Source: Bacteroidota bacterium (GTDB lineage: Bacteria; Bacteroidota; Bacteroidia; 2-12-FULL-35-15). Taken from it: a stretch of 39,239 bases of DNA. Where the stretch lies: positions 1 to 39,239 of the forward strand of contig CANNHN010000015.1 of the NCBI GenBank assembly GCA_947504725.1, in the 5' to 3' direction. The translations under genes were made by a program, and so were the position numbers. Under the pieces are notes generated by a model. The model saw only the letters and a program-made list of their open reading frames with translations. It made no database searches and was not told where the DNA came from. Positions 1 through 39,239 of this stretch are shown here, one piece after another (positions within the stretch are counted from its first letter, which is position 1; every line of letters starts with the position of its first letter).

Positions 1-364
1 TACAACGATTACCAAAAGCATTTGCAAAGCATTCAAAAGTTAGATCAATACTTGGTCTTGAGAAATTTATTTTTTCAGAATAATCTAAAGTAAATAACCC
101 AGTATCATCAACAAGCAAATGGTAATCGCCTGGCGCAATATAAATATGCCCCTGTTTAAGTTGCATTTTATCTTGTATTTCAACAACGGGAATATTTGTA
201 CTCTGATTTAAAACAGCTTCTAAATGATTCTCTGCACTGTTTTTTCGATGGAGAACTAAGATAATTGCAAAAGGGTAATTTGCAGGGATAAATGGAAGTA
301 TATTCATAATTACTTCAATACTTCCTGCGGAACCACCCAATATGATTACACCTTCTTTTTCCAT
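1..364 (-). CDS. cheB: CheB-type protein-glutamate methylesterase, 3' part cut by window edge
   Basis: The reading frame starts at ATG 364-362 on the minus strand and runs off the left edge, giving about 121 residues. The N-terminus reads MEKEGVIILGGSAGS, which carries the glycine-rich GGSAGS stretch holding the nucleophilic serine of CheB catalytic domains. Next come FAIILVLHRK (the conserved HR segment), GHIYIAPGDYHL (the IAPxxxHL segment) and SRPSID near the edge. No receiver domain precedes it, so this is a stand-alone CheB-like catalytic domain. Family members demethylate or deamidate glutamates of chemoreceptors. It overlaps the end of cheR by 19 bp, which implies translational coupling and a methylation/demethylation pair. 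No CheA, CheW or receptor gene is visible, so the target may be non-chemotactic. The catalytic Asp and the C-terminus lie outside the window. Confidence 0.88.
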   Translation of the reverse strand, partial: MEKEGVIILGGSAGSIEVIMNILPFIPANYPFAIILVLHRKNSAENHLEAVLNQSTNIPVVEIQDKMQLKQGHIYIAPGDYHLLVDDTGLFTLDYSEKINFSRPSIDLTFECFANAFGNRC

Positions 365-1179
365 GTTTTCCATTTGGCGTTTATAACTTGCATCTTACTT
401 TCAATTGGTGAAAACAGCAATGTTTCTTTTGATCCGATTGCTAACATTCCTTTTTTAGTAAGGCTATTATAAAATAGTTGCAGTACTTTATCTTGCAGCG
501 ATTTATTAAAATATATTAATACATTTCTGCAGATTATTAGATCAAATTGGTTAAATGCGTTATCTGAAACTAAATTATGAGTGCTGAAGATGATTTTAGA
601 TTTTAATTCATCATTCATCAATACTTCACCATTTAATACTGTATAATAATCCGATAGGTTTTTATTCCCTCCACTTTCTCTATAATTATTCTCATTTTCC
701 TTAAATGAGTCTAAATTATATTTGCCAGATTTAGCAACATCTAATACTGTTTGATTTATATCTGTTGCATAAATAATACTTTTATCCAACAAATTATATT
801 CTTTAAGTAATATGGCCATTGAGTAAACCTCTTCACCTGTAGAACATCCAGCATGCCAAATTTTAATTACTGGCAAATTGTTTAATTGAGATACTAATTC
901 ATTTCTAATTGAAGCAAAAAAACTAGGATCTCTAAATATTTCAGTAACATTTACTGTCAACTCTTCGATTAAATTGTTAACCATCGCAGAGTCATTAATT
1001 AAATCTTGCAACAATTGCTTGAAGTCAGAAATTTTATTTACATCAATATAACGTTGAACTCTTCTTTGCAAAGATTGCTTTGAATAATCAGAAAAATCAT
1101 AGCCACTATAATCGTTGATGAGAATAATAATTTCATCTAACTCATTATCTCCAATTTTAATAATTGAGTTTGATGTCAT
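346..1179 (-). CDS. cheR: CheR-type MCP/protein-glutamate O-methyltransferase
   Basis: A protein of 277 residues, the usual length for CheR. The N-terminal helical domain (about 10-80) ends in NVTEIFRDP, the conserved CheR segment. The SAM-binding domain follows: HAGCSTGEEVYSMA at about 109-122, YATDIN near 137 and DLIICRNVLIYF near 215. Known members methylate glutamates of chemoreceptors with SAM in the cytoplasm. The gene overlaps the receiver gene upstream by 4 bp (ATGA) and cheB downstream by 19 bp. It is therefore the third gene of a tight operon headed by a hybrid kinase. There is no pentapeptide-binding C-terminal extension, as the protein stops at KTWKKKV. The substrate is unknown because no receptor gene is in view. 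Confidence 0.93.
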   Translation of the reverse strand: MTSNSIIKIGDNELDEIIILINDYSGYDFSDYSKQSLQRRVQRYIDVNKISDFKQLLQDLINDSAMVNNLIEELTVNVTEIFRDPSFFASIRNELVSQLNNLPVIKIWHAGCSTGEEVYSMAILLKEYNLLDKSIIYATDINQTVLDVAKSGKYNLDSFKENENNYRESGGNKNLSDYYTVLNGEVLMNDELKSKIIFSTHNLVSDNAFNQFDLIICRNVLIYFNKSLQDKVLQLFYNSLTKKGMLAIGSKETLLFSPIESKMQVINAKWKTWKKKV

Positions 1180-1553
1180 CCTTTATTTATTAGGTATTTT
1201 ATTTTATTAATTAACACATCAATATCAATGGGTTTCGTGCAATAATCATCAGCACCGGCCTCAATGCAGCGTTCCATGTCCCCCTTCATAGCTAATGCAG
1301 TTAATGCAATTACTTTATTATTTTTCAGATGATCATCTTTTCGCAATATTCCTAAAGTTTCAAAACCATCCATCACAGGCATCATCATGTCTAATAAGAC
1401 AACATCTACTTCTATTTGTCGTAATTTTTCAAGACACTCTTTTCCATCTGAAGCAGTTTCAACTATAATCTTTTTTGCTTTAAGATATGCTTTTAAGGCA
1501 AAAATATTGCGCTCATCATCATCAACCAACAGAACTTTTATTTGATCAGTCAT
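1176..1553 (-). CDS. single-domain CheY-like response regulator
   Basis: A stand-alone receiver domain of 125 residues with no output domain. The acidic pocket is VLLVDDDERN (about 8-17), the phospho-acceptor Asp sits in VVLLDMMMPVMDG (about 51-63), the Thr of the switch is in VIALTA and the Lys is in TKPID near residue 108. All key residues are present, so it should be phosphorylatable. It starts 2 bp after the stop of the large hybrid kinase and overlaps cheR by 4 bp. The natural inference is that it takes phosphate from that kinase, directly or through its receivers, and acts by protein-protein contact rather than DNA binding. It resembles the last receiver of the kinase (both have the DMMMP/DVMMP and KPID forms), which suggests domain duplication. 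Confidence 0.92.
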   Translation of the reverse strand: MTDQIKVLLVDDDERNIFALKAYLKAKKIIVETASDGKECLEKLRQIEVDVVLLDMMMPVMDGFETLGILRKDDHLKNNKVIALTALAMKGDMERCIEAGADDYCTKPIDIDVLINKIKYLINKG

Positions 1554-1555
1554 AA

Positions 1556-4500
1556 TTATTTATTTTTTTCACTATTTAAAATCCAAATTTTAATTAATGA
1601 AATTAGTAAATCAGCATCAATAGGTTTTGATGCATAATCCGAAGCGCCACTATTAATGCATTTTTCTCGTTCATCAGCTTGTGTTTTTGCAGTTAAGGAT
1701 ACAATCGGAATGTTTTTTCCATTATCTAGTTTCCTTATTTTCTTAATTGCTTCGTAGCCATCCATTTCAGGCATCATCACATCCATTAAAATTAGCGCAA
1801 TATCATGGTTTTTTGTCCATACATCAATTGCTTCTTTCCCATTAGTTGCGTGTATAACCTCTGCCTTTTGAGCTTCTAAAATTTTACTAATCGAAAATCT
1901 ATTTTCTGCATCGTTGTCCACCAATAAAATTTTCTTGTTCTCTAAAGTTTTCGCAGAAATAATTGCCGGTCGCATTTTAATCGTCTGATCTTTTTTAGTG
2001 ATGTAATGCAGAAAAAGCGACATCTCCTCAATGATACTAGAATAGGTTTTTACTATTTTTAATATGAAAAAATCGCTAAATTGATTAATTTTTTTTACAT
2101 CTAAAGTAGATAAGTAGGTGTTACTTAGTACTATTACCGGCATTAATGTAGTGGGTACAACTTTTGTTAATTTTTCTAATAAATTTGGTATTTTTGATTT
2201 TCGAGAATCTATATCAATAATGATTGAATCGAATCCATTATCCCAAATAGATGGGTCAATTTCATGATCTGGTGTAAATGAAATAATTTCGATTTGACGT
2301 TCTTTTAAAAAAGCTGTCATTGCCAAAGCGTGCTCTTTTTTATCGGAGAATAAAGCAATTTTCCCGGTTTTTTTTGATGCAATTTCCTCGAGTGAGCGAA
2401 ATACATTTTGTATATTGTCCTCAGAGAAAGGTTTGCTCGTAAAATCTATAGCGCCAGATTCTCTGATAGTTTTTATATCTAAATCATTAGATGAAGTAAT
2501 ATGAACCGGAATGTGTTTAGTTTCGGCAAAGTCCTTTAATTCTTTTAACACTTCCCAACCACTTTTTTTAGGAAGGTGCAAGTCTAAAATAATGCCAAGG
2601 GGAATATGTTTTTTAGCCAATTCAACAGCTTCGTTACCATTAACTGCTATCAGTACTTTATATCCTCGGCTTTTTGCAGAATTTTGTATGATTTTTACAA
2701 ATAAAATATCATCCTCAACAATTAAAATAGTTTTATCTCCATTCTTTATGTCATGTCTATCATCTTCTACTAAAATAGCGTTCTCAGCTTGGTTTTCTGC
2801 AGATAAATCAGGTGCTATTGCATTATTTAAAGTAGAGCTATTTTTTTTAGTTTGTTTTTTTAAATGTTCAATCGAATAATTAGCTGGTATTATAATTGTA
2901 AAATTACTACCAACTCCGACCTCACTTTCCAAAGTAATTTCTCCACCTAATAAATGTGCAATTTCTTTACTGATAGAAAGTCCTAAACCGGTTCCACCAT
3001 ATTTACGTTTTGTTGAGCCATCAGCTTGCTGAAACGCTTCAAAAACCAAGGCTTGTTTATCTTTAGGAATACCAATTCCTGTATCAACCACCGAAAACGA
3101 AATCATATCCTGTTTTAAATTATATGAAATAGTAAGATCGACTTTTCCTTTTGCGCTAAATTTAAATGCGTTCGACAATAAATTTTTAACAACCTGATCA
3201 AGTCGCATTTTATCCGTGTACATACTTTCTGGACAATCTGAATTTACAAGCACCTTAAACTCAATTTGCTTATCTGTTGCAATTGGATTAAATAAAGATT
3301 GAATATCGCCTGCAAATTTATTTACATCCAAAGTTTCGGCATTAACATCCATTTTTCCGGACTCAATTTTAGATAAATCTAAAATATCATTAATCAATTC
3401 TAATAAGCTATTTCCTGCTTTATTAATAACAGCTGAATATTCTATTTGATCTTCACTTAAATTATCCTCTAAATTATCTTTGAGTAATTTACTTAGCAAT
3501 AGTATTGAATTCAGCGGGGTTCTTAATTCGTGACTCATATTAGCTAAAAACTCCGACTTGTATTTACTGCTTAAAGATAGTTGATCTGCTTTTCGTTTCA
3601 AATCGGTTGTAGCAGCAACTAATAAGTTATTTTTTTCGTTAAAGGCATGATTTTTTTCCTCAACCAACTTCGTTTTTTCTTCTAGTTCTTTATTACTCTG
3701 CAACAACTCTTCTTGTTGTACACGCAATTCTTCGTCAGATGCTTGTAATTTTTGTGTTTGAGCTTCTAATTCCGTGTTGGACTCTTCTAATTCTCTTTGC
3801 GAAGCAAGTAATAATTCTGTTTGTTTTTTTAAGGCTTCGCTTTCTTTTTGTTTAGTGATATCAAAACGAATAGCTACATACTTTTCTATTTTACCATCTT
3901 TATTTTTAAAGGGCATAATGGTTGTTTCTACCCAATAATAATTGCCAGTTTTACTCACATTTAATATTTCGCCCTGCCAAACAAGCCCAGTGCTTATAGC
4001 CTTCCACATCCCTTTAAACAAACCATCAGGTTGTTTACCAGACTTAAGAATACGATGGTTTTGACCAATTAATTCTTCTCTGGAGTATTCGGAAATTGCA
4101 CAGAAAAAATCATTTACAAAAATAATATTTCCATCAGCATCCGTTTCCGAAACAATAGCTGCTTTATTTAAAACTGAAACTTGTTGGTCTAAGTTAAGTG
4201 TCAGTTTATCAAGTTCAACGCGCTGCTGTTTTAATTCAGTTATATCATACCCAATTTTAATTATTTTATAAACCTTTCCGTTTCCATCAAACACAGGATT
4301 ATAACTTGCTTGCAACCAAACAACTTTATTATCTTTTGAAGTTCTACAAAATTCACCAGATTCGCTATTACCTTTATTTAAACTTTCCCAAAAACTCTTG
4401 TATTCTGCATCGTAATCAATATTTTTGGGTACTAATAGTTTATGGTGTTTACCAATAAGTTCTTCGCTATTAAAGCCCATTATATTTAAAAACAAATCGT

Positions 4501-5179
4501 TTGCGCTTAATATAAAACCTTTGGTATCAAATTCAATTCCTAAAGTAGCTTTGTTAATGGCTGTAATTTGATTTTGTAACTCTTGTTCTTTACTATCTAA
4601 TTCAAGCACTAATTTTTCTAATTCGGATTTTGCCAAAATAGTGTTTATGTATATGGCGATAGATTCAGTAACATCATCAATAAAACGCAGTTCAACTGGC
4701 GTAAATGAATTTAGTTTGCCAATTTCGGCAAGTCCTACCATTTTATTAGAAACAAATAAGGGGATAATTACTAATGATGCAGCTTTTGCAGAACCTAAAG
4801 AAGTGGAAACTTTAAAATAATCTTTATCAACATCATTTAAAACAACTACTTTTTTTTGCGTTAATGCTTGGCCAATAAATGAATTATCTTTTTCAATCAA
4901 TGCAGGTACTTGCCCCGTAGTGCCTGATGAATGAACCAATGATAAGGTAGTTTCAGATTTAGAAATATAAAACGTTCCAAGTTGACTGCCCAAAAAATCG
5001 GAGAAAAAAGTAAGGATTTCATTACCGATAACATCTATATTTTTATCACCTCTTAAAATATCATGCAGGCGTTCTTTGCCATTTTGCATCCAGCTATTTT
5101 CGTTGTGCTGCTCTGTTAAATGAGCCAAATTTTCATGCATTTCATGAATGGCTTTTCCTACTGAATTTGTTTTTGACAT
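1556..5179 (-). CDS. hybrid sensor histidine kinase GAF-PAS-PAS-HisKA-HATPase-REC-REC-REC
   Basis: I place the start at ATG 5179 (MSKTNSVGKAIHEM); an in-frame TTG 18 bp upstream is possible but less likely. The protein is 1207 residues with no membrane segment, so it is cytoplasmic. In order it has a GAF domain (about 45-185), two PAS-PAC units (about 205-320 and 335-445), a long Gln/Glu-rich coiled coil (445-540), HisKA with FLANMSHELRTPLNS (His about 550), and an HATPase with an N box near 665, DTGIGIP and GGTGLGLSIS. Three receivers follow. The first has LIVEDD and phospho-Asp in ILDLHLP. The middle one is degenerate (LFSDKK, IIIDID). The last has LLVDND and LMDVMMPEMDG. It heads the operon with the free receiver, cheR and cheB. 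The signal sensed is unknown. Confidence 0.92.
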   Translation of the reverse strand: MSKTNSVGKAIHEMHENLAHLTEQHNENSWMQNGKERLHDILRGDKNIDVIGNEILTFFSDFLGSQLGTFYISKSETTLSLVHSSGTTGQVPALIEKDNSFIGQALTQKKVVVLNDVDKDYFKVSTSLGSAKAASLVIIPLFVSNKMVGLAEIGKLNSFTPVELRFIDDVTESIAIYINTILAKSELEKLVLELDSKEQELQNQITAINKATLGIEFDTKGFILSANDLFLNIMGFNSEELIGKHHKLLVPKNIDYDAEYKSFWESLNKGNSESGEFCRTSKDNKVVWLQASYNPVFDGNGKVYKIIKIGYDITELKQQRVELDKLTLNLDQQVSVLNKAAIVSETDADGNIIFVNDFFCAISEYSREELIGQNHRILKSGKQPDGLFKGMWKAISTGLVWQGEILNVSKTGNYYWVETTIMPFKNKDGKIEKYVAIRFDITKQKESEALKKQTELLLASQRELEESNTELEAQTQKLQASDEELRVQQEELLQSNKELEEKTKLVEEKNHAFNEKNNLLVAATTDLKRKADQLSLSSKYKSEFLANMSHELRTPLNSILLLSKLLKDNLEDNLSEDQIEYSAVINKAGNSLLELINDILDLSKIESGKMDVNAETLDVNKFAGDIQSLFNPIATDKQIEFKVLVNSDCPESMYTDKMRLDQVVKNLLSNAFKFSAKGKVDLTISYNLKQDMISFSVVDTGIGIPKDKQALVFEAFQQADGSTKRKYGGTGLGLSISKEIAHLLGGEITLESEVGVGSNFTIIIPANYSIEHLKKQTKKNSSTLNNAIAPDLSAENQAENAILVEDDRHDIKNGDKTILIVEDDILFVKIIQNSAKSRGYKVLIAVNGNEAVELAKKHIPLGIILDLHLPKKSGWEVLKELKDFAETKHIPVHITSSNDLDIKTIRESGAIDFTSKPFSEDNIQNVFRSLEEIASKKTGKIALFSDKKEHALAMTAFLKERQIEIISFTPDHEIDPSIWDNGFDSIIIDIDSRKSKIPNLLEKLTKVVPTTLMPVIVLSNTYLSTLDVKKINQFSDFFILKIVKTYSSIIEEMSLFLHYITKKDQTIKMRPAIISAKTLENKKILLVDNDAENRFSISKILEAQKAEVIHATNGKEAIDVWTKNHDIALILMDVMMPEMDGYEAIKKIRKLDNGKNIPIVSLTAKTQADEREKCINSGASDYASKPIDADLLISLIKIWILNSEKNK

Positions 5180-5597
5180 GATGATGATGTTTAACAATGT
5201 AAATCAAGTGTTAAAATACCAAAAAATAAGTATGTATTCAACAGCTATTATCCTAACTCTTTTTTTATAGTTGGTAATGAAGCTGTTAGACTTATTTTTT
5301 TAAGCCTATTGTCCCAAAAATGGAGTATAATTCCCAATTTGAGAATAAAATGATTTTGAAGAGTATTCTTTTACCTTTAATTTCTTTGTATTTTTTTAGT
5401 AAATAGTAATCATTTTTATACGTTAATAAAATTAGGAGGCTATCCATATTTAAAAATTTATTTTCAGAAATGAGATTATTCAATAAAGGTGTTATGTGAT
5501 TGTTATTCGGTAAACAGATTTATAATTTGCTATTAGCGATTGAATTAGGTCTTCCATAAGTACTAGAAAAAGTAAAGACGATTCTCTAATATTTTGA
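5180..5597. other. intergenic region between divergent signalling and paa-like operons
   Basis: About 420 bp separate the hybrid kinase start from the -7 element of the paa-like operon. The stretch is very AT-rich and should hold the promoters of both divergent operons. I see one weak reading frame (about 5292-5483, minus) without a convincing start or recognisable motif, and no clear hairpin or RNA gene. Nothing else can be supported. Confidence 0.5.
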
Positions 5598-5605
5598 TAA
5601 CTTTG
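5598..5605 (+). promoter_or_regulatory. Bacteroidota -7 promoter element before the paaI-like gene
   Basis: TAACTTTG matches the Bacteroidota sigma -7 consensus TAnnTTTG and lies 19 bp before the ATG at 5625. No good -33 TTTG is seen at the usual spacing, so the assignment rests on the -7 element and its position. Confidence 0.5.
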
Positions 5606-5624
5606 TAAAGCTGAATCTGTTGAT

Positions 5625-6047
5625 ATGGAAAATAATTTATTAGCAAAAAAGATAGTCGATAAAATGTTGGTTGAAGATAAGTTCAGCCAATGGTTAGGTA
5701 TCGAAATGGTCTTGCTTGAACAAGGACGCTGTATTCTAAAAATGAAGATCCGAGATGAAATGGTGAATGGGTTTAAAATTGCTCATGGTGGAATTGCATT
5801 TTCGTTTGCAGACAGTGCGCTAGCATTTGCATCCAATGCGTATGGGCGCCTGAGTGTTGCGCTGGAGTGTTCGATCTCATTTGCAATTGCTGTAAATATC
5901 AATGATGTGCTTATTTGTGAAGCAAGAGAATTGAGCCTTACAAATAAAACAGGAACCTATCACATTGAAATATCAAATCAGAAAAACGAAAAAGTTGCAT
6001 TCTTCAAAGGAACCGTTTATCGGACCGGGAAAGAGTGGGAGGTATAA
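5625..6047 (+). CDS. paaI: PaaI-like hotdog-fold acyl-CoA thioesterase
   Basis: A protein of 140 residues, the normal length for the hotdog thioesterase family. The signature is NGFKIAHGGIAFSFADSALAF at about residues 47-67: the Asn-Gly, the HGG loop and the Asp on the central helix are the PaaI active-site pattern. PaaI hydrolyses phenylacetyl-CoA and hydroxylated aromatic acyl-CoAs and is thought to rescue CoA from dead-end intermediates. It is the first gene of a plus-strand cluster, 22 bp before a PaaJ-like thiolase, with a PaaY-like gene after that, so the phenylacetate link rests on context as well as sequence. The start ATG at 5625 follows a good -7 element. A general medium-chain thioesterase is the main alternative. 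Confidence 0.87.
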   Translation: MENNLLAKKIVDKMLVEDKFSQWLGIEMVLLEQGRCILKMKIRDEMVNGFKIAHGGIAFSFADSALAFASNAYGRLSVALECSISFAIAVNINDVLICEARELSLTNKTGTYHIEISNQKNEKVAFFKGTVYRTGKEWEV

Positions 6048-6069
6048 ATAAAATTGAAATGTAGTAACC

Positions 6070-7278
6070 ATGAAAAAAGCATTTATCATTGACGGAGTTC
6101 GTACTCCAATCGGAAATTTTGGTGGAACATTGTCAACAGTTCGTACGGATGATTTGGCAGCGATTGTTCTTAGAGAATTAATTAAACGCAATCCAAGCAT
6201 TGATGCAAAGGAAATTTCTGATGTATTGTTAGGTTGTGCAAATCAATCAGGAGAAGATAATCGTAATGTTGCTCGAATGGCTTTGCTGTTGGCTGGTTTG
6301 CCATATCAAATTCCTGGTGAAACAGTAAATCGTTTGTGTGCTTCTGGATTGTCAGCAGCAATGTCGGCTGCTAGAAACATTATGATTGGTGAAGCTGATT
6401 TGATGATTGCTGGTGGAGTGGAGAATATGACACGTGGACCATGGGTGATGTCGAAAGCCTCTTCTGCATTCGGTCGTGATCAACAAATGTTTGATTCATC
6501 TTTTGGTTGGAGATTCATTAATCCCAAAATGAAAGAGCTTTACGGAGTTGATGCAATGGGTGAAACAGCAGAAAATTTAGCGGATAGAGATAAAATTTCG
6601 CGAGAAGATCAAGATAAGTTTGCATTGTGGTCGCAGCAAAAAGCTGCTGCAGCTCAAAATAAAGGAAGATTTGCAAAAGAAATTGTTGGTGTTCAAATTC
6701 CACAAATGAAAGGCGATCCAAAAATGTTTGATAAAGATGAATTTATTCGTCCCGATACAAGCATGGAGGGATTATCAAAATTAAAAGGAGCATTTAAAAA
6801 AGAAGGCGGATCTGTAACTGCAGGAAATGCATCGGGATTAAATGATGGAGCAGCAGCAATTTTATTGGCTTCTGAAGATGCAATTAAAAAATACAATCTT
6901 GTTCCAAAAGCAAGAATCGTTTCAAGTGGAGTAGCAGGAGTAGAGCCTAGAATTATGGGAATCGGTCCGGTTGCAGCAACTAACATGGCTTTGAAACGTG
7001 CAGGATTAACAATGAAAGACATTGATTTGATTGAGTTAAACGAAGCCTTTGCAGCACAAGCATTAGCATGTACACGTGCATTAGGAATTGCTGATAATGA
7101 TTCAAGAATAAACCCAAATGGCGGAGCTATTGCATTAGGTCATCCTTTAGGAATGAGTGGAGCAAGAATTTTAAATTCAGCTGCAATAGAATTACAAGAG
7201 CAGAACAAGCGTTACGCTTTGGTTACGATGTGTATTGGAGTCGGACAAGGTTATGCCGTGATTATTGAAAAGGCTTAA
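6070..7278 (+). CDS. paaJ: acetyl-CoA acyltransferase, 3-oxoadipyl-CoA thiolase type (PaaJ/PcaF-like)
   Basis: A thiolase of 402 residues; E. coli PaaJ is about 401. The N-terminus AFIIDGVRTPIGNFGG is typical. The nucleophile is Cys90 in NRLCASGLSAA, the catalytic His is about 358 in GGAIALGHPLGMSGAR, and the second Cys is about 388 in TMCIGVGQGYA. Segments such as VLLGCANQSGEDNRNVARMA and GRDQQMFDSSFGWRF match the 3-oxoadipyl-CoA branch rather than FadA or acetoacetyl-CoA thiolases. The expected reaction is CoA-dependent cleavage of 3-oxoadipyl-CoA to succinyl-CoA and acetyl-CoA, the last step of phenylacetate or beta-ketoadipate breakdown. It sits between paaI-like and paaY-like genes. The ring-opening genes paaABCDE are not in this window. 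Confidence 0.92.
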   Translation: MKKAFIIDGVRTPIGNFGGTLSTVRTDDLAAIVLRELIKRNPSIDAKEISDVLLGCANQSGEDNRNVARMALLLAGLPYQIPGETVNRLCASGLSAAMSAARNIMIGEADLMIAGGVENMTRGPWVMSKASSAFGRDQQMFDSSFGWRFINPKMKELYGVDAMGETAENLADRDKISREDQDKFALWSQQKAAAAQNKGRFAKEIVGVQIPQMKGDPKMFDKDEFIRPDTSMEGLSKLKGAFKKEGGSVTAGNASGLNDGAAAILLASEDAIKKYNLVPKARIVSSGVAGVEPRIMGIGPVAATNMALKRAGLTMKDIDLIELNEAFAAQALACTRALGIADNDSRINPNGGAIALGHPLGMSGARILNSAAIELQEQNKRYALVTMCIGVGQGYAVIIEKA

Positions 7279-7316
7279 AATAAACGTTACGATTCTGCAC
7301 CTTAATTGATATAAAT

Positions 7317-7913
7317 ATGGCAAACATCTTCGAATTCAATGGGTATAAACCTGTCATTCACGAAAGCGCATTCATTCATCCGAATGCGACCGTAACCGGT
7401 AATGTAATTATTGGCAAACAGGTGTATATTGGTCCAGGTGCTGCTATCAGAGGTGATTGGGGACAAATAATTATTGAAGACGGATGTAATGTTCAGGAGA
7501 ATTGCACCATACATATGTTTCCGGGAACAACTGTTTTATTAAAAGAAGCAGCACATATTGGTCACGGTGCAATTATTCATGGTGGCACAATTGGTAAAAA
7601 TGTTTTGGTTGGAATGAATGCGGTTGTAATGGATGATGTTGTGATTGGCGATAACTGTATAATAGGAGCTTTGTGTTTTGTTCCTGCGAATACAGTTATT
7701 CCAGAGCGAAAAGTTGTGGTTGGGAATCCAGCAAAAATTGTGAAAGATGTAAGTGATGAAATGATTGAATGGAAAACACAAGGAACAAAATTGTATCAGC
7801 AATTACCAGCGGATTGCAAAGCAACATTAAAAGAATGTGAGCCTTTACGTGAAGTTGAGAATGACAGACCAAAACAACAGGATATTTATAAGACTTGGAA
7901 GCAAACAAAATAA
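7317..7913 (+). CDS. paaY: PaaY-like gamma-carbonic-anhydrase / left-handed beta-helix protein
   Basis: A protein of 198 residues built of hexapeptide repeats (for example VTGNVIIGKQVYIGPGAAIRG and GTIGKNVLVGMNAVV), giving a left-handed beta helix. Likely zinc ligands of the gamma-carbonic anhydrase fold are His66 (NCTIH), His83 (IGHGA) and His88 (AIIHG). PaaY is reported as a thioesterase for dead-end ring intermediates in phenylacetate degradation, so its place 38 bp after a PaaJ-like thiolase fits. The length (about 196-200) and the C-terminal helix rich in charged residues also match PaaY better than shorter YrdA-type proteins. A true carbonic anhydrase activity cannot be excluded. The next gene starts 4 bp after the stop. 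Confidence 0.88.
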   Translation: MANIFEFNGYKPVIHESAFIHPNATVTGNVIIGKQVYIGPGAAIRGDWGQIIIEDGCNVQENCTIHMFPGTTVLLKEAAHIGHGAIIHGGTIGKNVLVGMNAVVMDDVVIGDNCIIGALCFVPANTVIPERKVVVGNPAKIVKDVSDEMIEWKTQGTKLYQQLPADCKATLKECEPLREVENDRPKQQDIYKTWKQTK

Positions 7914-7917
7914 AACT

Positions 7918-8361
7918 ATGAACTTACATTTACATTTTATATTAGTTAATTCAGAATTCAATGTTGGTTTAGCTGACGATTTATATAATGGCGAAGAGTC
8001 TGAAGATAATATCAAACATTTATGGGAAGATGAATTCCAAGTTTCGGAGCCTGTAAAGGAATTTAAAATTTCAAATAATGCTATTTATAAGTTGGCTGGA
8101 TTTTTCCCAGATGATAAGCCTTTTAGTTTTGAAGTTTGGGATATGACGATTGTAGACTGTAAAACAGAAAGTGGAAAAGACATGCAGTTTGCAGTATCTA
8201 AAAAGCTATTGAAGAAAACTGAAAAAGTGGTTGAGGAAAACACAAACGACACACATTTATATTTCTATTTAAGAGATGCAATTCCAATGGAAAATCCAAT
8301 GAATGGAGTGTATATTGTTAAAACAGACTTTCCTAAAGAACTTAAAACAAAAACAAACTAA
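7918..8361 (+). CDS. conserved hypothetical protein, soluble
   Basis: A protein of 147 residues starting MNLHLHFILVNSEFNVG at ATG 7918; the frame is open further upstream inside paaY, but this ATG lies 4 bp after the paaY stop and fits operon spacing. I do not recognise a family. There is no signal peptide or membrane segment. It is acidic in the middle, with a Lys/Glu-rich stretch (KKLLKKTEKVVEEN) and an aromatic segment FYLRDAIP. The stop overlaps the next start as TAATG, so it is likely co-translated with the DinB-like gene. Membership of the paa-like operon is the only hint of function. Confidence 0.7.
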   Translation: MNLHLHFILVNSEFNVGLADDLYNGEESEDNIKHLWEDEFQVSEPVKEFKISNNAIYKLAGFFPDDKPFSFEVWDMTIVDCKTESGKDMQFAVSKKLLKKTEKVVEENTNDTHLYFYLRDAIPMENPMNGVYIVKTDFPKELKTKTN

Positions 8362-8816
8362 TGGACAAATTAGCTTTTTTAAAAACAGAATTTCCGAAAT
8401 TAGTAAGAACGTTAAGCCCTGAAGCAAAAGGGGAGTGGGGAGTGTTAAACGGACAGCAAATGGTGGAACACATGGCTGACTCGATTAGTTTTGCGACCGG
8501 CAAAAACAACCAAGCTTTGTATTCCCCAGCCGAACATGTAGAGAAGTATAAGTCTTTTGCGATGAGTGATAAAGAGTTTAAGCCCAATACTCCTAATGCA
8601 TTAATGCCAGCTGTTCCAACTCCAGTGATTAAATCTACAATGGAAGAAGCTGTTGTAGAACTCGAAAAGCAAATTGCTAATTTTATCAATTTTTTTGAAA
8701 CGAATAACGGAGCTACGATTACAAATCCGTTTTTTGGAAATTTAAATTTTGAAGAGTGGGTGCATTTGCTTCATAAACATGCGGTGCATCATTCGAAGCA
8801 ATTCAAACTTTTGTAA
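8361..8816 (+). CDS. DinB/DUF1569-type four-helix protein
   Basis: A protein of 151 residues. An early His in GQQMVEHMADSI (about 31-42) and the C-terminal HKHAVHHSKQF form the spaced histidine pattern of DinB/DUF1569 four-helix proteins, which often bind a divalent metal. A conserved-looking Phe-Trp pair (NFEEWVHL) precedes the last helix. Family members include metal-dependent thiol transferases and many proteins without known role, so the reaction is not predicted. The start overlaps the upstream stop (TAATG) and the gene ends the plus-strand cluster, converging on a minus-strand gene with no gap. No terminator is visible at the junction. Confidence 0.75.
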   Translation: MDKLAFLKTEFPKLVRTLSPEAKGEWGVLNGQQMVEHMADSISFATGKNNQALYSPAEHVEKYKSFAMSDKEFKPNTPNALMPAVPTPVIKSTMEEAVVELEKQIANFINFFETNNGATITNPFFGNLNFEEWVHLLHKHAVHHSKQFKLL

Positions 8817-9398
8817 TTACCATTTATAGCAAACGGCATAATTCGGTCTTACTTTTTTTATTTTTGAATGTTTCAATTTAGCTCTGTTGAGTTTTTTATA
8901 AAACGCTGTTCCCGATTTTCTCTTTTTAGCTTTTGAGCCAGAACTGCCTGAACCCATTGATAAGTCCCGACTTTTAAAGTTAAAATCTCTTTTGACTTGG
9001 TTGGATGAATTGTCGCTACCGTTATTATCTATTGGATTAAAATTGCGGACATTCAATAGTTGTATTTGCTCATTATCATTTTTGTCAATATTGTTGAAAT
9101 TAGAAGCAAACAACTGATTTTGAACATTTAAATTATCGTTCTGAAGATTTTCATCTTGTGTTCTTTTGTATTCATCATCTGCCAATTTTTGCAATTTATG
9201 GCAAGGGCAATTTGGATTTCGAGGATCATTAATGTCGTATTGCTGATTTTGAAAATTTTGTGAAAGGGCAGTGTTGCTGAAGAATAATAATAAAATGAAT
9301 AATCGCAGAGCCCCGAAAAAATTCGGTAATAAGGATTTTTGAGCGCTACCTTCTCTACTAATCTTTACTATCTCTCTAAACTCTCTGCGATTATTCAT
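8817..9398 (-). CDS. secreted Asn-rich hypothetical protein
   Basis: A protein of up to 193 residues. A hydrophobic export segment LRLFILLLFFSNTALSQ lies at about 31-47, unusually far from the first Met. After cleavage the mature part begins near NFQNQQYDINDPRNPNCPC. The middle is rich in Asn, Asp and Gln. The C-terminus is basic (KAKKRKSGTAFYKKLNRAKLKHSKIKK). Three Cys residues (a CPC pair near 64 and one near the end) could form a disulphide. No family is recognised. The first 30 residues are doubtful: they are encoded inside an inverted repeat whose arms cover the ATG and the start of the signal-peptide coding region, so the true start may be a non-ATG codon nearer the hydrophobic segment. 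Confidence 0.6.
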   Translation of the reverse strand: MNNRREFREIVKISREGSAQKSLLPNFFGALRLFILLLFFSNTALSQNFQNQQYDINDPRNPNCPCHKLQKLADDEYKRTQDENLQNDNLNVQNQLFASNFNNIDKNDNEQIQLLNVRNFNPIDNNGSDNSSNQVKRDFNFKSRDLSMGSGSSGSKAKKRKSGTAFYKKLNRAKLKHSKIKKVRPNYAVCYKW

Positions 9399-9400
9399 TT
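9293..9400. repeat. 18-bp perfect inverted repeat around the 5' end of the secreted protein gene
   Basis: Arms 9293-9310 and 9383-9400 are exact reverse complements, separated by 72 nt. The right arm contains the annotated ATG and the left arm lies in the signal-peptide coding region. A small internal hairpin (CCGAA-4 nt-TTCGG, 9312-9325) sits inside the loop. Confidence 0.8.
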
Positions 9401-9450
9401 GTCTTTTTTATTAAACGATTAATTTTAAATTTTATTATTCTTCAAGTAAG

Positions 9451-9510
9451 ATTTCTCGACTCCGCTCGAAATGACAGTTCTATTTGTCATTTCGAGCGGA
9501 GTCGAGAAAT
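9451..9510. repeat. 26-bp perfect inverted repeat, palindromic repeat family with TGTCAT head
   Basis: Arms 9451-9476 and 9485-9510 are exact reverse complements around an 8-nt loop. Each arm contains a TCGAGCGGAGTCGA core next to TGTCAT. It ends 2 nt before the stop codon of the alpha-2-macroglobulin gene (minus strand), so as RNA it would form a very stable hairpin directly after that gene and may act in termination or mRNA protection. There is no long T run. A similar element is, as far as I know, dispersed in Bacteroidota genomes. Confidence 0.85.
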
Positions 9511-9512
9511 TA

Positions 9513-12500
9513 TTATATAACAGCTTTTTTAATGGTTACTTTATCCATTCCACTCCAAGTTTTGAACTCATTGGTGTAGTATAAGTAAGCTGAAGAAGCT
9601 GGTGCATCGTATTCTCCTGGCATTTCTGCTTTCAAATCAAGGTTGATTGTTTTAACTGCTTTTGCATCCATACCGCGATAATATACAGCAATATTGTTGC
9701 CAACAATTTCGTAATAATCAAACACTTTTTTCTCTTGCAATTCTTTCAATTGCCAAGGTTGAACTGTGAATCCTGCTGGAATTCCAATGATTGCCATTGT
9801 GCTTGGAACTTCTTCGTTCTTTTTGTTGGTAATAGTTGCAGTCATACGAACTGTTTCTCCAACATTAGCCGTTTTTTTGGCAAGTGTAGTTTTTAAGTCA
9901 ATTGCACAAACTGCGTCACTTACTGGAAGAGTAGTATTCCAAGTTGCAGAAACTGAATATGGCAATGGTGTTTTCACTCCAACATATTTCACTTTCACAT
10001 CATGTTTTCCTTCACCTTTTACAAATTCTTCCATTCCTTCAATTACAATTGAACCTTTCTCTCCAGCTTTGTATGTTTTTTCAGCAACTTTTTTACCATC
10101 TACATAAACTTCAACAGTTCCGTCTTCGTTGGTTTTTTTGCTTGCTTTAGCATATTCAGTCAATGCTTTCAAGGCTAAGATTGTTCCTTGTGTGCTACTG
10201 AATGTACCAGATCCATTTCTAGAACCAATTAAATACTTCACAGCGTTTTGCATTTCATTTGCATTTTTACCTTGCGTTTTTAACATTGCAAGAATGCTTA
10301 GGGATGTTGTTTCTGTTATTAATGATTGTCCTTGAGAATAAGTAATAGAGTGTGAAGCACCATTAAAGCTTCCATCTTTTGCTTGTTTTGCAATCAATGC
10401 TTCCATTGCTTCGTTTCCTTTTGCTGTCTCATTTAATTTGTAAGAAGCATTTGCCATCATCGCAAGCATGTAAGGATCTTTTAACTCCATTGCTTTTTTA
10501 TAAGATGTCTCATATTCTTTCTTGATATCTGTATAATCAGCTTCAGCTAAAGCATAAACAGTATAAGCATTCAAGATATCATTGCTGATTCTTCCGAAAT
10601 CATGGTATGCACGACCTTCTCTTTGGAATCCACCTTTGCCATCTTTGTGACTCATTAACCACTCAGCAGTACGGTTCAACATTTTTTGATCCACATCAGC
10701 TCCGGCTTTTTTCATATCTACAAATTCCATGATTCCATAGGCAGTTAATCCTTCGTGAGCAGGAGATGCACCAAACCATTCGTAACCTTTGTCTTTCGCT
10801 TCGAATGTTGTTAAACGTTTGTAACCTCTGTCCAATAAATCAGTAGCACGAGCAATTGTTTTTGAATCTTTGCTATCTGTTGATTTTAAATAATCTAATA
10901 CCATTGCATTTGGATATGCAGTACAAGATGTTTGTTCAAAACAACCATAAGGCTCAGATAAAATCCCTTCGATACCTTTCATTAAATCGTTCACCACATT
11001 TGGATACGCTGTGAAACTCATTTTTAAGGAGCCATTCACTACTTTATTCATTTCGAAAGAAAAATTCTTTTCCATGTCTTGTCCTGAAAAGGATGCCGTT
11101 ACTGGAAATCCTTTTGGAGCAATCTTGATTTTTTGTGAAAATGCATCACCTAATCCACATGCACGGAAAGAGATAGTGAATTCACCATAACCAATTTTAT
11201 CTAAAACTTTATAGTCTAAATAAATTGTTTTTGCTTTTCCTGGCATAATGATTTGTGCTGTTGGAACGTCAACAATTGCTTTTAATCCATCAGGAGAAAG
11301 AATTGTTAATGCGCCTCCTAAAGGCTTATCAGTATTGTTTTTTAAAGTAAGTGGAATTGAAACGATGTCTTCAGTAGCTACTTCAACTGGAATTTTAGTT
11401 GTCATTGCAAAAGGCAATTGTGTAAAGAAGTTTTTTTCTATTCTACCAACTGTTCCATCAGACGCAATACCTTCAACTGTTGTTCTGAACGATGTAATAT
11501 CATCTGAAGCGTAGAACTCTATAGTTTTGCTTCCTGATTTATCAACTTCAACATTTGGATTCCAATAAATGGTATTTCTGAAGTCGGTTCTTGTTTCAAC
11601 AGTTTCGTTTTTATCATATGCTGGTGCTGCAAACTCGCGAGCACGATAATACGTCATGATATTTTGTTGTTGAATGTTTTTTTCTTCTTCAGCAATTTTG
11701 AATTTTCTAAAACGAGCGTCTTCTGCTTTTCCTGAAACAATAGAATTTACAGCGGCATTGTCATTTCGTTTTTTCTCTGCTTTCGATTCTTTTGCGTCAT
11801 CATTTGGTGCAACTGGACCAGCAAACATTTCTACACTTTTTGATCTTTTAGCTCCACCTTTATCTTTCATAGAAGCTATTTTCATAGGACGAGGTTCTTG
11901 GTCTCGTGCTCCACGCATTTTCACTCCTTCACCAGCTCCGCCCATAACCATATCCGCTTCTGGCATTGCCATTTCATCAAAATCTCCTCTTGAGGCAGAT
12001 GAACTAGGAACGTTGTTATAGTAGTGATTATAATAATTCTTATCATATAAATACATCACCATTCCTTGGTTGTAATTTTGAATATATTGTGATTGTGGGG
12101 TGTATCCTGATGCAGAATAAGATAAAGTAACAGGTGTTGTTAAATCCAATTTGTTAAAAATGAATTTTCCATTTTCATCTGTTTCATATTCTCCACCATT
12201 GTTGATTTTGATTTTAGCGTTACTCAAAACTTTTCCAGTACTAGCATCTAAAACAGTTCCAGAAACAATTGCTCTTTCTCCTAAATGTGCTACTGCTGGA
12301 ATGTTGTCGCTCATTAATTTTTCCCAAGTGAATCGTCTCCAACCTGCAGTTAACAATAGATAATCTAAGGCTTTATCTGCTTTTGGTTCTTTTTCATTAA
12401 AGTAAAAAGCTGGTTCTTCTACTTTTTCTTTAATGTCTTGTTGTAATAAAAGTTGTGATAAAATATTTCCTGATTTGTCATCAGCAAAAGAAATTAATTG

Positions 12501-13964
12501 GTCGTTTACAACAGATAAAGAAAGATTTGCTGGCATTGGAATTCCGCGTTCATCTTTTACTGTAACGGTCATTTTTACTTTTTCTCTTGGAAGGTATTTG
12601 TCTTTATCTGTTTCTACTGAAATAGCTAATTGTTTGTCCTTGTTAACAAAAGCCAAACGCTCAGATCGAGGAACATCTTTTGAATCAAACAAAGTAATTT
12701 GTGAAACTCCAATTGGGAAATTGCTTGTTGGGAAAACAATTTTGTTGTTTCCTTTTTTTGTTAAGATTTCTGTTGAGTAGTAAATCTTCCCTCTTACTTG
12801 TGCTATCAAGGATAGTTCTTCTATTTCTGTAGTGTTTACATTTACGGTAAGTTCGCCAGTTTTTGAATTGTCAACATTCATTACGTAACCGCGCGACATA
12901 GCTTGTGGTAAAGCAAATGTTTCAGAAATCCCTTCTGGTTTTGTAATTTGTACTGAATATTTTTCATTTGCTTGAGGAATAAATTTAAATGAACCCATTC
13001 CCATATGGAAACTGCTGAAAGAAGCAACTTGTATTCCTTTTTCGTTTACAACAATTCCTTCTATATCTGCAGGTTTGTCAAACTCATTCAAAGCACGAAA
13101 TGCAACATTGCTTTCTAATCCAGCAACTAAATCGCCACCTTCTGGGAATGCTGTAAATTGAACTTTATTTAATAGGATTGGAATGGAGCGGGAGATGCTT
13201 TCTGTTAAACCATTGTAATCGATCATTACGTTTAACAGACCGTCATTTGTTTTTAATTCTTTTGGAAGGTTAAATTTGATGTAACGCATTCCGTTTTCAT
13301 CTGTTTCATCTGCTTTAGCAACTATTTGTTGTCCGTTTAAGTTGGCAACAAATTTAATTTTGTAATTGCTAAGAGGTTTGTTTTCATTTGTATTTAATTC
13401 TAGTTTTGCAATTACTTCATCACCTGCACCGAAAGCTTTTTTCTCGAAATCCAATTTCATTTTTAAATTGGGAAGTACAACATCTTGAACTTGTATTTCT
13501 TTTTCGAAAACATTATCAGCACCTTCATTTTTCATCCAGTTGGTGTATGCTCTAACTTTATACATTCCACCAAGTGCTTCTGCATCTAAAATAAAATCGC
13601 CTGAAGCAACACCATTTTTTGCAATTATATTGATGCTTTTTTCGATGGTTCCTTTTGGATTTAGAAATTCTACGTGTACAATGTCACTTTTGTTGGAAGC
13701 TTTCATGGTTTGTCCGTCACGAACATAGGTTGCGAACCAAATATTATCTCCTGGTTCATAAAAAGGCTTATCGAACTGAACATATAACCGGTCTTCCGGT
13801 AGTTTTTGTTGATAAGCGCTTAGTTTACTTTTTACGGAGCGGATAAATTCATTATCCATCGCTAATTGGTAATAATTGCTAGGAGTGATCCAAGCTACCA
13901 TTGCCAACATTGCTAGACTAATTCCAGCTATTGGCACGATTCTGTTGATTTTTATATTTCTCAT
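9513..13964 (-). CDS. alpha-2-macroglobulin family protein with thioester and carboxypeptidase-regulatory-like domain
   Basis: A protein of 1483 residues with an N-terminal hydrophobic anchor or signal (IVPIAGISLAMLAMVAW) and no lipobox Cys. The order is an MG-type region with LYVQFDKPFYEPGD near residue 60, several beta-rich MG-like domains, a carboxypeptidase-regulatory-like insert (about 565-630, GTVLDASTGKVLSNAKI), a low-complexity Met/Gly-rich stretch (about 660-690), the alpha-2-macroglobulin domain (about 795, NTIYWNPNVEVDKSG), and the helical thioester domain from about 985. The thioester motif is GCFEQTSC with Cys about 1008, so a reactive bond is plausible. Bacterial members are thought to trap proteases in the periplasm. 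Many Proteobacterial relatives sit next to pbpC; none is here. A hairpin lies right after the stop. Confidence 0.92.
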   Translation of the reverse strand: MRNIKINRIVPIAGISLAMLAMVAWITPSNYYQLAMDNEFIRSVKSKLSAYQQKLPEDRLYVQFDKPFYEPGDNIWFATYVRDGQTMKASNKSDIVHVEFLNPKGTIEKSINIIAKNGVASGDFILDAEALGGMYKVRAYTNWMKNEGADNVFEKEIQVQDVVLPNLKMKLDFEKKAFGAGDEVIAKLELNTNENKPLSNYKIKFVANLNGQQIVAKADETDENGMRYIKFNLPKELKTNDGLLNVMIDYNGLTESISRSIPILLNKVQFTAFPEGGDLVAGLESNVAFRALNEFDKPADIEGIVVNEKGIQVASFSSFHMGMGSFKFIPQANEKYSVQITKPEGISETFALPQAMSRGYVMNVDNSKTGELTVNVNTTEIEELSLIAQVRGKIYYSTEILTKKGNNKIVFPTSNFPIGVSQITLFDSKDVPRSERLAFVNKDKQLAISVETDKDKYLPREKVKMTVTVKDERGIPMPANLSLSVVNDQLISFADDKSGNILSQLLLQQDIKEKVEEPAFYFNEKEPKADKALDYLLLTAGWRRFTWEKLMSDNIPAVAHLGERAIVSGTVLDASTGKVLSNAKIKINNGGEYETDENGKFIFNKLDLTTPVTLSYSASGYTPQSQYIQNYNQGMVMYLYDKNYYNHYYNNVPSSSASRGDFDEMAMPEADMVMGGAGEGVKMRGARDQEPRPMKIASMKDKGGAKRSKSVEMFAGPVAPNDDAKESKAEKKRNDNAAVNSIVSGKAEDARFRKFKIAEEEKNIQQQNIMTYYRAREFAAPAYDKNETVETRTDFRNTIYWNPNVEVDKSGSKTIEFYASDDITSFRTTVEGIASDGTVGRIEKNFFTQLPFAMTTKIPVEVATEDIVSIPLTLKNNTDKPLGGALTILSPDGLKAIVDVPTAQIIMPGKAKTIYLDYKVLDKIGYGEFTISFRACGLGDAFSQKIKIAPKGFPVTASFSGQDMEKNFSFEMNKVVNGSLKMSFTAYPNVVNDLMKGIEGILSEPYGCFEQTSCTAYPNAMVLDYLKSTDSKDSKTIARATDLLDRGYKRLTTFEAKDKGYEWFGASPAHEGLTAYGIMEFVDMKKAGADVDQKMLNRTAEWLMSHKDGKGGFQREGRAYHDFGRISNDILNAYTVYALAEADYTDIKKEYETSYKKAMELKDPYMLAMMANASYKLNETAKGNEAMEALIAKQAKDGSFNGASHSITYSQGQSLITETTSLSILAMLKTQGKNANEMQNAVKYLIGSRNGSGTFSSTQGTILALKALTEYAKASKKTNEDGTVEVYVDGKKVAEKTYKAGEKGSIVIEGMEEFVKGEGKHDVKVKYVGVKTPLPYSVSATWNTTLPVSDAVCAIDLKTTLAKKTANVGETVRMTATITNKKNEEVPSTMAIIGIPAGFTVQPWQLKELQEKKVFDYYEIVGNNIAVYYRGMDAKAVKTINLDLKAEMPGEYDAPASSAYLYYTNEFKTWSGMDKVTIKKAVI

Positions 13965-14334
13965 GGCTATAGATTTTAATTTCTTTTCGCCAATAAGATG
14001 CAGGGGATTTTAAGATTCCATAAAGGAGGTGAAACTTTCTTTCGACTATTTAGTTCCAAATTGGAATTCTCATGCTATACTGGCCTTTCAAAAATTTAAA
14101 CACATAGACACATAGCTTTTTATGGTTCCCGTTCTGTGTGTTTTCATAGAAAAATAAATTTTTAACAGAGACATCTCTCTATGTGAATGAAGCTTGCTTC
14201 ATCTATGGGCGCTAAACGTATTGGGGAGTTTTATTCAGAACGGCTAGCCATTAATTGATTTGATAGAGAAATATGGAAAACAGACCTAAAAAACTATGTG
14301 TCTATGTGTTAAAAAAATGGGAATCCAATGGGAG
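13965..14334. other. intergenic region with short palindromes
   Basis: About 370 bp upstream of the alpha-2-macroglobulin gene. It must contain that gene's promoter, though no clean TAnnTTTG is seen. It also contains one arm pair of a CACATAGACACATAG repeat and a tight palindrome ATGAAGCTTGCTTCAT at 14189-14204. An open frame on the plus strand at 14273-14458 overlaps the VF530 gene and shows no coding character. Confidence 0.5.
14096..14313. repeat. inverted pair of CACATAGACACATAG repeats
   Basis: Arms 14096-14115 and 14294-14313 are reverse complements at 19 of 20 positions, about 180 nt apart. Repeats based on CTATGTGT units are scattered in intergenic DNA of many Bacteroidota (recollection, not checked). 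No function can be assigned. Confidence 0.65.
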
Positions 14335-14556
14335 TTACTCTTCTAATATGGAAATGTACAAATCTTCTACCTTTTTACGAGCCCACGGGGTTGCTCTAAG
14401 GAATTTTAGACTGGATTTAATACTGGGGTCTTTTTTGAAGGAATTTATGTCAATATGATAGGCTAAATTTTCCCATCCGTAATAATTAACCAAATGATTG
14501 AGAATCATTTCTAACGTTTTGCCATGCAAGGGGTCTTTGTTTTGCTCTAAAGACAT
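14335..14556 (-). CDS. VF530 / DUF2132 family small protein
   Basis: A protein of 73 residues. DPLHGKTLEMILNHLVNYYG and KKDPSIKSSLKFLRATPWAR are the hallmark segments of the VF530 (DUF2132) family, which has the same length and an alpha-helical fold proposed to bind DNA. No experimental role is known to me. ATG 14556 is the start. It is followed on the same strand only after a long gap by other genes, so it is probably transcribed alone. Recognition is strong because nearly the whole protein is the conserved motif. Confidence 0.9.
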   Translation of the reverse strand: MSLEQNKDPLHGKTLEMILNHLVNYYGWENLAYHIDINSFKKDPSIKSSLKFLRATPWARKKVEDLYISILEE

Positions 14557-14578
14557 GCTTTTATTTATTATGGAAAAA

Positions 14579-14668
14579 GTATAATGGTAGATGTAAAATG
14601 TGGTGTTTGGAGTTTGTGATTAGATGTCTTCTCCCATCTTCCATATTCCCTTTGCCATCTTCCCTTAA
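14579..14668. repeat. intergenic CATCTTCC/ATGGAAGATGG-type repeat
   Basis: The stretch has GATGTAAAATGTGG at its left part, then CCCATCTTCCATATTCCC and a second CCATCTTCCC. The same building blocks occur at 33571-33690 (intergenic) and at 28229-28297, where they are translated inside the E1 gene. It overlaps the extreme 3' end of the helicase frame. Confidence 0.5.
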
Positions 14669-15993
14669 TTCCTTCTATATGTTCGGATTTTGGCGTCTTT
14701 CCCTTTTAATTTTTCTTTTTGTGCAGGGCCACCAAGGTTTACTTTTTTATTTTTTTCTTTCTTCTCATGGAATGCAGGTCCAGGAACATGTTTGTCTTTT
14801 CCTTTTTTCTGTTTTATTCTATCAATCATCTTAGGCGTTTCATCGTCCGTAAGCATTTTAGAGATTACAACATCAGAAGGCATTGACTCATATGGAATTG
14901 CCTTATTCATTACACGTTCAATTTCTACTTGATATTCTTCTTCTGCTGCATTGATGAATGTGATTGCTGTACCTGCTTTATTAGCACGACCAGTTCTTCC
15001 TATTCTATGAATATAATCCTCAGGTGTTTCAGGAGTATCAAAATTGATAACATGTGTTACATCCGAAATGTCTAGTCCACGAGCAAGAATGTCTGTTGCA
15101 ATTAAGACACGTTTAGTTCCTTCGTGAAACTGACGTAAAGAATTGATACGAGCGCTTTGTCCTAAATTGGAGTGAATAACAGCAACATCATCCGTAAATT
15201 TATTTTTTAGCTGTTCAAATAAATCATCAGCCAATTTTTTTGTGGAGACAAATACTAGCACTTTATTTAATTCTCCATCTGTTCTTAATAGATAATCCAA
15301 TAAATTAACCTTTGTATTAAAGTTGGGAACGTGATAGCAAACTTGAATAATTTGTTCTAAAGGTGTTCCGTGTGGCGCAACTTCAATCTTTTGTGGTTCT
15401 TCAAAGTATTTAGCAATTACGCCTTCAATTTCTTCGTTCATAGTTGCCGAAAACATCAAATTCTGGCGCTTTGTTGGTAATGTTTCCAAGAAACTCAAAA
15501 GTGGTTGACGGAATCCCAAGCTCAGCATCTGATCAACTTCATCAATTACCAATTGCTTGATATCTTTTAATCTTAGTATTCCAGTTAGTGCTAAGTCTAC
15601 TAATCGTCCAGGTGTTGCAACAATAATATCAGAACCATTATAAACCAGTTGTTTTTGTGTGTTAATATTAGTTCCACCATAAACAGCTAGAAATCGAATA
15701 CTTTTATAAGTACATAGTTTTTCAATTTCTTTAACAATTTGCAAGACTAATTCTCTTGTTGGGACTATAATAAGAACACGCGGGTGTTTTTGGTCAGAAT
15801 ATTTTAGTTGACGAAGAATTGGAAGAAGGTAGGCGAATGTTTTACCTGTACCTGTTTGAGCAATTCCAACAATATCTTTTCCTGACATAATCAAAGAGAA
15901 TGCTTTTTCCTGAATAGGCGTAGGTTGTACGTAACCTAAGTCATTTAGGGCATTTAATAAAGGTTTGTCAAGATTTAGTTGTTCGAAGTCCAC
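14665..15993 (-). CDS. DEAD-box RNA helicase, RhlE-like
   Basis: A protein of 442 residues, started by GTG at 15993 (VDFEQLNLDKPLLNALNDLG). The Q motif is PTPIQEKAF and Walker A is AQTGTGKT. Motif Ia is PTREL, TPGRL follows, and motif II reads VIDEVDQML (DEVD instead of DEAD). Motif III is SAT, motif V is ARGLDI and motif VI is HRIGRTGR. A short Lys-rich tail (about 390-442) ends in AKIRTYRRN and probably adds RNA affinity. RhlE-type helicases remodel rRNA during ribosome assembly and help mRNA decay in the cytoplasm. There is a 109-bp gap to the tRNA gene upstream on the same strand. The DEVD variant is common among RhlE-like proteins and should remain active. Confidence 0.9.
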   Translation of the reverse strand: MDFEQLNLDKPLLNALNDLGYVQPTPIQEKAFSLIMSGKDIVGIAQTGTGKTFAYLLPILRQLKYSDQKHPRVLIIVPTRELVLQIVKEIEKLCTYKSIRFLAVYGGTNINTQKQLVYNGSDIIVATPGRLVDLALTGILRLKDIKQLVIDEVDQMLSLGFRQPLLSFLETLPTKRQNLMFSATMNEEIEGVIAKYFEEPQKIEVAPHGTPLEQIIQVCYHVPNFNTKVNLLDYLLRTDGELNKVLVFVSTKKLADDLFEQLKNKFTDDVAVIHSNLGQSARINSLRQFHEGTKRVLIATDILARGLDISDVTHVINFDTPETPEDYIHRIGRTGRANKAGTAITFINAAEEEYQVEIERVMNKAIPYESMPSDVVISKMLTDDETPKMIDRIKQKKGKDKHVPGPAFHEKKEKNKKVNLGGPAQKEKLKGKDAKIRTYRRN

Positions 15994-16060
15994 GGGTTAA
16001 ATATATTTCATAAATGTAGGTAATGTAGGTCAATTTGTTTCAAGATAGAGACAATAAAAG

Positions 16061-16090
16061 AAAAAGCCTCTCCGTTTGGAGAGGCTTTTA
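16061..16090 (-). terminator. intrinsic terminator of the tRNA-Lys gene
   Basis: A GCCTCTCC / GGAGAGGC stem with a 4-nt loop (GTTT on the plus strand), followed on the minus strand by a T run (CTTTTTCTTTT). It lies 11 nt after the tRNA 3' end. Confidence 0.88.
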
Positions 16091-16101
16091 GATCATCTCT
16101 G

Positions 16102-16174
16102 TGATCCCGCTGGGATTCGAACCCAGGACCCCTACATTAAAAGTGTAATGCTCTACCAGCTGAGCTACGGAATC
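16102..16174 (-). tRNA. tRNA-Lys (anticodon UUU)
   Basis: A 73-nt cloverleaf on the minus strand. The acceptor stem is GATTCCG paired with CGGGATC, the D arm is GCTCAGCTGGTAGAGC, the anticodon arm is TTACA-CTTTTAA-TGTAG with anticodon TTT, and the T arm holds GGTTCGAATCC. The discriminator is A and CCA is not encoded. It reads Lys AAA/AAG. It is a single-gene unit with its own promoter (16229-16259) and terminator (16061-16090). The 3' end is not next to any integrase, so there is no sign of a genomic island attached here. Confidence 0.97.
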
Positions 16175-16228
16175 TAATCTACACTTTCTTGTAGTCCCCA
16201 AAAGCAGATTTATTTGGTTTTGGGAGTG

Positions 16229-16259
16229 CAAATATAGAAGCATTATTTTATTTTGCAAA
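16229..16259 (-). promoter_or_regulatory. Bacteroidota housekeeping promoter of tRNA-Lys
   Basis: On the minus strand TTTG (16259-16256), then 19 nt, then TATATTTG (16236-16229), an exact match to TTTG-N19-TAnnTTTG. It lies about 54 nt before the tRNA 5' end. Confidence 0.85.
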
Positions 16260-16428
16260 GCCTTTGTTAATAAAAACTGAAGTATTTTCTTTGTGCCTGA
16301 TTTTCAGTGTATTTCAGCGTATTTGGTTATATTCTCATTTGGTCACCAAAACTGCAAATGTTGTATGCTTCATAAATGGATATATCGTAAAAAAGTGGTA
16401 TAATTGTGTATAACCTATCTATACAAAT

Positions 16429-16884
16429 TTGAATCAGCACTTCGAAATAAAACCTGTTTTAGGACTTTCTTACTTGCTTTTTGGTGCGTCTATGTCGGAT
16501 GCAGAAAAATTGTTTGGGAAAGCGGAAGAAAGTGAGTTTTTGGATGATATAGAAGATTGTCAATCCACTGTTTGGCATTATTGGGAGTTGGGATTTTCTC
16601 TTTTTTTTGATGAAAAGGATGATCAGATTTTTTGTTGTGTAGAAATCGACAATGAAAATGTAGTATTATGGGGTCAAAAAATTTTCGATTTCTCAGAAAA
16701 GCAAATTGTTGATTTATTTAAGAGTAAAGGAATTAGTGAATTTGAAACAGAAATTCACGAATGGGGAGAAAAACGTTTGAGCTTTGATGAAGTAAACATC
16801 GATTTCTATTTCGAAAAAAATAAATTAAGTTCTATTAATTATGGTAAATCTGAAATGGATTTACCGCTAATCCTTCCAAACTAA
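16429..16884 (+). CDS. conserved hypothetical protein, coupled to shikimate kinase
   Basis: A protein of about 151 residues starting at TTG 16429 (NQHFEIKPVLGLSYLLFG). No in-frame ATG precedes it, and starting at the internal ATG (MSDAEKLFGKAEE) would cut off what looks like the first strand of the domain. The segment pattern LLFGASMSDAEKLFGKAEE (G..s..ea..lfG.p) is seen in small cytoplasmic proteins with alternating beta strands and acidic loops. I cannot name a family with certainty. There is no signal peptide or membrane segment. The stop overlaps the aroK start (TAATG), so both are made from one mRNA, with no clear functional link. Confidence 0.65.
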   Translation: MNQHFEIKPVLGLSYLLFGASMSDAEKLFGKAEESEFLDDIEDCQSTVWHYWELGFSLFFDEKDDQIFCCVEIDNENVVLWGQKIFDFSEKQIVDLFKSKGISEFETEIHEWGEKRLSFDEVNIDFYFEKNKLSSINYGKSEMDLPLILPN

Positions 16885-17408
16885 TGGCGAAAATATTTTT
16901 AATTGGCTACATGGCGAGCGGAAAATCTTCAACAGGTAAAACGTTGGCTGCCCAATTGGGCTATGAATTTATTGATTTAGATAAATTTATTGAGCAGGAA
17001 TATAAAATGACCATTCCTGAAATATTTTCAGCGAAAGGTGAAAAAGAGTTCCGTGCTATGGAACATAATGCATTGAAAAAAGTGATTGAAAAGGGGAAAA
17101 CAGTTGTTGCATGTGGTGGTGGAACTCCTTGTTATTATGGGAATATGGAGTTGATGAATAATAATGGAACTACCGTGTATTTAAAAATGAGTACAGATTC
17201 ATTAGTCAACAGATTGCTTTCAGCGAAAGAAAAGCGTCCATTGATTGCGAATAAAGATGAAAAGCAATTGAGGGAGTTTGTGAATAGGCAATTAGCAAAA
17301 AGAGAAGATACTTATCATCAGGCGCAGTATATTGTTAAAGCAAAAGATTTGAATGTAGATGAATTGGCTTCATTTATTAAAGAACAAATCAGCGATAAGG
17401 TTATTTAA
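16884..17408 (+). CDS. aroK: shikimate kinase
   Basis: A protein of 174 residues, the usual length for AroK/AroL. Walker A is GYMASGKSSTGK (about 8-19), the shikimate-binding Asp is in FIDLDKFIE (about 30-38), Arg in EKEFRAME near 58, and the GGG loop is in VVACGGGTPCY (about 74-84). The lid Arg is in KEKRPLI and the adenine-loop Arg is in LAKREDTYHQA. It phosphorylates shikimate to shikimate-3-phosphate with ATP, the fifth step of the chorismate pathway, in the cytoplasm. The start is coupled to the preceding unknown gene. It converges on the phosphoribosyltransferase with 2 bp between the stops and no terminator between them. Confidence 0.95.
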   Translation: MAKIFLIGYMASGKSSTGKTLAAQLGYEFIDLDKFIEQEYKMTIPEIFSAKGEKEFRAMEHNALKKVIEKGKTVVACGGGTPCYYGNMELMNNNGTTVYLKMSTDSLVNRLLSAKEKRPLIANKDEKQLREFVNRQLAKREDTYHQAQYIVKAKDLNVDELASFIKEQISDKVI

Positions 17409-17410
17409 TT

Positions 17411-17911
17411 TTAACTCAAATAAACTGATTCTTTTCCTTTTTTAAAGTCTACAGTGATGTGTTCTTGAAGTGTTGTTGACAATGAAAGTCCTACAAAATC
17501 AGCTTTTATAGGGTAGCGATTGTGTCCTCTATCTACTAAAACAACTGTAGTTAGTCTTTTAATTGGAGCTATTAAAAAAGGTTTTGCACCGAAAATCAAT
17601 GTCTTTCCTGAATTTAGTACATCGTCAGCTAAAATAATGACTTTGTTTTTTAATTCTTTATCCGAAAGTGATATTTTTATTTCTTTAGCAAGTGGATTTT
17701 CTTTGTCAATTTTTATTTCAATTAATGTAACTTTGATTGGAGATATTTTTTGAACAACAGCTGCTAATCTTTTAGCAAAAATATACCCATTGTCAGAAAT
17801 ACCAGCTACAATAATTTCTTTTTCACTATGATTGTTTTCATAGATTTCGTATGCAATACGATTAATTTTTTGATCTATTTGCTTGCTGTTTAAGATTAAC
17901 GTTTTGCTCAT
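17411..17911 (-). CDS. PyrR-like phosphoribosyltransferase
   Basis: Start set at ATG 17911 (MSKTLILNSKQIDQKINR), giving 166 residues; a longer frame adds 27 Lys-rich residues that do not fit the family. The PRPP loop is VIILADDVLNSGKTL (about 93-107), the type I PRTase signature. The C-terminal DRGHNRYPIKADFVGLSL resembles the PyrR segment (RGHRELPIRADFVG). PyrR proteins are UMP-dependent RNA-binding attenuators with uracil phosphoribosyltransferase activity; here no pyr operon is near, so regulation of pyr mRNA is not implied. A free-standing uracil or xanthine-type PRTase is the alternative. Confidence 0.82.
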   Translation of the reverse strand: MSKTLILNSKQIDQKINRIAYEIYENNHSEKEIIVAGISDNGYIFAKRLAAVVQKISPIKVTLIEIKIDKENPLAKEIKISLSDKELKNKVIILADDVLNSGKTLIFGAKPFLIAPIKRLTTVVLVDRGHNRYPIKADFVGLSLSTTLQEHITVDFKKGKESVYLS

Positions 17912-18028
17912 ATCAATTAGATTTTTTTTCTTTTTTTGACTATTGTCGACTACAGATTTGTTATTGTATGCTCTAAACTCCTTTTTTTTCAATTTGTCTG
18001 CTTCAACGCAGAGTGCTCGAACAGACGT

Positions 18029-18559
18029 TTAATTGCCAACTACCGACTGAACTCGTCCACCTTTAAAAAAATATTTTTTATAATAGTCTTCATTTAAGTC
18101 GCTAATAATAACACCCGAATGTACTGAAGCATGTGCAAATTTGTTATTACCTAAGTAAACACCTACATGAGATATTTGTCCTTTTTTAATTTTAAAAAAT
18201 AAAATATCACCTTCTATTAATTCATTTTTCTCAATTGGTTTAACGGTAGGCCATAAATCTTTTGAGCCACCCATTAAATTTATACAATAAGTGTTCTTAT
18301 ACATCGTACTAACAAATCCGGAGCAATCAATTCCTTTTTTTGTTCTCCCAGCATATTTATATTTTGTACCAACCCAATCGTAAACTTGATAATACAAATA
18401 GGGGCTTAAGGCTGAATCAGGCGCAAGTTGATGTGATGCATAAAATGTATTTATGCTTTGTTTCGGTTGTTTGCTTTTTGTTGTCTGCTTTGTTTTTTTT
18501 GACTGCGCAACAACTAAAAACGGAAATGAAATAAATAATATGATAATTCGTAATTTCAT
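18029..18559 (-). CDS. secreted NlpC/P60 cell-wall endopeptidase
   Basis: A protein of 176 residues with a signal peptide (MKLRIIILFISFPFLVVAQ) and a basic Lys/Thr/Gln-rich spacer to residue 40. The NlpC/P60 domain carries the catalytic Cys in KGIDCSGFVSTMY (about 81-93), the first His in ISHVGVYLGNNKFAHAS (His about 133), and the next polar residue of the triad near the His of FAHAS. Such enzymes cut D-gamma-glutamyl-diaminopimelate bonds in peptidoglycan in the periplasm. No lipobox Cys or SH3 domain is present, so it is a minimal secreted form. The gene is the last of a minus-strand run after the TPMT-like gene with a 51-bp gap. Confidence 0.9.
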   Translation of the reverse strand: MKLRIIILFISFPFLVVAQSKKTKQTTKSKQPKQSINTFYASHQLAPDSALSPYLYYQVYDWVGTKYKYAGRTKKGIDCSGFVSTMYKNTYCINLMGGSKDLWPTVKPIEKNELIEGDILFFKIKKGQISHVGVYLGNNKFAHASVHSGVIISDLNEDYYKKYFFKGGRVQSVVGN

Positions 18560-18610
18560 AGAAGTACGAAGATACGAATTTTAAAAAAAAGAAGAGAAAT
18601 GTTATGTTGT

Positions 18611-19198
18611 TTATATTTTTTTCTTAAAATGGATAAAAAGTTCTCTGTTTGCTCTTGGTTTTATTGAATTATAGCAAGTGTCGAATGTTTTAAAATTAAA
18701 ATACGGATTAAAATAGGAAATGTACTCTTCCTTGTTCCCTCCAAATGGTGGTTTGTCTGCATTTAACAAATCATTGAAAAGCACCCCAACCAACTTTCCG
18801 TTTTTTGTGAGTAACTCATGCATCTTTTTTGCATACGCTTGTCGTAAGGAAGGATTAATTGCACAAAAAAAAGTTTGTTCAAGAATCAAATCATACTGTT
18901 GTTGATGTTCAAAAAAATCGCCAACAATTAAATTTTCATTTGGGAAGTCAGGAATGCGTTTTTTTATATTTTTCAAAGGCTCTTCAGATAGATCAATAAT
19001 AGTAACGTTTTTGAAGCCTTGATTGAAAAGATATTCTGCTTCGTGAGCGTTTCCAGATCCTGGAATAAATATAGAAACGTTTTTATCTTTTAGTTGATTA
19101 ATGTATTCTTTAAGTGGTCTAGATATTTCACCTAAATCCCAACCTGTGTCATTTTTATTATAGCGAGTTGTCCAATATTCTTTATTTAAATCTAACAT
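18611..19198 (-). CDS. TPMT-family SAM-dependent methyltransferase
   Basis: A protein of 195 residues. The start LNKEYWTTRYNKNDTGWDLG (3-22) carries the W..RY....TGWD motif of the thiopurine S-methyltransferase family. SAM motif I is FIPGSGNAHEAEYL (about 44-57), then VTIIDLSEE and a GDFF acidic segment. The core EQTFFCAINP matches the family's conserved EqtfFCAl.P. Bacterial members methylate thiol, selenium, tellurium or halide nucleophiles. The true substrate is unknown. It starts 12 bp after the DUF5686 gene and is likely in the same transcript. Confidence 0.9.
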   Translation of the reverse strand: MLDLNKEYWTTRYNKNDTGWDLGEISRPLKEYINQLKDKNVSIFIPGSGNAHEAEYLFNQGFKNVTIIDLSEEPLKNIKKRIPDFPNENLIVGDFFEHQQQYDLILEQTFFCAINPSLRQAYAKKMHELLTKNGKLVGVLFNDLLNADKPPFGGNKEEYISYFNPYFNFKTFDTCYNSIKPRANRELFIHFKKKI

Positions 19199-19210
19199 GC
19201 TTTTAAATGG

Positions 19211-21733
19211 TTAAAATGAGAAATGCAAACCAACTTTAATTCCCCAATTGTTGATTTTGTTCCCAGGATTGGCTAATTCGTATGCTTTTTTGTAAAAATC
19301 ATCATTGTAAGTCAATCGATACAAAAAGTCTACTCGTATGATGTCCAAAATGTTTTCTACTCCTAAATCGACTTCAAAATAAGGAACATCATCCATTACA
19401 GTGAAGTTGTTGTTGCTGTTAAAGTTTCTGTTTCTTCCACTGAGTGTTCCATAAACCATATTTATTCCAACAATTTCACGTAAGTTGAAATCTTTAATAA
19501 ATGGAATCCGATTGAAAATTAAACCATTCAAATGATGTTGCCAAAACGCTTCAATATATTGATCACTCACAAATTCGAAATAGTTCATTTGGTTGAAAAT
19601 GTTGTTTCCGTAAAAAACATTTTCATTGCCTCTTGGTATTTCCAGTAACGTGTAAGGGATTTTAGAAAACACTTTTCCTGCTCTTAAGTAAACTTGAGAA
19701 TACCCAAGAGTTGCCATTCTGTATCTGTTGGAAAAAGAGATGCTTGCTTTATAATATTCAAAATCACTATTGAATAAGTTTTTAATTCCCATGGTATAGT
19801 TGAAAGCGAGTACTGGAGATTTATTGTTTCCAAAACTTATTCGCTCCGTTCCGTTTTGCACAAATCGTTCTTTTACAGAATAGCGTACGTCAAGTAAAAT
19901 TTCGGAAATTGAAAATTTTCTTGTTTGGAAAATATTGAATTGATCGCCAAAGTTGATTGGAAAAAGAGGGTTTGTAACTACATTTTGAAGAGTGATTTTT
20001 GTGTTTACGCCAGGATTAAAATCTTTTTCATACCACAATCGCATTTCTTGTTTTCTAACAAGTTTAGAAATGTTTCCAATCTGAGAAAAAGTATTCGTTA
20101 AGTTGTTAGATGTTTGGCCTAAATTCATGCTACTTGAAGAGCCAAAATTTGTTCCTATTTGATCAATGTCATCTCTGTATTGAGCTCCAGCTTTACTCCA
20201 AGGGTAACGTGTTAATATTTTTTCTAATTGCAAATTGTATTTAAATCCTTTATCTAAAAATCCATATGCTCCATATCCTCTTATAATCCAAGTTTCGCTA
20301 AATTTTTGATTGGTACGGAATCCTAAGCGTAAACGTGTTCCTTCGTATGCATTGTAACCGTATACATTTATATAATGTCCAAAATCGATAGGTCCGATAT
20401 CTTTATATCCAGAAAATAAAAAGTATAAAATATTTACACCTTTTCTAATAAATGGAATATTTCTTACGGTATCAATCATATCGTAAGATTTCGATTCTAA
20501 TTTTGTGAGTGGTTCGTGCCTTTTCTCAGCCCACCAAGTTGTATCTTTTGTTAAAGCGCTTTCAGAATAAGTCGTTCTAGATTTGTAAAAATCAGTTTCC
20601 TTCGGTTTGTTTACAACAAAGTTTTGGTTTGAGTTATACGTTCTTACAACCATGCTAACAAACTTGTCAGTTAGTGTTGTGTAATCCACCAAAGTTCTTG
20701 TTTGAGAAGGAACCCACGGACCTGCTTCTGTAGGAATTAATACTTGTTGGATTCTTGCATGATCAATCCAATTAACGTTTACATCTGGTGTGATTCCTAA
20801 ATCAAGTTGTTTGATAGCAAATGTTGTATCTGTAATCCAGATATATCCAGTATACGCTAAATCTTTTTTATTTTTCGGGCGACAATCAATTTTATAGCAT
20901 TTCATGCTATCAATAAAGACACTATCAATTAAATAATAATTATAAAAAAGCATTGCATTTTCAGCAATAGGAGAAAGGATGTCTTTACCTTGAATTGCAA
21001 CAGCGTTTTTGCAAAAATTATAATTTTGAAAATCTGTACCAGTAAGTTGTGATACAGCACTACCATCTTTCATTCCCACAAATTTTATTTTTACCGCATC
21101 AACATCTTCATGCTTTTTTTCAGCTTCCTTATATGAATAGATGTCAGAAATAACTTCGCTCATCATCACAGGTAAGTTTGCTTTACTTTCATCTCCAACG
21201 ATTAAATCAAGGCTATCCCACATTGCAGAGAAAGGACGAAACAATTTCCATCTTCGCATTTTTGGTGTGATGTTGTCAACGTCTGCTTCTTGTTTTGTAT
21301 AGCTGACATATTGTATTGCAGTTAAGTTGTCTCTATCATATTTATTTTTATTTGCTTGAGCTTTTTTTATGATTCGGAGTGCAGGATTTATTCCTGGACG
21401 AATTTCAACGGTATTTAAGTTTAGTGCTTCTTGACTTAATAAGAAGTTTATTTCTTGCGTTCTTCCTTTTTGTACTTTTTTTGCTTTTGATTTATATCCT
21501 ATAAGAGATACATATATCGAATCCGTTGGTGTAGTAGTTTTAATAGAATAGTTGCCATCAAAATCAGTAACGGTTCCAATAACTGTCCCTTTGAAATAAA
21601 TGTTTACGAAAGGAATGCCACTGTTGGTGCCAATTTCAGAAACGTGACCAGTGATGATCGTTTCTTGTTGAGCTTTTAAAGTGAAGCTTAACAAGAGTAT
21701 AGAAAAAAGATATAGTAGTTTTTTTATTGTCAT
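19211..21733 (-). CDS. DUF5686 outer-membrane protein with carboxypeptidase-regulatory-like domain
   Basis: A protein of 840 residues with a signal peptide (MTIKKLLYLFSILLLSFTLKAQ). Residues about 24-110 form a CarboxypepD_reg-like beta-sandwich (ITGHVSEIGTNSGIPFVNIY, DFDGNYSI). The rest is the DUF5686 region: a soluble part followed by many amphipathic strands typical of a beta barrel, ending in an aromatic residue (KVGLHFSF), as expected for insertion by BAM. It lacks a TonB plug. Function is unknown; relatives are common and often essential-looking in Bacteroidota. It begins 3 bp after rlmD and is probably co-transcribed. Confidence 0.88.
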   Translation of the reverse strand: MTIKKLLYLFSILLLSFTLKAQQETIITGHVSEIGTNSGIPFVNIYFKGTVIGTVTDFDGNYSIKTTTPTDSIYVSLIGYKSKAKKVQKGRTQEINFLLSQEALNLNTVEIRPGINPALRIIKKAQANKNKYDRDNLTAIQYVSYTKQEADVDNITPKMRRWKLFRPFSAMWDSLDLIVGDESKANLPVMMSEVISDIYSYKEAEKKHEDVDAVKIKFVGMKDGSAVSQLTGTDFQNYNFCKNAVAIQGKDILSPIAENAMLFYNYYLIDSVFIDSMKCYKIDCRPKNKKDLAYTGYIWITDTTFAIKQLDLGITPDVNVNWIDHARIQQVLIPTEAGPWVPSQTRTLVDYTTLTDKFVSMVVRTYNSNQNFVVNKPKETDFYKSRTTYSESALTKDTTWWAEKRHEPLTKLESKSYDMIDTVRNIPFIRKGVNILYFLFSGYKDIGPIDFGHYINVYGYNAYEGTRLRLGFRTNQKFSETWIIRGYGAYGFLDKGFKYNLQLEKILTRYPWSKAGAQYRDDIDQIGTNFGSSSSMNLGQTSNNLTNTFSQIGNISKLVRKQEMRLWYEKDFNPGVNTKITLQNVVTNPLFPINFGDQFNIFQTRKFSISEILLDVRYSVKERFVQNGTERISFGNNKSPVLAFNYTMGIKNLFNSDFEYYKASISFSNRYRMATLGYSQVYLRAGKVFSKIPYTLLEIPRGNENVFYGNNIFNQMNYFEFVSDQYIEAFWQHHLNGLIFNRIPFIKDFNLREIVGINMVYGTLSGRNRNFNSNNNFTVMDDVPYFEVDLGVENILDIIRVDFLYRLTYNDDFYKKAYELANPGNKINNWGIKVGLHFSF

Positions 21734-21736
21734 TAA

Positions 21737-23170
21737 TTATTTCAGTTCCAAGAGAACCACATTCTCCACATGATGTGTTTGTGGAAACATGTCAACAGGT
21801 TGCACTTTTGTTACTTTGTATTTTGTGTCTAATAATTGTAAATCGCGTGCTTGTGTTGAAGGGTTGCAGCTCACATACACAATTCTATTTGGTTCTATCT
21901 CCAACATTTTTTTAACAACATCTTCATGCATTCCAGCGCGTGGAGGATCTGTTATAATTACATCTGGCTTTCCGTTTTCATTGATGAAGTCGTTATTCAA
22001 CACATCTTTCATATCACCAGCATAAAACACGGTATTGGTGATGTTGTTTAATTGAGAATTGATTTTTGCATCGTCAATCGCAGCGGGAACGTATTCAACT
22101 CCAACTACTTTTTTTGCTTGGTGTGCAACAAAATTGGCAATGGTTCCAGTCCCTGTGTACAAATCGTAAACTACATCTGTGTTTTTAATTCCAGCAAAAT
22201 CTCTGGTCACTTTATAAAGTTCATATGCTTGATCCGAATTGGTTTGATAAAAACTTTTTGGACCGATTTTAAATTTCAATCCTTCCATGTTTTCGTAAAT
22301 GCTATCATTGCCTTTGTAGACGATAATATCCAAATCGCCAATTGTATCGTTTCGCTTCGAATTGATTACATACTGTAATGACGTGATTTGAGGAAATTGG
22401 TTGGCTAAATGATCCAGCAATTTTTTTATTTCCGGTTTATCATCGTAATGAAATGCAACAATCAGCATCCATTCACCTGTAGAAGTGCTTCGGATAATGA
22501 TGTTACGCAAAAAACCGATTTGTTCTCTTAAATCAAAAAAAGTAAGATTGTTTTCTAATGCATATTTTCTAATCTCATTACGGATAGCATTGGAAGGCTC
22601 TTCTTGAAGATGACACTTATCAATGTCTAAAATTTTATCAAACATTCCTGGAATATGAAATCCAAGTGCATTTCTAGTAATTGCACCAGTGCTTTCACTG
22701 AAATCTATGCTTTTGTCATCAATTTGCTCTTTCGTTAGCCATTTTTTATTAGAAAAGGTAAACTCTAATTTATTTCGATAGTTGTATACCTTTTGAGAAG
22801 GAAGAATTTTTTGTATTTCGGGCAATTCAATTTTTGCTAATCGAGTAAGCGCATCCGTCACTTGCTTTTGTTTGTAAAACAATTGCCAATCGTAACTCAT
22901 GTTTTGCCATTTACAGCCGCCACAAGTTCCAAAATGAGTGCAAATTGGGTCAGTACGTTTATCTGATTTATGTTTTACTGCAATGGTAGTAGCTTCTCGG
23001 TATTTGCTTTTTTTTCGGGTAATTTGAAGATCAACAACATCACCTGGAACAGCGCCTTTGATAAAAATGACATATTCGTCAGTTTTAGCAACAGATAGTC
23101 CATCCGAACTAGCATCCATTACTGTGATATTCTCAAGTATTGGCAAAGGTTTTTTGTTGGGGTTTCTCAT
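21737..23170 (-). CDS. rlmD: 23S rRNA (uracil-5-)-methyltransferase, RlmD/RumA type
   Basis: Start chosen at ATG 23170 (MRNPNKKPLPILENITVMDA), giving 477 residues; the frame is open 26 codons further but that part is not conserved-looking. A TRAM domain occupies about 10-65. The 4Fe-4S cluster is bound by C77, C83 and C86 (CTHFGTCGGC) plus a Cys near 183 (DKCHLQ). The SAM domain has YDLYTGTGTIANF, and the catalytic region ITDPPRAGMH and IVYVSCNPSTQARDL with the nucleophilic Cys. The enzyme makes m5U in 23S rRNA. Bacteroidota often carry one such enzyme, so the exact uridine (747 or 1939 class) should not be assumed. Confidence 0.9.
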   Translation of the reverse strand: MRNPNKKPLPILENITVMDASSDGLSVAKTDEYVIFIKGAVPGDVVDLQITRKKSKYREATTIAVKHKSDKRTDPICTHFGTCGGCKWQNMSYDWQLFYKQKQVTDALTRLAKIELPEIQKILPSQKVYNYRNKLEFTFSNKKWLTKEQIDDKSIDFSESTGAITRNALGFHIPGMFDKILDIDKCHLQEEPSNAIRNEIRKYALENNLTFFDLREQIGFLRNIIIRSTSTGEWMLIVAFHYDDKPEIKKLLDHLANQFPQITSLQYVINSKRNDTIGDLDIIVYKGNDSIYENMEGLKFKIGPKSFYQTNSDQAYELYKVTRDFAGIKNTDVVYDLYTGTGTIANFVAHQAKKVVGVEYVPAAIDDAKINSQLNNITNTVFYAGDMKDVLNNDFINENGKPDVIITDPPRAGMHEDVVKKMLEIEPNRIVYVSCNPSTQARDLQLLDTKYKVTKVQPVDMFPQTHHVENVVLLELK

Positions 23171-23253
23171 AACGTGCGAAGTTACAAAAAAATGGAATGC
23201 GACCATCGGGTAAGATGGCACGCTGATGACGCGGAAAAAATGGATCATCGCGG

Positions 23254-23306
23254 ATTCTATTAGCTGATAGAATTGGATTTAAAAAGGATTTGATCTGCAG
23301 GCAGAT
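23254..23306. repeat. two short palindromes upstream of rlmD
   Basis: ATTCTAT-6 nt-ATAGAAT (23254-23273) and ATCTGCAGGCAGAT (23293-23306). They lie between the transglutaminase-like gene and rlmD. They could be repeat debris or a weak terminator; no T run follows. Confidence 0.4.
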
Positions 23307-23368
23307 TGCGGATGATTAATCATTTTTATCATAAAACCCTTAAATCTGTGTTCTATTCCATGTGTAAT

Positions 23369-24157
23369 TTAATCTTCATCCTGCTTGGTTGGATTATTCC
23401 TTCTTTCTGTAAACTTGTAATTTTCGGCATGTGTAGCATACAATTTATCAGTCGGAGTTAAGAAATAATAAGCATTGTATTTTTTGAAGAACTTTTTTAC
23501 AGGCTTGTCGCAATAACCACTTGCCCAAGTAACATCTAAGTAATACCACACTCCATTTATTTGAACTTTATTCCAAGTATGATTGGTGCTGAAACTATTT
23601 CGTTTTCTTAGTTTTTTGATTTTGTCTTTATTCTCACTTGCTCGACCTTCCACTAACTCACATTTTATTCCAATGCTTTTGCACATTTCACGGAATAATA
23701 TCGAATAGCCTTCAGCAACGCCTTTTTTATTTCTTAAAACTAGCATGGCATAATTGTAATAATATTTATTAAGTTTGATTTCCAACTCTTCAGGAGTTTT
23801 GTATGAGAAATTTCCTTGAGGAGTTTTTTTATTGTGATAAGTGATACAATCAAATCCGATACTATTAGTCATCCATATAAAAAGCGCTCGCACTTTTTCT
23901 TCTTCACTAGTGAATGGATCAGTTATTTCTTTTGCTAAAACAGGAACAGGTTTGTTCCTACGTTTCATTTTTAAAATATATTGATCTACGATTTTAAACT
24001 TTTCTGTAGCTGCTGAATCTGTATAATTGGAAGAATTTGTATTTACGGCTGCGGGCTCGGCTTTTTCTGCAATACTATCCACTACTTCCTGTGATGATGC
24101 GGTATCATTGCAAAAAATAAAGTAAGTAAAAAGAATAAATAGTTTAAGATGCCGCAT
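23369..24157 (-). CDS. secreted transglutaminase-fold protein lacking the catalytic Cys
   Basis: A protein of 262 residues with a signal peptide (LKLFILFTYFIFCNDTASSQ). The transglutaminase-like core spans about 75-215: ALFIWMTNSIGFD, then KKGVAEGYSILFREMCKSIG, then NHTWNKVQINGVWYYLDVTW. In active members the segment reads GVCxGY; here residue 147 is Ala (codon GCT), while His193 and Asp208 of the triad are kept. The protein is therefore probably a pseudoenzyme that binds rather than cuts or cross-links. The frame is intact and the length is normal, so this is not simple decay. It lies upstream of rlmD on the same strand, separated by about 200 bp with small palindromes. Confidence 0.85.
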   Translation of the reverse strand: MRHLKLFILFTYFIFCNDTASSQEVVDSIAEKAEPAAVNTNSSNYTDSAATEKFKIVDQYILKMKRRNKPVPVLAKEITDPFTSEEEKVRALFIWMTNSIGFDCITYHNKKTPQGNFSYKTPEELEIKLNKYYYNYAMLVLRNKKGVAEGYSILFREMCKSIGIKCELVEGRASENKDKIKKLRKRNSFSTNHTWNKVQINGVWYYLDVTWASGYCDKPVKKFFKKYNAYYFLTPTDKLYATHAENYKFTERRNNPTKQDED

Positions 24158-24171
24158 TTTCTGTTTTAAAC

Positions 24172-24255
24172 GTCATTCCGTGCTACGACACGGAATCTCC
24201 CTGTTGATGACTAGAATTCTTAATAATGAGATCCCGTGTCGTGGCACGGGATGAC
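24172..24255. repeat. inverted pair of GTCAT-headed palindromic repeats
   Basis: Arms 24172-24199 and 24228-24255 (28 nt each) are reverse complements with four mismatches. Each arm is itself a hairpin (CCGTG...CACGG) with a GTCAT head at the outer end. The right arm is identical to 31596-31623. The pair lies between the divergent transglutaminase-like and ornithine aminotransferase genes. Confidence 0.85.
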
Positions 24256-24300
24256 ACTTGTAATGGTGCTTTACTTTATTAAAGTTACAATTATTTTCAT

Positions 24301-24308
24301 TAAATTTG
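24301..24308 (+). promoter_or_regulatory. Bacteroidota -7 element before rocD
   Basis: TAAATTTG matches TAnnTTTG and lies 19 bp before ATG 24328. No convincing -33 TTTG is seen. Confidence 0.5.
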
Positions 24309-24327
24309 TAGTTATTATTAGATTAGA

Positions 24328-25569
24328 ATGGAAACAATGACGCAGAACAAAATCAGCGCACAAAAGGCGATTGAATTAGAAGACAAATACGGAGCTCACA
24401 ACTATCATCCTTTACCGGTGGTTTTAGAGCGTGGAGAAGGTGTATACTTATGGGATGTGGACGGGAAGCAATATTTTGATTTTCTGGCTGCTTACAGTGC
24501 GGTGAATCAAGGACATTGTCACCCTAAAATTATTGCTGCATTAGTTGAACAAGCACAAAAACTCACTCTTACTTCTCGAGCATTTTATAATGATTCATTA
24601 GGTGAATACGAAAAATTTGTCACTTCATATTTTGGTTTTGATAAAGTATTGCCAATGAATACAGGTGCAGAAGGAGTGGAGACAGCCTTAAAATTAGCTC
24701 GTAAATGGGCTTACGAGAAAAAAGGTGTTGTAGCGAATGAAGCAAAAATTATCGTTTGCAAAAATAATTTTCATGGTCGTACCATTTCTATTGTTTCGGC
24801 AAGTAATGATGAAGATGCACGCAAAAATTTCGGACCATTTACACCTGGAATTATTTCGGTTGAATATAATAATGCGGATGCGTTAGCAGAATTGTTAAAA
24901 GATAAAACAGTTGCAGGTTTTTTAATTGAACCTGTTCAAGGTGAAGCAGGAGTTGTTGTTCCAGACGAAGGCTATTTAAAAAAATGTTATGATTTGTGTA
25001 AAGCGAACAACGTTCTTTTTATTGCAGATGAAATTCAATCCGGATTAGGTAGAACAGGAAAATTATTGGCTTGTGATCATGATGGAGTGCATCCTGATAT
25101 TTTGATTTTAGGAAAAGCATTGTCCGGTGGAACATACCCTGTTTCTGCAGTTTTAACTAGTGATGAAGTAATGTTGTGTATTAAACCTGGACAACATGGT
25201 TCAACATACGGAGGAAATCCATTGGCTTGTAAAGTTGCAATTGCTGCTTTAACAGTTTTACAAGAAGAAAAATTATCTGAAAATTCGGAACGATTAGGGA
25301 AAATATTATTGAATGAATTGAAAAAGATTCAAGCAGAAAATGTGGCTGTTGTTAAAACGGTAAGAGGAAAAGGATTATGGGCAGCGATGGTAATCAATGA
25401 ACGTAATGGTAAATCTGCTTGGGACGTATGTATTGAATTAATGAAAGGTGGTTTGCTTGCCAAGCCTACTCATGGTGATACGATTCGTTTTGCTCCACCA
25501 CTTGTAATTACTGAAGAGCAATTGATGGAATGTGTTTCTATTATAAAAAATGTTATTTCTAAATTTTAA
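24328..25569 (+). CDS. rocD: ornithine aminotransferase
   Basis: A class III PLP aminotransferase of 413 residues. The N-terminal segment [20 protein letters not shown] is typical of ornithine aminotransferases. PLP contacts include [24 protein letters not shown], the Asp in [14 protein letters not shown] (Asp234), and the Schiff-base Lys263 in [25 protein letters not shown] closes the site. It moves the delta-amino group of ornithine to 2-oxoglutarate, giving glutamate-5-semialdehyde and glutamate, in arginine and proline metabolism. ATG 24328 follows a good -7 element. It stands alone on the plus strand apart from the LamG gene 24 bp downstream. Confidence 0.95.
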
Positions 25570-25593
25570 TAAATCAATATATAAATTAATTCT

Positions 25594-26541
25594 ATAAAAA
25601 AAATTTTACTAGTTACATTGTCTTTAGTTTCAATTTATGCTACTTCTCAAGTTACTTCGGGTTTAGTAGCTAAGTATTCTTTTAATTCTGGAAACGCCAC
25701 TGATGATATTGGTTCTGTAGATGGTACCGTAAATGGTGCCATTTTAACCGCTGATCGTTTTGGAAACCCAAACAGTGCGTATAGTTTTATAGGTGGTTCC
25801 TATATTGCCTTACCTGATGCTCCTGTTTTGAAGTCTCCAACTAGTACAGTTTCTCTTTGGGTAAAAGTTAATGGTTATGAAACATCTACTTTTGGAACGA
25901 ATGCTATATATTCTGTTATCAATAGCACTGCAGCAGCTTATTTTGGTTCTATGTTTTTGAGCGTTGCAACTTCTGGTAATTATTTTTCTGTTACACAAAA
26001 CGATGGTTCTCAAAGTGTTTTTGGTACTTCTTCTTTAATAAATACTGGAAACTGGCAGCATTATGTTGTATCTACCGATTTTGATTCTACAAAGATGTAT
26101 ATTGATGATGTTAAGCAATGGAGCTTCTTCAAAAATTTCGTTTCAACATTTACCGCAGATTCTGTTTATATTGGTAAAACAGGAAATACAACTTATTTAG
26201 GTGCGTTAAATGGTTTGGTAGATGATATTCGGATATATAATCGTGTATTAACTAAATTGGAAGTAGATAGTTTGTATGCTGAGGTAAATCCTTCAGTAGG
26301 TATCACTGAAAATGTTTCAAAAGTTAATTCTATTAGCCTTTCTCCTAATCCAACAAATTCTGTATTAAATATAACATCTTCTGAACCAACAACAATTTCT
26401 GTAGTTAATCTTTTAGGGCAAGAATTGATGAATGCAAAAATACAAGGTATATCTGTTTTAGATGTATCAATTTTTGAAAATGGAATTTATTTTGTAAAAG
26501 ATTTGAATTCGGGTAAAACTCTAAAATTTATTAAAAAGTAG
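25594..26541 (+). CDS. LamG/concanavalin-fold protein with T9SS C-terminal sorting domain
   Basis: The mature part has a LamG-like jelly roll (about residues 25-215: SGLVAKYSFNSGNATDDIG, VSLWVKVNG, IDDVKQW, GLVDDIRIYNRVLT), then a type A sorting domain (last 80 residues: LSPNPTNSVLNI, NLLGQEL, GIYFVK, LKFIKK). It should cross the inner membrane by Sec and leave by type IX secretion, and the LamG part may bind carbohydrate. The start is odd: the natural signal peptide KKILLVTLSLVSIYATSQ is preceded by ATA at 25594 where ATG is expected, and a stop lies 12 bp before. The only standard alternative nearby is TTG 25618, which truncates the signal peptide. A bidirectional terminator follows. Confidence 0.85.
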   Translation: MKKILLVTLSLVSIYATSQVTSGLVAKYSFNSGNATDDIGSVDGTVNGAILTADRFGNPNSAYSFIGGSYIALPDAPVLKSPTSTVSLWVKVNGYETSTFGTNAIYSVINSTAAAYFGSMFLSVATSGNYFSVTQNDGSQSVFGTSSLINTGNWQHYVVSTDFDSTKMYIDDVKQWSFFKNFVSTFTADSVYIGKTGNTTYLGALNGLVDDIRIYNRVLTKLEVDSLYAEVNPSVGITENVSKVNSISLSPNPTNSVLNITSSEPTTISVVNLLGQELMNAKIQGISVLDVSIFENGIYFVKDLNSGKTLKFIKK

Positions 26542-26554
26542 TAAATTAAAGTTT

Positions 26555-26589
26555 AAAAAAGCCCAAACAAATTTGTTTGGGCTTTTTTT
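26555..26589. terminator. bidirectional intrinsic terminator
   Basis: A perfect GCCCAAACAAATTTGTTTGGGC palindrome (26561-26582; written here as the two arms GCCCAAACAAA and TTTGTTTGGGC) with A and T runs on either side. It serves the LamG gene (plus) and the GNAT gene (minus). Confidence 0.92.
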
Positions 26590-27019
26590 ATATCGTTTTT
26601 ATAAAATGATAGCCCTTTTTTATAAATCCTTCTCTTTCGTAGAATTTATGGGCTTTTTCGTTTTCTAAATAGGCATCCAACATCACTTTTTTGCAATTGT
26701 TTTCTTTTGCTTTGTTGATGCACCAATCACATAATAGTTTTCCTATTCCTTTGGAGCGGTAGTTTTCATCAATCACTACATTGTCCATTTCTAAATATTT
26801 TCCTGAATACAATTTTGTGCTAATCCAATAACCAGAAATTCCAATGCATTTCTCAGAATCAAAGATAGCTACTTGTCCGTAACCGTTTTTAAGCATTTCG
26901 GGAAGTAGGATTTTGTATTCTTCTAATGTTAGGGATGATTGTAATTGTTGAATTATAGAAATGTGAGAGAGCATTTCTTCTGTTGTCTGGAGTTCTTTGA
27001 AGGTGTAAGTGTGATTCAT
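26588..27019 (-). CDS. GNAT family N-acetyltransferase
   Basis: A protein of 143 residues, started at ATG 27019 (MNHTYTFKELQTTEEMLS); another ATG two codons upstream lies inside a palindromic repeat. The acetyl-CoA site is NYRSKGIGKLLCDW (the R-x-x-G-x-G/A pattern, about 88-101), preceded by the strand YLEMDNVVIDE. The C-terminal HKFYEREGFIKKGYHF is the usual GNAT end. The acceptor is unknown. The stop lies in the T run of the bidirectional terminator. The gene has lost or replaced its 5' leader: a 30-nt palindromic repeat ends 1 nt before its ATG. Confidence 0.88.
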   Translation of the reverse strand: MNHTYTFKELQTTEEMLSHISIIQQLQSSLTLEEYKILLPEMLKNGYGQVAIFDSEKCIGISGYWISTKLYSGKYLEMDNVVIDENYRSKGIGKLLCDWCINKAKENNCKKVMLDAYLENEKAHKFYEREGFIKKGYHFIKTI

Positions 27020-27020
27020 T

Positions 27021-27050
27021 GTCATCCCCCTGCCCCCTTCGAAGGGGGAC
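27021..27050 (+). repeat. GTCAT-headed C/G palindromic repeat, copy 1
   Basis: A 30-nt unit: GTCAT head, CCCCCTG, then a perfect CCCCCTTCGAAGGGGG palindrome and AC. It starts 1 nt upstream of the GNAT start codon. It matches the two copies around the DUF559 gene with one or two differences each. Confidence 0.88.
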
Positions 27051-27090
27051 TTGATTATGCTACGATTAAAATATCAGTTAGAAACTTTGT

Positions 27091-27348
27091 TTACTGTTTA
27101 TTGTTTGTTGTCGACTCCTTCTTCGGTGGCATTGGCCCGCGTTTGTAGATAATTAATCCGTTCAAAAAGTTGCGTAGTAATTGGTCTCCGCAAGGTTTGA
27201 AGTTTTGGTGATCGGGTGTTCTGTAAAGTGCGTTTACTTCACTTTTAGTAATTTCAAAATCTACTAATTTCAAAATTTTGATTACGTCATCATCTTTTAG
27301 TTCAAGTGCTACGCGTAATTTTTTTAGTATGTCGTTGTTTGATAACAT
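27091..27348 (-). CDS. DUF1456 (YehS-like) family protein, single-repeat form
   Basis: A protein of 85 residues. LSNNDILKKLRVALELKDDD and LRNFLNGLIIYKRG are the start and end of one DUF1456 repeat. The E. coli YehS protein has two such repeats in about 156 residues; the single-repeat form here with a short basic tail is known in Bacteroidota. The function of the family is unknown; it is small, soluble and helical. It lies between repeat copy 1 and the DUF559 element. Confidence 0.85.
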   Translation of the reverse strand: MLSNNDILKKLRVALELKDDDVIKILKLVDFEITKSEVNALYRTPDHQNFKPCGDQLLRNFLNGLIIYKRGPMPPKKESTTNNKQ

Positions 27349-27409
27349 GATTATCTTGTCTTAATTAAAATTTTATTTTTTGAGTATGTTCATGAATTGC
27401 GCAGGGTCA

Positions 27410-27439
27410 GTCCCCCTTTGAAGGGGGTAGGGGGATGAC
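27410..27439 (-). repeat. GTCAT-headed C/G palindromic repeat, copy 2 (3' flank of DUF559 gene)
   Basis: A 30-nt unit read on the minus strand, with the GTCAT head (27439-27435) 2 nt from the DUF559 stop codon. It is in inverse orientation to copy 3. Confidence 0.88.
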
Positions 27440-27441
27440 TG

Positions 27442-27816
27442 CTACTTTTTGTTTTCCTCAATCCATTGTACAATAGCTCGTTCAACATTAGTAATATGGT
27501 TTTTGACTTCATCATCCGTAAAGCGTAATGTATGAAATCCCAACTCTTTTAATTTTTTATCACGTTCTATATCTTCTTCATATTTGAAATCGTGAGAATA
27601 TCCATCTATTTCAATTATCAAATATAATTCTTTGCACATAAAATCTGCAATATAATTTCCAATTGATCTTTGACGTAAAAATTGGAAACCAAGCATTCTT
27701 TTATTTCTTAAGAGTTCACACCAGATTCTTATTTCTGCTTTGGTGGAATCGTTTCTGAGATTTCGTGCGAATGGTTTTAATCGTTTGTTGTAATGGTTGT
27801 TTAGCTCCGTGAACAT
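27442..27816 (-). CDS. DUF559 endonuclease-like protein bracketed by inverted repeats
   Basis: A protein of 124 residues of the DUF559 family (PD-(D/E)xK fold, related to very-short-patch repair endonucleases). Motifs: ARNLRNDSTKAEIRIWCELL (the conserved start, with Glu), LGFQFLRQRSIGNYIADF (Asp about 68), LIIEIDGYSHD (Glu about 78), and GFHTLRFTDDEV. The acidic residues expected for metal binding are all present, so an active nuclease is plausible. No methyltransferase or restriction partner is nearby. The gene is tightly enclosed: repeat copy 2 is 2 nt after the stop and copy 3 is 5 nt before the ATG, in inverted orientation. This suggests a small mobile unit, but transposition by DUF559 proteins is not established. 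Confidence 0.9.
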   Translation of the reverse strand: MFTELNNHYNKRLKPFARNLRNDSTKAEIRIWCELLRNKRMLGFQFLRQRSIGNYIADFMCKELYLIIEIDGYSHDFKYEEDIERDKKLKELGFHTLRFTDDEVKNHITNVERAIVQWIEENKK

Positions 27817-27821
27817 AATTT

Positions 27822-27851
27822 GTCATCCCCCTGCCCCCTTCAAAGTGGGAC
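27822..27851 (+). repeat. GTCAT-headed C/G palindromic repeat, copy 3 (5' flank of DUF559 gene)
   Basis: A 30-nt unit with the GTCAT head facing the DUF559 start codon, 5 nt away. It ends 16 nt before the stop of the E1 gene. It differs from copy 1 at two positions. Confidence 0.88.
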
Positions 27852-27867
27852 TTGCTCCGTAATTTTA

Positions 27868-30000
27868 TTAGTATGATAATAATTCACCAATCGCTTTAGC
27901 AACTTTGCTTGCATTCGGTAACATCGTTGTCTCTAAAATTGAATTCAAAGGAATAGCTGGTAAATTTTCCGATCCAATAACATCCACTGGTGCATCTAAA
28001 AATTCAAAACATTTTTTCGAGATTCTACCGGCTAATGCTTGTGGGAACCCATTGTTATAAGGTTCTTCTGTAAGCACCATGCATTTTCCGTGTTTTTTTA
28101 CAGATGCTAAAATTGTTTCTTCATCCAAAGGATTCAATGTTCTTAAATCCACAATTTCTACTTGTCCTGGAAAGTTTTTCGCTGCGTTTTTCGCCCAATA
28201 TACGCCCATGCCATAGGTAATGATAGTGATGGATGATGTATAATGTGAGATGGCAAATGTACCATCTTCCATTTTCCATTTTCCATTTTCCATTCCCACT
28301 TCCTGAACCATTCTCGCTTTTCCAAACGGAATAATATAATCTTCATCGGGTTCAATTGTTTTTGCGTCTTCTGTTCCTTTGATTTTACTCCAGTACAAAC
28401 CTTTGTGCTCTAACATTACAACTGGATTCGGATCATAGTACGCAGCTTTCATCAAACCTTTTAAATCAGCACCTGTTGATGGATAACAAATTTTTATTCC
28501 TCGAATATTTGTAAGAATACTTTCTACACTGGAAGAGTGATATGGTCCGCCACTTCCATACGCACCAATTGGAACACGAATGATTGCACTCACCGGCCAT
28601 TTACCATTTGATAAATAACAAGAGCGACTCACTTCTGTAAACAATTGATTTAAGCCTGGCCAAATATAATCGGCAAATTGAACTTCTACAATTGGTTTGC
28701 AACCAGCTGCACTCATACCAACTGTGCTTCCGATAATAAATGCTTCTTGAATAGGTGTGTTGAATACTCTATGATCGCCATACGTTTGAGCTAAGGTTGC
28801 AGCCTCACGAAAAACTCCGCCCAATCTACCTCCAACATCTTGTCCGTACAACAAACATTCCGGATGTTTAGCCATCAATTCACGAATCGCAAAAAGGGCA
28901 GAATCCACCATCACGGTTTTTTCTTTTCCTGCAGGTTCACGTTCTCCTTTTTCTTCTGTAACAGGAGTAGGAGCGAAGTCGTGATCAAATAAATCTTCGG
29001 GACGAGGATCTTCAGCTAACAATGCTTTTTGATAATCGCGTTCTACTTTTTCTTTTGCAAGAAGTTCAATTTCGTTTAATTCAGAAGTTAAAAATCCTGC
29101 AACAATCATTTGATTGCGCAATCTTGGGAATGGATCACGTTTTTGTGCTTCTTCCAAATCATCGCGATACCATTCCTTGCGAACGCCTGATGTATGGTGG
29201 TTCAACAAAGGAACTTTAGCATGAATTAAAAATGGTCTGCGTTCCTTTCGAATAATGGCAATAACTTCTTTAACGGTATTGTACGATTTTTCAAAATCAG
29301 TTCCGTCAATCGTTCTTGTTTCTAAACCTTTAAATCCTTTGGCATATTCGGTTGCATCTTGAGCACGAATTTCTTTTGCATTTGCAGAAATATCCCATTC
29401 GTTATCCTGAACAACATAAAGAATTGGCATCTTTTTCAAAACTGCCATTTGAAATGCTTCGGCAACTTCACCTTCGGTAATACAAGCATCGCCTAAAGAA
29501 CAAACTGCGATTGGTTTGTCGTTTCCGTAATCGGGAAGTAAGTTTTGTTTTTCTAAATATTGAATTCCCATAGCCACTCCAGTTGTAGGAATAGCCTGCA
29601 TTCCTGTTGCAGATGATTGCATTGGAATTTTGGGCATGTCCTCTCTTTTTAAACTCGGATGACAATAATAGGTTCTTCCACCTGAAAATGGATCATCTCG
29701 TTTAGCAAGTAATTGCAACATTAATTCGTAAGGTTGCATTCCTATTCCAAGCAACATGCTGTCGTCACGATAATAAGCAGAAAGAAAATCCTGAGGTAAT
29801 AATTGTAAACCAACTGCAAGCTGAATAGCTTCGTGTCCGCGAGAGGTAGCATGCACATATTTTGCCGTTACTTCTTTGTTGGCTTCGTATAATTCGGCCA
29901 TTGCTTTTGCTGTACACATTAAATCAAATGTTTTCAGCAACATTGCTTCATCAATGGATGAATTTATTTTTCGTTTTTTATCAGTGTTTAATTCCGCCAT
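27868..30000 (-). CDS. 2-oxoacid dehydrogenase E1, alpha-beta fusion
   Basis: A protein of 710 residues joining E1-alpha (about 20-320) and E1-beta (about 360-710), as is common in Bacteroidota. The TPP site is SLGDACITEGEVAEAF through VVQDN (about 168-200). Alpha features include YVHATSRGHEAIQLA and the loop GGRTYYCHPS. Beta features include LLYGQDVGGRLGGVF, NTPIQEAFIIGSTVGMS, VEVQFADYIWPGLNQ and TITYGMGVYWA. It decarboxylates branched-chain 2-oxoacids or pyruvate and passes the acyl group to an E2, which is not in this window. About 22 residues near 563-585 (GMENGKWKMEDGTFAIS) are encoded by an inserted intergenic-type repeat, yet the frame is kept. Confidence 0.93.
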   Translation of the reverse strand: MAELNTDKKRKINSSIDEAMLLKTFDLMCTAKAMAELYEANKEVTAKYVHATSRGHEAIQLAVGLQLLPQDFLSAYYRDDSMLLGIGMQPYELMLQLLAKRDDPFSGGRTYYCHPSLKREDMPKIPMQSSATGMQAIPTTGVAMGIQYLEKQNLLPDYGNDKPIAVCSLGDACITEGEVAEAFQMAVLKKMPILYVVQDNEWDISANAKEIRAQDATEYAKGFKGLETRTIDGTDFEKSYNTVKEVIAIIRKERRPFLIHAKVPLLNHHTSGVRKEWYRDDLEEAQKRDPFPRLRNQMIVAGFLTSELNEIELLAKEKVERDYQKALLAEDPRPEDLFDHDFAPTPVTEEKGEREPAGKEKTVMVDSALFAIRELMAKHPECLLYGQDVGGRLGGVFREAATLAQTYGDHRVFNTPIQEAFIIGSTVGMSAAGCKPIVEVQFADYIWPGLNQLFTEVSRSCYLSNGKWPVSAIIRVPIGAYGSGGPYHSSSVESILTNIRGIKICYPSTGADLKGLMKAAYYDPNPVVMLEHKGLYWSKIKGTEDAKTIEPDEDYIIPFGKARMVQEVGMENGKWKMEDGTFAISHYTSSITIITYGMGVYWAKNAAKNFPGQVEIVDLRTLNPLDEETILASVKKHGKCMVLTEEPYNNGFPQALAGRISKKCFEFLDAPVDVIGSENLPAIPLNSILETTMLPNASKVAKAIGELLSY
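28229..28297. repeat. intergenic-type ATGGAAAATGG repeat inside the E1 coding sequence
   Basis: On the plus strand GATGTATAATGTGAGATGG, then CCATCTTCCATTTTCCATTT and further CCATTTT units. The same blocks flank 33571-33690 and partly 14579-14668. Length is a multiple of three within the frame, so it is translated. Confidence 0.7.
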
Positions 30001-30208
30001 GGTTTTGTACTGTTAAAGCGTTTTAATATGCTATTAATTGAATGTTACGAAAATGAGTAATCAACCCAATAATAGTATAGTTAAATGTAATAGTATTTAC
30101 TTTAAATTCCAACAAAATTAATATTGGCAGAATATAGTATTGCAAAATGACTAAAATGGCAAATAATTGTTTGTTTTGGCTTTTAAATTCTGCTTAAACT
30201 TATTACTG

Positions 30209-30216
30209 TACCTTTG
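30209..30216 (+). promoter_or_regulatory. Bacteroidota -7 element before the dbpA-like gene
   Basis: TACCTTTG matches TAnnTTTG and lies 18 bp before ATG 30235. The TTG inside it (30214) is in frame with the helicase, but its place in the promoter argues against use as a start. Confidence 0.6.
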
Positions 30217-30234
30217 CAGTCTAAAACGAATAAG

Positions 30235-31545
30235 ATGTTACAAAAAGTGCTGGAGAATCTGAAGATTGCAAGTTTGAATGAAATGCAGTTGGCAACGATA
30301 GAAGCTTCCAAGAAATCAAACGATATTATTTTATTATCTCCCACTGGTTCTGGAAAAACCTTAGGATTCCTATTACCTATATTAAATAATTTAGATAAAA
30401 GTAAAGAGGGAATTCAAGCATTAGTGATTGTTCCTTCCAGAGAGTTGGCTATACAAATTGAACAAGTGTTCAAACAAATGCAAACCGGTTTTAAAGTGAA
30501 TTGTGCGTATGGTGGACATTCTACAAAAACGGAAAAAAACAGTTTAGGAGAAGCGCCTGCAGTTTTAATTGGAACACCAGGAAGATTAGCATTTCACATA
30601 CGTAATAAAAATATAAATACAGCTACCATTCACACATTGGTATTGGATGAGTTTGATAAGGCTTTGGAATTTGGATTTCAGGAAGACATGTCGTTTATCA
30701 TTTATCATTTGAAAAATTTGAAAAACAGAATGTTGACTTCTGCCACTCAGATGAAATCAATTCCGGAATTTGCTGGATTAAAAGAACCTGTCGAATTAAA
30801 TTTTTTAAGTAAAACACCCGTAAAAGCAGAAGGATTAAAATTAAAAGTGATTCAGTCGGATGCAAAAGATAAAATAGATGCTTTGTTTTCTTTGATCTGT
30901 CAATTGGGAAATACTGCTACATTGGTTTTTTGTAATCACAGAGATGCTGTGGATAGGATAAGTGCATTGCTTTTGGAAAAAGGACTTTATCACGGAACCT
31001 TTCATGGAAAGATGGAGCAGGAGGACAGAGAAAGAGCCTTGATCAAATTCAGAAATGGAACGAATCAGATTTTAGTAACCACTGATCTGGCTTCACGCGG
31101 ATTGGATATTCCAGAAATTCAAAATGTGATTCATTTTCAATTGCCACATACCGAAGATGTATTCATTCATCGCAATGGAAGAACAGCAAGGATGAATGCA
31201 AAGGGAACTTCTTATTTGCTTTTGGGTCCAGAAGAATTTGTTCCATCGTTTATTAAAGACACGCCTCCGAAAGAAAAATTATCTTCAGCAAATAAAATTC
31301 CTGAGAACACACCTTGGAGTACGCTTTACATTGCTGCAGGCAAAAAAGATAAGATCAATAAAATGGATATTGTGGGAATGCTTTTGCAAAAAGGAAAACT
31401 AGGAAAAGATGAATTGGGTTTGATTGAAGTGTTGGATTTTTCTTCGTATGCTGCTGTAAAGCGTGATAAGATTGACCAGATGCTCCGTTTAGTGAAAGAG
31501 GAAAAGATTAAGGGCAGGAAGATAAAGATGGAAGTTTCGAAATAG
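30235..31545 (+). CDS. dbpA: DbpA-like DEAD-box RNA helicase
   Basis: A protein of 436 residues starting MLQKVLENLKIASLNEMQ. Motifs: Walker A SPTGSGKT, PSRELA, GTPGRLAF, motif II VLDEFDKAL (DEFD), TSAT, TTDLASRGLDIPE and HRNGRTAR. The C-terminal 70 residues (LYIAAGKKDKINKMDIVGML ... FSSYAAVKRDKIDQML, KIKGRKIKM) form the DbpA RNA-binding domain that recognises hairpin 92 of 23S rRNA. The predicted role is a late step of 50S subunit assembly. The DEFD form of motif II and HRNGR instead of HRIGR are unusual but seem shared with Bacteroidota relatives. The next plus-strand feature is a palindromic repeat 50 nt after the stop. Confidence 0.9.
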   Translation: MLQKVLENLKIASLNEMQLATIEASKKSNDIILLSPTGSGKTLGFLLPILNNLDKSKEGIQALVIVPSRELAIQIEQVFKQMQTGFKVNCAYGGHSTKTEKNSLGEAPAVLIGTPGRLAFHIRNKNINTATIHTLVLDEFDKALEFGFQEDMSFIIYHLKNLKNRMLTSATQMKSIPEFAGLKEPVELNFLSKTPVKAEGLKLKVIQSDAKDKIDALFSLICQLGNTATLVFCNHRDAVDRISALLLEKGLYHGTFHGKMEQEDRERALIKFRNGTNQILVTTDLASRGLDIPEIQNVIHFQLPHTEDVFIHRNGRTARMNAKGTSYLLLGPEEFVPSFIKDTPPKEKLSSANKIPENTPWSTLYIAAGKKDKINKMDIVGMLLQKGKLGKDELGLIEVLDFSSYAAVKRDKIDQMLRLVKEEKIKGRKIKMEVSK

Positions 31546-31595
31546 TAGACTCAACAAGAAGTTGAGTTGCGATGATTGTTTGATTTCCTAACTGG

Positions 31596-31623
31596 GAGAT
31601 CCCGTGTCGTGGCACGGGATGAC
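31596..31623 (+). repeat. GTCAT-headed palindromic repeat, identical to 24228-24255
   Basis: A 28-nt copy identical in every base to the right arm of the pair at 24172-24255. It lies between the convergent dbpA-like and DUF3817 genes. The hairpin CCCGTG...CACGGG could act on either transcript's 3' end. Confidence 0.88.
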
Positions 31624-31636
31624 GGTTGCGAGGAAA

Positions 31637-31933
31637 TTATTTGTTCTTCAAAATTCTCTCCAAATAAAATGTTCCGAAAGGCAAAAAGGATAATAAAAAT
31701 CCAATTGTTGCTAGTTTGATGGACCATTTGTATTTGATAGTTGCCATTAAAAGTAACAGACAGAAAGCGACAAACAATACTCCGTGAGCCATTCCTGCAA
31801 TTTTAACAGGCATTGGCATTTCCAAAAAATATTTCAAAGGCATTGCAATGAATAATAAAACAAGAAAGGAAACTCCTTCAGCGAATCCTACTTTTAGGAA
31901 GATGTTGAATAGTTTGTTGTTAGTGTTGTTCAT
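31637..31933 (-). CDS. DUF3817 small integral membrane protein
   Basis: Start at ATG 31933 (MNNTNNKLFNIFLKVGFAEG), 98 residues. Three hydrophobic segments: about 12-31, 46-66 and 72-90. The order FAEGVSFLVLLFIAMPLKY, then VKIAGMAHGVLFV, then a third helix, is the DUF3817 (YdzA-like) pattern. The function of the family is not known. It begins 1 nt after the rluF stop and is co-transcribed with it. Confidence 0.88.
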   Translation of the reverse strand: MNNTNNKLFNIFLKVGFAEGVSFLVLLFIAMPLKYFLEMPMPVKIAGMAHGVLFVAFCLLLLMATIKYKWSIKLATIGFLLSFLPFGTFYLERILKNK

Positions 31934-31934
31934 G

Positions 31935-32678
31935 CTAATCTTCAATTTCGTTTATAATTGATGCTTCCTCTGTTTTACTTGAATTTTCAACAAGCTTATT
32001 AATCGTATTCATTTCTTCAGTTGTCAAATATCTCCAGCCTCCATTGTTGATTCCATTAACAGAAACATTCATAATTCTTATTCGTTGTAGTTTCCAAACT
32101 TTGAAATCTAAGGCATCACACATTCTACGGATTTGTCGGTTCAGACCTTGTGTTAAAATAATTCTGAATTTATTTTCGGCTTCTTGTTTTATAAAACATT
32201 TTTTAGTGACCGCATCTCCAATATCTACACCGTTTCCCATTTTTTGGATAAAGTCGGAAGTAATAGGTTTGTCAACCATTACCAAATATTCTTTTTCATG
32301 ATTGTTGCCAGCGCGTAATATTTTATTCACGATATCACCATCATTTGTCAGAAAAATTAATCCTTCGGAAGGTTTATCTAATCGACCAATGGGGAAAATT
32401 CTTTTGGGATGATTGATAAATTCAATGATGTTGTCTTTGTCTTTTAAGTCGGTAGTGCAAGTGATTCCAGGAGGTTTATTAAATGCGATGTAAATTAATT
32501 TCTCTTTTGATTTTAATGGTTTTAAGTCGATAGTGATTACATCTTCATCCGAAACTTTTGTTCCGAGTTCAGGGATTTTTCCATTAACAGTAACGCGACC
32601 TTGTTCGATTAACTTATCAGCTTCTCGTCTGGAGCATGTTCCAGTATCACTGATGTATTTGTTTAATCGAGTTTGCAT
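31935..32678 (-). CDS. rluF: 23S rRNA pseudouridine synthase, RluF type
   Basis: A protein of 247 residues. An S4 RNA-binding domain occupies 2-50 ([20 protein letters not shown]). The catalytic motif is [18 protein letters not shown] with the Asp near 100, followed by HEKEYLVMV and the C-terminal [13 protein letters not shown], characteristic of the RsuA/RluB/E/F family. The N-terminus matches RluF best, which modifies U2604 of 23S rRNA (E. coli numbering). It lacks the long basic tail of some RluF proteins and ends with an acidic stretch (IINEIED). Confidence 0.9.
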
Positions 32679-32710
32679 TTAATACTATTTTAAAATCATT
32701 ATCGTCCTTT

Positions 32711-32734
32711 CACTTCGACTACGCTCAGTGTGAC
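32711..32734 (-). repeat. GTCAC-headed palindromic repeat
   Basis: Read on the minus strand it is GTCACACTGAGCGTAGTCGA followed by AGTG, a hairpin with CACT/AGTG ends. It lies in the 126-bp gap between the enoyl-CoA hydratase and rluF genes. It is a fourth palindrome family with a head like the others (GTCAC against GTCAT). Confidence 0.7.
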
Positions 32735-32804
32735 GGTTAGTGCCTGACTGATACTAATAACATTCCCTATTTCCCTAATTCCCCAATAACTCAATTAACT
32801 TATT

Positions 32805-33563
32805 TTAAGCTTTCGCTTTAAATTTATTAATGGCATTGATAGTAAATTCTGAAAGCACTAATTTTCCGCTCATTTCAGCACGTTCGATTAAAAGCGTATC
32901 CCAATTTTCTGTTCCTCTCCAAAAAACTTTTTTAAGCATCGCCATTGCTTCAGGATTTGACTTAGAAAGTTTATCAGCAAGCGAATTAATTGCTATATCT
33001 AATTCTTGTGTTGTTTTAAAAATTTCCACATACAGTCCTTTTTCTCTAGCCCATTCTGCAGATTGCCATTCGGTTGCATTTATTGATAAGGATGTAAATG
33101 CAGAAGTTCCAACTTTTCGTTCAACTGCAGGTCCAACCACAAATGGTCCGATTCCAACAGCAAGTTCACTTAGTTTGATAGAAGCCGAATCAACTGCTAA
33201 AGTATAATCCGCTGCAGATGCAATTCCAACACCACCGCCAACAGCTTTCCCTTGAACACGTGCAATTACAAATTTTGGAGCTGTACGAATAGCATTGATG
33301 ACCATCGCAAATCCGGAGAAGAATTTTTTTCCGGTTTCTAAATCTTTAATAGAAATTAACTCATCAAAAGAGGCTCCCGCACAAAATGCTTTATCGCCTT
33401 CACTTTGTAACACAATAACTTTTGCATTTGTATCATTGCCTGCTTTCGAAATTTCTTCCGCTAATTGACGAAGCAAAGCGCCAGGCATTGAATTGCTTTG
33501 TGGATGAAAAAAAGTGATGGTAGCAATTCCGTTTGTTGTATTTGATTTGATATGACCTTCCAT
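32805..33563 (-). CDS. enoyl-CoA hydratase/isomerase family protein
   Basis: A crotonase-fold protein of 252 residues. The oxyanion hole is formed by AFCAGASFDEL (about 59-69) and VQGKAVGGGVGIASAADYTL (about 103-122). The first catalytic Glu is present (Glu133, LSELAVGIGP). The second, which in mitochondrial crotonase lies in the AMEM segment, is replaced here by Thr or Ser (SAFTSL), so simple hydratase activity is uncertain; isomerase, hydrolase or methylglutaconyl-type reactions are possible. It stands apart from the paa-like cluster but could serve the same acyl-CoA pool. No operon partner is visible. Confidence 0.88.
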   Translation of the reverse strand: MEGHIKSNTTNGIATITFFHPQSNSMPGALLRQLAEEISKAGNDTNAKVIVLQSEGDKAFCAGASFDELISIKDLETGKKFFSGFAMVINAIRTAPKFVIARVQGKAVGGGVGIASAADYTLAVDSASIKLSELAVGIGPFVVGPAVERKVGTSAFTSLSINATEWQSAEWAREKGLYVEIFKTTQELDIAINSLADKLSKSNPEAMAMLKKVFWRGTENWDTLLIERAEMSGKLVLSEFTINAINKFKAKA

Positions 33564-33570
33564 GGTTTAA

Positions 33571-33690
33571 ATGTATAATGTATGATGGTTAATGGAAAAT
33601 GTATTTTTTAAATTGGTTACTGTAGTTTTTTCTTTATCAAATTTTTTTGAGGCCTTTGTTCCATCTTCCATTCTACATCTGCCATCCCCA
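33571..33690. repeat. intergenic ATGTATAATGTATGATGG / CCATCTTCC repeat
   Basis: The left part (ATGTATAATGTATGATGG, from 33571) and the right part (CCATCTTCCATTCTACATC, from 33660) are the same blocks that appear, closer together, inside the E1 gene at 28229-28297. The region is upstream of the enoyl-CoA hydratase gene. Confidence 0.55.
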
Positions 33691-33706
33691 ACAGGGTGTA
33701 AATATA

Positions 33707-33741
33707 AATAAAAAAGTCCCGCTCCGGTTGGGGCGAGACTC
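33707..33741 (-). terminator. intrinsic terminator of the 150-residue unknown gene
   Basis: On the minus strand AGTCTCGCCCC / GGAGCGGGACT stem with one mismatch and an AACC-type loop, followed by TTTTTTATTT. It lies about 36 nt after the stop codon. Confidence 0.85.
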
Positions 33742-33776
33742 AATTAAACTATTGTTTAACCCTTATATTAATTCAA

Positions 33777-34229
33777 TTAGTTCTCGTGATAAGCTGGCAA
33801 TTTTCCTTCTTTAATCAATTGCAAACTTTTTTGTTTGTGTTCTTCAAAATTTCCGAAGCATAATGCGTCTAATAAATCTTGTTTCGACATCAATGGGCTA
33901 TTCAATTGTGACTTTAATTCTTTTTCACAACGGTTAACGTATTTTTCAAAACGCTCAGGTGCCCAAATGTATTGAGTCTTATGCCAATCAGGTTGAGTAC
34001 GATCAACTTTGAATTCGGTTGGCATATCATCATTCAACTTAATGTTAGTTTTGATATCCAATCCTTCAAACTTTTTTGGAAGAAGTCGGTTATCAAAAAT
34101 CAACGGTCGGCTGATTTTAATAACATGTTTTTTCTTTTTCACATCAACCATTGCTAATCCTTCAATAGTCAAACCTTTTTTCTTAAGGTGACCATACTTT
34201 GATTCAAAACTTTTTAAAATCTCAAACAT
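33777..34229 (-). CDS. conserved hypothetical protein
   Basis: A soluble protein of 150 residues, rich in Lys (many KKK clusters) and without Cys in the first two thirds. Segments that look structured are the beta-rich HVIKISRPLIFDNRLLPKKF (about 35-54) and a helical C-terminus LMSKQDLLDALCFGNFEEHK. No motif is recognised. It has no signal peptide. It is a single-gene unit with its own terminator. Function is not predicted. Confidence 0.72.
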   Translation of the reverse strand: MFEILKSFESKYGHLKKKGLTIEGLAMVDVKKKKHVIKISRPLIFDNRLLPKKFEGLDIKTNIKLNDDMPTEFKVDRTQPDWHKTQYIWAPERFEKYVNRCEKELKSQLNSPLMSKQDLLDALCFGNFEEHKQKSLQLIKEGKLPAYHEN

Positions 34230-34422
34230 GTTATATAGTATTGATGGGAGGGTAAAGATACGACAGTATCTGGATATTCAGTTATTAACATTTGATTATT
34301 TAGACAATTGAGTTTCAATCAACTACGACTGTTGAAAAAGTGTAGATGAACCGAGTTTTTTGGCATACTGATTCAATTTGAATGGAAAAAACGGAATAAA
34401 TATGATTTTAAAATATTGAAAA

Positions 34423-34821
34423 TCAGGCAGTTGTCTTGTTTGTGGTAGGATATTTTTTTAACCAGGTGATGCATTCTTCTTCGGATGAGAAGAAGCGGGT
34501 AGGAACAGAAGGCTTTGCTATTCGCAGAAAAAAATTTGCCATCATTTTTGACCCTAATGTATTGGTTAGCAATGCAATAGCTGAGCAGTGTTTGGTTACT
34601 TCAGGACTTCCCCAGAAAATTCGAGCATCTTTATCCAAACTGGAGAATGTATTTCCAGAAGCAAAAATTGGAGAAACCTCCCAAGGACAATTTTCTCTTA
34701 TATTTTTGAATATTGCTTTACTATCCGCCAAATTTAAGATTCCATCTTTATATTGAAGATGCATAATCCCATCTTCTCGGAATTTTATAATTATTTGATG
34801 TGTTTCTATTTGCGGAATCAT
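34423..34821 (-). CDS. DUF7793 / STAS-like signalling protein
   Basis: A protein of 132 residues. The pattern ETHQIIIKFREDGIMHLQYK, then CPWEVSPIFASGNT, then DKDARIFWGSPEVTKHCSAI, then LTNTLGSKMMANFFLRIAKP and FSSEEECITWLKKY, is the Bacteroidota family annotated DUF7793, related to SpoIIAA/STAS domains. Such proteins commonly sit beside SpoIIE-type phosphatases and 7TM or TPR sensors; here it is the last gene of that cluster. By analogy with the SpoIIE-SpoIIAA pair, it may be the phosphatase substrate or a partner-switching protein (inference). Confidence 0.8.
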   Translation of the reverse strand: MIPQIETHQIIIKFREDGIMHLQYKDGILNLADSKAIFKNIRENCPWEVSPIFASGNTFSSLDKDARIFWGSPEVTKHCSAIALLTNTLGSKMMANFFLRIAKPSVPTRFFSSEEECITWLKKYPTTNKTTA

Positions 34822-34853
34822 AGGTGATGTAAAAGGTAATATAATTTACAATA

Positions 34854-35567
34854 TTAGAGGGCTTTTTTTAATCTATTTATACTTTTTTCGATATATTTTT
34901 CAGTTGTTAATAAAGAACTTTGTATTCTTTTAGCCTAAGTAATTGATGCAGTAATGTCTTTGTTTTTTTCTTCGATGATTTCTTTTTGTTGAATCACTTC
35001 TTTTTGATAAGATAGGTTTTCGTTTTTAAAGAAAATAAAAAATACTGAGCTGATAATAAACAACAATAAGAAAACGACATCTCCAACTATTACTTCTATC
35101 TCTTTCGTTTCTGGAGGTAAGTTAATGTAACCTCTTTTTCCTTCCATAAACCATTTTAATGCAAAAAATGAAACAATTGCTAGAGTTATAAATAGTTTGA
35201 TTGTCAATTTGTTATCGAATATCACTACTGTAATCATACACAAAACCAATAAAAAAAAATGCAAATTAGATTCGAGACCAAATGTTAAAGTGGCAAAAAT
35301 GAAATAGATAAATCCGCATGCTGTGTATATATAAAAAGCAAGTAAGTGCTTTTTATTAGTATGTAAAACAAAATTTAAAATTGAGGCAATAGTAAAAAAT
35401 GTAAGAAGGTAGGCAGAAAGAATTAATTTCAAATATATCGTTAATGGGATGAAGGAAGCAATAGTTAATAATGAAATGATAGCAATAAGATTGCTAATCC
35501 TGATTTTGCGCTTTAATGATTCATCGTATGATAAATCTACGCCAATATTTAGTATTTTTTTGAGCAC
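34854..35567 (-). pseudogene. multi-pass membrane sensor with an in-frame amber codon before its conserved tail
   Basis: GTG start at 35567 (LKKILNIGVDLSYDESLKRK), 12 nt after the TPR-SpoIIE gene. There are about six membrane helices between 25 and 185 and a coiled coil (QKEVIQQKEIIEEKNKDI). The frame stops at TAG 34937-34935 directly after TASIT, where paralogues read SIxYAKRIQ. After the TAG the same frame goes on for 26 codons as AKRIQSSLLTTEKYIEKSIN and RLKKAL to a TAA at 34854. That tail is nearly the same as the end of the 38.5-kb sensor. The stop replaces a conserved Tyr, so this looks like a recent nonsense mutation or a site of readthrough. The 210-residue product would keep its membrane part but lose the output linker. 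Confidence 0.8.
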
Positions 35568-35578
35568 CCTCTGTTCAG

Positions 35579-37588
35579 TTAAATTTTGACTCCAATTATC
35601 AAAATATCATCAACTTGATCAATGTTGCCTTTCCAATCACTTAATGTTTTTTCCACTTCTTTGTGTTGCTCGTCCATAGAAAGGTGACAAATAGATAAAA
35701 ATAATTCTTGCAAACTTGACAGTTTATATTTTTTTCCTTTTTCTCCTCCAAACTGATCTGCATACCCATCTGTAAAAAGATAAATAATGTCATTCTTTTG
35801 GAGTTGAATAGTTTGTGTGATAAATGGTAATGGGTTATCTACTTTTCCAATAGGTTGTTTATTCGGCTTGTATTCTATTATTGATTTATTCCGAATAATC
35901 CATAGTGGATTATTTGCGCCACTCCATATTAATTCATTGTTGGTTCTGTCTAAATTGCAGAGTGAAATATCCATTCCATCATTTACTTCACTTTCACTTT
36001 TTTCAAATGTTTCTACTACTAGTTCACTTACTTTATCTAAAATTTTGCCAGGACTTGTGATGCCAAATTCGTTTATAGTTCTGTTCAAAGCATTAGAACA
36101 AACAACACTAACCATAGCTCCTGGAACTCCATGGCCCGTACAATCTGCAGCTGCAAATAATATTGCGTTATTATTTTTTTGATCTATTTCAAGCCAGTAA
36201 AAATCTCCAGCAACAATATCTTTCGGTTTGTAGAAGAAAAATGAATCTGGTAAATGTTCTTTGATAAAGCTAATGGGAGGTAAAATTGCTTCTTGTAAAC
36301 GTTTAGCATAAGAGATTGAAGAAAGAATTTCCTTTTGTTTTTCTTCAATAATTTCTTTTTGTTTTTCAGTTTCAAGTTTCTGAATTTCGATAATGTTTTT
36401 TTGTTTTATTGTAATTCTAAAGCGATTGTACATTAAACCTCCAAAAACAAGTAAAAGAAAAACTCCACCATAAAGTGCCCATTTTAAAGTATTATCTTGT
36501 TCAATCTGAGCATTTTTAGCAAGAATTAATGCATGTGTTACTTTTCGCTCTTCAGCATTTACAACACTATCTGCTGCAGTCTTTTTTTCATATTGAAATT
36601 CTAATTCTTTGTTTGCTATTTGACGTTGATTGTCGTCTTTTAAAATGCTATCTTTTAATGTGATAAATCGTTCATAAAAAGTAAGTGCTTTCGTATAATT
36701 ACCCATAACTTTATAAGTTTCATAAAGCACTTCAGTCACTTCTTTTTCAGAATTAATATCTTCTGATTCTTTTGCAATTTGATTAGATCTATTTAAACAT
36801 TCAAGCGCCAAATTAAATTTTTTCTGCTTCATGTATGATTTTCCAATTGCACTTAGTGAAGTGGATTCACCAAATTTATCTCCAATTTCTTTTGATAATG
36901 CATTGCTTTTTATTTGAAATTCTAATGCTTTTTCATTGTTTCCAATAGTTGCATAAGTATTGCCTATGTTTGCATAGGAGGCAGCAACTCCTTGTTTGTC
37001 GCCTAAGCTTTGATACAGAGCTAAGCTTTTTTTATTGTAATCGAGTGCTTTGTCATAATTTGAGAGATTTTGGTAAATGATGCCAATGTTATTTAAAGAA
37101 CTAGCCATGCTAGCCTCATTACCCATTTCTTCGGCAAGTTTTAAACTACGCTGCTGATATTCTAAAGCTTTTTCAAATTCATTAATGTTAATGTATATAC
37201 TTCCAATATTTGCTAAAGAAGAAGCCACACCTTTCAAATCTTTTAATAGTTCTCTGATTTTCAAACATTGTTGATAAAAATCAATTGCCATGATATAGTT
37301 CCCTCTAACTTGGTAGGATGCTCCAATAGTATTTAATGCACTAGTTTCAAATTTTCTTAATCTTTTAGATCTTGCTTTTTCTAATTCTATATGTCCAAGG
37401 ATATAGGTAGAGTCGGGATTGGTATAAAGTAAACTCCAAGCAATGTCATTTAATGCTTCAAGTCTAGTTGTATCTTGATTTTTTATATTGTTGTAGACGC
37501 TCCAAAGCGAATCAATGTTTTGTGAAAAACAATTATTGATTGAAAATGATAAAAATGCAATTAAATGGAATAGTAGTAGTTTTTTCAT
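35579..37588 (-). CDS. TPR sensor fused to SpoIIE-type protein phosphatase
   Basis: Start at ATG 37588 (MKKLLLFHLIAFLSFSINN), 669 residues. Order: signal peptide; about seven TPR repeats (for example SSLANIGSIYININEFEKAL) to about 310; a charged helix; one membrane segment (WALYGGVFLLLVFGGLMY, about 370-388); a coiled coil; the linker SISYAKRLQEAILPP; and a PP2C/SpoIIE domain (about 440-669) with VAGDFYW, AADCTGHGVPGA, DGMDISL, FTDGYADQFGG and DDILIIG metal-site residues. The TPR part should face the periplasm and the phosphatase the cytoplasm. It probably dephosphorylates an antagonist such as the DUF7793/STAS-like protein at the end of its operon. Confidence 0.93.
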   Translation of the reverse strand: MKKLLLFHLIAFLSFSINNCFSQNIDSLWSVYNNIKNQDTTRLEALNDIAWSLLYTNPDSTYILGHIELEKARSKRLRKFETSALNTIGASYQVRGNYIMAIDFYQQCLKIRELLKDLKGVASSLANIGSIYININEFEKALEYQQRSLKLAEEMGNEASMASSLNNIGIIYQNLSNYDKALDYNKKSLALYQSLGDKQGVAASYANIGNTYATIGNNEKALEFQIKSNALSKEIGDKFGESTSLSAIGKSYMKQKKFNLALECLNRSNQIAKESEDINSEKEVTEVLYETYKVMGNYTKALTFYERFITLKDSILKDDNQRQIANKELEFQYEKKTAADSVVNAEERKVTHALILAKNAQIEQDNTLKWALYGGVFLLLVFGGLMYNRFRITIKQKNIIEIQKLETEKQKEIIEEKQKEILSSISYAKRLQEAILPPISFIKEHLPDSFFFYKPKDIVAGDFYWLEIDQKNNNAILFAAADCTGHGVPGAMVSVVCSNALNRTINEFGITSPGKILDKVSELVVETFEKSESEVNDGMDISLCNLDRTNNELIWSGANNPLWIIRNKSIIEYKPNKQPIGKVDNPLPFITQTIQLQKNDIIYLFTDGYADQFGGEKGKKYKLSSLQELFLSICHLSMDEQHKEVEKTLSDWKGNIDQVDDILIIGVKI

Positions 37589-37626
37589 ATTTAATAGCAT
37601 AAATATACGATATCTAATACAAAAAA

Positions 37627-37656
37627 CGAATATAGAAGGAGGGATTTATATTCAAA
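37627..37656 (-). promoter_or_regulatory. probable promoter of the TPR-SpoIIE operon
   Basis: On the minus strand TTTG (37656-37653), 18 nt, then TATATTCG (37634-37627), one base off TAnnTTTG. It lies about 38 nt before ATG 37588. Confidence 0.5.
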
Positions 37657-37757
37657 TATTATAGTTGTTTGCTTTACGCTAAGATAATAACAAGATAATA
37701 ACTGAAAGTTCTAAAACGAAATTCGATTTTTAAATTTTGGACATAAGTTACTATAAT

Positions 37758-37793
37758 AAAAAAAACCTCCTCGAAATGTCGAAGAGGGTTTTA
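37758..37793 (-). terminator. intrinsic terminator of the stand-alone SpoIIE phosphatase gene
   Basis: On the minus strand AAAACCCTCTTCGA, a 4-nt loop and TCGAGGAGGTTTTTTTTATT: an imperfect stem with a long T run, about 15 nt after the stop codon. Confidence 0.8.
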
Positions 37794-37807
37794 TTGCTTC
37801 TTGTTTA

Positions 37808-38521
37808 TTAGATTTTCACTCCAATAATGAGTACATCATCTACTTGCTCTAAGTTTCCTCTCCATTTTTCGAATTCTTTTTCAAGAATATTTTTTTGGTC
37901 ACTTAGTGGAAGGTCTGTAATAGAGACTAATTTCTCCTGTAATTGTTTGTACTTGTATTTTTTACCTTTTTCTCCTCCGAATTGATCTGCAAAGCCATCG
38001 GTAAATGTATAAACAATATCTCCTTTTTTTAAATCTATGGTTTGTAAAGAGAATGGAGCCGTTTTTGAATGATACATTCCAACAGGCATTTTGTCCGGCT
38101 TGAATTCTTGCATCGCACCATCTCTAAAAAGCCATAGTGGGTTATTAGCTGCTGCAAACTCTAATTTCATGTTTTCAAAATCGTATGCACAAAGCACGCA
38201 ATCCATACCATCTTTACTTTCTTCTTCACTTCCTTCAGGGTTTAGAGAAGCAATGATGCCTTTTCGCATATTGTCCAAAATCTCATTCGGGTGAATAATG
38301 TTTTTTTCAATAATCGACTCATTTAAATGGGAAATGCCCACCATGCTCATCAAAGCGCCCGGAACACCATGTCCAGTGCAATCTGCTGTACACATGTAAA
38401 ACAATTCGGTTTTGCTACCTGTTGGTTTATGTGCTATTGCGTGATAGAAATCGCCACTTACAATGTCTTTTGGCTTGTAGAGGATAAAGAAGTTTTTTGT
38501 TTCTGTTGCAGTTGTTTCCAT
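37808..38521 (-). CDS. stand-alone SpoIIE/PP2C-type serine phosphatase
   Basis: A protein of 237 residues, only the phosphatase domain. METTATETKNFFILYKPKDI leads into VSGDFYHAIA, then CTADCTGHGVPGALMS, DGMDCVLCAYD, FTDGFADQFGGEKG and DDVLIIGVKI, all the metal-site aspartates of the SpoIIE family. The sequence is close to the phosphatase domain of the neighbouring TPR fusion (same IIGVKI end), so the two arose by duplication. The gene starts 4 nt after the stop of the upstream TPR sensor, as in a split version of the fused protein. With that sensor now broken by an IS, its sensory input is probably lost. Confidence 0.93.
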   Translation of the reverse strand: METTATETKNFFILYKPKDIVSGDFYHAIAHKPTGSKTELFYMCTADCTGHGVPGALMSMVGISHLNESIIEKNIIHPNEILDNMRKGIIASLNPEGSEEESKDGMDCVLCAYDFENMKLEFAAANNPLWLFRDGAMQEFKPDKMPVGMYHSKTAPFSLQTIDLKKGDIVYTFTDGFADQFGGEKGKKYKYKQLQEKLVSITDLPLSDQKNILEKEFEKWRGNLEQVDDVLIIGVKI

Positions 38522-38525
38522 TTGG

Positions 38526-39112
38526 CTAATTTATATCATTTTTTAATCTATTCAAACGTTTATCAATATATTTTTCGGTAGGCAATAAAGAGCTTTGTAT
38601 CCGCTTTGCATATCTAATAGAATCAAGCACTTCCTTTTGTTTTTCTTCTACTATGTGCTTTTGGTTTGAAATAATTTGATTCTTCTTTTTATTAGTTTGT
38701 AAACTTCTGAAAATGACCAAAGCAAGCATTAAGACAAATAGCAATCCAGTACTAGTTGAATAGAGTATGATTTTTTGTTTTTGTTTTTCTTCCAATTCAA
38801 TTGCATCTTTTTTGTCCTGTTCAGCTTTTGCTACAGCCTCTCTTTTTTCAAATTCATAATTCATTTCTTGACGCCTAATTTCATTTGCTTTGTCTGTGTT
38901 TGAAAGAGAGTCTCTAATCAATACATAGTTTCTAGAAAATTGAAGAGCTTTTTTGAAATCACCTTTTTTTGCATACAACTCTTTCAAGTTTTTGTATGTG
39001 TCTTCAGTATGTTTAATATAGTTAATCGCTGTGTCTATTGCGAGTGCTCTTAAAAGATAGCTTTCTGCCTGATCATACTTTTCTTGCTTAATTGTAAATC
39101 TTCAGCATAAAG
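38526..39112 (-). pseudogene. TPR sensor C-terminal part, truncated by an IS3-family insertion
   Basis: The open part (about 39101-38526) reads IKQEKYDQAESYLLRALAID, further TPR-like helices (LKELYAKKGDFKKALQFSRN), a membrane segment (IILYSTSTGLLFVLMLALVIF), a coiled coil and the linker SIRYAKRIQSSLLPTEKYID, ending RLKNDIN. No start codon fits a whole protein. Upstream the frame meets TGA (39104-39102), while the next frame continues LYAEDLQLS, hinting at a one-base loss. About 10 nt further an insertion sequence begins. So the gene lost its 5' end, with its signal peptide and most TPRs. It would have paired with the SpoIIE phosphatase 4 nt downstream. Confidence 0.78.
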
Positions 39113-39239
39113 TGGACTAGTTTTAATCAAATATAAGAGAGTGTTTCCAATAAATCAATAAATTTATATAACCATGGAAACAAAGAAAAAACAAACCACC
39201 GAAAATTTCATCAAAGAGATTCGCAGAAAAACTAGAAGA
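39113..39239 (+). mobile_element. left end of an IS3-family insertion sequence (partial)
   Basis: A likely left terminus TGGACTAGTTTT at 39113, 61 nt before the transposase ATG, the spacing expected of IS3-family elements. The rest of the element and the right inverted repeat lie outside the window, so the terminus and target duplication cannot be confirmed. It interrupts the TPR sensor gene. Confidence 0.7.
39174..39239 (+). CDS. IS3-family transposase OrfA, N-terminal fragment at window edge
   Basis: The first 22 codons read METKKKQTTENFIKEIRRKT then RR. The TTENFIKEIRRKTRR segment is the usual beginning of a widespread IS3-family OrfA (helix-turn-helix transposase) type. The gene continues beyond the window. 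It is transcribed away from the sensor gene it disrupts. Confidence 0.75.
   Translation, partial: METKKKQTTENFIKEIRRKTRR

Follow-up and report, generated by a model that had tools for sequence, protein, structure and literature searches.

The window analysed here, a stretch of 39,239 nucleotides from a Bacteroidota bacterium (contig CANNHN010000015.1), contains a small DUF559 nuclease gene closely enclosed by two palindromic repeats in opposite orientation. The question raised by this locus is whether the gene and its repeats constitute a minimal mobile unit, as the original prediction, made without database searches, had suggested. We conclude that the segment 27409-27852 likely represents such a unit, a palindrome-ended, homing-like selfish nuclease element. 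The mobile unit reading is supported and widened by the observations described below; the mechanism beyond the association is inferred, both for palindrome cutting and for the route of copying, and no activity on the palindrome has been shown.

The window unit and its relatives

The features of the window that are relevant here are the following:

27442-27816, minus strand: DUF559 nuclease gene, 124 aa, match to PF04480 (DUF559) with E=6e-31
27409-27439, minus strand: palindromic arm downstream of the gene, type D, differing from the family core by 1 mismatch
27822-27852, plus strand: upstream palindromic arm, inverted with respect to the downstream arm, one G-block base changed
27021-27051, plus strand: solo copy of the window palindrome, beyond the DUF1456 gene
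27853-27859, plus strand: TGCTCCG, immediately outside the upstream arm

The window protein scores 107 bits against PF04480 (curated cut-off 20.6) and accordingly qualifies as a DUF559 member; apart from a sub-threshold match to MTES_1575 nuclease, Pfam yielded nothing else. On the minus strand, the downstream arm consists of GTCAT, a C-block, TA, a C-block, a loop and a G-block, and together the two arms form inverted repeats of 31 nt that are complementary at 29 of the 31 positions (94 %), with both GTCAT heads pointing at the gene. The arms start 2 nt past the stop and 5 nt ahead of the start of the gene, and the whole unit spans 444 bp. The original prediction had described these repeats as 30 nt long with at least 27 of 30 positions identical, and held in this respect as well as for the two gaps, the gene-facing heads and a third copy near 27021. 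This solo copy overlaps the first possible start codon of a GNAT ORF (26588-27025, minus strand), and the segments 27019-27053 and 27820-27854 are direct copies that are 94 % identical. The motif TGCTCC also borders palindromes in loci L002, L004, L009 and L011, as noticed by eye and without a statistical test.

The label 'hairpin' held only in part. The upstream arm, which carries a GTGGG change, folds as single-stranded DNA no better than shuffled sequences (z +0.79), compared to z of -2.38 for the downstream arm and -2.11 for the third copy; across seven stretches, one of which (from L011) was cut short and lacks the first half of the arm, z ranged from -2.7 to +0.8. RNA folding of 189 arms gave a mean z of -1.7, with 49 % of the values below -1.5. 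A strong hairpin at every arm is thus unsupported by either set of z scores, and 'palindromic repeat' is the safer term because the upstream arm folds no better than shuffles. As a separate observation, the E1 dehydrogenase gene of the window contains an in-frame short-period TTTTCCA repeat around 28268-28296 (MENGKWKM in the protein), and the E1 alignments of most genus relatives start only past this repeat.

The genome that harbors the window (3.40 Mb, 43 contigs) encompasses three PF04480 matches, all bounded by inverted palindromes, and the three copies possess three different palindromes: the window type with the core CCCCCTGCCCCCTTCAAAGGGGGA, CCCCCTGCCCCCTCGGAGAGGGGG at the L011 gene, and CCCATCCCTAACCCTTCCCAAAGGGAAGGG at the L009 copy. 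PF04480 is represented in 31 of the 36 genus genomes and in 102 of the 198 sampled genomes of the class. The wider Bacteroidia set comprised 140 unique domains (all 67 genus rows, 27 new class loci and 46 regions drawn from the better-scoring class matches), 131 of which are near-complete with 300 bp on either side. An inverted-repeat score of at least 14 between the flanks was obtained for 99 of these 131 domains. Among intervals of matching size from the same loci, 2 of 479 reached this score, and among swapped flank pairs 180 of 1297, the latter rate being raised because related units have palindromes in common. Within the genus alone, arms were found at 51 of the 57 eligible domains (flanks of at least 200 bp). 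When the Bacteroidia set was divided by setting under a looser flank rule, 36 of 53 in-frame domains had arms, as did 57 of 71 that stand alone; at other genes in the DUF559 loci, inverted arm pairs were detected in only 4 of 265 cases.

Similar results were obtained with named genomes, where arms are present at 42 of the 71 eligible domains in the best 80 loci (four of which duplicate the first set); the corresponding counts were 2 of 371 for intervals and 53 of 701 for swaps. The arm-positive loci come from cyanobacteria (L247, L281, L288), Bradyrhizobium (L313), gammaproteobacteria (L249, L262, L263) and Patescibacteria (L265, L280, L317). In eight named genomes (six cyanobacteria, Bradyrhizobium and Methylomonas; 27 rows), 16 of 24 eligible domains are armed as opposed to 0 of 42 intervals; 8 of these 24 were already in the best-80 set, and 10 of the other 16 rows, two of which are one region, are armed. 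No arm pair at score 14 was found for 32 of the 131 Bacteroidia domains and 29 of the 71 eligible named ones; the named loci without such a pair include L260, L282, L307 and several flavobacterial loci, and the archaeal in-frame copy (L240) reached a score of 11.5, below 14. In the Bacteroidia set, the armless domains include 17 of the 53 that are in frame and 14 of the 71 standing alone. The units with arms (n=101) span 365-726 bp (median 491) and encode the nuclease. Collectively, these counts show that inverted arms occur around DUF559 domains far above chance and that the palindrome-armed class is present in several bacterial phyla. The original prediction would have been refuted if such repeats were no commoner near DUF559 than elsewhere, which is not so, or by a relative with the gene in the same place and no repeats, none of which was seen in the data at hand.

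The candidate active-site residues E28, D58, E69, D71 and H75 (window numbering) are all present in the window protein and are conserved in 132-134 of 134 domains. Purifying selection acts on the nuclease, as dN/dS is 0.04-0.16 in 15 of 17 hand-chosen pairs (Nei-Gojobori; several pairs with dS >1), 0.58 in one near-identical pair, and one pair saturated. The AlphaFold2 model of the window protein (mean pLDDT 90.9) matches 3hrl, the putative endonuclease NGO0050 of Neisseria (Z 16.2), I-Bth0305I (Z 12.5) and Vsr (Z 9.4), so that a PD-(D/E)XK or Vsr-type fold with an acidic active site is predicted by the model. The relation to I-Bth0305I is also supported by profile (E 1.1e-5) and Foldseek (E 1e-4) comparisons, which satisfy the criterion set for it, but the link is remote (20 % identity), and a phmmer search with the window protein alone did not list I-Bth0305I at E<=1. 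The extended DNA-binding regions of I-Bth0305I (PMC3943268) are missing from the 124-aa window protein. A DUF559 gene has already been assigned to the EDxHD family (PMC9403480), and a Caulobacter DUF559 protein has been assigned to mismatch repair and is reported to act like Vsr (PMC12907096).

Covariation of nucleases and palindromes, and filled and empty sites

Palindrome sequence tracks the nuclease rather than the genome. Across 9060 pairs without detectable flank homology (137 of the 198 eligible units), palindrome similarity correlates with domain identity (rho 0.38), a value reached by none of 300 permutations. A within-genus comparison was designed to exclude genome background: mean palindrome similarity was 0.33 for nucleases less than 50 % identical in the same genome (n=31) vs 0.72 for nucleases at least 60 % identical in different genomes (n=31; p=1.7e-9, the pairs not being fully independent), and the within-genus Mantel rho was 0.57 (0/500). 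An exception is the pair L046/L104, with a nuclease identity of 0.83 and a palindrome similarity of 0.33. This covariation is as expected under the original suggestion that nuclease and palindrome spread together or that the former recognises the latter; physical recognition or nicking is still an inference.

The palindromes also occur without the nuclease. The type-D core (up to two mismatches) was found at 13 places in the genome under study, 3 of them inside the window, and in 12 of the 36 genus genomes including this one (13 places in G000, 23 in G009, 17 in G016 and 16 in G034); the type-A core was found in 19 of the 36, and the reversed-pattern controls gave 0 matches for both types. Type-A solo copies are commoner in genomes with an A-armed unit (8 vs 28 genomes, Mann-Whitney p=0.0037). 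Four genomes without an A-armed unit hold 10-18 type-A copies (G002 and G033 with similar-armed units), and, despite many palindromes, we were unable to find units of the matching type in G016 and G034 (type D) or in G023 and G035 (type A). The abundance of type-D palindromes in G016 and G034, where no arm-matched DUF559 unit was found, speaks against a strict version of the nuclease-palindrome idea. No palindrome-only indel of type D was detected in five orthologous region pairs of G034 and G016.

Presence and absence of units at orthologous sites was observed within one genus. At metH site 1, 20 of the 30 fetched genus loci could be parsed: 7 contain a nuclease unit, 1 a deleted unit that keeps both palindromes, 3 a solo palindrome, and the remaining 9 a short linker or some other sequence. 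Here, G016 carries a type-A and G034 a type-B unit; their metH flanks agree in 946 of 1000 and in 928 of 1001 columns. Among the acs loci, 19 of the 29 examined could be parsed, with 3 filled and 16 not. One otherwise empty acs gene (L188, in G035) retains a short CCCCTCC..GGTGGGG remnant at the insertion point, which could possibly be the footprint of a lost unit. The original prediction had proposed a search for empty sites in relatives, and at the window site, E1 and DUF1456 lie no more than 260 bp apart without an intervening DUF559 gene in 11 of the 29 E1 loci examined in relatives (by eye); one of these, L209, contains a solo type-D palindrome, also identified by eye. The exact ends of the window unit could not be fixed because the intergenic DNA is too diverged. 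Other repeats in the same region downstream of E1 include a GTCATTGCGAG...GAAGCAATCTC palindrome of another family in L226, and tandem AATTCGAACTCGAATGAAAC-type repeats were seen downstream of E1 in L236.

Target-site duplications of at least 4 nt were found for 10 of 73 units, compared to 6.5 (sd 2.5) in shuffles, and duplications of at least 5 nt for 0 of 73 vs 1.7 in shuffles. The earlier statement that no target duplication is visible thus held, with none above chance across the 73 units, and a target-duplicating (DDE-type insertion sequence) element was rejected on these grounds.

In-frame insertion into host genes

The analysis added an observation that was absent from the original prediction, namely in-frame insertion of members of the same family into housekeeping genes. 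In both sets together, 75 of the 201 sampled domains are framed on both sides, 105 stand alone and 21 are one-sided; host identity was checked only for Pfam-scanned representatives, not for all 75. In the Bacteroidia set, 54 of the 140 domains have an open frame of at least 60 aa on each side. One of these 54 (L099) is no insert: by eye, it is a zinc-ribbon-like repeat protein whose C-terminal part gives a weak DUF559 match in a different architecture. The hosts of the other 53 are leuS (21), metH (13), acs (6), recJ, recG, ileS and a SpoIIE-domain sensor (2 each), a UvrD-like helicase, a CoA-transferase III and hsdR (1 each), as well as one peptidase and one paaZ-like gene that were identified by eye. 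By eye, the leuS units fall into two sites, with 13 and 8 units, and the metH units likewise into two, with 11 and 2. Pfam searches (E<=1e-5) with 17 host proteins, 10 Bacteroidia representatives and 7 named loci, showed that host domains flank DUF559 on both sides or are split by it. Among the hosts in named loci are the hsdR gene of a Methanophagales archaeon MAG, the hsdM gene of a gammaproteobacterial MAG and a methionyl-tRNA ligase. In the genome of the window itself, the L009 copy lies in frame within a 782-aa ORF, two stretches of which match the acetate-CoA ligase model TIGR02188 above its cut-off (acs).

On the FastTree tree, the in-frame state is clustered, with 13 changes compared to a shuffled mean of 60.5 (minimum 50). 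Among 39 units in leuS, metH or acs, the host changes 7 times on the nuclease tree (no shuffle control), which suggests that units pass from one host to another; in addition, there is vertical inheritance or homing at a single site. Of the 75 in-frame domains, 46 are preceded by an ATG within 45 codons, vs 95 of 104 stand-alone ones. No intein family was among the Pfam matches of the 17 in-frame host proteins (E<=1e-5), and no intron RNA within the insert was detected by Rfam in eight loci (6 in-frame, 2 stand-alone); an intein or intron is thus rejected for the scanned examples. The sole Rfam hit, a group II intron (RF00029, 68 bits) at 3113-3187 of L012 on the minus strand, is located outside the insert, downstream of the metH insert and close to the contig end. 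As far as can be inferred from sequence alone, the insert stays in the host protein.

Interpretation, alternatives and known systems

In the explanation that we consider likely, the element would be formed by one DUF559 nuclease gene of the Vsr/EDxHD fold with its own palindrome inverted at each end; related nucleases tend toward related palindromes, and unrelated nucleases toward different ones. The nuclease would recognise its own palindrome or a similar structure and then nick or cut the DNA, and recombination or repair synthesis would insert a copy of the unit at the break, in a homing-like rather than cut-and-paste manner. Solo palindromes may be by-products or non-autonomous copies. In coding regions, only copies that keep the frame in tolerant loops would survive, and the nuclease of such a copy would be translated as part of the host enzyme. 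Homing in the proper sense, that is, cutting of the gene-less allele followed by copy-in, is inferred; what has been seen are filled, empty and solo-palindrome sites only.

Several alternatives need to be weighed against this explanation. The nuclease could be a repair or restriction enzyme (Vsr-like mismatch repair) around which REP-like repeats or terminators have gathered by happenstance. The Vsr fold, the Vsr-like action of the Caulobacter protein (PMC12907096) and the location of REPs mostly downstream of coding regions (PMC3733652) are compatible with this view, and Rfam and PADLOC scans of a few examples fail to separate the repair and mobile readings. However, flanking inverted pairs are rare at other genes in the same loci (4/265), the palindrome type tracks the nuclease across sites and within one genus, and a repair gene is not expected inside leuS, metH or acs. 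Moreover, the arms of in-frame units cannot end transcription because they are translated, so that terminators are rejected as a general account; altogether, we regard this alternative as unlikely. The same assessment applies to the possibility that the units are non-autonomous inserts moved in trans, for example by a RAYT-type HUH or IS200 transposase, with the nuclease as a passenger. An association of REP elements with RAYTs is documented for other bacteria (PMC3733652), solo palindromes exist without a unit of their type, and the absence of target duplication would fit IS200/RAYT chemistry. Yet a passenger is not expected to give palindrome-nuclease covariation or strict conservation of the catalytic site; the matter is not closed in the absence of a RAYT census.

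The least plausible alternative, which we consider very unlikely, is that the host enzyme benefits from the in-frame inserts, as domesticated domains or as inteins or introns that went unrecognised. Repeated hits at the same loop, in the two leuS and two metH sites distinguished by eye, and the low dN/dS could be taken in its favor, but no intein domain was detected in the 17 host proteins and no Rfam intron in six in-frame loci, the same site is insert-free in other genus genomes, and unrelated hosts are found on neighbouring branches of the nuclease tree. We also rejected a defence system, PADLOC having returned no match for two of three proteins and a weak one, to DpdF, for the third, and a phage vehicle, with 12 viral loci vs at least 562 relatives in genome contigs; the latter counts are only a hint because the collections and search patterns differ.

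The preferred reading, a homing-like selfish element, can be extended to a bolder one, to which we incline by a small margin only: DUF559 units would form a cross-phylum selfish class in which homing-type nucleases, each lineage with its own palindromic ends, invade both intergenic DNA and the frames of essential enzymes without splicing and persist as an extra domain of the host protein, and many RAYT-less REP-like palindromes would be their non-autonomous offspring. Either reading offers a function for DUF559, a large family without an assigned role that is rarely mentioned in the open literature searched, and a candidate driver for palindromic repeats without a known transposase. The lack of a dedicated transposase for CGTC REPs is a stated open point (PMC3733652); no CGTC REP is linked to DUF559 in the present data. 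Furthermore, a mobile gene in frame in leuS, metH and acs without a splicing signal implies that essential enzymes can carry a foreign nuclease domain. In the open-licence literature searched, we found no report tying DUF559 to palindromic ends or in-frame insertion, which is weak evidence of absence; 'DUF559' and 'palindrom' occur together only in papers that, judged by title or abstract start, deal with CRISPR or NAD.

The mobile-element idea could be tested in a laboratory strain because the DUF559 gene ycjD of E. coli K-12 MG1655 adjoins a similar multi-copy palindrome, C-rich/G-rich and alike by eye. In L417 (8204-8422), two inverted palindromes, 8217-8241 and 8396-8420, lie by ycjD and are 80 % complementary; both are on its 3' side, and 8396-8420 overlaps the gene end. 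The 8217-8241 palindrome occurs in 5375 of 5426 E. coli genomes, at a median of 18 places per genome, and coverage of the ycjD stretch reaches 80 % or more in 3362 of the 5426. A clean empty site was not found in three strains lacking ycjD beside fabI (L418-L420), where a tetR gene and an RND efflux adaptor gene are present instead. With YcjD as the query, viral contigs yielded no relative, and 43 of 72,556 plasmid records contained matches.

Among known systems, the REPtrons are similar in that a gene is bounded by short palindromes of its own type and related solo copies are dispersed, which is the case for the DUF559 units. REPs can also sit inside ORFs, and RAYTs serve GTAG REPs (PMC3733652). 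However, RAYT is an HUH tyrosine transposase whereas DUF559 is a PD-(D/E)XK/Vsr-fold nuclease, so that the HUH criterion is not met, and DUF559 inserts the whole gene unit in frame rather than the palindrome alone. The EDxHD homing endonuclease I-Bth0305I is the nearest functionally characterised fold; the DUF559 units differ in that no intron or intein was found and in their compact single domain, palindromic ends and many unrelated sites. Vsr and VsrA share the fold, and VsrA contains a DUF559 domain (PMC12907096), but the DUF559 units behave as dispersed elements with palindromic ends. Segments of Legionella genomes that are repeated and act as rearrangement hotspots also contain DUF559 genes; these segments additionally hold a transposase, and no palindromic ends are mentioned (PMC12308824). 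The Rickettsia palindromic elements (RPE) similarly place palindromic DNA in frame within protein genes, but they are about 150 bp long with no nuclease mentioned (PMC10969869), in contrast to the nuclease-encoding DUF559 units of 365-726 bp, which do not qualify as RPEs. Finally, inteins place a homing nuclease in frame inside essential enzymes, as the DUF559 inserts do; unlike inteins, the DUF559 inserts have no splicing domain that we could find and do not meet the criterion of self-splicing.
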